64,000 nucleotides of DNA from Stutzerimonas nosocomialis (GTDB lineage: Bacteria > Pseudomonadota > Gammaproteobacteria > Pseudomonadales > Pseudomonadaceae). Below, piece after piece: positions 1 through 64,000 of this stretch. Position numbers and translations under genes: made by a program. The notes under the pieces are model-generated. The model saw nothing but the letters and a program-made list of their open reading frames with translations. It made no database searches and was not told the DNA's origin. Position 1 is the stretch's first letter, and every line of letters begins with the position of its first letter. The stretch covers positions 26,369-90,368 of the forward strand of contig NZ_QLAE01000018.1 in NCBI RefSeq assembly GCF_005876855.1, given 5' to 3'.

Positions 1-147
1 CGATGCGTTTTCGTCGTTCAGGTGCACCTCGAGCCGCGTCAGGTACTCATCGAAACGTTCCAGCTCACCTTCGAGGGTGGCGCGTACGCGCTCTTCCAGC
101 GCTTGAGAAACGGTGATGCTGTGATTGCTGTTGACCTGAATGTGCAT
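1..147 (-). CDS. HPF/RaiA-family ribosome-associated protein (5' part only)
   Basis: The first 49 codons of a minus-strand gene run off the left edge of the window. The reading starts MHIQVNSNHSITV and continues with an acidic amphipathic stretch ending VHLNDEN. This beta-alpha-beta start with a conserved VHLxDEN strand is typical of the short HPF/RaiA-like (sigma-54 modulation) proteins of Pseudomonas, which bind ribosomes and promote hibernation or stress survival. A GGAG Shine-Dalgarno sequence lies a few bases upstream of the ATG at 147. The C-terminus cannot be seen, so the family assignment rests on the N-terminal third alone. Confidence 0.7.
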   Translation of the reverse strand, partial: MHIQVNSNHSITVSQALEERVRATLEGELERFDEYLTRLEVHLNDENAS

Positions 148-276
148 GCAAGTCTCCTGTCAGGCGCATTGCGCGCAATGGCTTGGAAGGCGGTGTTTCC
201 TGCCGCCCTCCCTAGTTACGACGGATCAGTCGATACAGGGTTCCGAGCCGAATGCTTGCGCCATGTGTGTTGCGCT

Positions 277-1170
277 TCAGGAGTATTCCGGGCGTGCGGC
301 CAGTCCCGTCCTGAGCGCCTCGATGAGCCCGCCGACCTTCGCCGACAGCAGCCGTCGCTGGGGGTACACCGCCCAGACGGCCGTGTCCGGCGGCTGGTTG
401 GGCTCCAGCAGGGAGACCAGCTCGCCGCGCTGGAGCGGCTCCTGGACGTAGTAATCGGGCAGCTGGCACAGGCCGAAGCCGCGCAGGGCGGCATCGAGCA
501 CGGCCTGGCCGCTGTTGCAGCGCCAGTTGCCGCTGGGCTTGAACAGGTGCTCGCGGCCGTCGAGCCGGAATGTCCAGGTATCGCCGGTGCCGATCAGGCA
601 GTTGTGCCGGCTCAGTTCGGACAGGGTATGGGGCGTGCCGTAGCGCTCCAGGTAGGCCGGTGCGGCACACAGGTACATGGCGCGCGGTGCCAGGCGGGTG
701 GCCACCAGGCGCGACTCGCTGAGCCGGCCGAGGCGGATGGCCAGGTCGTAGCCTTCCTGAACCAGGTCGAGGGTGCGGTTGGTCAACTCGATCTCGACCC
801 GCAGCTGCGGATGCCGGGCCATGAAGGCGTTGACCAGCGGGACGATGAAGCGCTCGCCATAGGCGACCGCCGCGGTCATCCGCAAAAGCCCCGCGGGTGC
901 GCTGTGCAGGTCGCTGACGGCGAGGTAGGCCTGGTCGCGTTCCTCGATCAACCGCTGGCAACGCACGTAGAACGCCTGGCCGGCTTCGGTGAGCGACACG
1001 CGCCGGGTGGTGCGATAGAGCAGCCTGGCCTGCAGGCGCTCCTCCAGCGCGGCGACCTGCCGGCTGACGTGGGAAGAGGAAACCCGCAGGCGCTCGGCGG
1101 CGCGCTGAAAACCACCGCATTCGACCACGGCGACGAATTCGTCCAGACCGTCCCAGCGAAAACTGCCCAT
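277..1170 (-). CDS. gfnR: LysR-family regulator of formaldehyde detoxification (GfnR-like)
   Basis: This is a 297-residue LysR-type regulator. A winged helix-turn-helix occupies roughly residues 5-64, with a recognition stretch of the form SSSHVSRQVAALEERL. A periplasmic-binding-protein-like effector domain of the CrgA/AaeR type follows. It is transcribed away from adhC-fghA across a gap of about 100 bp. The same arrangement occurs in P. aeruginosa, where the LysR protein beside adhC (GfnR) activates glutathione-dependent formaldehyde detoxification. Family membership is clear from sequence. The specific regulatory role is inferred from synteny. Autorepression and activation of adhC from the shared intergenic region is the expected mode. 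Confidence 0.82.
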   Translation of the reverse strand: MGSFRWDGLDEFVAVVECGGFQRAAERLRVSSSHVSRQVAALEERLQARLLYRTTRRVSLTEAGQAFYVRCQRLIEERDQAYLAVSDLHSAPAGLLRMTAAVAYGERFIVPLVNAFMARHPQLRVEIELTNRTLDLVQEGYDLAIRLGRLSESRLVATRLAPRAMYLCAAPAYLERYGTPHTLSELSRHNCLIGTGDTWTFRLDGREHLFKPSGNWRCNSGQAVLDAALRGFGLCQLPDYYVQEPLQRGELVSLLEPNQPPDTAVWAVYPQRRLLSAKVGGLIEALRTGLAARPEYS

Positions 1171-1171
1171 C

Positions 1172-2388
<1,217 letters not shown>

Positions 2389-2392
2389 TCCT

Positions 2393-2470
2393 TAGGGTGG
2401 ATAACGCCGTCGCCAGACGGCTTATCCACCTCGACCAGTGGAAAAACCTTCACGGTTTTCCACCCTGCGC
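2393..2470. repeat. Palindromic REP-like element between adhC and fghA
   Basis: The gap holds two consecutive inverted repeats. The first pairs GGTGGATAA (2396-2404) with TTATCCACC (2422-2430), enclosing an inner GCCGT/ACGGC stem. The second pairs GTGGAAAAACC (2438-2448) with GGTTTTCCAC (2454-2463). The outer ends read TAGGGTGG and CCACCCTGCGC. A related element follows fghA. Such GTAGGGTGGA-type palindromes are dispersed in genomes of the P. stutzeri group. The transcript could fold here, giving a processing or stabilising site between adhC and fghA. Confidence 0.65.
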
Positions 2471-2481
2471 GAGGAATACCC

Positions 2482-3327
2482 ATGACCCTTGAAAACATTT
2501 CCTGCCAGAAAAGCTTCGGCGGCTGGCACAAGCGTTATCGCCACCGGTCCAGCAGCCTCAATTGCGACATGGTGTTCGCCGTCTACCTGCCGCCGCAGGC
2601 CGAGCAGGGCGCCAGGCTGCCGGTACTCTACTGGCTGTCCGGGTTGACCTGTACCGACGAGAACTTCATGCAGAAGGCGGGGGCGATGCGCATGGCCGCC
2701 GAGCTTGGCCTGGTGATCGTCGCCCCCGACACCAGCCCGCGCGGCGAGGGCGTGCCCGACGATCCGCAGGGCGCCTGGGACTTCGGGCTCGGCGCGGGCT
2801 TTTATGTCAACGCGACCGAGGAACCCTGGGCCCGGCATTACCGCATGTACGACTACGTCGTGCAGGAGCTGCCGGCGCTGATCGAGGCCAACTTCCCGGT
2901 TTCCGACCGACGCGGTATCAGCGGCCATTCGATGGGCGGCCACGGCGCGCTGGTCTGCGCGCTGCGCAACCCGGGACGCTACCGGTCGCTCTCGGCGTTC
3001 GCGCCGATCACCCACCCGCTCGACTGCCCCTGGGGCGAGAAGGCCTTCAGCCTCTACCTGGGCGAAGACCGGGCGCGCTGGAAGGAGTGGGACGCCTGTG
3101 CGCTGATCGCTTCGGCGCAGGAGAAGTTGCCGATCCTGGTGGACCAAGGCGACCGCGACGACTTCATGGCCACCCAGCTCAAGCCCGAAGCCCTGCAGCA
3201 GGCGGCGAAGGCGGCAGGCCATCCTCTGACGCTGCGCCTGCAGCCCGGATACGACCACAGCTACTTCTTCATCGCGAGCTTCATCGAAGATCACCTGCGA
3301 CACCACGCCGAGGCGTTGACCGCGTAG
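2482..3327 (+). CDS. fghA: S-formylglutathione hydrolase
   Basis: This 281-residue alpha/beta-hydrolase of the esterase D family hydrolyses S-formylglutathione to formate and glutathione, completing the pathway begun by adhC. The nucleophile elbow GHSMGG places the catalytic serine at 150. The acid is probably the Asp in the [10 protein letters not shown] segment, and the histidine lies in YDHSYFF near the C-terminus. Size and motifs match the family fully. The TAG stop codon lies inside the left arm (3322-3332) of a palindromic repeat, so the gene's 3' boundary has been set by the repeat. It is co-directional with adhC. Confidence 0.96.
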
Positions 3328-3441
3328 GGTGGATGACGGCGAAGCCTCATCCACGCGTTGGATGTGGCGGCGTTCGGATCAGCGGTGATTGGACGATCTC
3401 CGGCCCGCGTGGAAAACGCTTCGCGGTTTTCCACCCTACGC
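3322..3441. repeat. 120-bp repeat element with 11-bp perfect terminal inverted repeats
   Basis: The element begins GCGTAGGGTGG (3322-3332) and ends with its exact reverse complement CCACCCTACGC (3431-3441). Internal palindromic stretches include GGATGACG/CTCATCC-like arms and a GTGGAAAACGCTTCGCGGTTTTCCAC hairpin-like run near the right end. It resembles the element upstream of fghA, so fghA is bracketed by two copies. The left arm supplies the fghA stop codon. Confidence 0.65.
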
Positions 3442-3461
3442 ATGTCGCGATCCACATGGAT

Positions 3462-3498
3462 AAAAAAAGGCCCGACCGGTCACCCGGTCGGGCCTTTT
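3462..3498. terminator. Bidirectional rho-independent terminator
   Basis: A perfect 11-bp stem, GGCCCGACCGG (3469-3479) and CCGGTCGGGCC (3484-3494), has a TCAC loop. Seven A residues lie on its left and four T residues on its right. It can end both the plus-strand adhC-fghA transcript and the minus-strand alkene reductase transcript. Confidence 0.88.
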
Positions 3499-3511
3499 CC
3501 GTCAGCGGAGC

Positions 3512-4561
3512 TTAGAGCGACGGATAATCGGTATAGCCTTCCGCGCCCTTGGCGTAGAAGAGTTCCGGGCGCGGCTCGTTCAGCGGGGCGTCCTGGCGCA
3601 GGCGCTCGGGCAGGTCGGGGTTGGCGATGTAGGGAATGCCGAAGGCCACCGCATCGGCCTTGCCTTCAGCCAGCCAGGCGTTGGCCTGTTCCTTGGTGAA
3701 GCGCTCGTTGGCGATGTAGACCCCGCCGAAGTGCTGCTTCAGCGTCGGGCCGAGGCTGTCGGCGCCTGCCTTCTCGCGGGTGCAGATGAAGGCAATGCCG
3801 CGGGCGCCGAGTTCGCGGGCGACGTAGCCGAAGGTGTCCGCCAGGTTGGAATCGCCCATGTCGTGGGAATCGGCACGAGGAGCCAGATGGACGCCGACGC
3901 GTCCCGGTCCCCAGACGCCGATCGCCGCGTCGGTGACTTCCAGCATCAGCCGTGCGCGGTTCTCGATGGAGCCGCCGTAGGCATCGGTGCGCGTGTTGGT
4001 CTTGTCCTGCAGGAACTGGTCGAGCAGGTAGCCGTTGGCGCCATGGATCTCGACGCCGTCGAAGCCGGCTTTCTTGGCGTTTTCGGCGCCCTTGCGGTAG
4101 GCCTCGACAATGCCGGGGATCTCGCTGGTCTCGAGGGCGCGCGGGGTCACGTAGTCCTTCATCGGGCGGATGAGGCTGACGTGGCCCGCCGGCTGGATGG
4201 CACTCGGCGCGACCGGCAGCTGGCCGTCCAGGTAGACCGGGTCGGAGATGCGCCCGACGTGCCACAGTTGCAGGATGATCTTGCCGCCCTTGGCATGCAC
4301 GGCCGCGGTGATCTTCTTCCAGCCTTCGACCTGCTCGTCGGACCAGATGCCGGGGGTGTCCGGATAGCCGACGCCCATCGGCGTGACCGACGTCGCCTCG
4401 CTGATGATCAGGCCGGCCGATGCGCGCTGTGCGTAGTATTCGGCCATCAGGTCGCCGGGGACACGGCCGGGTTCTGCGCGGCAGCGCGTCAGCGGCGCCA
4501 TGACGATGCGGTTGGTCAGGTGCAGGTCGCCGATGATGATCGGGTCGAACAGAGTAGGCAT
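3512..4561 (-). CDS. Alkene reductase, old yellow enzyme family (NemA/XenB-like)
   Basis: This 349-residue FMN-dependent TIM-barrel enzyme reduces activated alkenes such as alpha,beta-unsaturated carbonyls, and often nitro compounds or N-ethylmaleimide, with NAD(P)H. Family signatures are MAPLTR (21-26), the HVGR segment at 101-104, HGANGYLLDQF with substrate-anion-binding His173 and Asn176 and proton donor Tyr178, and RTDAYGGSIENR (191-202). It follows the ArsR-type regulator gene by 38 bp on the same strand, suggesting a regulator-enzyme operon responsive to reactive electrophiles. P. aeruginosa has no such genes at this point, between fghA and ispF. The physiological substrate cannot be read from sequence. 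Confidence 0.92.
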   Translation of the reverse strand: MPTLFDPIIIGDLHLTNRIVMAPLTRCRAEPGRVPGDLMAEYYAQRASAGLIISEATSVTPMGVGYPDTPGIWSDEQVEGWKKITAAVHAKGGKIILQLWHVGRISDPVYLDGQLPVAPSAIQPAGHVSLIRPMKDYVTPRALETSEIPGIVEAYRKGAENAKKAGFDGVEIHGANGYLLDQFLQDKTNTRTDAYGGSIENRARLMLEVTDAAIGVWGPGRVGVHLAPRADSHDMGDSNLADTFGYVARELGARGIAFICTREKAGADSLGPTLKQHFGGVYIANERFTKEQANAWLAEGKADAVAFGIPYIANPDLPERLRQDAPLNEPRPELFYAKGAEGYTDYPSL

Positions 4562-4599
4562 GCGTGAGGCTCCGGTTGCGAAGGTTCAGGGGTGTCCGG

Positions 4600-4902
4600 T
4601 CAGAGTTCCCGACCGAGGCGCTCGACGAAGGCCTCGATGGCCTCCTCGTTGCGCTTGAAGAAGTGCCACTGGCCGACCTTGCGGCTGGTGACCAGCCCGG
4701 CCCGTTGCAAGGTGGCCAGGTGTGCCGAAACGGTGGATTGCGAGAGCCCGGCGCGCTGGTCGATCTGCCCCGCGCAGACGCCGCTTTCCAGCGGGTGCTC
4801 CTGGTCGGGGAAATTGCCCTGCGGGTCCTTGAGCCAGTCGAGGATCTGGCGCCTGAGCGGATGGGCCAGGGCCTTGAGGATGTCGTCGAGTTCGTCGGGC
4901 AT
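4600..4902 (-). CDS. ArsR/SmtB-family transcriptional regulator
   Basis: This 100-residue winged-helix repressor starts MPDELDDILKALAHPLRRQI and has a recognition helix region SQSTVSAHLATLQRAGLV. A longer reading frame extends upstream to 5007, but the ATG at 4902 gives the usual family length and leaves the palindrome at 4940-4959 in the promoter. One cysteine lies in the SGVCAGQ segment, and no CxC metal-binding motif is seen. It may therefore sense thiol-reactive compounds rather than a metal. It probably represses itself and the alkene reductase downstream. The effector is unknown. Confidence 0.85.
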   Translation of the reverse strand: MPDELDDILKALAHPLRRQILDWLKDPQGNFPDQEHPLESGVCAGQIDQRAGLSQSTVSAHLATLQRAGLVTSRKVGQWHFFKRNEEAIEAFVERLGREL

Positions 4903-4939
4903 GGGAAGGCCGAATGAATATCGTGTTGGGGCGAACTTT

Positions 4940-4980
4940 ATATCGGCCTTGACCGATATGAGATCGATTCGGTCGATGGT
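4940..4980. promoter_or_regulatory. Palindromic operator candidate for the ArsR-type regulator
   Basis: ATATCGG and CCGATAT form an exact 7-6-7 inverted repeat at 4940-4959, about 40 bp upstream of the regulator start. It is followed by a second, shorter palindrome, ATCGATTCGGTCGAT. AT-rich 7-bp arms with a short spacer are the usual form of ArsR-family sites. The repeat is seen directly; its use as the repressor site is inferred from position. Confidence 0.6.
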
Positions 4981-5081
4981 CATCATCAGCGGTTTCGATC
5001 CGCCCATCGTTCGTGACGACGTTCACGCAGTCACCGGCTCCTGTAGAATCGCCGCTCGCTTCTGCTTGGGTGGACATCACT

Positions 5082-5555
5082 ATGCGTATCGGCCACGGTT
5101 ACGACGTGCATCGCTTCGGCGAGGGGACCTTCATCACCCTCGGCGGTGTACGCATTCCCCATACCTGCGGGCTACTGGCCCATTCCGATGGTGACGTGCT
5201 GCTGCACGCGCTGTGCGACGCGCTGCTGGGCGCCGCGGCGCTGGGCGACATCGGCAAGCATTTCCCCGATACCGACCCGCAGTTCAAGGGCGCCGACAGC
5301 CGGGTCCTGCTGCGCCACGTGGTCGCCCAGGTGCGTGCCCGCGGCTGGCAGGTCGGCAACGTCGACGCCACCATCGTCGCCCAGGCGCCGAAAATGGCGC
5401 CGCACATCGAGACCATGCGCACCTCCATCGCCGAGGATCTGGAAGTGGAAATGGACCAGGTCAACGTGAAGGCGACCACGACCGAAAAACTCGGTTTCGT
5501 CGGGCGCGAAGAGGGCATTGCGGTCCACGCCGTCGCGCTGCTGGTCAAGGCATGA
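5082..5555 (+). CDS. ispF: 2-C-methyl-D-erythritol 2,4-cyclodiphosphate synthase
   Basis: This 157-residue MEP-pathway enzyme of isoprenoid synthesis converts CDP-methylerythritol 2-phosphate to the cyclic diphosphate with loss of CMP. It begins [12 protein letters not shown], where Asp8 and His10 bind the catalytic metal. The third ligand lies in the [19 protein letters not shown] segment. ATTTEKLGF near the C-terminus is the nucleotide-binding signature. The ATG at 5082 was chosen because the family invariably starts at this motif; the open frame upstream is noise. Its stop overlaps the truD start by four bases, so ispF-truD-surE-pcm read as one operon. Confidence 0.97.
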
Positions 5556-6592
5556 CCGAAGATCAGCTGCTCGGCCCCCGGGCCCATGGCGAGCCCTGCG
5601 GCCAGGCCGTGCTCAAGGCGGTGGCCGAGGACTTTCAGGTCGACGAGGTGCTCGACATCCCGTTGTCGGGCGAGGGCGAGCACCTGTGGCTGTGGGTCGA
5701 AAAGCGCAACCTGAATACCGAGGAGGCGGCACGGCGTCTCGCGCGCGCCGCCGGTGTGCCGCTGCGGGCGATCAGCTACGCCGGGCAGAAGGACCGCCAG
5801 GCGCTGACGCGCCAGTGGTTCAGCCTGCACCTGCCCGGCAAGGCCGACCCGGATCTCGCCGCCGCCGAGAACGACAGCCTGCGCCTGCTCAGGCAGATGC
5901 GGCATCAGCGCAAGCTGCAGCGCGGTGCGCATTCGGCCAATGGATTCACGCTGCGCCTGACCGACCTGCAGGCCGATCGCCAGGCGCTCGAAGCGCGCCT
6001 GGAGCGCATTCGCCAGCAGGGGGTGCCCAACTATTACGGTCCCCAGCGTTTCGGCTACCAGGGCGGTAACCTCGCCGGTGCCCGCGAACATGCCGAGCGG
6101 GGCGAGCTGCCGGAGTCGCGCAACCTTCGCTCACGGCTGCTTTCGGCGGCGCGCAGCTACCTGTTCAACCGTATCCTCGCCGAACGGGTCGCGGCGGGCA
6201 GCTGGAACCGCGCGCAGGTCGGCGATCTGCTGGCCTTCACCGACAGTCGCAGTCATTTCGCCGCCGGCGAAGCCGAATGCAGCGACCCGCGGCTGGCCAT
6301 TCTCGACCTGCATCCGACCGCTGCGCTATGGGGGCAGGGCGATTCGCCCGCGACCGGCGCCACCGCGATGCTCGAGCGCCAGGTGGCCGAGGCCGAACCG
6401 GCATTGACCGCCTGGCTGGCGCAAGCGCGACTGGAGCACGAACGGCGTATTCTTCGCCTCCCAATTGGGGGCCTGTCGTGGCATTATCCCGAGCCTGACA
6501 TTCTGCAACTGGAATTCGTCCTGCCGACCGGATGCTTCGCCACTGCCGTGGTTCGTGAGCTGGTCAGCCTGGCAGGGCAGACGGACATCTGA
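5552..6592 (+). CDS. truD: tRNA pseudouridine(13) synthase TruD
   Basis: This 346-residue enzyme makes pseudouridine at position 13 of tRNA-Glu. Family features are the FQVDEVL start, the catalytic aspartate in [22 protein letters not shown] and the insertion (TRUD) domain in the middle. The ATG at 5552 overlaps the ispF stop as ATGA, and the TGA stop shares one base with the surE start. Coupled translation is therefore likely. The length matches the Pseudomonas proteins. Confidence 0.96.
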
Positions 6593-7341
6593 TGCGTATT
6601 CTGATCGCCAACGACGACGGGGTGTATGCACCTGGGCTCGCCGCGCTTTATGACGCGCTGGCGGATTACGCCGAGTGCCAGGTCATCGCCCCGATCCAGG
6701 ACATGAGCGGCGCCAGCAGCGCGCTGACCCTGGATCGCCCGCTTCACCCGGTCACCATGCCGAACGGTTTCATCGGTCTCAACGGATCGCCCACCGACTG
6801 CGTTCACCTGGGTATCAACGGCATGCTCGAGCAGGCGCCGGACATGGTCGTCTCGGGGATCAACCTGGGTGCCAACCTGGGGGACGACGTGCTCTATTCG
6901 GGCACCGTGGCCGCCGCCATCGAAGGGCGCTTCACCGGCATGCCGGCGTTCGCCTTTTCCCTGGTCTCGCGTCAGCCGGACAACCTCCCGACCGCCGCCT
7001 ACATCGCCCGCACGCTGGTGGAAAACCATGCGCGCCTGCAGGTGCCTGAGCGCACGGTGCTCAGCATCAACGTGCCGAACCTGCCGCTGGACCATATCCG
7101 CGGCATTCAGCTGACGCGCCTGGGGCACCGGCGACGCGCCAAGGCCCCGGTCAAGGTGGCCAACCCGCGGGGCAAGGAGGGCTACTGGATTTCGGCAGCC
7201 GGAGACGTCGAGGATGGCGGGCCGGGTACCGATTTCCACGCGGTGATGCAGGGCTATGTTTCGGTCACCCCGCTGCAGCTCGATCGCACCTTTCACGAGG
7301 CGTTCCAGGGCCTCGACCGTTGGCTGGAGGGGTTGCTGTGA
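6592..7341 (+). CDS. surE: 5'/3'-nucleotidase SurE
   Basis: This 249-residue metal-dependent phosphatase acts on nucleoside monophosphates and is linked to stationary-phase survival. The start [15 protein letters not shown] carries the metal-binding Asp8 and Asp9. The downstream motifs [22 protein letters not shown] and [10 protein letters not shown] are diagnostic. The ATG shares its A with the truD stop, and the surE stop overlaps the GTG of pcm. This is the standard surE-pcm pairing of the rpoS neighbourhood. Confidence 0.97.
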
Positions 7342-8018
7342 TCAGGCGTGGACCAGACGATTTCCTGCGCAACGGCACCGGCATGACCTCCCAGCGCACC
7401 CGCGACCGACTCATACAGCGCCTGTACGAGGAAGGGTTGTCGGACCCGAAGGTGCTCGAGGTGATCCGACGCACGCCGCGTCACCTGTTCGTCGACGAGG
7501 CCCTGGCGCATCGGGCCTACGAGGACACGGCGCTGCCGATCGGGCATAACCAGACCATTTCGCAGCCGTTCATGGTCGCGCGCATGAGCGAGCTGCTGAT
7601 CGCCGACGGCCCGCTGGACAAGGTGCTGGAGATCGGCACCGGCTCCGGTTACCAGACCGCCGTGCTGGCGCAACTGGTCGAGCGGGTGTTTTCGGTCGAG
7701 CGAATCCAGGCGCTGCAGGATCGCGCCAAGGAGCGTCTGGTCGAACTCAAATTACGCAATGTGGTCTTTCGCTGGGGTGATGGTTGGGAAGGCTGGTCGG
7801 CACTGGCGCCCTACAATGGCATCATCGTTACCGCAGCGGCAGCCGACGTGCCTCAGGCATTGCTCGACCAACTTGCACCCGGTGGTCGACTGGTGATTCC
7901 GGTCGGCGCGGGTGATGTCCAGCAACTGATGCTGATCATTCGAGAGGAAAACGGTTTTTCCCGCCACATGCTGGATACCGTACGTTTCGTGCCGCTGCTC
8001 AATGGACCTGTAGTTTGA
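7338..8018 (+). CDS. pcm: Protein-L-isoaspartate O-methyltransferase
   Basis: The protein methylates isoaspartyl residues in aged proteins using S-adenosylmethionine, starting their repair. [19 protein letters not shown] and the SAM-binding motif [16 protein letters not shown] are clear. Two starts are possible. The GTG at 7338 overlaps the surE stop, has a strong GGAGG sequence seven bases upstream and gives 226 residues. The ATG at 7383 gives the 211 residues annotated in P. aeruginosa but has no ribosome site. I chose the GTG on that evidence. The conserved fold begins only after the second start, so either product would be functional. Confidence 0.93.
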
Positions 8019-8037
8019 CGATTCAGCGGAAGGAAAC

Positions 8038-8973
8038 ATGAAGAAGGCTTTATTGCTGTACGCCAAGGGCATCGCCATGGGCGCGGCCGACGTGGTACCG
8101 GGCGTTTCGGGCGGCACCGTCGCGTTCATCACCGGGATCTACGACGAACTGCTGCGGTCGATTTCCGCCGTCCCCAATGCGGCAGTGCAGCTCCTGCGCG
8201 GCCGGGTGCGTGAAGCCTGGCAGACCGCGAACCTGTCGTTCCTGCTGATCCTCTTCGGCGGCGTCTTCACCAGCATCATCAGCCTCGCGCGGCTGATCTC
8301 CTACCTGCTCGAGCATCATCCGATTCCCGTCTGGTCGTTCTTCTTCGGGCTGATCCTGGTGTCGGTGCACATCGTCGCCAAGGACATCGGGCGCTGGGGA
8401 GCCGGCCGCGTGGTGGCCCTGCTGCTGGGCATCGCCTTCGCCTACTGGATCACCGTGGCCGAGCCCGTGCAGTGGGGCACCGACGGTTTCAGCCTGTTCC
8501 TGGCCGGGGCCATCGCCATCTGCGCGATGATCCTGCCCGGCATTTCCGGCAGTTTCATCCTCCTGCTGCTTGGCCTGTATCCGGTGATCCTGGCCGCGGT
8601 GAAGGGCTTCGAAGCCGGAATCCTGCTGACCTTCCTGGCCGGCTGCGTGGTGGGGCTGCTGACCTTCGCCCGCCTGGTGAGCTGGATGCTCAAGCGCTGG
8701 CGCGACCTGACCCTGGCCTTCCTGACCGGACTGATGCTCGGCTCGCTGAACAAGGTCTGGCCCTGGAAGGAAACCCTGACCTGGCGAGTCAACTCCCACG
8801 GCGAGCAAGTGCCGCTGCTGGAGCGAAACCTGTCGCCGGGTGCCTTTGCCGACATCACCGGGCAGGATCCTCACCTCGTGCTCGCCCTGATGCTGGCCTT
8901 CGCCGGTATAGCGCTCGTGCTCGGTATCGAATGGATCGCCGCGCGCCACCAGCCCGTTGCCGAAAACGCCTAG
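8038..8973 (+). CDS. DUF368 integral membrane protein, putative undecaprenyl-phosphate transporter (PopT family)
   Basis: This 311-residue polytopic membrane protein begins with the family signature KGIAMGAADVVPGVSGGTVAFITGIYDELL. A related second copy, ILPGISGSFILLLLGLY, lies near the middle, giving the inverted-repeat look of the DUF368 family. Recent work on DUF368 (PopT) and DedA (UptA) proteins in other bacteria implicates them in recycling undecaprenyl phosphate across the inner membrane. The role here follows from family membership. It sits between pcm and nlpD, where P. aeruginosa has no such gene, so it is an insertion into a conserved block. A ribosome site GGAAGG precedes the ATG. 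Confidence 0.85.
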   Translation: MKKALLLYAKGIAMGAADVVPGVSGGTVAFITGIYDELLRSISAVPNAAVQLLRGRVREAWQTANLSFLLILFGGVFTSIISLARLISYLLEHHPIPVWSFFFGLILVSVHIVAKDIGRWGAGRVVALLLGIAFAYWITVAEPVQWGTDGFSLFLAGAIAICAMILPGISGSFILLLLGLYPVILAAVKGFEAGILLTFLAGCVVGLLTFARLVSWMLKRWRDLTLAFLTGLMLGSLNKVWPWKETLTWRVNSHGEQVPLLERNLSPGAFADITGQDPHLVLALMLAFAGIALVLGIEWIAARHQPVAENA

Positions 8974-8999
8974 GAGTCGATGATGTACCGGAGCGTCAG

Positions 9000-9857
9000 T
9001 TGAGGCATCTTTCCAGCCAGCCGTTCAGCTCCCCGACACCCGCCAGCCCCGTCGTCTGCGTGTTGCTGCTGGCCGCGCTGCTGACCGGCTGTGCGGCGTC
9101 CCCTTCCGGTGGCGTCCAGGTGGTCGATCGCAACGCACGGGCTCCGGTCACCAGTGGCCAGTACACCGTTCAGCGAGGCGACACCCTGTATGCCATCGCC
9201 TTTCGCTTCGGCTGGGACTGGAAACAGCTGGCGCAGCGCAATGGCATTCAGCCGCCCTACGTGATCTACCCGGGTCAGCGCATTCGCTTCGATGGCCATT
9301 CGTCGGCTGCTTCGGTCGCCACGGCACCGCCGCGCCGCGTGACGCCAGCGGCACCTCCGCCGCCAGCCACCTCCTCGCCGGTGATCGTCTCCACACCAGC
9401 TTCCCAGCCGCCAGTCTCGACAACGCCTGCGACACAGCCGGTGAACAAGCCTGCCACCACACCTGTGACGCCGGTCACACGGTCGGCCAGCGGTTGGGCA
9501 TGGCCGGCGAACGGCCCGATCATCGGCGTTTTTTCCTCAAACGGAAGTTTGAATAAAGGAATTGATATCGCCGGGGAATTAGGACAGCCTGTTTTAGCTG
9601 CTTCTGATGGGACCGTCGTGTACGCCGGTAGCGGTTTGCGGGGCTACGGCGAACTGGTGATCATCAAGCACAACGATACCTACGTAAGCGCCTACGGTCA
9701 TAACCGGAGGCTGCTGGTTCGGGAGGGCGAACAGGTCAAAGCCGGGCAAACCATTGCCGAGATGGGTTCGACAGGAACCGACCGGGTGAAGCTGCATTTC
9801 GAGATTCGCCGCCAGGGTAAACCGGTAGATCCCCAGCAATACCTGCCTAAACGTTGA
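9000..9857 (+). CDS. nlpD: NlpD murein-hydrolase activator lipoprotein (TTG start)
   Basis: This lipoprotein has a signal peptide ending in the lipobox LLTGC, a LysM domain (YTVQRGDTLYAIAFRF) and a long Pro/Thr/Ser-rich linker. A C-terminal M23-like domain follows. The zinc-binding residues of true LytM enzymes are lost: the first His is replaced by Asn (LNKGIDIAG) and the final HxH by KLH (VKLHFEI). It therefore activates amidases, as NlpD does, rather than cutting murein. No ATG lies between the upstream stop and the signal peptide. A TTG at 9000 has GGAG seven bases upstream and gives 285 residues. The gene precedes rpoS, whose main promoter in other pseudomonads lies inside nlpD. Confidence 0.93.
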   Translation: MRHLSSQPFSSPTPASPVVCVLLLAALLTGCAASPSGGVQVVDRNARAPVTSGQYTVQRGDTLYAIAFRFGWDWKQLAQRNGIQPPYVIYPGQRIRFDGHSSAASVATAPPRRVTPAAPPPPATSSPVIVSTPASQPPVSTTPATQPVNKPATTPVTPVTRSASGWAWPANGPIIGVFSSNGSLNKGIDIAGELGQPVLAASDGTVVYAGSGLRGYGELVIIKHNDTYVSAYGHNRRLLVREGEQVKAGQTIAEMGSTGTDRVKLHFEIRRQGKPVDPQQYLPKR

Positions 9858-9949
9858 CCTGACTCCTGACCGTCCGGCACGAATAGGCTCAGCGCTGCCA
9901 CGGTTGGTGTCGCCGAGCCTGTTGTCGAACTCAGCAAAGGACAACAATA

Positions 9950-10948
9950 ATGGCTCTCGAAAAAGAAGCGCCGGAGTTTGACTTAGACGACGAGGTCCTG
10001 CTGATGGACCCCGCTATAGTCTTCGAGGGTGCCCGACCGGCGTCCACGCCTTCTTCCGGCAGCAAGGCGAAAACCGCGTCTTCCCCCAAGCAACACAAGT
10101 TCATCGACTACAGCCGGGCGCTCGACGCCACGCAGCTGTACCTCAACGAAATCGGCTTTTCGCCACTCCTGTCTCCTGCCGAAGAAGTGCATTTCGCGCG
10201 CCTTGCCCAGAAGGGCGATCCGGCGGGGCGAAAGCGGATGATCGAGAGCAACCTGCGACTGGTGGTCAAGATCGCGCGCCGCTACGTCAATCGCGGTCTC
10301 TCGCTGCTGGACCTGATCGAGGAAGGCAATCTGGGCCTGATCCGCGCGGTCGAGAAATTCGATCCGGAGCGGGGCTTCCGCTTCTCGACCTACGCGACCT
10401 GGTGGATCCGCCAGACCATCGAGCGGGCGATCATGAACCAGACCCGCACGATCCGCCTGCCGATCCACGTGGTCAAGGAACTCAACGTCTACCTGCGCGC
10501 CGCTCGCGAGCTGACCCAGAAGCTCGACCACGAACCGAGCCCGGAAGAGATTGCCAACCTGCTTGAGAAGCCGGTGTGCGAGGTCAAGCGCATGCTGGGG
10601 TTGAACGAGCGGGTCACCTCGGTGGACATCTCCCTGGGCCCGGACACCGACAAGACGCTGCTCGACACCCTCACCGATGAAAAGCCTTCCGACCCCTGCG
10701 AACTGCTGCTCGACGACGATCTGTCACAGAGCATCGACCAGTGGCTTTCGGACCTGACCGAGAAGCAGCGCGACGTGGTGATTCGCCGGTTCGGCCTGCG
10801 CGGCCATGAGAGCTGCACGCTCGAGGAGGTCGGCCAGGAGATCGGCCTGACCCGCGAGCGCGTCCGTCAGATCCAGGTCGAGGCGCTCAAGCGCCTGCGC
10901 GAGATCCTCGAGCGCAACGGCCTGTCCAGCGACGCCTTGTTCCAGTAA
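9950..10948 (+). CDS. rpoS: RNA polymerase sigma factor RpoS
   Basis: This 332-residue stationary-phase and general-stress sigma factor shows all sigma-70 regions: region 1.2 ([11 protein letters not shown]), 2.1-2.4 including the core-binding and -10-recognition segment ([19 protein letters not shown], then [17 protein letters not shown]), region 3, and a 4.2 helix-turn-helix ([19 protein letters not shown]). It is intact and of normal Pseudomonas length. It follows nlpD by about 90 bp and is followed by a terminator and rsmZ. Transcription probably starts within nlpD. Confidence 0.98.
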
Positions 10949-10970
10949 AACCCGCAGCTTCGCCTCTGCC

Positions 10971-11005
10971 ATGCCCGGCCTCGTTGCCGGGCATTGTCTT
11001 TTCTT
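10971..11005 (+). terminator. Rho-independent terminator of rpoS
   Basis: A 9-bp stem, ATGCCCGGC (10971-10979) with GCCGGGCAT (10986-10994), has a six-base loop and is followed by a T-rich tract (TGTCTTTTCTT). It lies 22 bp after the rpoS stop. Confidence 0.8.
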
Positions 11006-11047
11006 GCGCACCCTATTTTCAGCGAAACGACGCTTTACCTCGCCCCT

Positions 11048-11065
11048 TGTAGGCATTCGCTTACA
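11048..11065 (+). promoter_or_regulatory. GacA-type upstream activating sequence of rsmZ
   Basis: TGTAGGCATTCGCTTACA is an 18-bp near-palindrome matching the GacA box TGTAAG-N6-CTTACA at 11 of 12 conserved positions. It lies about 190 bp upstream of the predicted rsmZ start, the distance typical for rsm promoters in Pseudomonas. A further TGTAAGC half-site follows at about 11070. The intervening 150 bp is unusually AT-rich for this genome. Confidence 0.8.
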
Positions 11066-11234
11066 GGATCTGTAAGCCAAGCTCGAAAATGCCGTTTGTG
11101 CAGGCGACATTGGAAGTAGGGCTTCGCATAAGCAATTGTTTTGTAAATAAAAAATATCCATGCTCAGGTATTTTTCGTGGTGATGGCGGGATTTATTTCG
11201 AGTTGCTGTGGTCGGCCAGATCCTTACTATCGCA

Positions 11235-11375
11235 CCTGTGCTTAGGGACAAGCACAGGCCGCCAGGGAAGGGGGTCAGGAACAATCAAGGGCATGATTCA
11301 TCAGGACGATGGCTAGGAAGCAAGGGAAATGGACTAAAGAGGGCGGGGGTTCAACCCCGCCCCTTTTTTTTTTTT
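11235..11375 (+). ncRNA. rsmZ: RsmZ regulatory small RNA
   Basis: This Gac/Rsm small RNA sequesters the translational repressor RsmA/CsrA. The 5' end folds into a perfect 9-bp hairpin (CCTGTGCTT with AAGCACAGG, 11235-11258) that presents AGGGAC in its loop. About seven GGA motifs follow, mostly as AGGGA, CAGGA or TAGGA. The stretch TTCATCAGGACGATG matches the core of known Pseudomonas RsmZ. The 3' end is a strong terminator: GGGCGGGG and CCCCGCCC (11341-11362) followed by twelve T residues. A TACTAT -10-like box lies at 11225-11230. Location directly after rpoS identifies it as rsmZ rather than rsmY. The start is predicted to within a few bases. Confidence 0.9.
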
Positions 11376-11445
11376 GCCCGCGCAAAGGCGAACCCTCCCG
11401 CGGCGCCGGAGCCTAATGGACGTGTCCCATTGCAGGAGTACGGCC

Positions 11446-11583
11446 ATGAGCGGTGACGATAAACAGCAGCAACCGGTTCCGGACGAAGATCCCATCAAGC
11501 GCAGCCCCACGGATGCCGACGAGGATCAGCTGGACGAAGCGCTGGAGGAAACCTTTCCCGCCAGCGATCCCATCTCCCCCTGA
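11446..11583 (+). CDS. Small acidic conserved protein with TFPASDP motif
   Basis: This 45-residue, strongly acidic, soluble protein ends EALEETFPASDPISP. That C-terminal motif recurs in many short uncharacterised proteobacterial proteins, so this is a real though unnamed family. The ATG at 11446 has CAGGAG eight bases upstream; a longer open frame begins earlier but runs into the rsmZ terminator. It takes the place held by fdxA in P. aeruginosa. Function is unknown. Confidence 0.7.
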   Translation: MSGDDKQQQPVPDEDPIKRSPTDADEDQLDEALEETFPASDPISP

Positions 11584-11681
11584 TGCCCGATAGCGCTTCG
11601 CCGCTGAGTCTGCAGTGAGCGAAGCGCCAGACCGATCCCTAACCATCCAAACGATACGCCCGGACACGGCCTCCGCTGAGC

Positions 11682-12101
11682 TCAGCGAGGCGCAGGCGCG
11701 CGTACCAGCGCGACCAGCGGCTTGTGGCGGCTGTAGCGCCGGTATCGGTCGGCCAGCGGGCCTGGCAGCTGCATGCAGGCTGCGAAGCCCCGCCTGGCGT
11801 AAAAGCCTTCCAGATTCGGGTGGCAGAACAGCCACAGATTCCCATCCACCGATTCCGCGGCCCGGCTCAGCAAGGCGCTGGCGATACCGGCCCGGCGGTG
11901 CGTCCCGGCGACCAGCAGGCCGGTCAGCCAGCAGCCGTCTTCCACCGGTGACAGGCACAGCCCTGCAATGATCTGCGGCGCCCGGGCCACCCAGAGGGAG
12001 GCCTGCGCCGGGGTGCGCATGGCGCTGCGCTGCTCGCGATAGAACTTGTCCAGCAAGGGGCGCTGCAGCGAAGGGAGGGGCAGGTACTGGATCGGGTCCA
12101 C
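11682..12101 (-). CDS. GNAT-family acetyltransferase
   Basis: The chosen frame gives 139 residues starting with GTG (VDPIQYLPLPSLQRPLLDKFYRE). The acetyl-CoA-binding segment is visible as LTGLLVAGTHRRAGIASALLSRA, followed by NLWLFCHPNLEGFYARRGF, the usual GNAT C-terminal pattern. The open frame extends 36 codons further to an ATG at 12209, but that extension has no family similarity and a GGAAG ribosome site fits the GTG. The substrate is unknown. It is divergent from the symporter gene. Confidence 0.78.
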   Translation of the reverse strand: MDPIQYLPLPSLQRPLLDKFYREQRSAMRTPAQASLWVARAPQIIAGLCLSPVEDGCWLTGLLVAGTHRRAGIASALLSRAAESVDGNLWLFCHPNLEGFYARRGFAACMQLPGPLADRYRRYSRHKPLVALVRAPAPR

Positions 12102-12297
12102 GAAATCTTCCAGGGCGATGCGGTCAGGGCGGCCGATCGGCGAACGCAACGTCGCCGGACTGACTATAACGAATAAGGAGGTCGAGTCCGAAACGTGGCG
12201 CGCTGCCAATTTATTGACCGTCTATCAGGTCCATGCATTTTTTAGGGGCCTGCGCGCTCTCAACAAACGAGTCCATTCCAACGACAGGAATAACAAC

Positions 12298-14232
12298 ATG
12301 TTGGACCTACTGATCGTGGCGGCTTTCATTATCTACGGCCTGAGCGCAGGCCTGCGAGCACGAAGCAAGGCGTCTCAGAGTCTTAATGAGTACTTCCTGG
12401 CCGGTAACAGCATCAAGGGCTGGAAAGCCGGCTTTTCCATGTCTGCCACTCAATTCGCCGCCGACACGCCGCTGCTGGTCACCGGGCTGGTCGCGACGGC
12501 GGGCGTCTTCGCGCTATGGCGCTTGTGGATATACGGGCTGGCCTTCCTGTTGCTGGCCTTCGTTTTCGCGGTGGGATGGCGGCGCGCCGGGGTGCTCACC
12601 GATGCGGAGCTGACCCGGGTTCGCTACAGCGGGCGGGGCGTGACGCCGCTGCGCCTGCTCAAGGCCATCTATTACGGCACGGTGATCAACTGCGTGGTGC
12701 TGGCGATGGTGCTGGTGGCCGCGATTCGAATCGCCGAGGTCTTCCTGCCCTGGCACGACTGGCTGCCGTCGGGCATCTACGATCCCATCGTGGGCTTCGT
12801 CCAGGCCACCGGCATACGGCTGGGTGAAAGCATAACCGGGCTGGACCCGGCGATGATGAGCGCCAACAACCTCATCTCCATCCTGACCATCCTGATCTTC
12901 ACGGCGATGTATTCGATCACCGGCGGCCTGCGTGCGGTGATCCAGACCGACGTGGTGCAATTCAGCGTCGCGATGCTCGGCACCCTGGCCTATGCCTGGT
13001 TCGTCGTCGATGCGGCTGGCGGGCTCGGCGGGCTGACCGATCGCATCGTCGAGATCTACGGGGTCGACCAGGCGAGCAAGATGCTGTCCTTCTCGCCGCC
13101 GTCCAACGCCGGCGAGGCGCTGATGCCGTTCCTGGTCATCATCGGGTTGCAGTGGTTCTTCCAGATGAACTCCGACGGCACCGGCTACCTGGCGCAGCGA
13201 AGCATGGCCTGTACCAACGACCGAGAGGCGCGCATCGCCGGGCTGGTCTTCACCTGGTTGCAGATCTTCCTGCGCAGCCTGTTCTGGCTTGCCATCGCCA
13301 TCGGCCTGCTGGTGCTCTATCCGTTCTCCGTCGGCGACATGTCGGGCGACGGCTTCACCGCAGGGCGCGAGGCGCTCTTCGTCCAGGGCATCAACGACCT
13401 GCTGCCGCCAGGGGTCCGCGGTCTGATGCTGGTCGGCCTGCTGGCCGCGCTGGCCTCGACGGTGGACACTCACCTCAACTGGGGCGCGTCCTACTGGAGC
13501 AACGACGTCTACGGCGGTGTCGTCGCGCCGCACCTGCTCAAGCGCAAGCCCAAGGACCGCGAGCTGGTGCTGGTGGCGCGGCTGTCCAACGTGCTCATCC
13601 TGGTGATCGCGATGATCATCATGGCCAACCTGGGGTCGATCCAGACCGCGTGGTTCATATCGCTGCTGTTCGGCGCCGGGATGGGATCGGTGCTGGTGCT
13701 GCGCTGGCTCTGGGAGCGGATCAACCTGTACTCGGAACTCGCGGCGATGGGCGCCTCGCTGATCACGGCGCCCTTGCTGCTCTACTTCCTCGGTACCGAT
13801 CCGGATGGCGAGTGGATTCGCCTGGGCATCATGGCCCTGGTCACGACCAGCGTCGCGATCCTGGTGACCTTCATCACCCCCGAGACCGACGACTCGACGC
13901 TCAAGCGCTTCTACGAGCGTGTGCGGCCCCTGGGCTTCTGGCCACGGGCGGCGTCCCTGTGTGGCGCGAGCAACAGCGCGTCGATGAAGGCCCTCGGCGT
14001 GCGGCTGGGCGCGGTGGCGACGACCGCCATTTCGCTGTATTCGCTGCTGGTTGGGGTAGGGCGGCTGATGTTCCCTCCGCCGGAGGGCAGCGTCGTGCTC
14101 AGCTGGGTGTGCATCGTGATCGGCCTGGTGTTAATTCCCATCTGGTTGCGCATCGCGCTGCGTCGCGATTTCGATGTGGTTCCCGAAGACGAACCGCTGA
14201 TGAAACCCTCCGGCGCGGCCAACCGGGCCTGA
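12298..14232 (+). CDS. Sodium:solute symporter (SSS family)
   Basis: This 644-residue inner-membrane transporter has about 13 predicted transmembrane helices and SSS-family features, such as the SLNEYFLAGNSIKGWKAGFSMSATQFAADTPL start and GLLAALASTVDTHLNWGASYWSNDVYG in the Na-binding core. The ATG at 12298 has an AGGAA site. The frame upstream, starting at 12046, overlaps the divergent GNAT gene and has no membrane character. The substrate cannot be told from sequence. It stands alone, followed by its own terminator. Confidence 0.85.
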   Translation: MLDLLIVAAFIIYGLSAGLRARSKASQSLNEYFLAGNSIKGWKAGFSMSATQFAADTPLLVTGLVATAGVFALWRLWIYGLAFLLLAFVFAVGWRRAGVLTDAELTRVRYSGRGVTPLRLLKAIYYGTVINCVVLAMVLVAAIRIAEVFLPWHDWLPSGIYDPIVGFVQATGIRLGESITGLDPAMMSANNLISILTILIFTAMYSITGGLRAVIQTDVVQFSVAMLGTLAYAWFVVDAAGGLGGLTDRIVEIYGVDQASKMLSFSPPSNAGEALMPFLVIIGLQWFFQMNSDGTGYLAQRSMACTNDREARIAGLVFTWLQIFLRSLFWLAIAIGLLVLYPFSVGDMSGDGFTAGREALFVQGINDLLPPGVRGLMLVGLLAALASTVDTHLNWGASYWSNDVYGGVVAPHLLKRKPKDRELVLVARLSNVLILVIAMIIMANLGSIQTAWFISLLFGAGMGSVLVLRWLWERINLYSELAAMGASLITAPLLLYFLGTDPDGEWIRLGIMALVTTSVAILVTFITPETDDSTLKRFYERVRPLGFWPRAASLCGASNSASMKALGVRLGAVATTAISLYSLLVGVGRLMFPPPEGSVVLSWVCIVIGLVLIPIWLRIALRRDFDVVPEDEPLMKPSGAANRA

Positions 14233-14235
14233 CTG

Positions 14236-14276
14236 AACGGAGGGGACGGTTCGCCGTCTCCTCCGTTATGTTTTTT
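14236..14276 (+). terminator. Rho-independent terminator after the symporter gene
   Basis: A 14-bp stem (14236-14249 with 14254-14267, one G-T pair) is closed by a stable TTCG tetraloop and followed by six T residues at 14271-14276, just after the symporter stop. Confidence 0.88.
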
Positions 14277-14483
14277 GCGCCAGAATATATGTCACCTGAT
14301 ATGACGAAACATGCCCGGCTCAATGTAAGTCCGGCGCTTCGCTTGTTGCCGCTTGCGCTTGTTAGTACCTGTTATCGCTTTTTTTCAATGTTACGTGAAC
14401 GCTTACATACATGCTTTGTCCTTTGTGTACGCTGTGCGATTACCGTATCTGCGTTTCCCCTCGACAGAACAAGAGGCAGAGTC

Positions 14484-14999
14484 ATGAACCGACTTTTCAA
14501 ATCATCCCTGTTAGTCGCCGCGATGTTCCCTGTAGCCGCACTCGCGGTTCCGGTAGCGGGAGATCAAGAAGTTACGCTCAGTGGCGCGGGCAGTAGTGAC
14601 AAGGACTTCGACGATACCATTCTGTCGGTCCAGGGTAGTTGGGGTAGATATCTGGACGACTCCTCCATGTGGGGTATTCGCCAGACCATCAATGCACGCG
14701 ACACTGAAGGCGAGAGCGTCAAGTTCGACGGTTCCACTCGGGTATTCTACGACTACCATTTCGGAACCGGACCGGCTCGACCATTCGTGGGGGTAAGTGC
14801 CGGTGGCGTTTACGGCGAAGGTGTCGACGATACCTTCATGGCCGGTCCCGAAGTCGGTATCAAGTATTGGGTTCAGGAAAAGACGTTCATTACCGCAATG
14901 GCGGAATATCAGTTCCTGTTCAAGAGCGGCAGCGATGCGCGTAATCGTTATGACGATGGCGCGTTCTTCTACAGCGTGGGTATCGGCTACAACTTCTAA
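14484..14999 (+). CDS. Small outer-membrane beta-barrel protein
   Basis: This 171-residue protein has a typical Sec signal peptide (cleavage probably after AALA near residue 22). Alternating aromatic and hydrophilic strands follow, ending VGIGYNF with the C-terminal Phe required for BAM-mediated assembly. Size and strand pattern suggest an eight-stranded barrel of the OmpA-N/OmpW/PagP class. The upstream 200 bp is AT-rich and presumably holds the promoter; GAGG precedes the ATG. No function can be assigned. Confidence 0.78.
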   Translation: MNRLFKSSLLVAAMFPVAALAVPVAGDQEVTLSGAGSSDKDFDDTILSVQGSWGRYLDDSSMWGIRQTINARDTEGESVKFDGSTRVFYDYHFGTGPARPFVGVSAGGVYGEGVDDTFMAGPEVGIKYWVQEKTFITAMAEYQFLFKSGSDARNRYDDGAFFYSVGIGYNF

Positions 15000-15012
15000 G
15001 TGTGGTCGGTTC

Positions 15013-15047
15013 AATAACGGCGCCTGCGGGCGCCGTTATTATTTGTG
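15013..15047 (+). terminator. Rho-independent terminator after the barrel gene
   Basis: A perfect 12-bp stem, AATAACGGCGCC (15013-15024) with GGCGCCGTTATT (15029-15040), has a TGCG loop and is followed by ATTTG. Confidence 0.85.
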
Positions 15048-15185
15048 TCAGGAAGTTATCGGCCGTCCCGGTTGCAGACGAGGGACCGGCATGGGGTTTG
15101 TCGGCGGGGATATAGCGTCGCGTTCTGTGGTGTTCGTCGGGCAACCGGTTAAGCTGTTCGCCAGGAACCGGTTCGAGGGCTCAAC

Positions 15186-16235
15186 GTGGACACGCTCGTA
15201 GATTTGCTTGGTATCGACACTCCCATCGTTCAGGCACCCATGGTGGGTGTCTCCACCCCGCGGCTGGCCGCGGCGGTCAGCGAGGCGGGCGGGCTCGGCT
15301 CGATAGGCGCGGGGGCCTGCACGGTCGAACAGGCGCGGGTGATGATCCGCGAAACGCGGGCGCTGACCGACAAGCCGTTCAACGTCAATTTCTTCTGCCA
15401 TCGCCCGGCGCGCGCCGAACCCGACCGCGAGGCCGCCTGGCTGGCCCATCTGAAGCCCCGGTTCGCCGAATTCGGCGCGTTGCCACCGGCCGGGCTACGG
15501 GAGATCTACCGAAGCTTCGTCGAAGACGAGGCGATGCTGGCCATGCTGCTGGAGGAGCGCCCGGCGGTGGTCAGTTTCCATTTCGGCCTGCCGCCGGCCG
15601 CCTTCATCGAATCGCTGAAGGCGGCGGGTATCCGCTTGCTGGCCTGTGCCACCACCCTGGCCGAGGCCGAGCGGATCGAGGCGGCCGGCGTCGATGCGAT
15701 CGTCGCCCAGGGGATCGAAGCGGGCGGGCATCGTGGCGTGTTCGATGACAGCAGCCGCGACGATGCGATCGGCACCTTGGCCCTGGTACGGCTGCTCGCC
15801 ACGCGGACACGCCTGCCGATCCTCGCGGCCGGCGGGATCATGGATGGCCAAGGGATCAAGGCGGCGCGGGCGCTGGGGGCGGCTGGCGTTCAGCTGGGCA
15901 CGGCGTTCATCCTCTGTCCGGAGTCGGCCGCCAACGCCGCCTACCGCGAGGCACTCAAGGGCGAGCGCGCCGCCCATACGCAGGTCACCTCGAATATCTC
16001 GGGACGGCCTGCCCGCGGCCTGCCCAACCGCATGTACCAGGAAATCGGCGGGCCCGGCGCCCCGGCCTTGCCCGATTACCCCATCGCCTACGATGCGGCC
16101 AAGGCGCTGCATGCCGCGGCCAGTGCGGCGGGCAGCGACGACTTCGCCGCGCAGTGGGCCGGGCAGGGCGCGCCGCTGGCGCGCGAGATGCCGGCGGGCG
16201 ATCTGCTGCGCCTTTTGCGCGAGGAGATGGCCTAG
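15186..16235 (+). CDS. Nitronate monooxygenase family protein
   Basis: This 349-residue FMN-binding TIM-barrel protein of the 2-nitropropane dioxygenase family oxidises alkyl nitronates to carbonyl compounds and nitrite. Visible motifs are [25 protein letters not shown] at the start, FHFGLPP, the GIEAGGHRG phosphate/flavin segment and [29 protein letters not shown]. It converges with the MOSC gene, the two overlapping by four bases. The physiological substrate is not determined. Confidence 0.92.
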
Positions 16236-16918
16236 TCGAACAGGCGGGTCTGATCGCGCCGGTTGCGTGCGCTCTCGAGCCGCTGGACGAACACCTGGCG
16301 CAGCTGGCGCGCGAGCAGCGCCGCCTGAGCCAGGTCGGCCAGGGTGTCCAGCGAAGCCTCTTCGTCTCCATAAGCGCGCCACACCGAGGCGACCGTCATC
16401 CTCGGCAACGGCCGCTCGATGAGTTCCAGGTCGTCCCCGGGTTCGACCGCGCCTTCCTGGACGGTCCGATAGAGCCAGCCGGTCAGCCCGGCCTGGGTCA
16501 TGGTGCGCGCCAGGCCTGGCGCCTGGTGGCGGCGATCGAGGTTGACGCAGGGCACGCGGGGCTGGCTGATCTCGATGACCGCCGCGCCCCAGCGCAAGCG
16601 GTCGCCGATGCACACCGCCCGCTCGTCCAGGTCCCGCGTGGAGAGGTTCTCGCCGAAGGCCGGAACGGCGCAGCCGGCGAGCGCGGAAAACTGCCGGGCG
16701 AGCCTGGCGTAATGCTGCGCCGGGAAATGGCAGACGCTGCGGTCGGGGCCGCCGTGATAGCGCCGATCAGCGACCCGATCGCCCTTCAAACCGTCGCGGC
16801 CGAGCCAGACGCTGCCCTGGGCCGCGCGCTTGTCGATGGCCGATGGCTTGCCCGTGCCGGGAAGTGGTTCAAGCCGTTCGAGCAGGAAGGGGCCGGTCGC
16901 CTGCCAGCGCTGACTCAT
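16232..16918 (-). CDS. MOSC-domain protein (YiiM-like)
   Basis: This 228-residue protein has a MOSC fold related to the C-terminal domain of molybdenum-cofactor sulfurase. Key features are the [19 protein letters not shown] segment, FGENLS, and the conserved cysteine in [13 protein letters not shown]. That cysteine is the sulfur-carrying or Moco-binding residue in YiiM-type enzymes that reduce N-hydroxylated compounds. Its start overlaps by four bases the stop of the small gene upstream, so the two are cotranscribed. Confidence 0.88.
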
Positions 16919-17109
16919 TCGGACGCCCCGGTGAGTCGTTGCAGTTCGCGCCGGACCATGGCGGCGAACTCCGGCGGCCCCATCGCGTAGAGTTGCGTCG
17001 CCACCCAGGCGAGCCAGCGGGGGCCCAGGGCGTCGCGCTGCTCCAGCAGGCGCCGGGCTTCGGCGGTGGCGCGTTCGGCCTGTTGCCGATGAAAGGTGGC
17101 GCGATCCAT
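16915..17109 (-). CDS. Small helical hypothetical protein upstream of the MOSC gene
   Basis: This 64-residue protein is rich in Ala, Arg and Glu and predicted almost wholly helical (MDRATFHRQQAERATAEARR onward). It has no signal or membrane segment. The TGA/ATG overlap with the MOSC gene is strong evidence that it is translated. No known family was recognised. Confidence 0.6.
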   Translation of the reverse strand: MDRATFHRQQAERATAEARRLLEQRDALGPRWLAWVATQLYAMGPPEFAAMVRRELQRLTGASE

Positions 17110-17202
17110 CGAAGGCTCCGTCGATCAGCGTGCGTGGCGCACTTGGTTGAAGGGGCGAGCCGCGCTAGGCTGCGGGCTCGGTCATAGCCAGCGAGCGCAA
17201 CG

Positions 17203-18696
17203 ATGCAGGGCCCCCTCGATTTCAAGCAGAAGATATCCCGCCAGCGGCCACACGGAAAATCGGAGTCCGGCATGCTCGAGACGGGCAACGTCGGCGCGCT
17301 GATCGATCAGCTCGAAAGCGATCGGGGCCGCATCATCAACTCCGCGGCGGTGCGCAGGCTACAACAAAAGACCCAGGTCTTCCCGCTCGAGCGCAACGCC
17401 GCGGTGCGCAGCCGGCTGACCCATTCGCTGGAGGTCCAGCAGACCGGGCGCTTCATCGTGCGCACGCTGTACAAGCAGCTGGGCGATCGCGCCGGGCAGT
17501 ACGGGCTCGACGGGCTCGAGGGCGCGCTCGAAACCCTGGTGGAGATGTCCTGCCTGATGCACGACGTCGGCAATCCGCCGTTCGGGCATTTCGGCGAATA
17601 CGCCATAGGCGACTGGTTCGGCGGCGCGCTGGATTCGCTGTTCGCCACCGCGGTGCCGCAGGAGCAGGGCGATCCCGAACTGCGCCAGCGCATGCTCACC
17701 GACCTCAAGAGCTTCGAGGGCAATGCGCAGGCCATCCGCCTGGTGGTCAAGCTGCTGCGGCTGAACCTGACCTACACCCAGACCGCCGGGCTGATCAAGT
17801 ACGTGCGCCCGGCCTATCTGCCCAAACCGGAAAAGGGCAGCCCGTGCGCCTACCTGAACAAGAAGCCCGGCTTCTATCTCAGCGAGGAAGCCTTCGTCAC
17901 CGAGCTGCGCGCGGCGCTAGGCATGCCGGACGGCACCCGTCACCCGGTGGCCTACATCATGGAAGCGGCGGACGACATTTCCTATTGCCTGGCCGACATC
18001 GAGGACTCGGTGGAGAAGGGCATCCTCGGCATCGAGCAGCTGGCGCAGCTGCTGGTCGAGAAGTTCGCCGAGCACAAGTCGCCCGACGCGCCGATTCCCG
18101 GCAAGCAGCAATCCTTTCGCGAACTCGTCCAGTACGCCCTGAAGCGTTCCCAGAACGAGCCGATCAACAAGGTCAGCGAGTTCTTCATCTGGTTGCGGGT
18201 GAACATGATCCACCCGCTGGTCCAGCATGCGGCCCGGCAGTTCATCGACAACATCGAGGCGGTGTACGAAGGAACCCTCGACCGCGCCCTGATGGAGGAC
18301 GACAGCCTGCCCAATGCCATCGTCCAGACCTTCAAGGACGTCGCGATGGAGCGGGTCTTCTGTCATCCGGAGGTCGATACGCTGCAGCTGCAGGGCTACC
18401 GCATCCTGCAGGGTCTGCTGGATTTCTACGCGCCGCTGCTGCGCGTCTCGCCGCAGACCTTCGCCGAGCTGACCCAGGGCTGCTGCCGCCGCGAGCCGCA
18501 TCTGCAGATGCTGGCCCGCCGCCTGCCGAGCCAGCAGGTAAAGGCCTACCACGAGGCGCTCAAGGAGGTGGAGGGGCGCGGGCCGGACGCGGGGCTCTGG
18601 GAGTTTTACCACCGCTGCCGGATGCTGCAGGACTTCATCAGCGGCATGACCGACCAGCATGCCCAGGACGAGTACCGTACCCTGTCGGCGATATAG
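17203..18696 (+). CDS. dgt: Deoxyguanosinetriphosphate triphosphohydrolase (dGTPase)
   Basis: This 497-residue HD-domain enzyme cleaves dGTP to deoxyguanosine and tripolyphosphate. The HD ligands are visible in SRLTHSLEVQQ, LMHDVGNPPFGHFGE and EAADDISYCLAD. Length and motifs fit the Pseudomonas Dgt proteins (E. coli is 505 residues). It stands alone, with a hairpin (18716-18743) shortly after its stop. Confidence 0.93.
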   Translation: MQGPLDFKQKISRQRPHGKSESGMLETGNVGALIDQLESDRGRIINSAAVRRLQQKTQVFPLERNAAVRSRLTHSLEVQQTGRFIVRTLYKQLGDRAGQYGLDGLEGALETLVEMSCLMHDVGNPPFGHFGEYAIGDWFGGALDSLFATAVPQEQGDPELRQRMLTDLKSFEGNAQAIRLVVKLLRLNLTYTQTAGLIKYVRPAYLPKPEKGSPCAYLNKKPGFYLSEEAFVTELRAALGMPDGTRHPVAYIMEAADDISYCLADIEDSVEKGILGIEQLAQLLVEKFAEHKSPDAPIPGKQQSFRELVQYALKRSQNEPINKVSEFFIWLRVNMIHPLVQHAARQFIDNIEAVYEGTLDRALMEDDSLPNAIVQTFKDVAMERVFCHPEVDTLQLQGYRILQGLLDFYAPLLRVSPQTFAELTQGCCRREPHLQMLARRLPSQQVKAYHEALKEVEGRGPDAGLWEFYHRCRMLQDFISGMTDQHAQDEYRTLSAI

Positions 18697-18715
18697 CCGA
18701 ACGGAAGCGGCGAAC

Positions 18716-18743
18716 CGGCGAGCCGATGGGGCCCGGCTCGCCG
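18716..18743. terminator. Hairpin between convergent dgt and YajD-type genes
   Basis: CGGCGAGCC (18716-18724) pairs with GGCTCGCCG (18735-18743). There is no strong T run on either side, so termination is possible but not certain. Confidence 0.45.
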
Positions 18744-18755
18744 TTCAGGTCGGGT

Positions 18756-19100
18756 TTACTGTTTGCCCTTGAGCAGGTCGCCCAAGCCGGCCAGGCCCTT
18801 GAAGGTGGTCTTGGGGCCTTTGTCCGCCCCGGGTGTCGACTCGGCGAAGTACTGGTTGTCGGTGTAGCGCGAGTGCTCGTTGTCGTGGCAGTACAGGCAA
18901 AGCAGCTCCCAGTTGGAGCCGTCTTCGGGGTTGTTGTCGTGGTTGTGGTCCTTGTGATGCACGGTCAGCTCGCTCAGGCGCTTGCCCGAGAATTCGCGGG
19001 CGCAGCGTCCGCAGACCCAGGGGTACATCTTCAGCGCCTTTTCGCGATAACCCTGCTCGCGCTGGCTGTAGGGAATCCTGCTTTTGGCGTTGTCATTCAT
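18756..19100 (-). CDS. HNH-nuclease-like protein, YajD family
   Basis: The ATG at 19100 gives 114 residues starting MNDNAKSRIPYSQREQGYREKALK. Two CxxC pairs (VCGRCAREF and LCLYCHDNEH) flank the HNH-type core LTVHHKDHNHDNN, so this is a zinc-bound beta-beta-alpha-metal nuclease fold. The family is conserved in gammaproteobacteria as YajD; its biological substrate is unknown. A longer upstream frame was discarded because it overlaps the divergent EamA promoter. Confidence 0.82.
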   Translation of the reverse strand: MNDNAKSRIPYSQREQGYREKALKMYPWVCGRCAREFSGKRLSELTVHHKDHNHDNNPEDGSNWELLCLYCHDNEHSRYTDNQYFAESTPGADKGPKTTFKGLAGLGDLLKGKQ

Positions 19101-19257
19101 GGAACGGTCCCGTCGGTGGTGGCTCTGCAATTCTAGCCCTGCCGCCCATGGCTGTCGCGGCCGGCACTGTATGGCAAAAATCCGCCGCGACTGTATCGGG
19201 CGCGCCGGGCGGCTGCACCGTTCTAATGATCGTCTTTTCCTCTGCCCGGAGCCCGAG

Positions 19258-20136
19258 ATGGCGCCCAAGGACCTGCTGCTCGCCTTAGTCGTGATCGTCG
19301 TCTGGGGGCTGAACTTCGTCGTCATCAAGGTCGGCCTGCACGACATGCCGCCGATGCTCCTGGGGGCGCTGCGCTTCACGCTCGCCGCGATCCCGGCCGT
19401 GTTCTTCATCCGGCGGCCGGCGGTCCCGCTGCGCTGGATGCTGGCCTATGGGCTGACGATCTCGTTCGGCCAGTTCGCCTTCCTGTTCTCGGCGATGAAC
19501 CAGGGCATGCCGGCGGGCCTGGCGTCGCTGGTGCTGCAGTCGCAGGCCTTCTTCACGCTGTTCTTCGCGGCGATGTTCCTCGGCGAACGCATCCGGGCGG
19601 CCAATCTGCTGGGCCTGGTGATGGCGGCGGCCGGCCTGTTTCTGATCGGTTCCCAGGGCGAACGGGGGACGACCCTGACCGGCTTCCTGCTGACCATCGG
19701 CGCGGCGTCGATGTGGGCGATGGGCAACATCGTCACGCGCAAGGTGGGCAAGGTGAACCTGGTGGGGCTGGTGGTCTGGGGCAGCCTGATCCCGCCGCTG
19801 CCGTTCCTGGCGATGTCCTGGTTCCTCGAGGGGCCGGAGCTGATCGCGACCTCGTTGCGCCAGTTCGGCTGGAACTCATTCCTGGTGCTCGCGTACCTCG
19901 CCTTCGGGGCCACCATTCTCGGCTACGGCCTCTGGAGCCGCCTGCTGTCGCGCTATCCGGCGGGGCAGGTGGCGCCGTTCTCGCTGCTGGTGCCGGTGAT
20001 CGGCCTGAGCTCGTCGGCGCTGCTGCTGGGTGAAGCGCTCGGCCCGTTGCAGATGGCCGGGGCGCTGCTGGTCATGCTGGGCCTGCTGGTCAACGTGTTC
20101 GGTGGCTGGCTGTTCGGCAGGCTCCGCCTCGCCTGA
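19258..20136 (+). CDS. EamA/DMT-family transporter
   Basis: This 292-residue protein has ten predicted transmembrane helices and two EamA repeats. Features include VVWGLNFVVIKVGLHDMPPMLLGALRF and GATILGYGLWSRLLSRYPAGQVAPFSLLVPVIGLSSS, typical of the EamA branch that exports cysteine and O-acetylserine pathway metabolites. The ATG at 19258 follows a GGAG site. The substrate is inferred only loosely. Confidence 0.85.
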   Translation: MAPKDLLLALVVIVVWGLNFVVIKVGLHDMPPMLLGALRFTLAAIPAVFFIRRPAVPLRWMLAYGLTISFGQFAFLFSAMNQGMPAGLASLVLQSQAFFTLFFAAMFLGERIRAANLLGLVMAAAGLFLIGSQGERGTTLTGFLLTIGAASMWAMGNIVTRKVGKVNLVGLVVWGSLIPPLPFLAMSWFLEGPELIATSLRQFGWNSFLVLAYLAFGATILGYGLWSRLLSRYPAGQVAPFSLLVPVIGLSSSALLLGEALGPLQMAGALLVMLGLLVNVFGGWLFGRLRLA

Positions 20137-20154
20137 GGCGAAGCCTGCGCTTCC

Positions 20155-22077
20155 TCAGACCTTGAAGCGGCCGATCAGCAGGTTCAGCTCGTTGCCGAGT
20201 CGCGCCAGCTCGACGGTGGACGCGGCGGTCTCCTCGGCGGCAGCGGCGGACTGATCGGCCACGTCGCGCACGTTGAGCACGCTGCGGTTGACCTCTTCGG
20301 CCACCGAACTCTGCTCTTCGGCCGCCGTGGCGATCTGCATGTTCATGGCCTGGATCATCGAGACGGTCTGGGTGATCGCCTCCAGTTCCTCGCCGACCTT
20401 GCGCGCCAGATCGACGGTTTCCAACGCCAGTGCGCTGCTGCTCTGCATCATGCTCGACGCGTCCTGCGACCCTTTTTGCAGGCTGCCGATCAAGGTCTCG
20501 ATCTGGGCGGTGGATTGCTGGGTGCGCTGGGCCAGGCCACGCACCTCGTCGGCCACCACCGCAAACCCACGGCCGGCTTCGCCGGCACGCGCCGCTTCGA
20601 TCGCCGCGTTGAGCGCCAGCAGATTGGTCTGCTCGGCGATGCCGTTTATGACGGTGAGCACGGTGCTGATGTTGGCGCTTTCCTGGTTCAGGCGCCCCAT
20701 GGCTTCGGCCGAGAGGCTTACCTCGCTGGTGAGTTTGTCGATCTGGGTAAGGGCGCGCTTGACCGCGGTGTTGCCCTGAACGGCTTGGCGATCGGCACGT
20801 TGCGCCGCTTCGGAGGCTTCACCGGCGTTCTGTGCCACTTCGTGCACCGTGGCGGCCATTTCGTTCATGGCGGTGGCAACCTGATCGGTTTCCATGCGTT
20901 GATTGTTGACACCAGCACTGGTCTGTTCGGTGACGGCCGAAAGCTCCTCGGCCGCGGCGGCGAGCTGGGTGGTAATACCGCCGATCTGAGCCAGCAGGTC
21001 GCGCAGATTGTTGCGGGTGCGGCTCATGGCATCGAGCAGCAGGCCGAATTCGTCGCCGCGCTTCTCGGTGGGCTGGCCGGTCATGTCGCCGGCGCCGATA
21101 CCTTCGGCGATCTTCACCGCCTGACTCAGGGGCTGGGTGATCTGGCGCACCATCCATGCGCTCAGCACCACGCCGGCGAGCAGGGCGAGGAGGGTCGCGC
21201 CGAGCATGCGCAGCTTGCTGGAAGCCGCGTCTTCGGCGCGCTTGGCGTTTTGAGCAGCGCCGATGCCGACGGCAGCGGTGTAGAAATTTTCGAAGTTGTT
21301 ACCCATTTCGGCGTGTGCCTTGCGTTCGGTGTCGACGATCGGCGGCAATTTTTCAACCAGGCCGATGTATTCCTCAGCGGCGGCTTTGATCATCTGCAGG
21401 CTCTGCGCCTGGGAGCCCACTAGCTCCTGGGCCAGTACGTCGATGACATCGCGCAGGGTCTGGAACTGCTGTTGCAGGAGCAGCAGCGACTTGTCCGACT
21501 CGTCCAGCAAGTAACCGCGAACGGCGAAGCGCAGCTGGCGGTTCTGCCTGGACAGGTTGGCAACCTGTAGAGCGAGTGACGCCGTCTCACGGTCCTGGTG
21601 GACGACAGGGTTATCGATGGCCCCGCTCCAGCGCGCCTCCAGTGCAGCGATGAGCTTGTCGGCGGTATCGCCCGAGGCGACCCAATTGCGACGCGTCGCG
21701 ACCTTGAGTTCTTTAGCCGCGACCAGCGCCTTGAAGCTCTTCTGGTAGTTCAGCGTTTCGGCTGCCATGGAGTCCAGAAGGCGAAGGTCCTTCGGATCGG
21801 TGAATTTGCGCTTTTCCTGGTTGATCATCGCGATGACTTCCGCAACCAGTGCATCGAGCCGTTCCACCTGTTTCGGGTCGCTGGTGGCCTCGAAGGTCAT
21901 CTGTGCATGGCGGATGTCGTTGGCCTTGTCCAGCATCAGCGAGGCGGTCTGGGCCTTGTCGCTGCGTGAAATCAGCATGTCCAGACCTTGTATGCCGATA
22001 GCCGCTGTCGCGAGGGTGAGCAGCAGCACGGCGGCAAAGCCCAGGCCCAGCTTGTAGCTTACCTTGAGGTTTTTCAT
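20155..22077 (-). CDS. Methyl-accepting chemotaxis protein with large helical periplasmic domain (HBM-like)
   Basis: This 640-residue chemoreceptor has an N-terminal transmembrane helix (about residues 12-32) and a periplasmic ligand-binding region of about 250 residues, almost entirely helical. A second transmembrane helix lies near 290-310, followed by a HAMP domain and the cytoplasmic signalling hairpin with the invariant tip [32 protein letters not shown]. The size and helical character of the sensor fit the helical bimodular (HBM) domain found in McpS-type receptors for organic acids; ligand identity is not visible. No CheBR-binding pentapeptide is present at the C-terminus. Confidence 0.92.
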
Positions 22078-22248
22078 AGGCGTGTCTCGTTGGCGGGCGG
22101 GTGCCCTTTTTGGAATTGTTCTTCGTTATCGGCGCGCACCCCGGCCTGCTGCAGCCTTGCCGTCAGCTGTAGAGATAAAACTGTGACCGTTTAGTCATTT
22201 TTACTCTTGCAAGTCCGGAGCGCTTCGGATGGAGGATGACGCAGGAGC

Positions 22249-22569
22249 CTAGCGACGCAGCCGCTCGGCGGTGATTTCCGGCAGTTCCTGGCGGCGCATG
22301 TAGAGCATCAGCGGTTCGCCGACGCCGAGGCGGTCGTGGATGTTCTGGTCGAGCAGCAGCTGGATGAGTTCGCGCTTGAGCGTCATCAGACCGTTGCCCT
22401 GGGGCTGCCAGACGAATTCACAGGTGGGAGCGATGCTGTCTTCGGCGACGTCCAGGCCGAAGGCGTCTTCGCTGAAGCGGACGATGTGGGTTCCGGTCTT
22501 GCCGTTGAACCCGACGAAGCCCTTGAGCTGGTCGGCGGCGGCGCAGATGTCGGCGGATGTGGTGGCCAT
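22249..22569 (-). CDS. Conserved hypothetical protein (106 aa)
   Basis: This soluble 106-residue protein starts MATTSADICAAADQLKGFVG and has a mixed alpha/beta pattern with no signal or membrane segment. Coding periodicity and a plausible ribosome site support it. The sequence looks like a Pseudomonas-conserved protein of unknown function. It lies between the chemoreceptor and the YebC-type gene, all on the minus strand but widely spaced. Confidence 0.65.
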   Translation of the reverse strand: MATTSADICAAADQLKGFVGFNGKTGTHIVRFSEDAFGLDVAEDSIAPTCEFVWQPQGNGLMTLKRELIQLLLDQNIHDRLGVGEPLMLYMRRQELPEITAERLRR

Positions 22570-22686
22570 GGTAAACCTCGCGGATAACGGATCGATGGTT
22601 TACACGCACGGCAAAGGAGGCGCTCCCTTCTGGGTGGGAGTCGCTGCCGCGGCCCCGGGGCTACCCGAGGCTCGCAGCGGACGGGC

Positions 22687-23388
22687 TCAGCCCGCCAGAC
22701 CCACGTAGACGTTCTGCACGTCGTCGTGGGCGTCGAGCGCCTCGAGGAAGGCTTCGACCTCTTCGAGTTCGGGGCCCGACAGGCTCACCGGGTTCTTCGG
22801 GCGGTAGCCGAGCTGGGCGGCGGTCACGGTGAAACCCTGGGCGGGCAGGGCGCGGCAGACCGCGTCCATGTCCGTCGGATCGCTGAGGAACAGCGTGGCG
22901 CCATTCTCAGCCGGTTCGAAATCCTGGGCGCCGGCCTCGATGGCCGCCAGTTCCGGATCGGCATCGGCCTCGGCCGGGGAGGCCTCGATCATGCCCAGGT
23001 AGTCGAAGTCCCAGGCGACCGAGCCGGACGCGCCGAGCTGGCCCTTGCGGAACAGCACGCGAATCTCGGCGACGGTCCGGTTGATGTTGTCGGTCAGGCA
23101 TTCGACGATCAGCGGCACCTGGTGGGGCGCGAAGCCTTCGTAGGTGGTGCGCTCGAACTGCACGGTGTCGCCGAGCAGCCCGGCGCCTTTCTTGATGGCG
23201 CGCTCCAGCGTCTCGCGCGGCATCGAGGCCTTCTTGGCCTGCTCGACGACCAGTCGCAGGCGCGGGTTCATGTCCGGGTCCGGGCCGCTGCGGGCGGCGA
23301 TCATGATTTCCTTCGACAGCTTGCCGAAGATGCGGCCCTTGGCGTTGGCCGCCGCTTCCTTATGTTTGGCTTTCCACTGTGCGCCCAT
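22687..23388 (-). CDS. YebC/PmpR-family protein, YeeN-type paralogue
   Basis: This 233-residue protein begins [20 protein letters not shown]. That start marks the YeeN branch rather than the canonical YebC/PmpR start (MAGHSKW). The family signatures [21 protein letters not shown] and AIKKGAG are intact. YebC-family proteins bind DNA as regulators, and recent work links them to ribosomes at proline-rich stalls; which applies to this paralogue is unknown. The in-frame region upstream of the ATG at 23388 is a shadow of the neighbouring reductase. Confidence 0.9.
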
Positions 23389-23528
23389 GGCTGATCTCTT
23401 TTCGTGAAAGGGGGCCGGCTCCGGTGAGGTCACGGGGCCGGCGTGGAGCGCGATTCTAGTCGCTCCGGCGAGGAAGGGCATCCACCCGGCTGCGTCCATT
23501 CGGCGCGTGGGCCGCCGGACGGCCGCGA

Positions 23529-24464
23529 TCAGTAGCCGCGCTGGCGGTCGACCAGGTAGCTCAGCGGCTCGCCACGGACCAGCGCCTGCAGGTTGGCGGC
23601 CACCGCTTCGGCGGCGCTGCGCATGTCGGTCAGCGCCGCGACATGGGGCAGCAGGGTGATCTGCGGGTGCTGCCAGAACGGGTGTCCGGCCGGCAATGGT
23701 TCCTCGGCGAAGGCATCGAGCACGGCGTGGCCGAGCTGGCCGTCGTCCAGGGCCTGCAGCAGGTCCTGCTCGATCAGGTGCGCGCCGCGCGCGAGATTGA
23801 CCAGGCTGGCGCCTCGCCGCATCGCGGCGAACAGCTGCCGGTTCAGCAGGCCTCGGGTCGCCGGCGTCAGGGGCAGCAGGTTGATGAGGATGTCGCACTG
23901 CGGCAGCAGCTCCTGCAGCGCCTGGTCCGTGCTGCAGGTGTCGATACCCGGCTCGGCCGCGGCGGTGCGCTGGCTCCAGCCGGTCACCCGGTAACCGAGC
24001 GCGGCGAGCTGGCGCGCGGCGCGGCGGCCCAGCTGTCCCATGCCCAGCACCCCGATCCGGACGTCGCAGGCCCGGCGCTGTTCGAGCTGGCGCCATAGTC
24101 CTTCGCGCTGCTGGCGCTGGTAGGCGAAGAAGCCGCGATGCAGCGAGAGGCTGGCCCAGACGGCGGTTTCGGCCATCGCCGCGCTCATGTACGGATCGAC
24201 CATACGCGCCACCGGCACGCCGGCGGGCAGGCTGTCGTCCGCCATCAGCCGATCCACCCCGGCCCACAGCGACTGGATCAGGCGCAGCCCGGGCAGCCCC
24301 CGCAGCGAGCCGGGCGGCGGGTTGGCCACCACCGCGACCTCTATCCGCTCGGCCGCTTCGTCCCGGTCCAGGTGCCAGTGGGCATCCGGGATCTGCGCCT
24401 GCAGCACCCGCAGCCACTGGTCGCGTTCGCACGCATCGAAACTGCCGCAAAGAAGAATGTGCAT
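23529..24464 (-). CDS. ghrA: Glyoxylate/hydroxypyruvate reductase A-like D-2-hydroxyacid dehydrogenase
   Basis: This 311-residue NAD(P)-dependent D-2-hydroxyacid dehydrogenase has a Rossmann motif [13 protein letters not shown]. The catalytic arginine is in NLARGAHL, the glutamate in DAFAEEPLP and the histidine in LLPHVAALT. Overall pattern and length fit GhrA, which reduces glyoxylate and hydroxypyruvate. No partner genes suggest another substrate. The symbol is given by similarity. Confidence 0.82.
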
Positions 24465-24621
24465 ATCACTGCCTTCGCCTGGGGATTGCCCAAGAGCCTA
24501 AAGGCTTTGCCTGGCGACGGCCACGCCCGTCTCGCCGTCGGAACTGTTGCGCCGGGGGCGGCCTCTGAATAACGACAACGAGGCGCCCACGCGTCATTCG
24601 ACCCTACCTGGAGGACATCGC

Positions 24622-24864
24622 ATGGAACTACCCAACAAAGACCTGGGCACGCTGTTCGAACAACTCGGGCTGGCTTCCGACGAGGCCAGCATCGACGCCT
24701 TCATCGCCCAGCATTACCCGCTGCCCGATGACGTGAAGGTGTCCGAGGCGCCGTTCTGGAACGACGCCCAGCGCACTTTCCTCAAGGACGAACTGCTCGA
24801 GGATGCCGAGTGGGCGCCCATCGTCGACGAGCTCAACGTGCGCCTGCACGAAAACATGCGCTGA
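24622..24864 (+). CDS. DUF2789-family small protein
   Basis: This 80-residue acidic protein starts MELPNKDLGTLFEQLGL and contains the family pattern FWNDAQRTFLKDELLEDAEW. The ATG at 24622 has GGAGG about eight bases upstream. DUF2789 proteins are common in pseudomonads and have no established function. Confidence 0.8.
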   Translation: MELPNKDLGTLFEQLGLASDEASIDAFIAQHYPLPDDVKVSEAPFWNDAQRTFLKDELLEDAEWAPIVDELNVRLHENMR

Positions 24865-25049
24865 GCGTCGCGCCTGGCGCCTGCCCTTGCCTGCAGGGGG
24901 CCGGGCGCTATGCGAACGGCCCCGGGGCGGCCTGGCAGCGAGCTGCCCCGCACCCGGCGATACGGCCATGGCGAGTGCCGTTCCACAGCGGCCCGGCAGG
25001 CGCGATAATCCGTCTCTTTCCCTCCCTTCATCCCCCGGCAGGTTCGTTC

Positions 25050-25871
25050 ATGGCTACCACCACCGCACATCCCCTGGATCTCGACGCACGCTACGCCAGC
25101 GCGCGGGCCATCGCCCAGGAGGCCGCTCGCAGGGGCATGGCCTATTACGCGCGACGCGAGGAGCTGATCGTCGAGCACAAGGAGGGCAACCTGCAGGACG
25201 TGGTGAGTGCCGCCGACCAGGAAATCGAGCTGTTCATCCGCGCCGAACTCGCCAGGCGCTTTCCCGAGGACGGGCTCCTCGGCGAGGAGGGCGGCGGCGC
25301 CGACCTGGGCGCGCGCTGCGTCTGGGTGATCGATCCCATCGACGGCACGGCCTGTTTCCTCAACGGCCTGCACAACTGGTGCGTGTCGATCGGACTCCTG
25401 GTCGATGGCGAGCCGGTGATCGGCGCCATCGCCGATCCCAATCACGACGAGCTGTTCCATGCCTGCCGGGGCCGTGGCGCCTTCGTCAACGAGACGCCGC
25501 TCAAGGTCAGCGAGGCCACCCATGTCGGCCAGGGCGTCATGGGGACCGGGACGTTTCACAGCAAGGGCAAGGGCAACTTCATTCCCTTCCTGGAAAAGCT
25601 GCTGGCCGAGGGCGGGATGTTCTTTCGCAACGGCTCCGGCGCCCTGATGACCGCCTATGTCGCCGCCGGCCGCCTGATCGGCTACCACGAGACCCACCTC
25701 AAGAGCTGGGATTGCCTGGCCGGGGTGGTGATGGTCGAGGAGGCCGGCGGGCGCATCAACGACTTCTTTCGTAACGACGGGTTACTGCACGGCAACCCCT
25801 ACCTGGCTGCCGCGCCGGGCGTGTACGAACAGCTGGCGCGAATGATCGGCCCGTCGCTGGACGGCGATTGA
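25050..25871 (+). CDS. Inositol monophosphatase family protein
   Basis: This 273-residue Mg-dependent, Li-sensitive-type phosphatase has metal-binding motifs LGEEGGG, WVIDPIDGTACFLNGL and, C-terminally, HLKSWDCLAGVVMVEEAGG. It is a second member of the family, distinct from SuhB in sequence start and gene context. The substrate could be inositol phosphate, histidinol phosphate or a nucleotide; neighbours do not help. The start at 25050 was chosen because conservation begins there. Confidence 0.88.
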   Translation: MATTTAHPLDLDARYASARAIAQEAARRGMAYYARREELIVEHKEGNLQDVVSAADQEIELFIRAELARRFPEDGLLGEEGGGADLGARCVWVIDPIDGTACFLNGLHNWCVSIGLLVDGEPVIGAIADPNHDELFHACRGRGAFVNETPLKVSEATHVGQGVMGTGTFHSKGKGNFIPFLEKLLAEGGMFFRNGSGALMTAYVAAGRLIGYHETHLKSWDCLAGVVMVEEAGGRINDFFRNDGLLHGNPYLAAAPGVYEQLARMIGPSLDGD

Positions 25872-26063
25872 GGCATCCGTCGGAGAGACCTTGCATCGGA
25901 GCGGGCAGGGGCGCAGCCTGAATATCCGTCGTGGCGGAGCTTGCCCGACCGTTGCGATGGCTTACCGCGATCACGCGGATACAGGCCGTTCCATCCGGTC
26001 GTGCTGGGGCAAGCAGCGATGTTCTTCGCACCGGAGGAGGCTCTGCATAGCGAGGGTCAGCTC

Positions 26064-26324
26064 ATGAACACGATGCAATGTACTTACCGCGAACACACCA
26101 TCACCGCCGACGTCTTCGAGCACGCCGGCAGCCCGATGCCCTGGGCAGGGGGCTGTCGAATCAGCGCGCCGGACGGTCGTACCAGTCGACGCATGTCGTT
26201 ACCGGTCGAGCACGCGTTTCTGGCGGAGCTGGAACAGGCCCAGCGGGCGTCCATCGCCCATGGGAAATGGCTGGTGGATCAGAGCCTGGACCACGGTCGG
26301 GCCCTGTTCGCCCACGCCGCCTGA
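26064..26324 (+). CDS. Small hypothetical protein (86 aa)
   Basis: This soluble protein of 86 residues starts MNTMQCTYREHTITADVFEH. An upstream in-frame extension to 25941 is unlikely because GAGGG precedes the ATG at 26064. A strong terminator follows its stop directly, which supports a real transcription unit. Family not recognised. Confidence 0.55.
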   Translation: MNTMQCTYREHTITADVFEHAGSPMPWAGGCRISAPDGRTSRRMSLPVEHAFLAELEQAQRASIAHGKWLVDQSLDHGRALFAHAA

Positions 26325-26341
26325 AGGCGGCCGGCAAGACG

Positions 26342-26373
26342 AAAAAGGGGCTGCCTGGGCAGCCCCTTTTTTT
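26342..26373. terminator. Bidirectional rho-independent terminator
   Basis: GGGGCTGC (26347-26354) pairs with GCAGCCCC (26359-26366). Five A residues lie on the left and seven T residues on the right. It separates the plus-strand small gene from the minus-strand membrane-protein gene. Confidence 0.88.
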
Positions 26374-26398
26374 CAGGGTGCGACTTTTGCTGGCGGTC

Positions 26399-26956
26399 TC
26401 AGCCCAGCAGGAAGCCGATGAGGGTCAGCGCCCAGATGATCGCTCCGAGCAGGATCCAGAGCACGTTCGCCCAGGTGAACTGGGCGTTGCCCTGGCCGAG
26501 CGAGTCGCCGCTGGCCCGGTTGGCCATCTTCTGGAAGGTGACGAGCGGCATCGCGCAGGCCAGCGAGACCAGAATGGTCACCAGGTTGAGCACCCCCGGC
26601 GCCTCGCCGCCAACAATGAAGTTGAGCGCGGTCGACGCGATCACCAGCACGACATAAACCGTCGCGCTGCCGATGTAGTCCCACCGGCCGAGCCCCTCGG
26701 CTTCCAGCCGCCGGGAGATCGCGCGGCCCAGCGCATGCATGAAGAAGATCTGGAAGAACGATCGGGCGATCGGCCAGACCTTTTCGCCGGTGGTGGCCCG
26801 GTACGCCTGCCAGTGCTTGTACAGGCAGTACCAGGCATAGAGACCGAAGGTCGCGAGGTACAGGACCATCAGCTTGCGTATCGAGGTCACGAAGAAGGCG
26901 CTGTCGGTGGTCGGTTCCACCAGCTCGGCGGCAGGTGCCTGGTAGATATTTTCCAT
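26399..26956 (-). CDS. Inner-membrane protein of unknown function (185 aa)
   Basis: The protein has about four predicted transmembrane helices and starts MENIYQAPAAELVEP, a short soluble lead of the kind seen before several DUF4234-like membrane domains. KLMVLYLATFGLYAWYCLYKHW is a characteristic first membrane segment. An AGGA site favours the ATG at 26956 over the one at 26980. Function is not known. Confidence 0.7.
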   Translation of the reverse strand: MENIYQAPAAELVEPTTDSAFFVTSIRKLMVLYLATFGLYAWYCLYKHWQAYRATTGEKVWPIARSFFQIFFMHALGRAISRRLEAEGLGRWDYIGSATVYVVLVIASTALNFIVGGEAPGVLNLVTILVSLACAMPLVTFQKMANRASGDSLGQGNAQFTWANVLWILLGAIIWALTLIGFLLG

Positions 26957-27060
26957 GTCCGTCCCTGGTTGCGAAGTCATTGGCGGGCGCGACTATCCTC
27001 CAGTTCGCCGGGCAGGGAAAGAGGCTGCGTTCGCCAGCTGTGAGCCGTCTCTCGACCGCC

Positions 27061-27795
27061 CTAGAGGTTGCGCCAGATCAGCTGCACTCCGGCGACGAAC
27101 ATGCCCAGGCGGGCGATGCGATAGAACCAGGTGTGGTTGATCCGCGATTGCAGCCAGAGGCCGGTCCAGACGCCGAACGGCACGATGGGCGCGAGCATCA
27201 GGCTCATCAGGAGATTCTCCCGGCTGAACTGGCCGAGCGCGGTGTAGGGGATCAGCTTCATCGCGTTGGTCAGCAGGAAGAACATGTTGATGGTGGCGAC
27301 ATAGCGCAGCTTTTCCAGCTGCTGCGGCAGCAGGTGCATCATCACCGGCGGTCCGCCGGCGTGGGCGACGAAGCTGGTGAAGCCGGCCAGGGTCGACAGG
27401 GCGGTGCCGCGACCGCGCTGCAGCGGACGTGGCGTCTGGCTGGTGTTGATCAGGCCGAGCAGCACGAACGACACGGCGATGATGCCCATCAGCAGGCCGA
27501 TCAGGTGCTCGTCGAGCAGCTCGAAGGTAAGCGAACCGATGAGGATGCCGATCAGCGCGCCGGGCAGCATCACCTTGAGGTTGGCCAGGTCCCATTTGCC
27601 GAAATAGGCCTTCAGGCCCACCACGTCGGCCAGGCAGAGGATCGGCAGCATGATCGCCACCGCCTGCTTGGGCGAGGTGGCCAGCGCCAGCAAGGGCACG
27701 GCGATGCCGCCCAGGGCGCCGCCGAAACCACCCTTGGACAGGCCGGTGAGAAAGACCGCGGGCAGGGCGAACAGCAGGAAGTCGGAAAGGCTCAT
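27061..27795 (-). CDS. TSUP-family permease (TauE/SafE)
   Basis: This 244-residue membrane protein has seven or eight helices and duplicated TSUP motifs. The first is GLSKGGFGGALGGIAVPLLAL near the start; the second is GFTSFVAHAGGPPVMMHLLP in the middle. The family exports sulfite, sulfoacetate or other organosulfur anions. No desulfonation genes adjoin it, so the substrate is open. Confidence 0.87.
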   Translation of the reverse strand: MSLSDFLLFALPAVFLTGLSKGGFGGALGGIAVPLLALATSPKQAVAIMLPILCLADVVGLKAYFGKWDLANLKVMLPGALIGILIGSLTFELLDEHLIGLLMGIIAVSFVLLGLINTSQTPRPLQRGRGTALSTLAGFTSFVAHAGGPPVMMHLLPQQLEKLRYVATINMFFLLTNAMKLIPYTALGQFSRENLLMSLMLAPIVPFGVWTGLWLQSRINHTWFYRIARLGMFVAGVQLIWRNL

Positions 27796-27863
27796 GGCGC
27801 ACGCGGCTGGGGGAAAGCGCGCAGCCTAGCAAACGGGCCGGGGGCAGGGGGAGCACCCGGCGA

Positions 27864-27885
27864 ACCGGGGCCGTATGGCCCCGGT
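27864..27885 (-). terminator. Hairpin downstream of the DUF3597 gene
   Basis: ACCGGGGCC (27864-27872) pairs exactly with GGCCCCGGT (27877-27885) around a GTAT loop, twelve bases beyond the DUF3597 stop. No T run follows, so it may slow or end transcription only with help. Confidence 0.5.
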
Positions 27886-27896
27886 CGCCAGGGGGG

Positions 27897-28412
27897 TCAG
27901 TCGGCGGCGCGCGCGAGCTCTTCCGGCACGGTACCGCCATTTTCCGCCAGCTTGCGCATGACGGCGCGGTGCAGCCAGATGTTCATCTGCGCCGAATCGG
28001 CCATCTTCTCGGGCGGGCAGCCGAGTTCGGTGGCGAGTGACTTGCGCGTCTCCAGGTCGCTGTCCAGGCCCAGCAGCTTGAGCAGATCGACGATGGAGTT
28101 GCGCCAGTCGAGCTTTTCCCAGTGCTGCTGCGCCAGGTTGTCCAGGTGCGTGGTCACATCCACCGGCGTGGTGTTCAACGGTGCGGTGTTCAGCGGCGCG
28201 GTGGCCCCTGCGGCGGCGCTCTGGCTGCTGGCGTCCGCATCCAGGTACTGCCCGGGCCCCGTGGTCGCGTTCTGCGCGGCGGTGGGACGCTCGGAGTCGA
28301 TCACCGGATCGGTCGCGGGGTTGTCACGCGCCTGCGGGTTCTGCGGCTCGGCCTTCTTGTGCGCCTCGTTGCTGACACCCAGTTTTTCCTTGATCTTGTC
28401 GAACAGGCCCAT
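27897..28412 (-). CDS. DUF3597-family protein
   Basis: This 171-residue protein starts MGLFDKIKEKLG, the hallmark lead of DUF3597. A low-complexity Ala/Pro/Thr linker contains the near-repeat APLNTAPLNTTPVD at about residues 72-85. A C-terminal globular part (HLDNLAQQHWEKLDWRNSIVDLLKLLGLDSD) resembles a small peptidoglycan- or phage-associated helical domain. Function is unknown. It is monocistronic, with a hairpin after it. Confidence 0.8.
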   Translation of the reverse strand: MGLFDKIKEKLGVSNEAHKKAEPQNPQARDNPATDPVIDSERPTAAQNATTGPGQYLDADASSQSAAAGATAPLNTAPLNTTPVDVTTHLDNLAQQHWEKLDWRNSIVDLLKLLGLDSDLETRKSLATELGCPPEKMADSAQMNIWLHRAVMRKLAENGGTVPEELARAAD

Positions 28413-28546
28413 AAGTCACCTCGTTTTCGGTTGTGTGGACTCCGCGTTGGACCATTCGGGCGCGCCCGTGACTCGGTCCGTAGGTCGGATGCCACGGCGC
28501 TGCGCTACCCGGGCCGGGCCTGGGTCGAGGCTGCCGGTCGCCGCGT

Positions 28547-29503
28547 TCAGGGGCGGGCGCCGACGGGGGCGCCGGCGCCGAGGCGCTGCAGGCTCTGCTG
28601 GTAGCCGCCGGCGTCCAGCGGCATGAAGCCGGTGAAGTGGATCCAGCTGCGCAGGTGGGTCAGGTAGTGGGTGAGGAACTCGCGCAGCCGGGGATTGCCG
28701 GTGAGGCTGCGTTCGTTGACGTAGAGGTAGAGGGGCCGCGTCAGCGGCTGATAGTCGCCGCTGCCGACCGTGGCGAGGGTCGGGTAGACCGGCCCCTTGC
28801 CGGCGTCCACGGCGACCAGCTTGAGCTCGTCCCAGTGCCGGTGATAGGCGCCGATGCCGAAGAAGCCCAGGGCATTGGGCGAATCGGCGATGCCCCGGGC
28901 CAGCGCTTCCTCGTCTTCGCTGGCATGGTAGTCGTGCCGGCTGCGGTGGGCCTGGCCGACGATGGCCTCGGTGAACACGTCGTAGGTGCCGGAGTTCTGG
29001 CCGCGGCCGAAGAGTTCCACGGGCTCGTCGGGCCAGTGCTCGCGGATCGCCTTCCAGGTGGTGATCTTCTCTTCGGCCTCGGGCGCCCAGAGCGTCTTCA
29101 ACTCCTCGACGGTGATGTCGTCGGCCCAGCGGTTGGCCGGGTTGACCACGATGGCGATGGAGTCGATCGCCACCGGCAGCTGGCGGAAGTGGATGTCGTG
29201 CTTCGCACACTCGGCCTGCTCGTGCGCGTTCATGTCCCGCGAGGCATTGGCGACATCGATCTCGCCGCGGCAGAAGGCGCGAAACCCGGCGCCGGAACCG
29301 GAAAACTCGACCTGGATGCTGCTGCCGGGCTGCGCGCGCTGGAAACGCCGCGCCGCCTCGAAGGTCACCGGGAACAGCGTGCTGGAGCCGTCGATGCGAA
29401 TGGGGCGCTGCTCGTCGCCCGTGGCCACGGCGCCGCCGGCGCCCAGCAGGGCGACCGTCAGTGCGAGGGTCGGGGTCTTGATCGTCCGGGTGATGCCCAT
29501 CAT
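28547..29503 (-). CDS. PstS-like phosphate-binding periplasmic protein
   Basis: This 318-residue protein has a signal peptide (to about residue 28) and a substrate-binding domain. The phosphate-binding loops are visible as DGSSTLFPVTFEAARRF, FSGSGAGFRAFCRGEIDVANASR and FGRGQNSGTYDVF. The order and spacing are those of PstS/SphX. No pstCAB genes adjoin it. Instead it is the last gene of an operon with a Na/Pi cotransporter, nine bases after the small coiled-coil gene. It may deliver or sense phosphate for that system. A second ATG three bases downstream fits the ribosome site equally well. Confidence 0.85.
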   Translation of the reverse strand: MMGITRTIKTPTLALTVALLGAGGAVATGDEQRPIRIDGSSTLFPVTFEAARRFQRAQPGSSIQVEFSGSGAGFRAFCRGEIDVANASRDMNAHEQAECAKHDIHFRQLPVAIDSIAIVVNPANRWADDITVEELKTLWAPEAEEKITTWKAIREHWPDEPVELFGRGQNSGTYDVFTEAIVGQAHRSRHDYHASEDEEALARGIADSPNALGFFGIGAYHRHWDELKLVAVDAGKGPVYPTLATVGSGDYQPLTRPLYLYVNERSLTGNPRLREFLTHYLTHLRSWIHFTGFMPLDAGGYQQSLQRLGAGAPVGARP

Positions 29504-29512
29504 GGGTCCTCG

Positions 29513-29737
29513 TCAGGCCTTCGGCTTGAGCCATTCCTGCTTGAGCGTGTTCCAGAACAGCTGAAGGCTGCTGAACTTGGTATCCACCGCGTCGATGTAG
29601 CGGTCGAGCTGGTCGATCTGCTGGTGCTGGGCCTGCTCGTCCGCCTCGAGGTCGGCGAGCTTGGCCTGCAGGTCGTCCACCGACGCGCGCAGTTCGCGGA
29701 TGCGGGCGCGTGTTTCGAGGTGGTGCCGGCTTTTCAT
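29513..29737 (-). CDS. Small coiled-coil protein in the phosphate operon
   Basis: This 74-residue protein is one long amphipathic helix with heptads from about residue 8 to 55 (RIRELRASVDDLQAKLADLE and following). An aromatic C-terminal tail follows. There is no signal or membrane segment. It sits 15 bp after the Na/Pi transporter gene and 9 bp before the PstS-like gene, so it is cotranscribed. GGAG precedes its ATG. A cytosolic regulatory or scaffold role for the transporter is a guess from context. Confidence 0.7.
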   Translation of the reverse strand: MKSRHHLETRARIRELRASVDDLQAKLADLEADEQAQHQQIDQLDRYIDAVDTKFSSLQLFWNTLKQEWLKPKA

Positions 29738-29752
29738 CGCGGGGCTCCTTTC

Positions 29753-30913
29753 TCAGACTTGGCTGACCACGATCAGGCCCAGGGGCAGCGCGAAGAACAG
29801 GCCACCGATGTAGCCCGCGACGTACAGCTTGCTGCGCTGGGCCAGGCTGGCGAGGCCGTTGGCGATCATCGGCGGCACGCCGCGCAGGAAGGGCAGCCCG
29901 TAGATCAGCAGGATGCCCAGCAGATTGAACAGCAGGTGCACCAGCGCGATCTGCATCGCCAGCTCCGCGGTGGGGCCGGAAATGGCCGTGGCCGCCAGCA
30001 GCGCGGTCACGCAGGTGCCGATATTGGTGCCCAGGGTGAAGGGGTAGACCTGCTTGAGGGTGAAGACCCCGGTCCCGGCCAGCGGCACGATCAGCGCGGT
30101 GGTGGTCGAGGAGGACTGCACCAGCACGGTGATCAGGGCGCCCGAGCCGATGCCCGAGAGCGGGCCGCGGCCGACGCTGGCATGCAGGATTTCCTTGGCG
30201 CGGCCGACCATGACCCGGCGCAGCACCTTGCCGATGGTCGACACCACGAACAGGATGAGGCCGATGCCGATCAGGATCAGCGCGACGCCGGTCCAGGTCG
30301 GGCTGGGCAGCCAGGAGACGCTGGCGTTGAGCAGCGAGGTGGCCGGCTCGAGCAGTACCTTCATGAAGTTGACGCTCTTCATGTCGACGCTGGCGTCGTG
30401 CACCAGGAGCCCGGCGATCGCCTCGGACATCCGTTGCAGCGGATGGAACAGCAACTCCAGCGGCAACAGCAGGGTCACCGCGGTGAGGTTGAAGGCGTCG
30501 TGCACCGTGGCGGCGGAAAAGGCCCGGCGGAATTCGTCGCCGTGGCGGATATGCCCGAGGCTGACGATGGTGCTGGTCAGGGAGGTGCCGATGTTGGCAC
30601 CCATGATCAGGGGAATGGCGATGGCGATCGGCAGACCGCCGGCGACCATGCCGACGACGATCGAGGTGACGGTGCTGGAACTCTGGATCAGGGCCGTCGC
30701 CGCGAGGCCGATCATCAACCCCACGAACGGGTTGGTGGCGAAGGCGAAGAGCTCCTTGGCGTTGTCGCCGGTGGCGGCCTTGAAGCCGTCGCCGATCGCG
30801 CCCACCGCGGCCAGCAGCAGGTAGATCAGCCCGGCGACGATCAGCCAGGACAGCCACGGACGCGCCGCCGGTTGCTCGTGTTGTGCAGGTAGCGCCTGGG
30901 TCTGGGTGCTCAT
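29753..30913 (-). CDS. Na/Pi cotransporter family protein (NptA-like)
   Basis: This 386-residue inner-membrane protein of the SLC34-type family couples phosphate uptake to sodium. The two inverted-repeat signatures QSSSTVTS (about residues 76-83) and QSSSTTTA (second half) are intact, each in an ALIQSSS- or LVQSSS-type context. GANIGTSLTS and GTNIGTCVTA are the paired adjacent loops. There is no C-terminal PhoU domain, which many bacterial members carry. It leads a three-gene operon. GGAGG lies five bases before the ATG. Confidence 0.9.
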   Translation of the reverse strand: MSTQTQALPAQHEQPAARPWLSWLIVAGLIYLLLAAVGAIGDGFKAATGDNAKELFAFATNPFVGLMIGLAATALIQSSSTVTSIVVGMVAGGLPIAIAIPLIMGANIGTSLTSTIVSLGHIRHGDEFRRAFSAATVHDAFNLTAVTLLLPLELLFHPLQRMSEAIAGLLVHDASVDMKSVNFMKVLLEPATSLLNASVSWLPSPTWTGVALILIGIGLILFVVSTIGKVLRRVMVGRAKEILHASVGRGPLSGIGSGALITVLVQSSSTTTALIVPLAGTGVFTLKQVYPFTLGTNIGTCVTALLAATAISGPTAELAMQIALVHLLFNLLGILLIYGLPFLRGVPPMIANGLASLAQRSKLYVAGYIGGLFFALPLGLIVVSQV

Positions 30914-31164
30914 CGTCGCCTCCGCCGCTCGTGCCGGTGGCTTCAGGCTGCGGCGCGAAGATGACGTTGTAGTGACCGCAGCGCCGGCTCACGCCCGTTC
31001 CGACGGACGGGCGCCTGTCCGGCGGCAATGCGCCGGTTCGTGCCGGTGCAAAAAGACGTGGAGGCCGCATCGGGATTAATCGAGAATGGCCCGCGGCCGC
31101 GCTCGGCCATCGTTGAGCCTGTCCCCGGGGCGTCCGGGGACCTATCCAGGGGCAAGGAATAAAC

Positions 31165-33459
31165 ATGCATAAGCGTTGTGCGGCGGGCCTGCTGGCCTGC
31201 CTGGTCGGTTTCTCGGCGATGGCCGAGGCCCAGGCGCCCAGAGCGGCGGAGCAGGACAAGCAGGCGTTCATCGAGGACCTGCTCGGCCAGATGACCCTGG
31301 AGGAGAAGCTCGGCCAGCTCAACCTCGTCAGCATCGGCGACGACTACCCCCGCGAGACGGCCATGGCGCAGATTCGCGCGGGGCAGGTCGGTGGCATGTT
31401 CAACACGGTCACCAAGCCCGATATCCGCCGCATGCAGGACCAGGTCGCGCACAGCCGCCTGAAGATTCCGCTGTTCTATGCCTACGACGTGGTCCACGGC
31501 CATCGCACCATCTTCCCCATCAGCCTCGGGCTCGCCGCCAGCTGGGACCTCGAGGCCGTGGCGCTGAGCGGCCGGGTGTCGGCGATCGAAGCCGCCGCCG
31601 ACGGGCTCAACATGACCTTCTCGCCGATGGTGGACATCACCCGTGACCCGCGCTGGGGCCGGGTGTCCGAAGGCTTCGGTGAAGACACCTACCTCACCTC
31701 GAAGATGTCCGAGGTGATGGTGCGGGCCTACCAGGGCGAGGACCCGTCCGCGCCGGACCGCATCATGGCCAGCGTCAAGCACTTCGCCCTGTATGGCGCG
31801 GCCGAAGGCGGGCGCGACTACAACACCGTCGACATGAGCCCGCAGCGCATGTACCAGGACTACCTGCCGCCCTACAAGGCGGCGGTGGATGCCGGGGCCG
31901 GCGGGGTGATGGTCGCGCTCAACGCCGTCAACGGCGAACCGGCGACCGCCAGCCGCTGGCTGTTGCGCGACCTGCTGCGCCAGCAGTGGGGCTTTGGCGG
32001 CGTGACGTTGAGCGACCACGGGGCGATCAAGAGCCTGATCGAGCATGGCGTGGCGGCCAACGAGCCGCAGACGGCGAAGCTGGCGCTGGAGGCCGGCATC
32101 GACATGAACATGCACGACCGCATGTTCGGGCTGCACCTGCCGGGCCTGCTCGCCAGGGGCGAAGTCCGCCAGGCGGACATCGACCAGGCCGTGCGCCACG
32201 TGCTCGGCGCGAAATGGGACATGGGCCTGTTCGCCGACGCCTACCGTCACCTGGGCCCGGCCTCCAGCGATCCGGTCGATACCAACGCCGAGGAGCGCCT
32301 GCACCGCGCCGAGTCGCGTGCGGTGGCGCGTACCGCGATGGTCCTGCTCAAGAACGAGGCGCAGACGCTGCCGCTGGCCCGCCAGGGCACCCTGGCGCTG
32401 GTCGGGCCGCTGGCCGACAGCAAGCTGGACATGATCGGCAGCTGGTCGGCGGCCGGGCGCGCGGAGCAGGCGGTCACCCTGCTCGAAGGGCTGCGCAACG
32501 CGGTTGGCGAGCAGGCGCGCATCCTCCATGCCCGCGGTGCCAACATCAGCGATGATCCACGGGTGCTGGGCTTCGTCAACGACGCCGAGATCGAGAGTCC
32601 GGTCGACCCGAGACCCGCCGCGCAAATGATCGAAGAAGCGGTGCAGGCCGCGCGCCAGGCCGATGTGATCATCGCGGCGGTCGGCGAGGCGCGCGGCATG
32701 GCCCACGAGTCCGCCAGCCGCAGCGACCTGAACATTCCGGAAAACCAGAGGGCGCTGCTGCGGGCGCTCAAGGCGACCGGCAAGCCGCTGGTGCTGGTGC
32801 TGATGAACGGCCGCCCGCTGACCCTGACCTGGGAGCACGAGAACGCCGACGCGATTCTGGAAACCTGGTTCAGCGGCACCGAGGGCGGCAACGCCATCGC
32901 CGACGTGCTGTTCGGCGACTACAACCCCTCCGGCAAGCTGCCGATGACCTTCCCGCGCTCGGTCGGGCAGGTCCCGCTCTACTACAGCGAGCTGAATACC
33001 GGTCGGCCGGCCAAGCCCGACGAGACCGGCTCGGGCAAGTACACTTCGCGCTATTTCGATATCGAGAACGGGCCGCTGTACCCCTTCGGCTATGGCCTGA
33101 GCTACACCGAGTTCAGCCTTTCGCCGATCCGCCTGTCCGGTACCCGGCTTGGCCGCGACGGCACGCTGACCGCCAGCGTGACCCTCGAAAACACCGGCAC
33201 ACGCGAGGGTGCCACGGTGGTGCAGCTCTACCTTCAGGACATCGCCGCCTCGATCAGCCGGCCGAAGAAGGAACTCAAGGGGTTCCAGAAGGTGACGCTG
33301 GAACCCGGTGAATCGCAGCAGGTGAGCTTCACCCTCAGCGAAGCCGATCTGCGGTTCTTCAACACGTCGCTGCAGTGGGCGTCCGAACCCGGCGACTTCA
33401 ATCTCTACATCGGCCTGGACTCGCAGGACGTCCAGCAGCAGCGCTTCACGCTCCACTAG
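31165..33459 (+). CDS. bglX: Periplasmic beta-glucosidase, glycoside hydrolase family 3
   Basis: This 764-residue exported enzyme of the BglX type has a signal peptide to about residue 23, the GH3 N-terminal TIM barrel and the C-terminal (alpha/beta)6 and fibronectin-like domains. Visible motifs are YDVVHGHRTIFPISLGLAAS, RDPRWGRVSEGFGED, the catalytic SVKHFALYG and the nucleophile in GVTLSDHGAIKSL. It is complete and of normal length. It releases glucose from beta-glucosides in the periplasm. It stands alone; the preceding 250 bp contain no other gene. Confidence 0.94.
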   Translation: MHKRCAAGLLACLVGFSAMAEAQAPRAAEQDKQAFIEDLLGQMTLEEKLGQLNLVSIGDDYPRETAMAQIRAGQVGGMFNTVTKPDIRRMQDQVAHSRLKIPLFYAYDVVHGHRTIFPISLGLAASWDLEAVALSGRVSAIEAAADGLNMTFSPMVDITRDPRWGRVSEGFGEDTYLTSKMSEVMVRAYQGEDPSAPDRIMASVKHFALYGAAEGGRDYNTVDMSPQRMYQDYLPPYKAAVDAGAGGVMVALNAVNGEPATASRWLLRDLLRQQWGFGGVTLSDHGAIKSLIEHGVAANEPQTAKLALEAGIDMNMHDRMFGLHLPGLLARGEVRQADIDQAVRHVLGAKWDMGLFADAYRHLGPASSDPVDTNAEERLHRAESRAVARTAMVLLKNEAQTLPLARQGTLALVGPLADSKLDMIGSWSAAGRAEQAVTLLEGLRNAVGEQARILHARGANISDDPRVLGFVNDAEIESPVDPRPAAQMIEEAVQAARQADVIIAAVGEARGMAHESASRSDLNIPENQRALLRALKATGKPLVLVLMNGRPLTLTWEHENADAILETWFSGTEGGNAIADVLFGDYNPSGKLPMTFPRSVGQVPLYYSELNTGRPAKPDETGSGKYTSRYFDIENGPLYPFGYGLSYTEFSLSPIRLSGTRLGRDGTLTASVTLENTGTREGATVVQLYLQDIAASISRPKKELKGFQKVTLEPGESQQVSFTLSEADLRFFNTSLQWASEPGDFNLYIGLDSQDVQQQRFTLH

Positions 33460-33556
33460 AGCCTTCATCGCGGATCGCCCGTCGGCGGTTGCGGTCAGTT
33501 GTAGCGGGTCCTGCGCTGGCTGGGCCCGGCTACCGCCACCCGCATGGAGTACCGCT

Positions 33557-34417
33557 GTGCCGATCCCCGTTTCCCGCCCTGCCGCCTGCCTGCTGGCCAC
33601 AGGCCTGCTGATCGGATCAGCCGGCGTCCACGCCGACGATGCCGACGCGCTCGTCAGCCTGATCAACGACTACCGCAGCTCCGCGCAGACCTGCAATGGC
33701 GCCTCGGTCGAGGCGGCCGGCCCGCTGGCGCCCGACGAGCGCCTGGCCGGTTTGCAGGTGAGTTCCGGCGCGCAGACCCAGGCCGCGCTGCAGCGTGCCG
33801 GATACCGCGCCGCCAGCCTGCAGGCGATCGCGGTGTCCGGCCCGACCAGCGCCGAGGCGGCGATGATGGCGATCGGCGCGCGCTACTGCGGCGCCTTGAC
33901 CGACGCGCGCTTCGCCGAGGTGGGCGTGTCGCGCCATGGCGACACCTGGCAGGTGGTGTTGGCGCGCCCGCAGCTCTCCGCCGACCTGGGCGACTGGCAG
34001 GCCGCCGGCCGCGAGCTGCTGGCGCAGGTCAACCAGGCCAGGGCCACCTCGCGTCGTTGCGGTAACCGGGTGTTCGACGCCGTGCCGGCGCTCGCCTGGA
34101 ACGGCGTGCTGGCCGCGACCGCGCGGGTCCACAGCGAGGACATGGCGGCGCAGAACTATTTCAGCCATCAGGGCCTCGATGGCGGCAACGTCGGCACCCG
34201 CGCCAGCGGGCAAGGCTATCGCTGGGGACGCATCGGCGAAAACATCGCCGCCGGGCAGGGCAGCGTGAAGCAGGCGATGGCCGGCTGGCTGGCGAGCCCG
34301 GGGCACTGCGCCAACATCATGAATCCGGATTTCACCGAGCTGGGCGCGGCCTTCGCGACCGATCCGCGCAGCGACGCGGGGATCTACTGGACCCAGGTGT
34401 TCGGCAGGCCGCGCTGA
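33557..34417 (+). CDS. CAP (SCP/PR1)-domain secreted protein, GTG start
   Basis: This 286-residue exported protein has a signal peptide ending near GVHA. A CAP domain fills the C-terminal half: LAATARVHSEDMAAQNYFSHQGLDGGNVGTRA, GENIAAGQ, GWLASPGHCANIMNPDFTELG. The two histidines and glutamates of the CAP cavity are present. The start is GTG at 33557, with GGAG seven bases upstream. The N-terminal half appears specific to Pseudomonas relatives. It ends nine bases from the convergent glpD. Bacterial CAP proteins have no settled function. Confidence 0.86.
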   Translation: MPIPVSRPAACLLATGLLIGSAGVHADDADALVSLINDYRSSAQTCNGASVEAAGPLAPDERLAGLQVSSGAQTQAALQRAGYRAASLQAIAVSGPTSAEAAMMAIGARYCGALTDARFAEVGVSRHGDTWQVVLARPQLSADLGDWQAAGRELLAQVNQARATSRRCGNRVFDAVPALAWNGVLAATARVHSEDMAAQNYFSHQGLDGGNVGTRASGQGYRWGRIGENIAAGQGSVKQAMAGWLASPGHCANIMNPDFTELGAAFATDPRSDAGIYWTQVFGRPR

Positions 34418-34426
34418 CGCCGTGGC

Positions 34427-35959
34427 TCAGGCGGCGTCGCTGCTGCGCGCCGGCGGGTTGCCGCCGGCGGCCAGGTATTGCTGCAGGCGCCGGCGGTCCT
34501 CTTCGGCGAAGGCCAGGCCCAGCTTGGTCCGCCGCCAGAGGATGTCGTCCACCTCCAGCGCCCATTCCTCGGCGCGCAGGTAGTCCACTTCGCGGGCATG
34601 GAGCCCCTGGCCCAGGTGTTCGCCCAGCGCCTCGACCGTGCGTGCGCCGCCGAGCATGGTCCAGCTGCGGCTGCCGTAGGTGGTGGCCCAGCGCTGCGCC
34701 AGCTGCGGGTCGAGCCCTTCGACCTGGGCGAGCAGCGCCTCGGCCAGTTGCTGCGCCGTGGTCATCCCTTCGCCACCGGGCAGCGGGGCGGCTGCCGTCC
34801 AGCTGTCGCCCAGCTGCGGAAAGAATGGCCTGAGCTGTGCCATCGCCGATTCGGCGAGCTTGCGGTAGGTGGTGAGCTTGCCGCCGAACACCGACAGCAA
34901 TGGCGCCTGGTCGGCCTCGGCGGAGAGCGCCAGGGTGTAGTCGCGGGTGACGGCCGAGGGGTTGTCGGACTCGTCGTCGCACAGCGGACGGACCCCGGAG
35001 AAGGTATGCAGGATATCCGCCGGGCTGAGCTGCCGGCGAAAGTGCGCGTTGGCCACGCCGAGCACGTAGGCGATTTCCTCGTCGGTGATCTTCACCTGCG
35101 CCGGGTCGCCCTGGTATTCGCGGTCGGTGGTGCCGATCAGGGTGTAGCGATCCAGATACGGGATGGCGAAGACGATGCGGCGATCTTCGTTCTGCATGAT
35201 GAACGCCTGGTCGCCCTCGTGGAGCCGGGGCACGATCACGTGGCTGCCCTGGATCAGGCGGATGCCGTAGGGCGGGCGTTGCTGCAGCCTCTCGCCGATG
35301 AAGCGGGCCACCCAGGGCCCGGCGGCGTTGACCAGGGCCCTGGCGCGGATCGAGTGGCGTTGCCCATCGGGCCCACGCAGATCCACTTCCCAGACACCCC
35401 CGACGCGGCGCGCGCCCAGGCACTCGGTGCGGGTGTGCAGTCGTGCGCCATGCTCGCGCGCGCTCATGGCGTTGAGCACCACCAGCCGGGCATCGTCGAC
35501 CCAGCAGTCGGAGTACTCGAACCCACGGGTGATCGTCGGCTTGAGCGGGCTCCGGTCATCGAAACGCAGCCCTCGCGAGCCGGGGAGCTGCTTGCGCTTG
35601 CCGAGGTTGTCGTAGAGGAACAGTCCGGCGCGGATCATCCAGGCCGGGCGCAGGTGAGGGCGGTGCGGCAGCACGAAGCGCAGCGGCTTGACGATGTGCG
35701 GTGCCTTGGCGAGCAGCACCTCGCGCTCGGCCAGCGCCTCGCGCACCAGGCGGAACTCGTAGTGTTCCAGGTAGCGCAGGCCACCGTGGATCAGCTTGCT
35801 GCTGGCCGACGAGGTATGGCTGGCGAAGTCGTCGCGTTCGCAGAGAAAGACCGACAGCCCGCGCCCGGCCGCATCGGCGGCGATGCCCACGCCGTTGATG
35901 CCACCGCCGATGATCGCGAGATCGACGCATTCGGGAGCGGGGCGGGATGTGTCGGTCAT
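34427..35959 (-). CDS. glpD: Aerobic glycerol-3-phosphate dehydrogenase
   Basis: This 510-residue membrane-associated flavoprotein oxidises glycerol-3-phosphate to dihydroxyacetone phosphate and feeds electrons to ubiquinone. The FAD-binding motif DLAIIGGGINGVGIAADAAGRG is at the N-terminus. SSKLIHGGLRYLE, LVNAAGPWV and FSGVRPL are family landmarks. The ATG at 35959 has GAGGAGA upstream; a longer frame runs through the operators and was rejected. A GlpR-type operator lies 27 bp upstream of the start, so glycerol-3-phosphate induction is expected. Confidence 0.95.
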   Translation of the reverse strand: MTDTSRPAPECVDLAIIGGGINGVGIAADAAGRGLSVFLCERDDFASHTSSASSKLIHGGLRYLEHYEFRLVREALAEREVLLAKAPHIVKPLRFVLPHRPHLRPAWMIRAGLFLYDNLGKRKQLPGSRGLRFDDRSPLKPTITRGFEYSDCWVDDARLVVLNAMSAREHGARLHTRTECLGARRVGGVWEVDLRGPDGQRHSIRARALVNAAGPWVARFIGERLQQRPPYGIRLIQGSHVIVPRLHEGDQAFIMQNEDRRIVFAIPYLDRYTLIGTTDREYQGDPAQVKITDEEIAYVLGVANAHFRRQLSPADILHTFSGVRPLCDDESDNPSAVTRDYTLALSAEADQAPLLSVFGGKLTTYRKLAESAMAQLRPFFPQLGDSWTAAAPLPGGEGMTTAQQLAEALLAQVEGLDPQLAQRWATTYGSRSWTMLGGARTVEALGEHLGQGLHAREVDYLRAEEWALEVDDILWRRTKLGLAFAEEDRRRLQQYLAAGGNPPARSSDAA

Positions 35960-35985
35960 GCGAGTCTCCTCGATTGCGAACCTTG

Positions 35986-36056
35986 ATTTTCGAATACGAA
36001 CATCATGGTGCAACTTCAATCTGCTACACGGCGCAAAAATGTTCGTTTGTCAGAAA
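35986..36056. promoter_or_regulatory. GlpR-type operators upstream of glpD
   Basis: ATTTTCGAATACGAACAT (35986-36003) matches the GlpR consensus (ATGTTCG-N4-CGAACAT) with one half perfect and the other at six of seven. A second partial copy, beginning ATGTTCG at 36039, lies 50 bp further upstream. Two tandem operators in an AT-rich promoter region next to glpD and glpR strongly suggest GlpR repression. Confidence 0.75.
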
Positions 36057-36147
36057 AAAGAAAATAACCGAACAGGAACGGTAGCTGATCGAGGGGCCTT
36101 GTCAACGGCGGGGCGAGGGGCGGCGCGTTCGGACACGCGCCGGGCGG

Positions 36148-36906
36148 TCAGCCGGAAATCGCGAGGTCGACCTCGTGGCGGGCGAGCAGCTGGACGAAGG
36201 CTTCGGGCGGGCGGGCTTCGGTGAACAGGCAGTCGATCTGCTCCAGGGAGCCGAGCCGGGTCATGGCGCTGCGGCCGAACTTGCTGGAGTCGGCGGCCAG
36301 GAAGATACGCCGCGCGTTGGCGATGATGGCCTGGGAGACGCGCACTTCCTGGTAATCGAAGTCGAGCAGGGTGCCGTCCTCGTCGATGCCGCTGATGCCG
36401 ATCAGGGCGAAATCCACCTTGAACTGGCCCATGAAGTCGGCGGTCGCCTGGCCGACCACGCCGCCGTCGCTGCGCACCGTGCCTCCGGCGATGAGCACGT
36501 CGAAGTCCTGCTTGGTGCTGAGGATGTTGGCCACGTGCAGGTTGTTGGTGATGACCTTCAGGCCCCGGTGGTTGAGCAGGGCATGGGCGATGGCTTCGGT
36601 GGTGGTGCCGATGTTGATGAACAGCGAGGCCTGGTCCGGGACCCGGGCGGCGACCGCCTCGGCGATCCGGCGCTTCTCGTCGCGCATCTGGCGGGCGCGC
36701 ATGGTGTAGGCGGTGTTCTGCACGCTGGAGTCGTGGGCCGCCCCGCCGTGGTAGCGGCGCAGCAACCCGGCTTCGCCCAGCTGGTTGATGTCCCGGCGGA
36801 TGGTCTGGGGCGTCACGGCGAAGTGCTGGGCGAGCTCGTCGATGCTGACATAGCCGCGCTCGCGCACCAGTTCCAGAATCTTCTGCTGTCGGGGGGCCAG
36901 GCTCAT
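36148..36906 (-). CDS. glpR: Glycerol-3-phosphate regulon repressor (DeoR family)
   Basis: This 252-residue DeoR-type repressor has an N-terminal helix-turn-helix ([37 protein letters not shown]). The sugar-phosphate-sensing domain carries [14 protein letters not shown] and [12 protein letters not shown]. Placement between glpK and glpD identifies it as GlpR, which releases DNA on binding glycerol-3-phosphate. GGAAGC precedes the ATG. Confidence 0.94.
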
Positions 36907-37190
36907 GAGGCTTCCTTGTTATCGATATGGCCGAAGGATGCCGCACTCAGGCGCACGATTAAAGCCGTGTCGTTTTGGTGGGTCGTGTGGGGTTCAGGTC
37001 GTGGTTTTCGATGTTCTTGTGGAGGCGGTCGGGGCGACTGGTCGTGATCGCGCTGGGGTCGGGGGTTGTTCGCGGTCAAGAGCGATCCCACGGGTGTTCC
37101 GGGCTTACCCGCAGGGGGTGTGATCGGTGGGAACGCCTAGCCTCGACCGCGATGGGGGTGGGGCTGCACTGCTCCACGATCAGGCCGCGT

Positions 37191-39050
<1,860 letters not shown>

Positions 39051-39073
39051 GCTTGCCCGCAGGGCGGGCAAGC
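39051..39073 (-). terminator. Hairpin downstream of ppiC
   Basis: GCTTGCCCGC (39051-39060) pairs exactly with GCGGGCAAGC (39064-39073) around a three-base loop, nine bases beyond the ppiC stop. The T tract is weak. Confidence 0.6.
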
Positions 39074-39081
39074 GGAGCGAA

Positions 39082-39363
39082 TCAGTCTTCGCGGCTGGTG
39101 ACTTCCAGCAGGTGGTAGCCGAACTGGGTCTTGACCGGGCCCTGCACGACGTTGACCGGGGCGCTGAAGACCACGGTATCGAATTCCTTGACCATCTGGC
39201 CGGGGCCGAAGGAGCCGAGGTTGCCGCCGTCGCGGCTGGAGGGGCAGGTGGAGTTGTCCTTGGCGACCTGAGCGAAGTCGGCACCGCCTTCGATGGCGGC
39301 TTTGAGTTCGTTGCACTTGGCTTCGGTGGGGACCAGGATGTGACGGGCAGTGGCGCGGGCCAT
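39082..39363 (-). CDS. ppiC: Parvulin-type peptidyl-prolyl isomerase
   Basis: This 93-residue single-domain cytosolic parvulin starts MARATARHILVPTEAKCNEL. It carries the family core GGADFAQVAKDNSTCPSSRDGGNLGSFGPGQMVKEF and the C-terminal TQFGYHLLEV. The ATG at 39363 has AGGAG upstream; the 19-residue extension in the longer frame is noncoding. It catalyses cis-trans isomerisation of peptidyl-proline bonds. Confidence 0.95.
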   Translation of the reverse strand: MARATARHILVPTEAKCNELKAAIEGGADFAQVAKDNSTCPSSRDGGNLGSFGPGQMVKEFDTVVFSAPVNVVQGPVKTQFGYHLLEVTSRED

Positions 39364-39444
39364 GGGGTGACTCCTCATTGGACAAGGTGCCGAGCCTACC
39401 CCAATCGCCGCGCGAGTCAAACGCCGCCACCGCGGCGTGTCGGA

Positions 39445-40974
39445 TCAGTGCCCTCCGGCCGCTTCGCCAGCACCCTTGGCGGTGAAGGGGGGCTTGGCCA
39501 GCCAGATGATCAGGAACAGCCCCAGGAACATCCAGCCCATCAGGGTGAAGTAGTCCACCGTCGACATCATGTAGGCCTGGGCTTCGACCACCCGGTCGAT
39601 GTGTGCATAGGCCTGCGGCGAGGGGCCGCCGAGCTGGTCGAGGTACTGCTGGGCGGCCGGGCTGTAGGCCGTGACGTGCTCGGTCAGCTGGGCGTGGTGG
39701 TGGATCTCGCGGCGGTGCCACAGCCAGGTGGTCAGGGACGAGGCGAAGCTGCCGCCCAGTACCCGCAGGAAAGTCGCGAGGCTTGAGCCTTCGGCGATGT
39801 CCTTCGGCGGCAGGCTGGAGAGCAGGATGCTGGTGGTCGGCATGAAGAACAGCGCGATGCCGAGGCCCATGAAGACCTGGATTTCGGCGATGTGGCGATA
39901 GTCCACCTCGGTGTTGAAGGTGGCGCGGACGAAGCAGGAGGCGCCGATCACCAGGAACGAGCCGCCGGCCAGCAGCCTGAGATCGAACTTGTGCGCGTAC
40001 TTGCCCACCAGCGGCGAGAGAAACACCGGCAGGATGCCGATCGGCGCCGCCGCCAGGCCCGCCCAGACCGGCGTGTAGCCCAGCTGCGTCTGCAGCCACT
40101 GCGGCAGCAGCAGGTTGATGCCGAAGAACCCCGAATAGCCGAGCACCAGCGCCAGCGTGCCGAAGGTGAAGTTGCGGTGCCGGAACAGCCGCAGATCGAT
40201 GATCGGGTGCTTGTCGGTGAGCTCCCAGATCACCAGTGCCACCAGCGCCACCACCGAGACCGCGGTGCTGACCCGGATGAAGTTCGATTCGAACCAGTCC
40301 AGGTCGTTGCCCTTGTCCAGCACCACCTGCAGCAGGCCGACGCCGAGCACCAGCAGCGCGAGGCCGATGTAGTCGATCGGCTGGTGGACGATGCGCTCGG
40401 GCTTGTTGCGCAGCTGCGCCCAGACCACCAGGGTCGCGAAAACGCCGATTGGCACGTTGATGAAGAAGATCCAGGGCCAGCTGTAGCTGTCGGTGATCCA
40501 GCCCCCGGCGATGGGACCGATGATCGGCGCCACCACCGTGACCATCGCCAGCAGCGCGAGCGCCATGCCGCGCTTGGCGGTGGGGAAGATGGCCAGCAGC
40601 AGGGTCTGCGCCATCGGGTAGAGCGGGCCGGCGAAGAACCCCTGCAAGGCGCGGAACAGCACCAGCTCAGGCATCGAGCGGGCGATGCCGCAGAGAAAGG
40701 ACGTCACCACGAACAGCACCACCGCCGCGAGGAACAGCTTCACCTCACCGAAGCGCCGTGCCATCCAGCCGGTCAGGGGCAGGGCGATGGCATTGCACAC
40801 CGCGAAGGAGGTGATCACCCAGGTGCCCTGTTCCGAACTCACCCCCAGGTTGCCCGAAATGGTGGGCAGCGCGACGTTGGCGATGGTGGTATCGAGCACC
40901 TGCATGAAGGTCGCCAGCGACAGGCCGACCACGGCGAGCAGCATGCTCGCCGGGCGAAAGGTGTTATCGCTCAT
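39445..40974 (-). CDS. emrB: EmrB-type multidrug efflux MFS transporter (DHA2, 14 TM)
   Basis: This 509-residue inner-membrane drug:proton antiporter carries the DHA2 motif VLDTTIANVALPTISGNLG in helix 1, GWMARRFGEVKLF (motif A) and PIIGPIAGGWITD (motif C). It is the last gene of a MarR-OMF-EmrA-EmrB operon, 13 bp after emrA. With the adaptor and outer-membrane factor it forms a tripartite pump. Drug range is unknown. Confidence 0.92.
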   Translation of the reverse strand: MSDNTFRPASMLLAVVGLSLATFMQVLDTTIANVALPTISGNLGVSSEQGTWVITSFAVCNAIALPLTGWMARRFGEVKLFLAAVVLFVVTSFLCGIARSMPELVLFRALQGFFAGPLYPMAQTLLLAIFPTAKRGMALALLAMVTVVAPIIGPIAGGWITDSYSWPWIFFINVPIGVFATLVVWAQLRNKPERIVHQPIDYIGLALLVLGVGLLQVVLDKGNDLDWFESNFIRVSTAVSVVALVALVIWELTDKHPIIDLRLFRHRNFTFGTLALVLGYSGFFGINLLLPQWLQTQLGYTPVWAGLAAAPIGILPVFLSPLVGKYAHKFDLRLLAGGSFLVIGASCFVRATFNTEVDYRHIAEIQVFMGLGIALFFMPTTSILLSSLPPKDIAEGSSLATFLRVLGGSFASSLTTWLWHRREIHHHAQLTEHVTAYSPAAQQYLDQLGGPSPQAYAHIDRVVEAQAYMMSTVDYFTLMGWMFLGLFLIIWLAKPPFTAKGAGEAAGGH

Positions 40975-40987
40975 GGATGCTCCGGGC

Positions 40988-42190
40988 TCAGCCCTTGGCC
41001 AGGTCCGCGGCTGCGGGGCCGTTGGCGTGAATGGTGCGTTCGATCAGCGCGTTGGCCTCGCCCAGCTGGTCGTCGTACACGGCGGTGGAGAAGCGCGGCT
41101 GCTGCGGCGGGCGTTGCGACAGCTGCGGCCCGTCCTGGTCGTGCAGGTCGACGGTCACGGCGGTGGACAGACCGATGCGCAGCGGGTGCGTCTGCAGGTT
41201 GTCCGGCTCCAGGCGGATGCGCACGGGCAGGCGCTGGACGATCTTGATCCAGTTGCCGGTGGCGTTCTGCGCCGGCAACAGGGAGAAGGCGCTGCCGGTG
41301 CCCACGCCCAGGCTCTCGACGGTGCCGCGATACCGCACGTCGTCGCCATGCAGGTCGGCGGTGATCTCCACCGGCTGGCCGATGCGCATGCGGCTGAGCT
41401 GGGTTTCCTTGAAGTTGGCGTCGATCCAGATCTGCTCCAGGGGCACGACCGCCATCAGCGCCGCGCCCGGCTGCACACGTCCGCCGACCTGTACGGCGCG
41501 CTGCGCCACGTAGCCGCTGACAGGCGCGACCAGGGTGCTGCGCGCATGGTTGAGGAAGGCCTGGCGCAGCTGAGCCGCCGCCGCCATCACGTCCGGGTGG
41601 GAGGCGATGACGGTGTCATCGACCAGGGCGCGGCTGGTGTCGAGCTGTTGCTGGGCGGCGGTCAGGGCGTTCTGCGCGTTGGTCAGGGCGTCCTGGGCGT
41701 GGGCCAGTTCCTCCCGGGAAATCGCACCGCTCTTGGCCAGCCTGCCGCGTCGTTCGAAGTCGGCCTTGGCGCGCTGCACTTCGACCCTGCGCGAGGCGAC
41801 CTGCGCCTTGTAGCCGTCGACGTTGCTGAACAGGCCGCGCACCTGGCGCACCGTGCGCGCGAGATTGGCCTCGGCGCTTTGCAGGGCGACCTGGGTGTCG
41901 GACGGGTCGAGCCAGACCAGCGCTTGGCCGGCCTCGACGTAATCGCCGTCGTCCACCGCGATGCGGGTGACGGTGCCGGTGATCTGCGGCGTGATCTGCA
42001 CCAGGTTGCCGTTCACGTAGGCGTCGTCGGTCTCTTCGTAAAAGCGGCCGTAGAGCGTGTGGTAGAGGTACGCGCCGGCGATCCCGAGCGCGACCACGAG
42101 GGCCAGGATCGCCAGGTAGAGCTTGCGCTTGCCGGACGCCGGGGTCGCTTCTGGCTGTGCGTTTGCTGTGCGTGCGGGAGCTTCGGACAT
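40988..42190 (-). CDS. emrA: EmrA-type HlyD-family membrane fusion protein
   Basis: This 400-residue adaptor has a single N-terminal transmembrane helix (LYLAILALVVALGIAGAYLY). A lipoyl/barrel-sandwich domain (DDAYVNGNLVQITPQITGTV and later SGYVAQRAVQVGGRV) and a long coiled-coil hairpin between the halves follow. These are hallmarks of EmrA. It bridges EmrB to the outer-membrane factor and lies nine bases after that gene. Confidence 0.93.
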   Translation of the reverse strand: MSEAPARTANAQPEATPASGKRKLYLAILALVVALGIAGAYLYHTLYGRFYEETDDAYVNGNLVQITPQITGTVTRIAVDDGDYVEAGQALVWLDPSDTQVALQSAEANLARTVRQVRGLFSNVDGYKAQVASRRVEVQRAKADFERRGRLAKSGAISREELAHAQDALTNAQNALTAAQQQLDTSRALVDDTVIASHPDVMAAAAQLRQAFLNHARSTLVAPVSGYVAQRAVQVGGRVQPGAALMAVVPLEQIWIDANFKETQLSRMRIGQPVEITADLHGDDVRYRGTVESLGVGTGSAFSLLPAQNATGNWIKIVQRLPVRIRLEPDNLQTHPLRIGLSTAVTVDLHDQDGPQLSQRPPQQPRFSTAVYDDQLGEANALIERTIHANGPAAADLAKG

Positions 42191-42199
42191 GGTCGGTAC

Positions 42200-43657
42200 T
42201 CAGCGTTGAACAGGGGTATTGGCGGAGGCGGGCAGCGGCGTCGAGGGCTGGAAGCCGCCACCGAGCGCCTGCATCAGCAGGACGGCGTCGTCGACGCGCT
42301 CGGCATGCAGGCCCGTCAGCTGGCGGTCGGCCTGCAGCAGCTGCTGTTGCACGCTCAGGGCGTCCAGGTAACTGCCGATGCCGTCCGAATAGCGCTCCAG
42401 CGCCAGTTCGTAGGCATGCTCGGCGATGTCGCGGGCCCGTTGCTGCTGCGCGATCTGCTGTTCCAGCGCGCGCAGCCGGCTGATGCGCTCGCCGATGTCG
42501 CCCAGCGCGCCCACCAGGATCTGGTTGTACTGCGCCACCGCCAGGTCGTAGTCGGCATCGCGGCCGGCCAGGTCGGCGCGCAGGCGGCCGCCGTCGAAGA
42601 TCGGCAGCGACAGCGCCGGGCCGATGCTGAAGAAGCGACTCGCCGAACCGAACAGCGCATCGCCCAGCAGCGACTTGCTGCCCGCGGCGGCGCTCAGGTT
42701 GAGGTTGGGGTAGAAGTTGGCCTTGCTCGCGGCGATCTGCCTGTCCGCCGCCTCCACCCGCCAGCGTGCCGCGACCAGGTCCGGGCGCCGGCCGAGCAGC
42801 TCGGCCGGCAGCTGCGCGGGCAGGTCCACCGCCTCGGGCGCGATCAACCGGGGGCGGGGCAGCGAGTCGCCGCGATCGGGACCCTTGCCCAGCAGCACGG
42901 CCAGGCGGATGCGCGCGCTCTCGACCTGCTGCCTGGCGTCGGTCAGGGCCGCTTCGGCCGCCGCTTCCAGGCTCTGGGTCTGTTGCAGCTGGTATTCGCT
43001 GTCGAGCCCGGCATCGACCCGGCCACGGGCCATCTGCAGGGTGTCCCGGTTGCGTTTGAGATCCTGCTCGGCGATGTCCTGGGTGGCGTACGCCAGGCCC
43101 AGAGCGTTGTAGGCCCGGGCGACCTGCGAGGCCAGGCTCAGGCGTGCGTCCTGGCGATCCACTTCGCTGGCCTGGGCCTGGCCGACCGCCGCTTCCCAGG
43201 CGGCGCGCTGGCCGCCCCAGAGATCGAAGGTGTAACCGGCGTCCAGTGACAGGCTGCGCAGGGTGCTGTAGCGCTCGCCCTGGCCCAGCGGATCGTCGAC
43301 GCGCGAGAGCCGCGAGCGGGTGACGCCGCCGTTGGCATCGAGCCGAGGCTGGCGCGCAGCGTCCGCCGCCAGTACCGCCGCGCTGGCCAGGCGAGCTCGG
43401 GCATCGGCGACCTGCAGGTCGGGGCTGGACTGCAGCGCTTCCTGGATAAGGGCGTCGAGCTGCGCGTCGCCGAGCCGGTTCCACCAGTCCTGGCGCGGCC
43501 AGGCGGCCGGCGTGAGGGAGGCGCCGAGGCTGCGCTCGGAGGCGAGCGAGGCGGGGTCGATCAGCCTGCCTTCGCGGTGCAGCCCCTCGAAGGACGCGCA
43601 GCCGGCCAGCAACAGGGCGGCTGTCAGCACACTCAGCGGGCGGGAAAGACTGTTCAC
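42200..43657 (-). CDS. Outer-membrane efflux lipoprotein (NodT/OprM type), GTG start
   Basis: This 485-residue TolC-like channel has a lipobox (LTAALLLAGC) followed by two OEP repeats, with motifs such as WWNRLGDAQLDALIQEAL and ARAYNALGLAYATQD. The GTG at 43657 lies one base after the marR stop and follows GGAGA, so translation is coupled. An in-frame ATG at 43690 would overlap marR and is less likely. It provides the outer-membrane exit of the pump. Confidence 0.92.
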   Translation of the reverse strand: MNSLSRPLSVLTAALLLAGCASFEGLHREGRLIDPASLASERSLGASLTPAAWPRQDWWNRLGDAQLDALIQEALQSSPDLQVADARARLASAAVLAADAARQPRLDANGGVTRSRLSRVDDPLGQGERYSTLRSLSLDAGYTFDLWGGQRAAWEAAVGQAQASEVDRQDARLSLASQVARAYNALGLAYATQDIAEQDLKRNRDTLQMARGRVDAGLDSEYQLQQTQSLEAAAEAALTDARQQVESARIRLAVLLGKGPDRGDSLPRPRLIAPEAVDLPAQLPAELLGRRPDLVAARWRVEAADRQIAASKANFYPNLNLSAAAGSKSLLGDALFGSASRFFSIGPALSLPIFDGGRLRADLAGRDADYDLAVAQYNQILVGALGDIGERISRLRALEQQIAQQQRARDIAEHAYELALERYSDGIGSYLDALSVQQQLLQADRQLTGLHAERVDDAVLLMQALGGGFQPSTPLPASANTPVQR

Positions 43658-43658
43658 G

Positions 43659-44129
43659 TCAGGCGTCTCCCCGGCGTTGCGGCAGCGCATCGGCGGCGCC
43701 GAGCATCTTGGTCAGAAGCCGCTGGAATTCGCCGACCTCGGCCGCGCTCAGGCATTCGGTGAGTTCGTTCATGGCATCGGCGGCGATTTCCGGCACCCGC
43801 TCGCCCAGGGCCTGGCCGCGCTCGGTGAGGACCAGCTGCACCTGGCGCCGATCGGTGCTGGAACGCTCGCGGCGCAACAGGTCCTTGGCTTCCAGGCGGT
43901 CGAACATGCGGGTCATGGCACCGCTGTCCAGGCTCAGGGCGCGGCAGAGTTCGGCAGGCGTGGAGGCGAAGCGCCGGCTCATCAACAGCACCACCTTGAA
44001 CTGGGCGGCGGTGAGTTCGTGGTCGCTCAGATGCCGCTCGAGGATGCGGTCCTTGAGCTGATTGATCAGAGCGATGAGATGGCCGAGCGATTGTTCGACG
44101 GGGTAGTTGTTGCGGTCGAAATGCGGCAT
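43659..44129 (-). CDS. MarR-family repressor of the efflux operon
   Basis: This 156-residue winged-helix regulator has the core LTAAQFKVVLLMSRRFASTPAELCRALSLDSGAMTRMFDRLEAKDLLRRERSSTDRRQVQL, which includes the DRR wing motif. The ATG at 44129 was chosen over the longer frame at 44165 because of its GCAGG site. First gene of the operon; it probably represses the pump until a drug or phenolic ligand binds. Confidence 0.9.
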   Translation of the reverse strand: MPHFDRNNYPVEQSLGHLIALINQLKDRILERHLSDHELTAAQFKVVLLMSRRFASTPAELCRALSLDSGAMTRMFDRLEAKDLLRRERSSTDRRQVQLVLTERGQALGERVPEIAADAMNELTECLSAAEVGEFQRLLTKMLGAADALPQRRGDA

Positions 44130-44174
44130 GGAGATACCTGCCTGGGCAAATAATTGGTTACACATTACTGCCTG

Positions 44175-44188
44175 GGCAGCGAGCTGCC
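44175..44188. promoter_or_regulatory. Palindrome upstream of the MarR-type gene
   Basis: GGCAGCGAGCTGCC is a perfect 6-2-6 inverted repeat 46 bp upstream of the regulator start. It is flanked by outer TTACT and AGTAA arms (44165-44193). Position and symmetry suit a MarR operator. Confidence 0.55.
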
Positions 44189-44397
44189 TAGTAACATTTT
44201 GAAATATTTAGACGGGCAGGCGAGCAACGGCGCCGCCGATTGACGGGCGAAAGGCGAGAACGCGTTGTCGAATGGCGATGATGGCTATTTGCCTTGATGG
44301 GGCGTGTCTGTATAGTCCGCGCCCGCAATGGACCTGCTGAGCTGGCTACAGCTGGACGAGTCGTCCATCGCTTTCCCCGAAATCAAACGGAATGATC

Positions 44398-44841
44398 ATG
44401 AAAGCCAAGCAGTTCTTCGCCGTGACCCTCGGCGCTGTCTTCCTCAGCGCCTGTACCGCCACCACCAGCCTGCGTTCGACCGATCCGCAGCTGTCGGTCG
44501 CCATCAACCAGGACGCGCCGCTCGTTCTGGCCGCCCCGGCGGAAAAGACCTACAAGACCACCAGCTTCGGGCAGTACCGCTTCAAGGCCACCCGCGCCGA
44601 TGGCGAACCGATGTACGGCCTGGTTCCGCTGAAGTTCAACAAGGGCTACCTGGTCGCCGACATCCTGTTCTTCGCACCGGCGCTGTTCTACAACCTGCGC
44701 GAGGTGTACCCGTTCTACGAGTTCGACGCCGAGGAAGGCGTGGTGCGCTACAAGAAGCACGCCGAGGACGAGTGGATCAGCTACCGCCCGACGGCCGCCG
44801 AACAGCAGCGTGCCCGCGCGTACTTCGCCAACGCCAAGTAA
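44398..44841 (+). CDS. Putative lipoprotein (147 aa)
   Basis: The protein starts MKAKQFFAVTLGAVFLSACT, a clear lipoprotein signal with lipobox LSAC. A mature domain of about 125 residues contains one hydrophobic patch (LVADILFFAPALFYNLREVYPF). The start at 44398 has CGGA at good spacing; an ATG two codons upstream is less favoured. Similar short lipoproteins occur in Pseudomonas without assigned function. A strong terminator follows. Confidence 0.78.
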   Translation: MKAKQFFAVTLGAVFLSACTATTSLRSTDPQLSVAINQDAPLVLAAPAEKTYKTTSFGQYRFKATRADGEPMYGLVPLKFNKGYLVADILFFAPALFYNLREVYPFYEFDAEEGVVRYKKHAEDEWISYRPTAAEQQRARAYFANAK

Positions 44842-44853
44842 GCGACAAGACAG

Positions 44854-44882
44854 AAAAAGGGGGCCTCAGGCCCCCTTTTTTT
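44854..44882. terminator. Bidirectional rho-independent terminator
   Basis: GGGGGCC (44859-44865) pairs with GGCCCCC (44869-44875) around TCA. AAAAA lies on the left and seven T residues on the right. It lies between the convergent lipoprotein gene and the 198-residue stress-type gene. Confidence 0.9.
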
Positions 44883-44896
44883 GTTGCCCGCAGCGG

Positions 44897-45493
44897 CTAT
44901 CGCGGCACCACGCGCACCCGTCCGGCGGTGTTGTCGCGGCCGGATGCGCGTTCGTTTTCCGAGCGCCCGGGGATGTTCGCGTCGTCCGAGGCGATGTCCG
45001 AGACGCGGGTGTTCTCGACTTCGCTGGTGCCTACGCTGACCGAGGTGGCGTCCGGGTAGCCGGTGGTCAGGGCGGCGGTGCTCGCGGTGGCCGGTCGGCT
45101 ATCGCCATCCACCCCCCGATCGCTCTGTTCGTCGATGTCGATGGCGCCGTTGCGGTTCATCACCTCTTCGACCCGCGCGACCTGCGACTCGTCGGCAACG
45201 CTCACCGTGACGATGGTCGAGCCACGGCGCATGGCGTCGGAAAAACCGCCGGCGTGCTTGTCCGAATCCTCGCCGAAGACCGAGTGGAAGAAGTGGGTGA
45301 CGCGCTCGGTGAGCGAGTCCTCCCGCTTGGTGACGTCGTGGGTGACCTCGACCTGGCTGCTCTTCACCATGTCCGGGTTGCTCGACGCGGAAATCTGGAT
45401 GTCCTCGCTGGCCACGCCCTGGGACGTCAGCTCGGCCTTGACCTGTTCGGCCTGTTCGTAGCGGTCGAATGCGGCAATCAGAATCTGGGTCAT
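44897..45493 (-). CDS. Conserved hypothetical protein, possible stress-protein (YflT-like) N-terminal domain
   Basis: This 198-residue acidic protein starts MTQILIAAFDRYEQAEQVKAELTSQGV, a ferredoxin-like beta-alpha-beta start resembling the 17M/YflT stress domain. The middle repeats the pattern (GSTIVTVSVADESQVARVEEVMNRNGAI). The C-terminal 70 residues are low-complexity, rich in Ser, Asp, Arg and Ala, and probably disordered. No signal peptide. Function unknown. Confidence 0.65.
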   Translation of the reverse strand: MTQILIAAFDRYEQAEQVKAELTSQGVASEDIQISASSNPDMVKSSQVEVTHDVTKREDSLTERVTHFFHSVFGEDSDKHAGGFSDAMRRGSTIVTVSVADESQVARVEEVMNRNGAIDIDEQSDRGVDGDSRPATASTAALTTGYPDATSVSVGTSEVENTRVSDIASDDANIPGRSENERASGRDNTAGRVRVVPR

Positions 45494-45640
45494 CTTTCAC
45501 CTCGGTGTCAGGGCAGCCATTGCTGCGTTCGATGGCGTGACCGCGGCCCCGGCGGGCCCGGTTTCACGCGCTCCTGAGCATTGGGCGCAAGACGGGGCGC
45601 GATGGTTCAACCCCAATTGTTGGCGAAGATGACGCCGCCA

Positions 45641-48070
45641 TCAGCGCTGCTCGCGCCAGCAGGCCTGGCAGACGTTGAACTTGCGGTCGAGCAGGGGCAT
45701 CGGGCCGCCGCAGCGTTTGCAGGATTTGCTTTCGCCCGACAGGCGTCGCTGGTCGGACCTTCGCGGCCGCCGCTCGCGTGACAGTTCACGGGTGATGGCA
45801 TCGTTGAGCAGGCGCCGGTGTTCCTCGCCTTTTTCGATCTGCGGGAAGCGATCCGGCAGTACCCGGGCCAGGTGCAGGTAGGTCTCGATGACGTGCAGCG
45901 AACTCTCCAGCGTGGCCAGGTCGGCGTTGATGATCAGCCGCGGCAGGTCCACCGCCTGGCCGGCGGCGACACGTTTGAGCCACTGCTGGGCGAAGCCGCT
46001 GGCGGGGCTTTCCAGGCCGCCGCGGATCGGCGTGCAGGCGAACACCCAGCGCAGCCACATGTCGATGGCCGGGTCGTCGATCAGCTCGATCCATTGCGCC
46101 AGCTCGTCCGGCAGCACCGAAACGAAGGCCTCGCCGTAGTTGATGTTGCGGTTGAAGGTCAGCCAGGCGCGCATCAGGCTGGGCTCGTTCATCAGCTCGG
46201 CGATGGCGGTCAGGTGCTCGATGGACGGGCGCACCTGGAACTGCGAAAGGTCCACCGGCAGGTCCGGGCTGTTGAACAGCCGCTTGATGGTCTTGAGCAC
46301 GCTCGGGTCGAGGGCGGTGATGGTGCCGTTGTCGTGATGGCCGAAGCGCCCGGCGCGCCCGCCGATCTGCTTGACCTCCTGCACCTTGAGCTGACGGTTC
46401 TCGATGCCGTCGTACTTCTCGTCGGTGTAGAAGCACAGCGTGTGGGCCGGCAGGTTCAGGCCCATCCCCACCGCGTCGGTGGCGACCATGATCTGCGCTT
46501 CGCCTTCGCGGAAGCGACGTGCCTGTTCCCGGCGCACTTCCGGCGACAGGGCGCCATAGACCACCGCGACGCTCTTGCCGGTCATCTCCAGCAGGCCCTT
46601 GAGTTCGAGCACCGTCTTGCGGCTGAAGGCCACCAGCATCGAGCCTTCCTCCAGGTGCTTGAGCGTGGTCGAGTGGCGGGCCACGTCGACCGGGGAGAGC
46701 CGTTTGGTGCGCTGGATCACCAGACGGTCTTCGCACAGCTCGCAGAGCGTCTTGAGCGACGGCTCGATCAGCGCCGGGCCGGTCATCATCAGCTCCGGCG
46801 TGTAGGCGCTCACCAGCGCATCGACCCAGGCCCAGCCGCGTTGCGGGTCGGCCAGCAGCTGCACTTCGTCGACCACCACCACGTCCCAGTGCTGGTGGCG
46901 AAAGCGGGCGAACTCCTCGACCGTGCAGCAGAAGTGGGTGGCGCCTTCGCGGATGATTTCCTCCTCGCCGGTGACCAGCGAGCAGGGCACGCCCATGGAC
47001 TCGATGCGCTCCTGGTTCTCCAGCGCCATCAGCCGCAGGGGAGAGAGGTAGATGGCGTGCTTGACCGAGGTCATCGCTTCGATGGCGCGGTAGGTCTTGC
47101 CGCTGTTGGTCGGGCCGAGCAGCGCGGTCCACTTGCGGGTCAGCCGGCGTGCCGGGTAGAGCTCGTGGTAGTGGACGAAGCGCGGGTTGTTCTCCAGCAG
47201 CACGGCGAAGGCCATCCTTTCCTCGTGCTGCTGGCGCTCCCGGCGGATCGCCCGGCGCAGCTTGTGCGGCTCGAGCCAGAAGATTTCCACCAGGCGCTTG
47301 TGTTCGAGCTGGTGCAGATCGAAGCCCTGGGCTTCGCTCTGCATCAGGTCGAACTTGGCGCGCAGTTCGTCCTCGTCGCGGGCTTTCCAGGCTTCGACTT
47401 CCTGGTCGCTGAGCAGGTGGTCCTGGCCACCGGGGATGCGCCGCTGCACTTCGAGCGACAGGTCGCCCTGGCGCAGCTGTACCACGTAGCGCAGCTCGTG
47501 CCTGATCTCGTTGAGGATGTCGAAGGCCCTGGCCGCGAAGTCCTCGAGCCGGACGAACGCGGCGGGTATCCGCGCCAGCACCTGGGCGCGCTCTTGCTCG
47601 GTCAGCCGGGCGAAGGGGGCTTCGAGCATGGCCAGCCGTTCGCGCACCACGCCCTGGACGGCCAGCCGGGCGTTCTCCTCGAAGGCCTCGGGGGTGGCGC
47701 TGTCGGGGATGCGAAAGGCCCATTCGGGCTCCAGCAGGCCTTGCAGCGAACCCAGGCTGAAGGCTTTCTCGCTGCTGAACAGATCGACCGCGCACTGGAA
47801 AGCGTTGACGTCCCGGTTGAGCAGCCGGCCGATGAGCCCGGTCGGCTCCTGCAGGACGGCGTCCACCGCCGCCGGTTCCAGCCCGAGCCAGAACGCCTTG
47901 GCGGCGCGGCCTATGGCCGGTGGCTGGTAGCCGACGTAGAGGGTGAACCACTTTTCCTGGTGGTTCTTCTTCGGATTGAATTCGGGGTATCGCTCGCCGG
48001 CCCAGTCGAGGAAACGCTGGAGTCGTTCCTGCTTGAGGGATGAGCGCTGCTTGACTTCGACCTTGCGCAT
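45641..48070 (-). CDS. Suv3-like DExH RNA helicase with C-terminal zinc ribbon
   Basis: This 809-residue superfamily-2 helicase has motif I as GPTNSGKTYRAIEAM, the SUV3-type form, and motif II as VVVDEVQLLAD. Motif III, and motif VI with QIGGRAGRFG, place it next to mitochondrial Suv3. About 310 residues of alpha-helical sequence precede the helicase core. A C-terminal CxxC-x11-CxxC element (CKRCGGPMP and CQACW) forms a zinc ribbon. The ATG at 48070 follows GAGG; upstream frame is noise. RNA unwinding or turnover is likely; partner and substrate are unknown. Confidence 0.85.
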   Translation of the reverse strand: MRKVEVKQRSSLKQERLQRFLDWAGERYPEFNPKKNHQEKWFTLYVGYQPPAIGRAAKAFWLGLEPAAVDAVLQEPTGLIGRLLNRDVNAFQCAVDLFSSEKAFSLGSLQGLLEPEWAFRIPDSATPEAFEENARLAVQGVVRERLAMLEAPFARLTEQERAQVLARIPAAFVRLEDFAARAFDILNEIRHELRYVVQLRQGDLSLEVQRRIPGGQDHLLSDQEVEAWKARDEDELRAKFDLMQSEAQGFDLHQLEHKRLVEIFWLEPHKLRRAIRRERQQHEERMAFAVLLENNPRFVHYHELYPARRLTRKWTALLGPTNSGKTYRAIEAMTSVKHAIYLSPLRLMALENQERIESMGVPCSLVTGEEEIIREGATHFCCTVEEFARFRHQHWDVVVVDEVQLLADPQRGWAWVDALVSAYTPELMMTGPALIEPSLKTLCELCEDRLVIQRTKRLSPVDVARHSTTLKHLEEGSMLVAFSRKTVLELKGLLEMTGKSVAVVYGALSPEVRREQARRFREGEAQIMVATDAVGMGLNLPAHTLCFYTDEKYDGIENRQLKVQEVKQIGGRAGRFGHHDNGTITALDPSVLKTIKRLFNSPDLPVDLSQFQVRPSIEHLTAIAELMNEPSLMRAWLTFNRNINYGEAFVSVLPDELAQWIELIDDPAIDMWLRWVFACTPIRGGLESPASGFAQQWLKRVAAGQAVDLPRLIINADLATLESSLHVIETYLHLARVLPDRFPQIEKGEEHRRLLNDAITRELSRERRPRRSDQRRLSGESKSCKRCGGPMPLLDRKFNVCQACWREQR

Positions 48071-48212
48071 GATCGACGCCTCTTCTGATCGTGGCGGGCA
48101 AGCCGGCCGCTGGAGGGCAGCGGTTGGCATGGACGTTGGACATTGCGAAGGCGCCATCCTATCAGTGCCGACCGTGACGGCAGGATGGGCGGCTCACGAT
48201 CCTGGCAGAGAA

Positions 48213-49916
48213 CTAGATCATCGCGCGCTGGCGCAGGTGGTCGATCACCCGGTCGGCGAGCCGCTCGGCGGTTTCCTCGTCGGCGGGCAGACGCAGGTCG
48301 GGCGATGGCGGCGCCTCGTAGGGGCTGCCGATCCCGGTGAAGTTGGGCAACTGGCCGGCGCGTGCCTTCTTGTAGAGGCCCTTGGGATCGCGCGCTTCGC
48401 AGGTTTGCAGCGACGCGTCGACGAAGATCTCGACGAACTCGTCGGCCTCCAGCAGCTCGCGCACCATCTGCCGCTCGCTGCGAAACGGCGAGATGAAGCT
48501 GACCAGGGTGATCAGCCCGGCCTCGACCATCAGCTTGGCGACCTCGCCAACGCGGCGAATGTTCTCGACCCGGTCCTCGTCGGTGAAGCCCAGGTCGCGA
48601 TTCAGGCCGTGGCGCACGTTGTCGCCGTCCAGCAGCATGGTGCGCTTGCCCAGCGTCTGCAGGCGCTGTTCCACCAGGTCGGCGACCGTCGACTTGCCCG
48701 AGCCGGACAGCCCGGTGAACCACAGCACGCATGGCTGCTGGGCATTGCCGGCGGCGCGGCTGGCCTTGTCGATCTTCATCGCGTGGCGGTGGATGTTGGC
48801 GGCGCGCCGCAGGCCGAAGGCGACCATGCCGCAGGCGATGGTCGTCTGGCTGGTGTGGTCGAGCAGCTGGAAGGTGCCGGTGGCCGGCCGCTCGGTGCTC
48901 GGATCGAAGGGCAGGGCTCGGTCGATGGCCAGATTGCAGAAGGCCAGGTCGTTGCGGGTCAGGCGCTTGGCCGCGTGCCGTTCGAGGCTGTCCGGTTGCA
49001 GCCGATGCTTGATCTCGGTGACTCGCGCACCCACCAGCGTCTCGCCCAGGCGCAGCAGGTAGCGCCGTCCGGGGTACAGCGGTTGCTCGTCCAGCCACAG
49101 CAGGTGGGCGGCGAACTGGTCGGACACTTCCGGGCGCGCCTGGGGCGTCGCGATCAGGTCGCCGGGGGATACCGGCAGGGCGGGCTCCAGGGCGAAGCGC
49201 AGCAAGGGCCCGGCCGGCGAGTCGATGTATTGCAGGCGGGCCAGCCGCGACGGCGTGGCGCCCGGCAACACCACCACCTCATCGCCCGGATGTGGCGTGC
49301 CGGCCAGCAGCCGCGCGCAGTGGGGCAGCGCGTGGGCGGCGTCACAGGGCAGCGCGCGCAGGCGCAGCGGCTGCTCGGTAAGGGCCGGCGCGCAGTCTTC
49401 GAGTCGTTCGAGCAGGGGCAGGCCGCGGTACCAGGGCAGACGGGCGGAGCGCCGGTGGAGGTTGTCGCCGGTCTCGGCGTCCACCGGCACGGCCAGCAGC
49501 CGGGCGATGCCGATCTGCTCGCAATGGCGGCGGTATTGCCGTACCAGGCGGGCGAAGGCGTCCTCGCGCCAGTCGATGCGCGCCATCCGGTTGACCACCA
49601 GGACCAGCTGGCGCACCCCGAGCAGCGAGGCGACCAGCGCCAGGCGGTGCGCCTCCGCGTCGAGGCCGCTGGGCGCATCGACCACCACCACCGGCACCGT
49701 CGGCAGCGCATCGGCCAGCTGCGCGAACCAGTGGCCCGGCTGCGCGGCGTCGCTCAGGAGCATGCGCTGGCGGCTGTCGTCCGGATCGCCCCGCAGCCGG
49801 TCGAGGAGCTGCGTGACGCCCGCGTTCGGGCTGCCATGCACCAGCAGGCGGAACGGGCCGGGGCAGGGCTGCGGGACGCTGGCGGCTTCGAGGCGTAACG
49901 GGTTTGAGCGAGCCAT
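48213..49916 (-). CDS. Fusion of eroded CysN-like GTPase and intact adenylylsulfate kinase (CysC)
   Basis: This is a 567-residue two-part protein. Residues 1 to about 370 follow CysN, the GTPase subunit of ATP sulfurylase, including the [14 protein letters not shown] segment and the later beta-barrel domains. The P-loop, however, reads GSPNAGVT, lacking the lysine, and G3 and G4 are degraded, so GTP hydrolysis is unlikely. Residues 395-567 are a complete APS kinase: [32 protein letters not shown] and [11 protein letters not shown]. It would make PAPS from adenylylsulfate. No cysD adjoins it. It lies 23 bp after the sulfotransferase gene and ends the operon. Confidence 0.88.
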
Positions 49917-49939
49917 CTGGGTTCCCCTGCGCAGTGCTG

Positions 49940-51094
49940 TCAGCCGACCTGTTGCACCCTGTCGGTCTGTCCATAGCCGAATCGTGCCGCGACCGGGCCG
50001 GTGATGGTCTGGATCATCGCCCGTTCCTCGGCGCTGAATTCGGGTTGGTAATAGGTCGGCGCATGCAGCCCCGCCGCGGCCTGGTCGATCGTCTCGGCGG
50101 GAAAGGCCAGCTCGCCGTGGGCCAGCACCCGTTCGAGGGTCTCGCGCGGCGTCCCGCACAGGTCTTCGTAGCGCACCACCAGGCACGCCTCGCGCAGCGC
50201 GGGGTCCGCCTCCAGGGTGTCGGCCAGGTGGCGGTAGACATCGGCCCAGTAGCGGGCCCAGCCCTCGACTTCCTGGCCGTCGCGCCAGAGCTGCCGGACC
50301 CGCTCGGTGCTGGCCGGGTTGCCGAGGTTCATCGGCCGGCGGTCCAGGCCGAATTCGTAGTGGCCGACCCGGCGCATGTGTTCCAGCGCCCGGGGCTCCC
50401 GGGTTTCGCCGGTGGTGAAGAGCGCCTGCTGCTTGATCAGCGAGGCGATGTGCCAGACCGGGTCGCGTATCGCCAGGATGAAGCACGCCTGGGGGTAGAG
50501 CCGGTGCAGGTAGCCCAGCCGGGCGAGGTTGTAGTTGCCTTTGGCGAGGTAGCGCTGGCGCTTGCGGATGGCCAGCAGCTTGCGCAGGTGGTCGTCGTAG
50601 AAACGCTCGAACAGCGGATGGCGTTCGTCGCGTCCGAGTACCGAGCTGCGGGCCGGGTCGTGGGCGTCGGGGAAGAAGCCCATCCAGATCATCTCCTCGA
50701 AGGCCTCGGGGCTTTGCGAGGTGATGGCGATGCCGTCCTTGTGGGCGCGCTCCTTGGCCGCTTCCTCCTTCTGCGGCACCAGCGACAGCCAGCGGTTCCA
50801 CCAGTAGGGCGTGAACACCGGCGGGAAGTCCGCATAGCGGTGGCTGGCCACGTCGGGGTGGCTGGCCAGCTGTTCGAGCAGGATGGTGGTGCCGGAGCGG
50901 GCGAGGCCCGCGACATAGATCGGCCGGTCGATGCGAATGTCGACCAGGGTGTCTTCCAGCAGGCGGCTTTCCAGATTGCCGAAGCGGATCCAGGTCTGCG
51001 GGTAGCGGTGGATCCAGCCGCTGAGCAGGTGCATCCAGGTCGGTACGTCGAACGCCGGATCGGCTGTTTCGTTCCTGGGGGTCTGCGCGCTCAT
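49940..51094 (-). CDS. PAPS-dependent sulfotransferase family protein
   Basis: This 384-residue cytosolic sulfotransferase has a PAPS-binding loop [21 protein letters not shown] (around residues 60-80) and the 3'-phosphate-binding region [34 protein letters not shown] is the third typical segment. Acceptor specificity cannot be predicted. Its start overlaps the stop of the upstream membrane-protein gene by four bases, and an APS kinase gene follows, which would supply its co-substrate. Confidence 0.88.
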
Positions 51095-51807
51095 TCGATG
51101 CGTGCCCAACGGTAGGTGAGCAGCGAGGCGAGCATCATGCAAGGCAGCAACAGCGCCAGCCAGGTGCGCATCCACGACGGGCCGAACGGCAGGTAGGAGC
51201 GCTCGGGCAGGCCGATCTCGACGCGCTGCACGGCGTTGTCGTCGGGCAGGTAGCCGAGCGGGTTGCCCAGCAGCCAGTTCCACCAGTGGCGCTGTTCGAT
51301 CACGGTGATCGGCGCGGTGAGTTCGATGTCCAGCCAGTCGCTGTCGGGCAGGTTGATCCGCACGATGGGTATCTCGCCGTCGCCGAACCACTCGGCATAG
51401 AAGGGCTCCGGCGCGACGTTCATCGCCGGTGCCTCGTCGGCGCGCGGGTATTCGTGGCTGTAGGTCTGGTCCAGCCAGCTGAGCAATGCCAGCAGCGGCA
51501 GCATGGAGATCAGGGTCGGCAGGGTGACCAGGCCCAGATGGCGGAAGGCGGCGCCGAACTGGGCGCGGATCAGCGGACCGGCTTCGCTCATCTCGCCATC
51601 GAAATCGTTGAGCCGCCGGCGGGCCTCGCGTGCCTCGCGCTTGGCGCGGCCAATCGAGGCCTGGGGGGAAATCACACGGTACAGCAGCAGCGTGCCGGCG
51701 CCGCCGATCGCGGCCCAGACCAGCAGCCGCGCGGTGTCGGGCAGTGCCGAGGCCATGGCGTCGTCGACGGCGGCGAACAATGGCGCAGGAAGGTTCAGTA
51801 GTCCCAT
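51091..51807 (-). CDS. Three-helix membrane protein of the sulfation operon
   Basis: This 238-residue protein has a transmembrane helix at about 27-45, a charged coiled-coil stretch ([19 protein letters not shown]), a second helix at 93-112, an aromatic extracytoplasmic region of about 95 residues, and a final helix at 214-234. The TM, coiled coil, TM order recalls EMC3/DUF106 members of the Oxa1 superfamily. This is a topology comparison, not a proven relationship. It overlaps the sulfotransferase gene by four bases. Confidence 0.7.
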
Positions 51808-51891
51808 AGGTCCCTCGTGTTCAGGGCCAGGATCGGCAGGGGCTTCGGCCGGCGTGGCGGCCGGGGTGCACCACCACGCCGGCGCCGGCCA

Positions 51892-52236
51892 TCAGAGGCG
51901 GCCGTGGGTGCCGGTGGCTTTTTCCTCGACGGGCACTTGCGGCAGCGCCTCGCCCGGCTCGGCCTCGCGGGCCTGGACCACCGGCGTTTCGGCTAGTGGG
52001 GAAGTGGAACTGGCGGCGGCCATCTGTTCGGCCTTGCGCCGCCGACGCATGCGCCGGATCGGCCACATCACGATGTAGATCACCGCCACGCCGACGGCGG
52101 CGAGCAGCCCCCAGAGCGCGGCGAGCAGCCCGAGTCCGGCACCGGGGCCGACGTAGGCATGGGCCGCGAGGGGCAGGGTGGTGAGAAGCAGCCCGGTGAT
52201 CAGGGCCTTGGGGAATCGCTTGGTGTCAGCGGTCAT
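51892..52236 (-). CDS. Small membrane protein with AYVGPGAG motif
   Basis: This 114-residue protein has a signal-like first helix ending PLAAHA. AYVGPGAGLGLLAALWGLLAA then leads into a second helix, an Arg-rich cytosolic stop (RRMRRRRK) and a charged tail. The ATG at 52236 is preferred because AGGTGA lies five bases upstream; an ATG three codons earlier has no spacing. It starts five bases after the arylsulfotransferase-like gene, so it is cotranscribed. Function unknown. Confidence 0.7.
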   Translation of the reverse strand: MTADTKRFPKALITGLLLTTLPLAAHAYVGPGAGLGLLAALWGLLAAVGVAVIYIVMWPIRRMRRRRKAEQMAAASSTSPLAETPVVQAREAEPGEALPQVPVEEKATGTHGRL

Positions 52237-52241
52237 GACAT

Positions 52242-53582
52242 TCACCTTTGCTGAGGATTGTCGATAACGGCGCGGAAGTCCTTGTCGAATTCTCCAACAG
52301 AGAAGCGTTGTCCTGACGAGACGATCGGAATGTAACGGTCCTGGTCTCCACCGCGGATCGGGTTGATGAACTCCCAGGCGATCTCGCCTGCGGGCGTCAC
52401 TTCGAAGAGCCGACCGCCATCGGATTCATTGATCAGGCGGTTGCCGTTGGGCAGGGTCTGGGCCGAGCTGCGCACATAGCTGTCGAACGGATGTTCATCG
52501 TTTCCCGCGTAGCTCCAGACAATCGCATGGGTGCGAGGGTTCACTTCCAGCACCCGCGCGGCGTTGCCGACCTGATAATTGGCGGCGTTGTCGAACAGCG
52601 TGAAGTTGCCGTTGGGCAGCGCCCGCGCATCGTGCTGCACGATCCACGGGCCGCGCGTCGCCCAGGTCATCTCGCCGGTTTCAGGATCGACCAGGGCCAC
52701 GGTGCCGATGTTGCGAAAGGAAATCAGCACCTGGCCCGGACGCCCCTGTGCCGGGGCGAAGGCGGCGCTGAGGGTCTCGTCCAGGTAGTGCACGCTGTTG
52801 GCGTGCAGCGGGTCGGAACCGGCGTAGGCGGGCGTCTGGTAGACCGGCTCGGCGAACGGCGAGTCGAGGAACGCCCTGGCCAGCGACACCTTGCTCAGCT
52901 CCTCGCCGGTCTGGCCGTCGAGCACCACCAGGAAGTCGTCCAGCCACGGCCGTTCCAGCCCCTGCAGACCGGGGATGTCGTCTTCGCTGAGGTCGTGGGT
53001 GAGGGTCACGACGCGCCCGTCGGGCGTCAGGTGCAGGTCGTGGTGGGTCGGCCCGTGGTAGGCCCAGATCAGTTTCGAGTCGCGGTCGATGCGGATCAGC
53101 CCATAGCCCCAGGGCGTGTCGTTGTCGGCGGTGATCACCACCAGCAGGTCGCCGTTGGGCATCAGCCGCGCCTTGTCCCAGTAGATGCGATCGGCATCGC
53201 GCGGCGCGCGGCCGCTGGGGCTCTTGTCCCAGATCTGGTCGTAGGGCAGTTCCCAGCGGTGCACCACCTTGCCCTGCATGTCGATCAGCTGGGCGTAGCT
53301 GCCGTCGCCGGAGGTGTAGAGCGTGACGCCCTCGTAGGCCTGGCCCGGTTCGTGGAGGGTCACGCCGCGGTCGTCGCGTCGCGCCTCGCGCCACAGGTGG
53401 GTCTCGGTGTACAGGTCGGTGGCCGACAGCTGGCTGAGCAGCGCGTGTCCGGCTCTGTAGGCGTCGTTGAAATAGCGGTAGGGGAAGGTCTTGGAGAGCG
53501 CCACGAACGCACCGGCCACGAAGGCGATGAACACGATGGCCACGAAGAAAAGGGTAAATCCGATCCGATCCGATCGATCCAT
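52242..53582 (-). CDS. Arylsulfotransferase-family beta-propeller protein, membrane-anchored
   Basis: This 446-residue protein has an uncleaved-looking N-terminal anchor (residues about 8-30) and a beta-propeller facing the periplasm. Family motifs are HHDLHLTPDG (180-189), QHDARALPNGNFTLFDNAAN (317-336), and SSAQTLPNGNRLINESDGGR. The same pattern is seen in ASST enzymes, which move sulfate between phenols without PAPS, and in many relatives of unknown function. The ATG at 53582 has GGAGG upstream. It is the first gene of a five-gene operon that also encodes a PAPS-dependent sulfotransferase and an APS kinase. Confidence 0.8.
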   Translation of the reverse strand: MDRSDRIGFTLFFVAIVFIAFVAGAFVALSKTFPYRYFNDAYRAGHALLSQLSATDLYTETHLWREARRDDRGVTLHEPGQAYEGVTLYTSGDGSYAQLIDMQGKVVHRWELPYDQIWDKSPSGRAPRDADRIYWDKARLMPNGDLLVVITADNDTPWGYGLIRIDRDSKLIWAYHGPTHHDLHLTPDGRVVTLTHDLSEDDIPGLQGLERPWLDDFLVVLDGQTGEELSKVSLARAFLDSPFAEPVYQTPAYAGSDPLHANSVHYLDETLSAAFAPAQGRPGQVLISFRNIGTVALVDPETGEMTWATRGPWIVQHDARALPNGNFTLFDNAANYQVGNAARVLEVNPRTHAIVWSYAGNDEHPFDSYVRSSAQTLPNGNRLINESDGGRLFEVTPAGEIAWEFINPIRGGDQDRYIPIVSSGQRFSVGEFDKDFRAVIDNPQQR

Positions 53583-53860
53583 CCGACCTCCTGCAGTGGG
53601 GTGCAAGACAGCGGCGCGCATGCGCGGCGTGAGGGACGGGCGCTCAGCCCGAACCTGCCTTGGGACTGCGTCAATGCCGTCGCGTTCGCTTCGAATCCGG
53701 CCGGCGAACGGCAATCGGTAACAAGATGCTGCCCGACCAGGAAAGGCTTTGGTGCGCCAGCGCCCACGAGACGCTGAACGTACGGCGTCGCGGTTTGTCT
53801 GCCTCACAGGCGCGCCAGCGACCGCTGGTGCGCAGCCTGTCGAATCACAAGGTGCCGTAC

Positions 53861-54634
53861 ATGACCGATGACATGACCCACGTCGCCCCGCCGCAGAGTC
53901 CAGCCCCGCTGGGCCGGCCCCGCCGCACCTTCGGCCTGGCGGTATCGATTCCCCTGTTGCTGGCGGTGGCGACCCCCTTTCTCTATCTGCACGGCAAGGC
54001 GTACCACGAAGGCTACCTGGGCTATTTCGATCTCGAACCCTCGATGTTTCCGCTGGATACCGCCGCGACCCTGATGACCGCCGTGATGGCCTGGGCGCAT
54101 GCGGCGACGGCCGGGATCACCGGGCTGACCGCGCTGCTGGCGGCCAACCTCGGCCTGGTGCTGGCGCTGTTCGTGCTCGCGGTGCTGCTGTTCGGGACCT
54201 TCAACTACCTCGTGCGCCGCTATCGCCCGGCCCTGGAGCGGTCGCGGCGAGCCCAGGCCGGCGATGCGCCGGCGAGCTGGTGGCGCGAGCTGGTGCGAAG
54301 CGCGCTCTACCTGTTCCTGCCCGGTTATGCGCTGTTCGCGCTGCTGCTGCTGGTGGCGCTGATCATCCTGCTGAACGTCGTGCCCTTCGTGAAGGTCGGT
54401 GCCGGCCAGGCGGCGCGTGACCTGCAGGGCGAGTTCAGGCGTGCGCCGGCGGTTCAGGTGGCGGACATGGCCGGCGCGGTGTCCGAGTACCGGCTGATCC
54501 AGTGCTCGACGCTGTTCTGCGCGCTCTACGCCCGGGGCACGGTGATGGCGGTGCCGGTTTCGGCGATCAACGCGGCGGTCACGGATGTCGGCGACAAGCT
54601 GGCGAGCGGGCAGGATCGGCCCCGGCGCGAGTGA
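53861..54634 (+). CDS. Membrane protein of unknown function (257 aa)
   Basis: The protein has three predicted transmembrane helices: about residues 25-43, 83-118 as a long hydrophobic stretch, and 152-180. A C-terminal extracytoplasmic domain contains two cysteines (IQCSTLFCALYARGTVM) that could form a disulfide. AAGGTG lies seven bases before the ATG at 53861. It is divergent from the sulfation operon across 278 bp and is followed at six bases by the DUF72 gene. Function unknown. Confidence 0.7.
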   Translation: MTDDMTHVAPPQSPAPLGRPRRTFGLAVSIPLLLAVATPFLYLHGKAYHEGYLGYFDLEPSMFPLDTAATLMTAVMAWAHAATAGITGLTALLAANLGLVLALFVLAVLLFGTFNYLVRRYRPALERSRRAQAGDAPASWWRELVRSALYLFLPGYALFALLLLVALIILLNVVPFVKVGAGQAARDLQGEFRRAPAVQVADMAGAVSEYRLIQCSTLFCALYARGTVMAVPVSAINAAVTDVGDKLASGQDRPRRE

Positions 54635-54639
54635 CAGGC

Positions 54640-55377
54640 ATGGCGTCGGATTCCGCGCTGTGGCTCGGTTGCGCCGGCTGGAGCCTGCCTCGCGAGCAGT
54701 GGCCGGCCTTTCCCGCCGAGGGCACGCACCTGGAGCGCTACGCCGGGCGCCTGCCGGCCTGCGAGATCAACACCTCCTTCTACCGGCCGCATCGGCCGGC
54801 CACCTACGCCAGGTGGGCGCAGAGCGTGCCGGCCGGGTTCCGCTTCTCGGTCAAGGTGCCCAAGCAGATCACCCACGAGCAGCGCCTGCGCGACTGCGAT
54901 GCCCTGCTCGAGGCCTTTTTGGAACAGTGCTCGGCGCTGGGAGACCGGCTCGGCTGCCTGCTGGTGCAGCTGCCGCCTTCGCTGGCCTATGACGCGCCAG
55001 TGGCCGAGCGCTTCTTCACCGCGCTGCGGGACCGCTTCGCCGGCGACGTCGCGCTGGAACCGCGCCATGTCAGCTGGGGGCAGGCCGAGCCGCTGCTGCA
55101 CGAGATGCGCATCGCCCGGGTCGCGGCCGACCCGTCTCCGCTCGGCGAGCCGTTGCAGCCGGCGGGCTGGCCGCAGCTGCGCTATTACCGTCTGCACGGC
55201 TCGCCACGCCTGTACTACTCGGCTTACGGTGCCGAGCGCCTGCGACCCTTGGCAAGGCAGTTGCTGGCCGAGCGCGAGGCCGGGGCGCGGGTCTGGTGCA
55301 TCTTCGACAACACCGCCAGCGGCGCGGCGGTGGCCGATGCGCTGCTCATGCAGGAACTGCTCGACGGGGCGGGGTGA
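54640..55377 (+). CDS. DUF72-family protein
   Basis: This 245-residue TIM-barrel-like protein shows the family pattern LWLGCAGWSLP, YAGRLPACEINTSFYRPHRPATYARWAQSVPAGFRFSVKVP and YYRLHGSPRLYYSAY. DUF72 proteins are widespread and have no established biochemical role. The ATG at 54640 follows the previous stop by five bases, so the pair is probably cotranscribed. Confidence 0.88.
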   Translation: MASDSALWLGCAGWSLPREQWPAFPAEGTHLERYAGRLPACEINTSFYRPHRPATYARWAQSVPAGFRFSVKVPKQITHEQRLRDCDALLEAFLEQCSALGDRLGCLLVQLPPSLAYDAPVAERFFTALRDRFAGDVALEPRHVSWGQAEPLLHEMRIARVAADPSPLGEPLQPAGWPQLRYYRLHGSPRLYYSAYGAERLRPLARQLLAEREAGARVWCIFDNTASGAAVADALLMQELLDGAG

Positions 55378-55878
55378 TCGTCCTGATGGTGGGGTGGAGC
55401 TTCACCATGACTCCTTCCCCGGCAGGGATATCTGAAGAGCTACGCCCGGGAGCGGTCTTGACCGCGAGCTTTTCGCCCTAGCACCCGATCTCCCTGCCAT
55501 CAACAGAGCCCACGATCCTGTGGGAACGGTCGGGGACGCCTGGTCTTGCCAGCGAGCTCTTGATCCCAGACGTAAAGACCAACCCCTTCAAGCAGACCAG
55601 CACGCCTGCGCAGCAGGCCCTTTCCGCACCACTCGTCGACGGTCCGCCCCGGCATCCGGCCCGCGATTGTGAGGGGCGGGGATGGAGGCGTAGAATCCGC
55701 GCCGCTCAGGTCGCTCTCCCATCTCCATCGTATTCGCCGTCCAGCCCTTCACGGCCGGAAGCGGTGCTTGCCGTGCATGGAACGGATGGGTTTCTTCTTC
55801 GCTGTTCCTTTCGGCGTCCCGTGTCCCACGGGAGCGCGGCCTCGCCATTGGAACAGGCTCTACCTTCAGACTCGCTCG
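55378..55878. other. 500-bp intergenic region with a REP-like palindrome
   Basis: No gene was found here. At 55449-55469 GGAGCGGTCTTGACCGCGAGC resembles the core of dispersed Pseudomonas REP elements (GCGG-CTTG-CCGCGA type). The open frames crossing the rest run on into sotB or lack ribosome sites. The 100 bp before 55879 presumably hold the sotB promoter. Confidence 0.5.
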
Positions 55879-57069
55879 ATGACCACAGTTGCGGATACCA
55901 CCGCCGGACGCTGGCTCAGTGTGATCGCACTGGCCCTTGGCGCCTTCATTTTCAATACCACCGAATTCGTGCCGGTGGCGCTGCTGTCGGACATCGGCCG
56001 CAGCTTCGAGATGCCCACGGCCCACGTCGGGCTGATGCTGACGATCTACGCCTGGGTGGTGGCGCTGATGTCGCTGCCGATGATGCTGCTCACCCGCAAC
56101 ATCGAGCGGCGCAAGCTGCTCACCTTCGTGTTCCTGGTGTTCATCGCCAGCCATGTCGTTTCCAGCCTGGCGTCGAATTTCACCATGCTGATGGTCAGCC
56201 GCGTCGGCATCGCCCTGGCCCACGCGGTGTTCTGGTCGATCACCGCGTCGCTGGCCGTCCGGGTCGCGCCGCAGGGCAAGCAGGCCCAGGCCCTCGGCCT
56301 GCTGGCGACCGGCAGCGCGCTGGCCATGGTGCTCGGCATTCCGCTGGGCCGGGTGGTGGGCGAGCTGCTGGGGTGGCGAACCACCTTCCTGGCGATCGCG
56401 GTCATCGCCGGGGTCACCATGCTCTGCCTGATGAAGGCGCTGCCGCTGCTGCCGAGCCAGAATTCCGGTTCGCTGCGCAGCCTGCCGGTGCTGTTCAAGC
56501 GTCCGGCGCTGGTAGCCGTCTACGTGTTGACCGCGCTGGTGATTACCGCCCATTTCACCGCGTACACCTACATCGAACCCTTCGCCCAGCTCGTCGCCGG
56601 CATCAGCGGCGACATGACCACGGTCCTGCTGTTGCTGTTCGGCGGCGCGGGCATCCTCGGTTCGTTCCTGTTCAGCCGCTACAGCGGCCGCTACCCGAAG
56701 GGCTTCGTGATCGCCGCCATCGCGGTGCTGTCGCTGTGCCTGCTGCTCCTGCTGCCGGCCGCGACGGATGCCTCCTCGCTCGGCGTGCTGGCGGTGGTCT
56801 GGGGTATCGCCAGCATGTGCTTCGGCCTGGCCCTGCAGTCCAAGGTCCTGTCGCTGGCCTCCGACGCGACCGACGTGGCGATGGCGCTGTTCTCCGGCAT
56901 CTTCAACATCGGGATCGGTGGCGGTGCCCTGCTGGGCAGCCTGGTGAGCACCCACCTCGGCCTGCCGAACGTGGGTATCGCCGGCGGGCTGCTGGCCTTC
57001 GCCGGGCTGATGCTCTGCTGCCTGACCACCTACCGTTTCGCGCGCCCGCTGCGGCCGACGGTGCCGTAG
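55879..57069 (+). CDS. sotB: Sugar efflux transporter SotB (MFS)
   Basis: This 396-residue MFS exporter has the same length as E. coli SotB. Shared landmarks are [52 protein letters not shown] and [19 protein letters not shown]. It exports arabinose and related sugars in E. coli. The ATG at 55879 was chosen by homology; the 70-residue upstream extension is noncoding. It is monocistronic. Confidence 0.92.
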
Positions 57070-57304
57070 CGCCGGCAGCGGACGGCGATGCCCTGGCCGG
57101 CATGCGTTCTGTCGGCTTTGTCGGCGCCGGCGTTGTAAAGCGCGCACGCTGGGCTACATAACTCTTATGTCTGCCGATTCCACAGGCCAGGCGCGCGGCT
57201 GATCGCAGGAAGCGGGCCGGCCTGGCAACCGGGCGTGGCCCCGCGCGATCGGCAGGCCGACGCCGGACGGTCCGGCATCCCTGAGTCATCCATGGGAGCC
57301 CCGC

Positions 57305-58036
57305 ATGAACGCCTTCGCTGTCTGCTCGCCACGCGCCTTGCGCCTCGTCGCCACCGGCCTGCTGTGCGCCACGTCCATGGCCTGGGCACAGGTGCCTCTG
57401 GTCCTCGCGCCTGCGGCCTACACCGACCATGCGATGCGAATCGTCACCGACCGCCAGCGGCTGCTGAGCCAGCAGGGTGGCGTCGAATCGGCCTCGCTGC
57501 GCACCGCCACGCCGCACGCCACGACGCTGCGCTTTCAGCGCAACCCGGCGGTCGCCCACTGGGCCGAGAGCGTTCAGCTGCAAGCCTTTCGCCACAGCGA
57601 TCCGTTGCTGGCGCAGGTGCTCGAAGGCTTCGCCTCCCGCCACGATGCGGTCGCCACCTTTCGCGAGATGGTCGGCCAGTATGGCTACAGCCCCGACGAC
57701 CTGTCGGCGACCGCCGCCACCGAGCTGATCGTGGCCTGGATGATCGTCCACGACGCGCCCGAGCCGAGCCCGGCGCAGTTCGAGGCCGTGCGTCGCCAGT
57801 TGCATGCCAGCCTGCTGCAGAACCCGACGGTGCTCGAGCTCAACAGCGATGCCCTGCAGGCCACCAGCGACCCCCTGCTGTTGCGCAGCGTGACCTTCGC
57901 CATCGCCCGGGGCGCGCCCGAGCTGAGAACCCGGGAGCAGCGCGAACAGCTGCGCCAGCGCGTGGCCGCCCTGGTCCGCGAGTCGTCCGGGCTGGACATC
58001 CAGCGCCTGACCCTGGCCGAAGAGGGCTTTCGCTGA
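57305..58036 (+). CDS. Exported protein of unknown function (243 aa)
   Basis: A Sec signal peptide ends near SMAWAQ (residue 29). The mature part is mostly helical with a variable linker and a conserved-looking segment of the form FREMVGQYGYSPDDLSATAATELIVAWMI, then FEAVRRQL. This spacing recalls DUF6683-type periplasmic proteins; the match is tentative. GGGAG precedes the ATG. Confidence 0.72.
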   Translation: MNAFAVCSPRALRLVATGLLCATSMAWAQVPLVLAPAAYTDHAMRIVTDRQRLLSQQGGVESASLRTATPHATTLRFQRNPAVAHWAESVQLQAFRHSDPLLAQVLEGFASRHDAVATFREMVGQYGYSPDDLSATAATELIVAWMIVHDAPEPSPAQFEAVRRQLHASLLQNPTVLELNSDALQATSDPLLLRSVTFAIARGAPELRTREQREQLRQRVAALVRESSGLDIQRLTLAEEGFR

Positions 58037-58187
58037 CGGAAGGTCGCATGGCGGTCCGACCGTCGCCGCCCGCGATCCGGCTCGGGGACGCCGCGCCGTC
58101 CGTCTCCCATGCCGGTCGTCCGACGTGCTGAACGTCGTCCGACCGCCAGCCTCCAACTGTTTAACAGCCGCGTCCGAGGGACTGCCC

Positions 58188-58343
58188 ATGAGCGAAGACT
58201 TGCCGCTGCACGGTCAGCCTCCGACCGAAGACGAACCCGACATCACGATGACCGACGCCGCAGAAGCCGAGCCCGGAGAAGATCCGGACTTCGACGAAGC
58301 CGGTGAAGGCGTAACCGACCAGCCGCGTGAGCAGAGGAATTGA
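58188..58343 (+). CDS. Tiny acidic protein, first of a tandem pair
   Basis: This 51-residue protein contains about 16 Asp or Glu residues and few hydrophobics (MSEDLPLHGQPPTEDEP onward, with a DEAGEG segment). GAGGGA lies upstream of the ATG at 58188. It ends three bases before the next tiny gene, suggesting cotranscription. No family recognised; probably disordered. Confidence 0.6.
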   Translation: MSEDLPLHGQPPTEDEPDITMTDAAEAEPGEDPDFDEAGEGVTDQPREQRN

Positions 58344-58346
58344 GCC

Positions 58347-58514
58347 ATGATCGACAAAGACGACCCCCTGGTAGAAGAAGAAGGCCAGACCCCCACCGAT
58401 TACGACGAATACGGTGAAGGCCCCAACGTGGAAAACGCACCCGAGAACATCGACGAAGCCGGCCGCGAGCAGATGGAGCGGCAAAAGAACATCGACGAAA
58501 GCCCGCTGGGGTGA
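58347..58514 (+). CDS. Tiny acidic protein, second of a tandem pair
   Basis: This 55-residue protein starts MIDKDDPLVEEEGQTPTDYD and ends NIDESPLG. Like its neighbour it is highly acidic and shares DEYGEGP/DEAG-type segments, so the pair may be diverged duplicates. AGAGGAATTG precedes the ATG. A strong terminator follows 26 bases after the stop, which closes the transcription unit. Confidence 0.6.
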   Translation: MIDKDDPLVEEEGQTPTDYDEYGEGPNVENAPENIDEAGREQMERQKNIDESPLG

Positions 58515-58535
58515 GATCCGGCGCACCTGGCCCAT

Positions 58536-58566
58536 GAAAAAGCCCAGCACTTGCTGGGCTTTTTTT
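58536..58566. terminator. Bidirectional rho-independent terminator
   Basis: AGCCCAGCA (58541-58549) pairs with TGCTGGGCT (58552-58560). A residues lie on the left and six T residues on the right. It lies between the tiny acidic genes and the convergent rlhA. Confidence 0.9.
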
Positions 58567-58583
58567 CGTGCGCGCCTGACGGC

Positions 58584-60584
58584 TCAGGCGTGGGGCTTGT
58601 TGCGGATGGTCTTCATCAGGTCGTCCGGGGTGATGTATCCGACCACGCTGGCCGTGCTGCCCGGTTGCGGCAGGTTGAGGATGTTGCCCTTGATCTTGCC
58701 GATCACGTGCATCTCGCAGGGTTTGCAGTCGAACTTCAGGGTCAGTACCTCGTCGCCGTGCACCAGCTGCATCGGCGCGACCTTGGTGCGTACGCCGGTG
58801 ACGCCCTTGGCCTGTTTCGGGCACAGGTTGAAGGAGAAGCGCAGGCAGTGCTTGGTGATCATCACCGGCACTTCGCCGGTTTCCTCGTGGGCCTCGTAGG
58901 CCGCGTCGATCAGCTCCACGCCGTAGCGCTGGTAGAAGGCGCGGGCCTTCTCGTTGTAGACATTGGCCAGGAAGGTCAGGTGCGACTCGGGGTAGACCGG
59001 TGGCGGCACGCTGACCGCCTTGCGGCCGCCCAGCGGGCGGATGGCTTCGCGGGCGACGGTCAGCGCCTCGACGGCTTCGCGGCGCAGGGCCTTGAGCTGC
59101 GAGTTGGGGATGAAGAACGCCTGGGGCGCGTCCACCTCGACCTCCTCGGCGTGGTAGATCGTGGTACCCAGCTGGCTCAGCAGGTCGGCGATCTGGCCGG
59201 GCACCTGCTCGGGCTTCTTCGCTTCACCGAAGGGCCCGGCCAGCGAGACCGTGGCATAGGCGCCTTCTTCGCTGGTGACGTGCAGCTCCAGGTCGTCCGC
59301 CCGCAGCCGGGCCAGCCAGCGCACGCCGATGCGGCGTTCGGCCGAAGTCTTGAGCAGCGCCTGCTGCCAGTTGTGGTCCAGGTTGCGGTTCAGCGGATGG
59401 TTCGGCCGCAGCTGGCGCAGCGCGGCGGGCATCTCGTTGGGCTCGACGCGGTACCGCCAGAACGACTGGCCGTCCTCGTCGAACTGCTCCAGCGGCTCGA
59501 CCACGCTGGCGCGGAAACCCACCACCTCACGCTTGACCAGCACGTTCAGCCCGTCGCCGTTGGACAGCGGCTCGCGGGTCTGGACGGTGAGGTCGTGCTT
59601 GCCGACCTTGAGCACTTCACCCACGGCAAGGCCGGTGAAGGTCGGCGAATCGAAGGCGCCGATGTCGATCTTGCGGTCGGTGACGAAGTAGTCGGTGCTG
59701 CCGCGGTGGAAGGTCTTGTCCGGGTCCGGCACGAAGAAGTGCTCGGTGCGACCGCTGGAGGCGCGGACCAGGTCGGTGCGGTCCTCGAGGATCTCGTCGA
59801 GGCGCTGGCGGTAGTAAGCGGTGATGTTCTTCACGTAGCTCACATCCTTGTAGCGGCCCTCTATCTTGAACGAGCGCACGCCGGCATCGACCAGCGCCCG
59901 CAGGTTGGCGCTCTGGTTGTTGTCCTTCATCGACAGCAGGTGCTTGTCGAAGGCCACCACGCGGCCCTGGTCGTCCTTGAGCGTGTAGGGCAGGCGGCAC
60001 GCCTGGGAGCAGTCGCCGCGGTTGGCGCTGCGGCCGGTCTGCGCGTGGGAAATGTTGCACTGGCCGGAAAACGCCACGCACAGGGCGCCGTGGATGAAGA
60101 ACTCGATGGCCGAGTCCACCTCATCGGCGATCGCGCGGATCTCGCGCAGGTTCAGCTCGCGTGCCAGCACCAGCTGCGAGAAGCCGGCCTTGGACAGGAA
60201 CCTCGCGCGCTCCAGGGTGCGGATGTCGGTCTGGGTGCTGGCGTGCAGCTCGATCGGCGGGATGTCCATTTCCATCACGCCCATGTCCTGCACGATCAGC
60301 GCATCGACGCCGATCTCGTACAGCTGCCAGATCAGCGCGCGCGCCGCTTCCAGCTCGTCGTCATGGAGGATGGTGTTGAGGGTGACGAACACCCGCGCGT
60401 GGAACAGGTGGGCGAATTTCACCAGTTCGGCGATGTCCGCGACGCTGTTCTCGGCGTTGTGCCGCGCGCCGAAACTCGGCCCGCCGATGTACACCGCATC
60501 GGCGCCATGCAGGATGGCCTCGCGCGCGATGGACGCATCCCGCGCGGGGGAGAGCAGTTCGAGATGGTGCTGGGGTAGGGACAT
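58584..60584 (-). CDS. rlhA: 23S rRNA 5-hydroxycytidine C2501 synthase (U32 peptidase family)
   Basis: This 666-residue U32-family protein, similar in length to E. coli RlhA (YdcP), hydroxylates C2501 of 23S rRNA using prephenate-derived chemistry. The family core is visible in LELLSPARDASIAREAILHGADAVYIGG, HGALCVAFSGQCN and RGDCSQACRLPY, followed by FKIEGRYKDVSYV. The C-terminal domain ends with paired cysteines (LCPK and DCKPCEM). The ATG at 60584 was chosen because homology begins there; 70 upstream codons lack similarity. Confidence 0.9.
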   Translation of the reverse strand: MSLPQHHLELLSPARDASIAREAILHGADAVYIGGPSFGARHNAENSVADIAELVKFAHLFHARVFVTLNTILHDDELEAARALIWQLYEIGVDALIVQDMGVMEMDIPPIELHASTQTDIRTLERARFLSKAGFSQLVLARELNLREIRAIADEVDSAIEFFIHGALCVAFSGQCNISHAQTGRSANRGDCSQACRLPYTLKDDQGRVVAFDKHLLSMKDNNQSANLRALVDAGVRSFKIEGRYKDVSYVKNITAYYRQRLDEILEDRTDLVRASSGRTEHFFVPDPDKTFHRGSTDYFVTDRKIDIGAFDSPTFTGLAVGEVLKVGKHDLTVQTREPLSNGDGLNVLVKREVVGFRASVVEPLEQFDEDGQSFWRYRVEPNEMPAALRQLRPNHPLNRNLDHNWQQALLKTSAERRIGVRWLARLRADDLELHVTSEEGAYATVSLAGPFGEAKKPEQVPGQIADLLSQLGTTIYHAEEVEVDAPQAFFIPNSQLKALRREAVEALTVAREAIRPLGGRKAVSVPPPVYPESHLTFLANVYNEKARAFYQRYGVELIDAAYEAHEETGEVPVMITKHCLRFSFNLCPKQAKGVTGVRTKVAPMQLVHGDEVLTLKFDCKPCEMHVIGKIKGNILNLPQPGSTASVVGYITPDDLMKTIRNKPHA

Positions 60585-60838
60585 GGGCGCGGACCGGGTG
60601 TGTTCGAAAGTCGCGCATTGTAATGGCTCGCGGGCGGTTTGGGATTGGCCACTGGACATGTGGGCCGGCCGAGCGGCTCCCGTCTGACCAGGGGGCCGGT
60701 TGCCGGGCCGTTGCGTCTCTTTTCCGCGCAAGCGGCCGTGCGGAGTGCGCCTGTCCGCCAATCGCTTTCGCATCCCAGGACAGGGTCCCGGCAAGCGCGG
60801 GCGTGATTCTCTCCGAGCTTCTAACGATTGCTGATTAA

Positions 60839-60857
60839 AATGATTACGAATCTCATT
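60839..60857. promoter_or_regulatory. Fur box upstream of the siderophore receptor
   Basis: AATGATTACGAATCTCATT is a 19-bp near-palindrome of the Fur type (AATGATAATNATTATCATT-like), about 95 bp upstream of the TonB-dependent receptor. Flanking TGATTAAAATGATTA and GATTGATTATTATC sequences extend the AT-rich hexamer pattern, so overlapping sites are likely. Iron repression is expected. Confidence 0.8.
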
Positions 60858-60950
60858 AGCGATTGATTATTATCGCTCGTCCGCGAACGCCTGACCTTTG
60901 GTTACAAAAAACAAGGCACGCGGCTGACCCCCCACATCGAGGATCGCAAT

Positions 60951-63080
60951 ATGACTGGCAACACCGCCGGGCTTGATAAGGCACGGACACCTTGGCGACT
61001 GACCACCACCGCTTTCCTGTGCTGCGCGCCGCTGGTCGCGGCTCCCCTGAGCGCCAGCGCGCAGGAGTCGCGCCGCGCGGAAGGGCAGGAGCCGTTTCGC
61101 CTCGCACCCCTGATCGTCAATGCCAACGCCTCCGCGGGTGACGACTCGAGCACCGTGGTGGCTCAGGAGCTCTGGGTCGGTGGCAAGGTACCGACCAGCA
61201 TTCTCGATACACCCGCTTCGGTTTCCGTGGTTACCGAGAAGGAAATCGCGCAGCGCAGCGCCAGCACCACCGAAGAGGTGCTGCAGTACACGCCGGGCGT
61301 CATTACCGACTACTACGGTACCGACGACCGCAACGACTACTTCAAGATCCGCGGCTTTCAGGCCACCACCTACCGCGACGGCCTGACCCTGGGCTCGATG
61401 CGCGGCGTCCGCGAAGAGCCCTTCGCCTACGAGCGGGTCGAGGTGCTGCGGGGCGCCAACTCCACGCTGTTCGGCCCGGCGGACCCGGGCGGCTCGGTGA
61501 ACTTCGTGAGCAAGAAGCCGCGTTTCGAGCGGTTCGGCCAGGGCTACGTGACCTACGGCTCCTTCGATCATGTCGAAACCGGCATCGACGTCGGGGATTC
61601 GCTGAACGAAGACCAGACGCTGGCCTACCGCTTCACCGGCAAGATCCAGAACAGCGACCGCGAGTACGACCACTCCCAGGACGACGACCGGTTCGTGATG
61701 GGCGGCCTGACCTGGGCGCCGACGGCCTTCACCTCGGCCACCGTGCTGCTGGACTACCTCAAGCGTGACAGCACGCCGAACAGCGGCGGTTACCCGCTGG
61801 ACAGGGAATACGACCGCAGCGATTTCTTTGGCGAGCCCGGCTTCAACTACCACGACGTCGAGCGCACCGGTGTCACCGGGTTCGTCACCCACGACTTCGA
61901 CAATGGCTTCGTGCTGCGCGGCAACCTGCGCTACAGCGAGCTGACCGACGACTTCGGCTACATCTACATCAACGACACCCCCGCGCGGGCTGGCACCACG
62001 GTGGGCCGTGACTACTTCGGCACCGACAGCGAAGCCGAGGAGCTGATCGGCAACCTGATCCTGCAATACGATGCCCGCTTCGAGAACATCGACAGCAGCA
62101 CCCTGGTGGGCGTGGAATACCGCGATGCCTCGACCGAAGACACCTCCATCTACGGGAATGCGAGCCCGATCGACCTGGCCAATCCGGTGTTCAGCGGTGC
62201 GCCGACCGGTCTGAACGTCTACAGCCGCAACAAGCAGGACTACACCACCAAGTCCCTGTTCCTGCAGCAGAACCTGTCCTTCTACGAGCGCTTCATCGTC
62301 ACCGCGGGTGTGCGCAACGATTCCATGGACCTGTCCAGCACCGACATCACCGCGACCCGATCCTCGGACAACTTCTCGGAAACCTCCCTGCGCGGTGCAC
62401 TGACCTACAGGGTCACCGACGAGATTTCCACCTACGTCAGCATGGTCGAATCCGTCGCGCCGCCGCAGATCGGCGTCACCCCGGAGCGCGGCAAGCAGTA
62501 CGAGCTTGGCGTGAAGTATTCGCCGTCCGGCATGAATGCGCTGTTTTCCGCCGCCGTGTATGACCTGACTCAGGAAGACGTCACCATCGCCGTGGTGCAG
62601 CCCGGCACTGGCGCCATCGTGCGTGAGACCATTGGCGAGTCCCAGGTGCGCGGCCTCGATCTGGAAGCCAAGGCCGAGCTGACCGCCAACCTGAGCCTGG
62701 TCGGCGGCTATTCCTACATGGAAACGGAAGTCATCCGCGGCACGGTCTTCGGGGGAACCTCGATCAAGGGTAACGAGTTCGACGCGGCGCCCAAGCATTC
62801 GGCGTCCTTGTGGACCTACTACAGCCTGCCGGGCACGGACATGAGCGTCGGCCTGGGTGCCCGTTACATCGGCGCCTATTACTTCGATGCCGTCAACAGC
62901 GCCAAGAGCGATGCCACCACGCTGTTCGACGCCGCCTTCAACTACCAGATCGCCCGAGGCACCGACCTTGCCGTCAACGTCAGCAACCTGCTGGACGAGC
63001 AGCACGTGGTCGGCTCCGGCACCGCGGATTACTACAACCCCGGCCGCGAGATCACGGCCAAGCTGAGCTACAGCTGGTAA
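60951..63080 (+). CDS. TonB-dependent siderophore receptor
   Basis: This 709-residue outer-membrane receptor has a long signal peptide (to about residue 38) and a plug domain (VVTEKEIAQRSASTTEEVLQYTPGV, FKIRGF, YERVEVLRGANSTLFGPADPGGSVNFVSKKP). The barrel ends LSYSW with C-terminal Trp. It belongs to the FhuA/FoxA-like ferri-siderophore class; the ligand is not predictable. There is no N-terminal STN signalling domain, so it does not drive an anti-sigma cascade. No synthesis genes adjoin it. Fur control is indicated by the upstream box. Confidence 0.92.
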   Translation: MTGNTAGLDKARTPWRLTTTAFLCCAPLVAAPLSASAQESRRAEGQEPFRLAPLIVNANASAGDDSSTVVAQELWVGGKVPTSILDTPASVSVVTEKEIAQRSASTTEEVLQYTPGVITDYYGTDDRNDYFKIRGFQATTYRDGLTLGSMRGVREEPFAYERVEVLRGANSTLFGPADPGGSVNFVSKKPRFERFGQGYVTYGSFDHVETGIDVGDSLNEDQTLAYRFTGKIQNSDREYDHSQDDDRFVMGGLTWAPTAFTSATVLLDYLKRDSTPNSGGYPLDREYDRSDFFGEPGFNYHDVERTGVTGFVTHDFDNGFVLRGNLRYSELTDDFGYIYINDTPARAGTTVGRDYFGTDSEAEELIGNLILQYDARFENIDSSTLVGVEYRDASTEDTSIYGNASPIDLANPVFSGAPTGLNVYSRNKQDYTTKSLFLQQNLSFYERFIVTAGVRNDSMDLSSTDITATRSSDNFSETSLRGALTYRVTDEISTYVSMVESVAPPQIGVTPERGKQYELGVKYSPSGMNALFSAAVYDLTQEDVTIAVVQPGTGAIVRETIGESQVRGLDLEAKAELTANLSLVGGYSYMETEVIRGTVFGGTSIKGNEFDAAPKHSASLWTYYSLPGTDMSVGLGARYIGAYYFDAVNSAKSDATTLFDAAFNYQIARGTDLAVNVSNLLDEQHVVGSGTADYYNPGREITAKLSYSW

Positions 63081-63153
63081 TACCCTCTGGCCCAGGACCC
63101 GCTGCCCGCGTCTGCGAGCTGGGCGGCGGTGCGAGGGCCGTCCTGTGAGGCTT

Positions 63154-63185
63154 CTGGCCGATCACGCAAACGAGTGATCGGCCAG
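63154..63185 (+). terminator. Hairpin after the siderophore receptor gene
   Basis: CTGGCCGATCAC (63154-63165) and GTGATCGGCCAG (63174-63185) form a perfect 12-bp stem with an eight-base loop, 74 bp after the receptor stop. The T tract is weak. Confidence 0.65.
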
Positions 63186-63640
63186 GCCCGTCTCTACGCA
63201 CGCGCCGTGCGCAATCCTTGATAACGCCTCGACTCCCGCGCGCGGCTGCAGCCGCAGCGAACCTCTCCCAACCGTGATGGTTGCCGGGTCACCGCTTCGC
63301 GGCGATGGGGCAGTGTGGCTGTCTCCATGACCGAGCTTGATTTCTGCCTGTCGTGCTTGCGTCGCATCGGCAGTGCGCCCGTAGCGGCTCGATGAACCAC
63401 GAACGTCGGCGAGACGGCGTGGCCGTTCCGAAACGCTGCGTCACCGGAGGGCCTATGTTTGCGGTGATGTCCGGGCAGGGCGTGGCTGCTCAACAGGCTT
63501 GCGGGTTGCAACCGCCCTGGGTTCGCAGCGCCGATACCCGGGGTAAGCCCTGTAGGGCGGGTGAAACCCGCGCGGCGGCACCGCGTGTTCGGTTCATACA
63601 ATCCTCACAGCGTGCCTTCCCCAGGCACACCCCTGTCCTG
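63186..63640. other. Gene-free stretch after the receptor
   Basis: No convincing gene. Frames here lack ribosome sites and family similarity. GTAGGGCGGGTGAAACCCGC at about 63552-63571 is another REP-like inverted repeat of the type common in this group. The region appears to be a zone of accumulated repeats and mobile-element debris. Confidence 0.5.
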
Positions 63641-63751
63641 GAGGGCGCGAACGACCCCATCAAGACGATCGGACGCATGGCCTACGGACTTCCGGGACTC
63701 GGCGTATCTCTTCTGACAATCAAGGCCGCCTTCTCTGGGAAGGCGCGATGA
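63631..63751 (+). pseudogene. Decayed transposase C-terminus, ISL3-like
   Basis: The frame reads VLEGANDPIKTIGRMAYG, which matches the conserved C-terminal region of ISL3-family transposases (N-x-IK-x-I-RMAYG-FRD-x-AYF). It then loses frame. Deleting one base after RMAYG restores FRDSAYL, and one more frame change restores FLTIKAAFSGKAR followed by a stop. The remnant therefore carries two frameshifts and lacks everything upstream. No intact inverted repeats were found. Confidence 0.65.
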
Positions 63752-63785
63752 CTCTTTCTTGGCGGGGACGCCGGAGCGTTGGGGA

Positions 63786-63811
63786 CATTCCCACGCGGGG
63801 ACGTGGGAACG
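63786..63811. repeat. REP-like palindrome (TTCCCACG/CGTGGGAA)
   Basis: TTCCCACG (63788-63795) and CGTGGGAA (63802-63809) form an inverted repeat, part of a CATTCCCACG...CGTGGGAACG unit. Elements of this form are very common dispersed repeats in Pseudomonas. It lies about 35 bp after the transposase remnant. Confidence 0.65.
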
Positions 63812-63901
63812 GATAGGTAATGTCACGTGGTACCGCAGATTCGAAAGGAGAGGGTGCGGCTGGCCAGATCATGACTCGCCGCACCTGCGTGGCGCCTGTG
63901 G

Positions 63902-64000
63902 TCAGAAGTCGATGCTCATGCCCACGACTACCCGGCGTCCGTCCAGTACCACTTCATAGTCCTCGTTCGAGACTTCCTTGTCGGCGACGTTGTAGAGGCC
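63902..64000 (-). CDS. TonB-dependent receptor (3' end only)
   Basis: The last 32 codons of a minus-strand gene are visible. They read GLYNVADKEV, then a dY-type segment, and RRVVVGMSIDF before the stop. The ending, with a GLYN-x-x-DKE turn, Gly-Arg-Arg and C-terminal Phe, is characteristic of TonB-dependent receptors, particularly haem or haemoglobin types. The rest lies beyond the right edge. It converges with the Fur-boxed receptor, so two iron receptors may lie side by side. Confidence 0.72.
   Translation of the reverse strand, partial: GLYNVADKEVSNEDYEVVLDGRRVVVGMSIDF

Follow-up and report, generated by a model that had tools for sequence, protein, structure and literature searches.

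A probable envelope sulfation cassette in Stutzerimonas nosocomialis, with a four-gene core that combines a PAPS-dependent sulfotransferase and a membrane-anchored arylsulfotransferase-type propeller

The window analyzed here, a stretch of 64,000 nucleotides of contig NZ_QLAE01000018.1 from Stutzerimonas nosocomialis, carries on its minus strand, at positions 48213..53582, five open reading frames in the order arylsulfotransferase-type β-propeller (ASST), AYVGPGAG protein, three-helix membrane protein, sulfotransferase and CysN-like/CysC fusion. The preliminary description of this DNA had claimed five minus-strand genes with junctions of 5, 84, -4 and 23 bp, and genes and junctions are confirmed at this place; the first junction, between the ASST and AYVGPGAG genes, becomes -4 bp if an in-frame GTG is the start codon. 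The features are listed below with their basis.

52242..53582, minus strand: ASST, arylsulfotransferase-type β-propeller, membrane-anchored, 446 aa (Pfam PF14269, PF05935)
51892..52245, minus strand: AYVGPGAG protein, start at GTG 52245 or ATG 52236 (alignment of 18 members)
51808..51891, minus strand: 84-bp gap with a strong GC-rich stem-loop (folding energy and z score)
51091..51807, minus strand: three-helix membrane protein, first half resembling archaeal YidC (profile match to 5c8j)
49940..51094, minus strand: PAPS-dependent sulfotransferase, 384 aa (Pfam PF13469)
48213..49916, minus strand: CysN remnant (residues ~1-365) fused to an intact CysC/APS kinase (residues ~366-567) (Pfam, key residues, CysN alignment)

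The stem-loop in the gap between the AYVGPGAG and three-helix genes has a folding energy of -48.6 kcal/mol (z -3.4) and is without a T-run. Average hydropathy gives one membrane span for the ASST, two for the AYVGPGAG protein and three for the three-helix protein. A reading as phage defence was dropped, as none of the five operon proteins was matched by PADLOC, and so was one as assimilatory sulfate reduction, as the housekeeping cysD-cysNC genes lie on a different contig (C6).

The ASST matches Pfam families PF14269 (Arylsulfotran_2, E 4.3e-32, residues 140-407 of 446) and PF05935 (E 9e-10), and its single N-terminal membrane span covers residues ~11-29. Alignments of 27 and 25 members show His180, His181, His260, Asn262, Arg290, His317 and Arg371 to be invariant, as is the pair Gln316-His317, where the motif QHD lines up with PDB entry 9kf6; the match of the ASST profile to 9kf6/9kf4 (named "Sulfotransferase") is weak (E 1e-5). 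A known counterpart is the periplasmic AssT of E. coli CFT073 (EcAST), an arylsulfotransferase β-propeller outside the inner membrane, as the cassette ASST would be; EcAST has the active site residues His252, His356, Asn358, Arg374, His436 and Thr501 and is described as using ping-pong chemistry via a sulfated histidine (PMC13426309). However, EcAST is periplasmic and lies in an operon with DsbL/DsbI, whereas the cassette ASST has a membrane anchor and a PAPS sulfotransferase alongside, with no Dsb gene in the operon. According to PMC13426309, what most bacterial ASSTs naturally transfer sulfate to has yet to be identified, and their role is poorly understood; the cassette links an ASST to a likely sulfate supply within one operon.

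The sulfotransferase matches PF13469 (Sulfotransfer_3, E 3.5e-22), and its 20 aligned members have in common Arg66, Gly68 and Thr70 as well as Arg210 and Ser218, in the 5′-PSB and 3′-PB motifs. As for the fusion, the earlier statement that the last gene makes PAPS holds for the step from APS to PAPS and fails for the formation of APS. Its CysC half matches Pfam APS_kinase with E 6e-67 and is identical to Arabidopsis APK1 at 14 of 14 checked positions; the residues assigned roles in APS kinase include the P-loop Lys, Asp480, Lys562, Arg483, Arg497, Ser524 and two Phe, among others (M. tuberculosis numbering, PMC4373884). In each of the 18 cassette genomes tested there is a CysC in which the catalytic Asp and Lys are both present. 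Gln occupies both catalytic positions in three CysC copies, which are the housekeeping CysN-CysC fusions of the three Pseudomonadaceae, and the kinase half of these fusions looks dead, with two catalytic residues gone; for this reason the operon kinase would be the supplier of PAPS in Pseudomonadaceae.

The CysN half of the operon fusion is, judged by its residues, a dead GTPase. The Lys of its P-loop (GxxxxGK[ST]) is replaced in 6/6 aligned cassette copies and kept in the housekeeping copy, a stretch after the G domain is missing in L030 and L051, and the whole half is absent in five of ten family relatives, so that APS would have to come from the housekeeping CysD-CysN. In the other five relatives an open CysN-like frame is kept, as would be expected if the remnant docked the APS kinase on CysD and channeled APS to it, but the residue losses, the deletions and the relatives wholly without a CysN half all speak against such docking, and we regard it as improbable. 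The operon fusion has the CysN-CysC domain order of its assimilatory counterparts and an intact APS kinase half; it differs from them in that the GTPase half is dead or absent, no CysD lies alongside and the kinase is tied to a sulfotransferase. Taken with the dead-looking housekeeping kinase, the decay of the CysN half suggests that a branch of sulfur metabolism is shifting from assimilation to a dedicated operon.

Conservation was followed through 39 loci, namely those located via the three-helix protein. The AYVGPGAG and sulfotransferase genes are found near the three-helix gene in all 39, and the ASST is linked in 32, with a single gene order in all 32. A class sample of eight other genomes gave similar counts (AYVGPGAG 8/8, sulfotransferase 8/8, ASST 7/8). 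A phylum sample gave one more match, on a contig as long as that of the L041 genome, and this match was left out of the counts. The search for the five-gene order in Pseudomonadaceae that had been proposed earlier found it in 10/10 other family genomes having the three-helix protein, with the ASST split across two frames in one of them (PIC25). Such recurrence, together with that of the first four genes in 32/39 loci, is more than chance. The kinase gene is beside the cassette in Pseudomonadaceae only (8/39 loci), and a fixed five-gene unit was dropped on this account; the conserved unit, as defined by these neighborhoods, is a four-gene core of ASST, AYVGPGAG protein, three-helix protein and PAPS-dependent sulfotransferase. 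Sulfotransferase and kinase in separate conserved operons in relatives had been named beforehand as a finding against the proposal, and as regards the kinase gene such separation is seen outside the Pseudomonadaceae, while inside the family the kinase gene adjoins the core. What had been called a dedicated sulfation system retains its PAPS user, its intact APS kinase and its membrane-anchored propeller, with a core of four genes instead of five. A search of 72,556 plasmid records returned one three-helix relative at E 1e-5, in Paroceanicella, and the idea of a plasmid-borne cassette was dropped.

The AYVGPGAG protein has a signal-peptide-like start ending in A-x-A, Tyr31 directly after it, the GPGAG motif, one membrane span and a basic tail, and gave nothing above a cut-off against Pfam. 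Its 18 aligned members have invariant Ala28, Tyr31, Gly33, Pro34, Gly35, Ala36, Gly37, Leu41, Ala54, Trp61, Pro62 and Arg64; the tyrosine is preceded by A-x-A in 17 of them and by A-V-S in one, and the copy of L067, outside this alignment, reads AYSGPGSG. The three-helix protein, which has no match in Pfam, has its first two spans joined by a helical stretch and its last two by ~100 residues. Its profile matches one PDB sequence, the archaeal YidC MJ0480 (5c8j), with E 1.7e-5 over residues 3-117, that is, limited to the first two spans and what lies between them; the next PDB match has E 0.86. None of 5000 segment-wise and none of 5000 local shuffles reached 26.0 bits (best 18.3 and 19.5), and hhalign gives a probability of 66-75%. 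PF01956 (EMC3_TMCO1) matched 0/26 members of the three-helix family. The likeness to MJ0480 and Oxa1 covers the start, span 1, the helical hairpin and span 2, within a total of three spans (as described in PMC8675477), whereas the ~100 residues that separate spans 2 and 3 are extra, and the protein is bacterial and part of a sulfation cassette. We conclude that the three-helix protein in part resembles archaeal YidC and is a candidate member of the Oxa1 superfamily. Should the resemblance be borne out, a fold of the Oxa1 type would serve in the transfer of small molecules, a point relevant to the lipid scrambling reported for insertases (PMC10491306). Elsewhere in the window genome, PF01956 has one weak match (E 0.2, contig C5).

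The gene set, its conservation, the residue states of kinase and CysN and the partial MJ0480 match are read from the sequence. It is very probable that the cassette is an envelope sulfation system, and we hold it an even call that sulfation runs as a two-stage relay. In such a relay, the housekeeping CysD-CysN would make APS, which in Pseudomonadaceae the operon kinase would convert to PAPS; the sulfotransferase, presumably cytoplasmic, would place the PAPS sulfate on a membrane-borne carrier (a phenol or a lipid alcohol); the YidC-like three-helix protein and the AYVGPGAG protein would deliver the sulfated carrier, or the head that bears the sulfate, at the periplasmic face; and the membrane-anchored ASST would take the sulfate onto a histidine and pass it to a periplasmic acceptor. 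We infer the movement of a sulfated molecule by the two membrane proteins, a proposal made more specific by the partial archaeal YidC match of one of them; that the three-helix protein itself is the mover of the carrier is put forward tentatively. Reading the listed flanks by eye gave no recurrent gene for making such a carrier, which counts against the relay. A precedent is Cpz8/Cpz4 of caprazamycin biosynthesis in Streptomyces, reported as a PAPS-dependent and then PAPS-independent relay (PMC6731281), in which a PAPS sulfotransferase charges a carrier and an ASST-type enzyme, Cpz4, passes the sulfate on, with a preference for sugar hydroxyls (PMC13426309). Both systems hold the two enzyme types in one cluster (here in 32/39 loci); the Cpz carrier, however, is a triketide pyrone and its setting an antibiotic cluster, whereas the cassette has two membrane proteins in its core and occurs in many genera.

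The best candidate for the acceptor would be osmoregulated periplasmic glucan (OPG), that is, β-1,2-glucans, for which the evidence is circumstantial. An OpgD-type gene is linked to the cassette in 11/39 loci, eight of the linked copies grouping in a clade that excludes 17 others, and a PF10091 gene adjoins one further cassette; among the Pseudomonadaceae cassettes, linked OpgD is found at 0/8 loci. An MdoG-family match is present in 17/20 cassette genomes, the three without one being those of P. indica, Parvibaculum indicum and L067, and in the window genome the MdoG gene is on a different contig (C26). In two classes in which MdoG-family genes are rare, they are over-represented among cassette genomes: in alphaproteobacteria MdoG occurs in 4/5 cassette genomes and 16/141 others, and in Desulfobacteraceae in 2/2 and 4/116, counts uncorrected for kinship and genome size, and in the latter case from two MAGs that may be contaminated. 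That OPG is a main acceptor seems to us possible, with the balance tipped against it. OpgB, OpgC and OpgE decorate OPG in the periplasm with charged groups taken from a membrane donor, and the proposed relay would be analogous in moving a charged group from such a donor to the glucan. The group here would be sulfate, which is not among the OPG substituents named in PMC10514313 (phosphoglycerol, succinate and phosphoethanolamine). As a whole, a two-stage envelope cassette with OPG as candidate acceptor is our best explanation, at about equal chances of being right or wrong. Its most specific form is unlikely: here a bacterial YidC relative of archaeal type would have become the flippase for a sulfated lipid carrier, and the membrane-anchored ASST would sulfate periplasmic β-1,2-glucans. 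If true, lipid-linked OPG decoration would have a counterpart that uses sulfate, and an envelope ASST would have a natural role.

The same relay could serve a sulfated capsule or exopolysaccharide at the surface, which we consider rather unlikely. Many cassette hosts belong to genera that we take to be marine or salt-loving, and the three genomes with no MdoG match would fit such an acceptor. Sulfated capsules of marine bacteria have been reported (PMC11641403, PMC11766843), but a glycosyltransferase or capsule cluster recurring beside the cassette was not seen by eye among the flanks listed.

Less probable is a single stage, with the sulfotransferase product (lipid or metabolite) exported as is and a separate ASST acting on outside aryl sulfates. 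Three Salinicola loci keep the other three core genes together without the ASST, and contig L026 (9 kb, from the same taxonomic order as the window) has the three-helix and sulfotransferase genes, preceded by 7.8 kb with no AYVGPGAG or ASST match, as such a scheme would allow; L026 also counts against the relay. However, the three Salinicola genomes still encode an ASST elsewhere (44% identity), and it is difficult to account for linkage in 32/39 loci and 7/8 class-sample genomes unless the enzymes share a path.

A tyrosine route is very improbable. In it the sulfotransferase or the ASST would sulfate Tyr31, which would be the first residue of the mature AYVGPGAG protein, and the YidC-like protein would insert this product. 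In its favor, tyrosylprotein sulfotransferases make up seven of the eight weak PDB matches that the sulfotransferase has (best E 2.8e-6), Tyr31 is fully conserved and the A-x-A before it nearly so. Against it, these seven matches span 26-46 residues, cleavage is deduced solely from the motif, contig L026 carries no AYVGPGAG match, spending a protein molecule on each sulfate would be costly, and no acidic residues lie beside Tyr31, which tyrosylprotein sulfotransferases usually want.

The unlinked Salinicola ASST adjoins genes that we read by eye as biotin synthesis, and was dropped as a source of functional clues on account of these neighbors. Two genomes have no ASST match, and there the cassette genes are accompanied by genes of the phosphodiesterase and sulfatase families, one of which is common to both genomes at 49%.

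The five genes lie on the minus strand with junctions of 5 (or -4), 84, -4 and 23 bp, an arrangement already put forward in the preliminary description, in which the first junction was given as 5 bp. Pfam and NCBIfam supply family names for three of them: an arylsulfotransferase-type propeller (ASST, PF14269), Sulfotransfer_3, and an APS kinase domain (CysC) preceded by a CysN-like region that scores under the CysN cut-offs. Neither library gives the AYVGPGAG protein or the three-helix protein a match above cut-off. The nearest cassette seen is in a relative's stretch, L017, at 88-96% identity, protein by protein.

53582-48213, minus strand: ASST, AYVGPGAG protein, three-helix protein, sulfotransferase, CysN-like/CysC.
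51808-51891: gap between the AYVGPGAG and three-helix genes, with a strong GC-rich stem-loop (z -3.4) lacking a T-run.
45641-48157: large gene after the cassette, helicase-like by reading.

A role of the stem-loop in mRNA processing or translation control is possible; the same gap in seven relatives gives fold z-scores of only -0.7 to -2.2. A helicase-like gene, again by reading, also follows the cassette in three relatives (L029, L030 and L031).

The conserved unit is four genes. Loci were searched for with the family-less three-helix protein as marker, whose own presence is thus 100% by construction. It occurs in 11 of 398 host-family genomes including the window's own (an earlier family look at 97 genomes overlaps this set), and the other 10 all carry the five genes in order, although in one the ASST is divided between two reading frames. 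The proposed five-gene order thus holds among family relatives, but CysC stands beside the cassette only in Pseudomonadaceae (8 of 39 loci). These 39 loci come from a scan of named species genomes, their eight Pseudomonadaceae being largely the same genomes as the family set, and were used to build profiles for the AYVGPGAG protein, sulfotransferase and ASST in three rounds. The AYVGPGAG protein and the sulfotransferase are each found in 39/39 loci, and the ASST in 32/39, in identical order in all 32, which include a contig-edge fragment (L059) and a split gene (L051:8257-9611, Pseudomonas sp. PIC25), which may be either genuinely broken or a sequencing artefact. In a class sample drawn by the tool and not by gene order, 9 of 369 genomes, the window's own included, have the marker; all eight further ones carry the AYVGPGAG, three-helix and sulfotransferase genes and seven the ASST, which is reversed and behind the sulfotransferase in two, while the genome lacking it has its cassette on a 3.1-kb contig. 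A phylum sample yielded 2 of 299 genomes, one being the window's own and the other, complete, taken as that of stretch L041. A Paroceanicella plasmid carries the four genes without the kinase. The patchy distribution among genomes, together with flanks that, where they could be seen, vary between genera save for genes common to related groups, points to a patchy, mostly self-contained cassette of proteobacteria and Desulfobacteraceae. Many of the cassette-bearing genera are marine or salt-loving.

The cassette CysC, used as query in 18 cassette genomes (those of loci L056 and L067 left out), gave 29 matches, of which 27 were aligned; the two left aside are short, weak hits in the window genome. 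The catalytic residues described for the M. tuberculosis APS kinase (PMC4373884), Asp480 and Lys562, are kept in 24 of the 27. The remaining three, with Gln at both sites, are the housekeeping CysN-CysC fusions of all three Pseudomonadaceae examined, that of the window genome (L027:5449-7350) among them; this assimilatory fusion looks, from its residues, unable to make PAPS. Among full-length matches in the window genome, the cassette CysC alone carries both residues; additional copies that keep them occur in P. indica and Stutzerimonas NT0128. The P-loop lysine of the cassette CysN half is replaced in 6/6 aligned copies and kept in the housekeeping copy, and the half is missing from the cassette gene in 5 of 10 family relatives. 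On the simplest account, Pseudomonadaceae, with an assimilatory fusion apparently unable to supply PAPS, would keep an APS kinase alongside the PAPS user, and the cassette CysN half would be in decay. Outside the family, all 15 genomes tested have a CysC with both residues, and none was found near the cassette in the stretches examined around the loci. Close to cysD, the window genome also has a group II intron reverse transcriptase-like gene, judged by eye (L027:10203-12104).

A closer look at the ASST revealed H180-H181, H260-x-N262, R290, Q316-H317 and R371 to be invariant in all aligned members, a pattern recalling His252, His356, Asn358, Arg374 and His436 of the E. coli CFT073 arylsulfotransferase EcAST (PMC13426309). 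The sulfotransferase keeps R66, G68, T70, R210 and S218 in 20/20 members; its PDB matches are weak, over short stretches, and mostly to tyrosylprotein sulfotransferases. In caprazamycin biosynthesis (PMC6731281, PMC13426309), a PAPS enzyme passes sulfate to an ASST that sulfates a sugar, and we call the cassette a putative PAPS-to-ASST relay, a kind already known.

Judged by hydropathy across the alignments, the three-helix protein crosses the membrane three times, at roughly 28-46, 91-109 and 217-235. Its profile has one good PDB match, the archaeal YidC MJ0480 (5c8j; E 1.7e-5, the next being at 0.86), covering the start, span 1, a helical hairpin and span 2. The real MJ0480 stretch scores 26.0 bits, against maxima of 18.3 for within-segment shuffles and 19.5 for shuffling in six-residue steps (5000 trials each) and 5.9 for the reversed stretch. 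MJ0480 as query reaches YidC2 at E 0.022, with unrelated matches from E 0.06. Counting against the kinship, the Pfam EMC3_TMCO1 model matched 0 of 26 members and hhalign gave 66-75% for the pair. The Oxa1 superfamily core is described in PMC8675477 as three membrane helices with a cytoplasmic hairpin, and heterodimers as predicted in archaea and present in eukaryotes, none of that kind being given there for bacteria; lipid scrambling by insertases of the superfamily has been reported (PMC10491306). In 17 of 18 members of the AYVGPGAG protein the tyrosine comes immediately after an A-x-A signal-peptide end, and in the other after A-V-S.

An OpgD/MdoG-family gene faces the sulfotransferase in 11/39 loci (Salinicola 7/7, Alcanivorax/Alloalcanivorax 3/3, Litchfieldella 1/2) and in none of the eight Pseudomonadaceae loci. 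In a tree of eight linked and 17 other copies, all from cassette genomes, the linked ones form one clade (support 100) apart from their hosts' other copies; the cassette tree (37 of the 39 loci and the window) joins Salinicola and Alcanivorax at 100 and places Litchfieldella elsewhere, with Marinobacter. One Desulfobacteraceae locus adjoins a gene of PF10091, a family that includes beta-1,2-glucanases (GH144). MdoG is found in 17/20 cassette genomes. In the two groups covered by the background, it occurs in 4/5 alphaproteobacterial cassette genomes versus 16/141 others (one match short and partial; Fisher p 0.001, kinship and genome size ignored) and in 2/2 of the Desulfobacteraceae's class, MAGs that may be impure, versus 4/116 (p 0.002, likewise ignoring both). 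Three genomes with cassette genes, those of P. indica, Parvibaculum indicum and locus L067, gave no MdoG match, so the osmoregulated periplasmic glucan (OPG) would be at most one acceptor. PMC10514313 describes E. coli OpgG and OpgD as beta-1,2-glucanases, and sulfate does not appear among the substituents it lists for OPG. A YidC-like flippase and a sulfated periplasmic glucan, both unproven, would be newer than the known relay. Among the papers listed for the gene combination, for two-step sulfation and for sulfated OPG, with most subscription journals outside coverage, no title or abstract opening describes this cassette, a silence that is weak evidence of absence.

Seven of the 39 loci have no neighbouring ASST: two at contig edges (L053, L058), three in Salinicola genomes that carry one elsewhere (44% identity), and L065 and L067, whose genomes gave no ASST match anywhere. 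In this variant (L065:892-6360; L067:6645-12594, some genes on the opposite strand) a PF01663 phosphodiesterase-type gene (Pfam call on the L065 copy, the L067 copy being 49% identical) is interspersed with the three-helix, AYVGPGAG-type and sulfotransferase genes, and sulfatase-family genes (PF00884) are found nearby. Against the four-gene rule, L026, a contig of 9 kb from a member of the host's order, has three-helix and sulfotransferase genes at 1-1182 and no AYVGPGAG or ASST profile match. Within L146:1859-7392, a second, more distant Salinicola ASST (35% identity) stands not far from a gene that by eye is choline-sulfatase-like.
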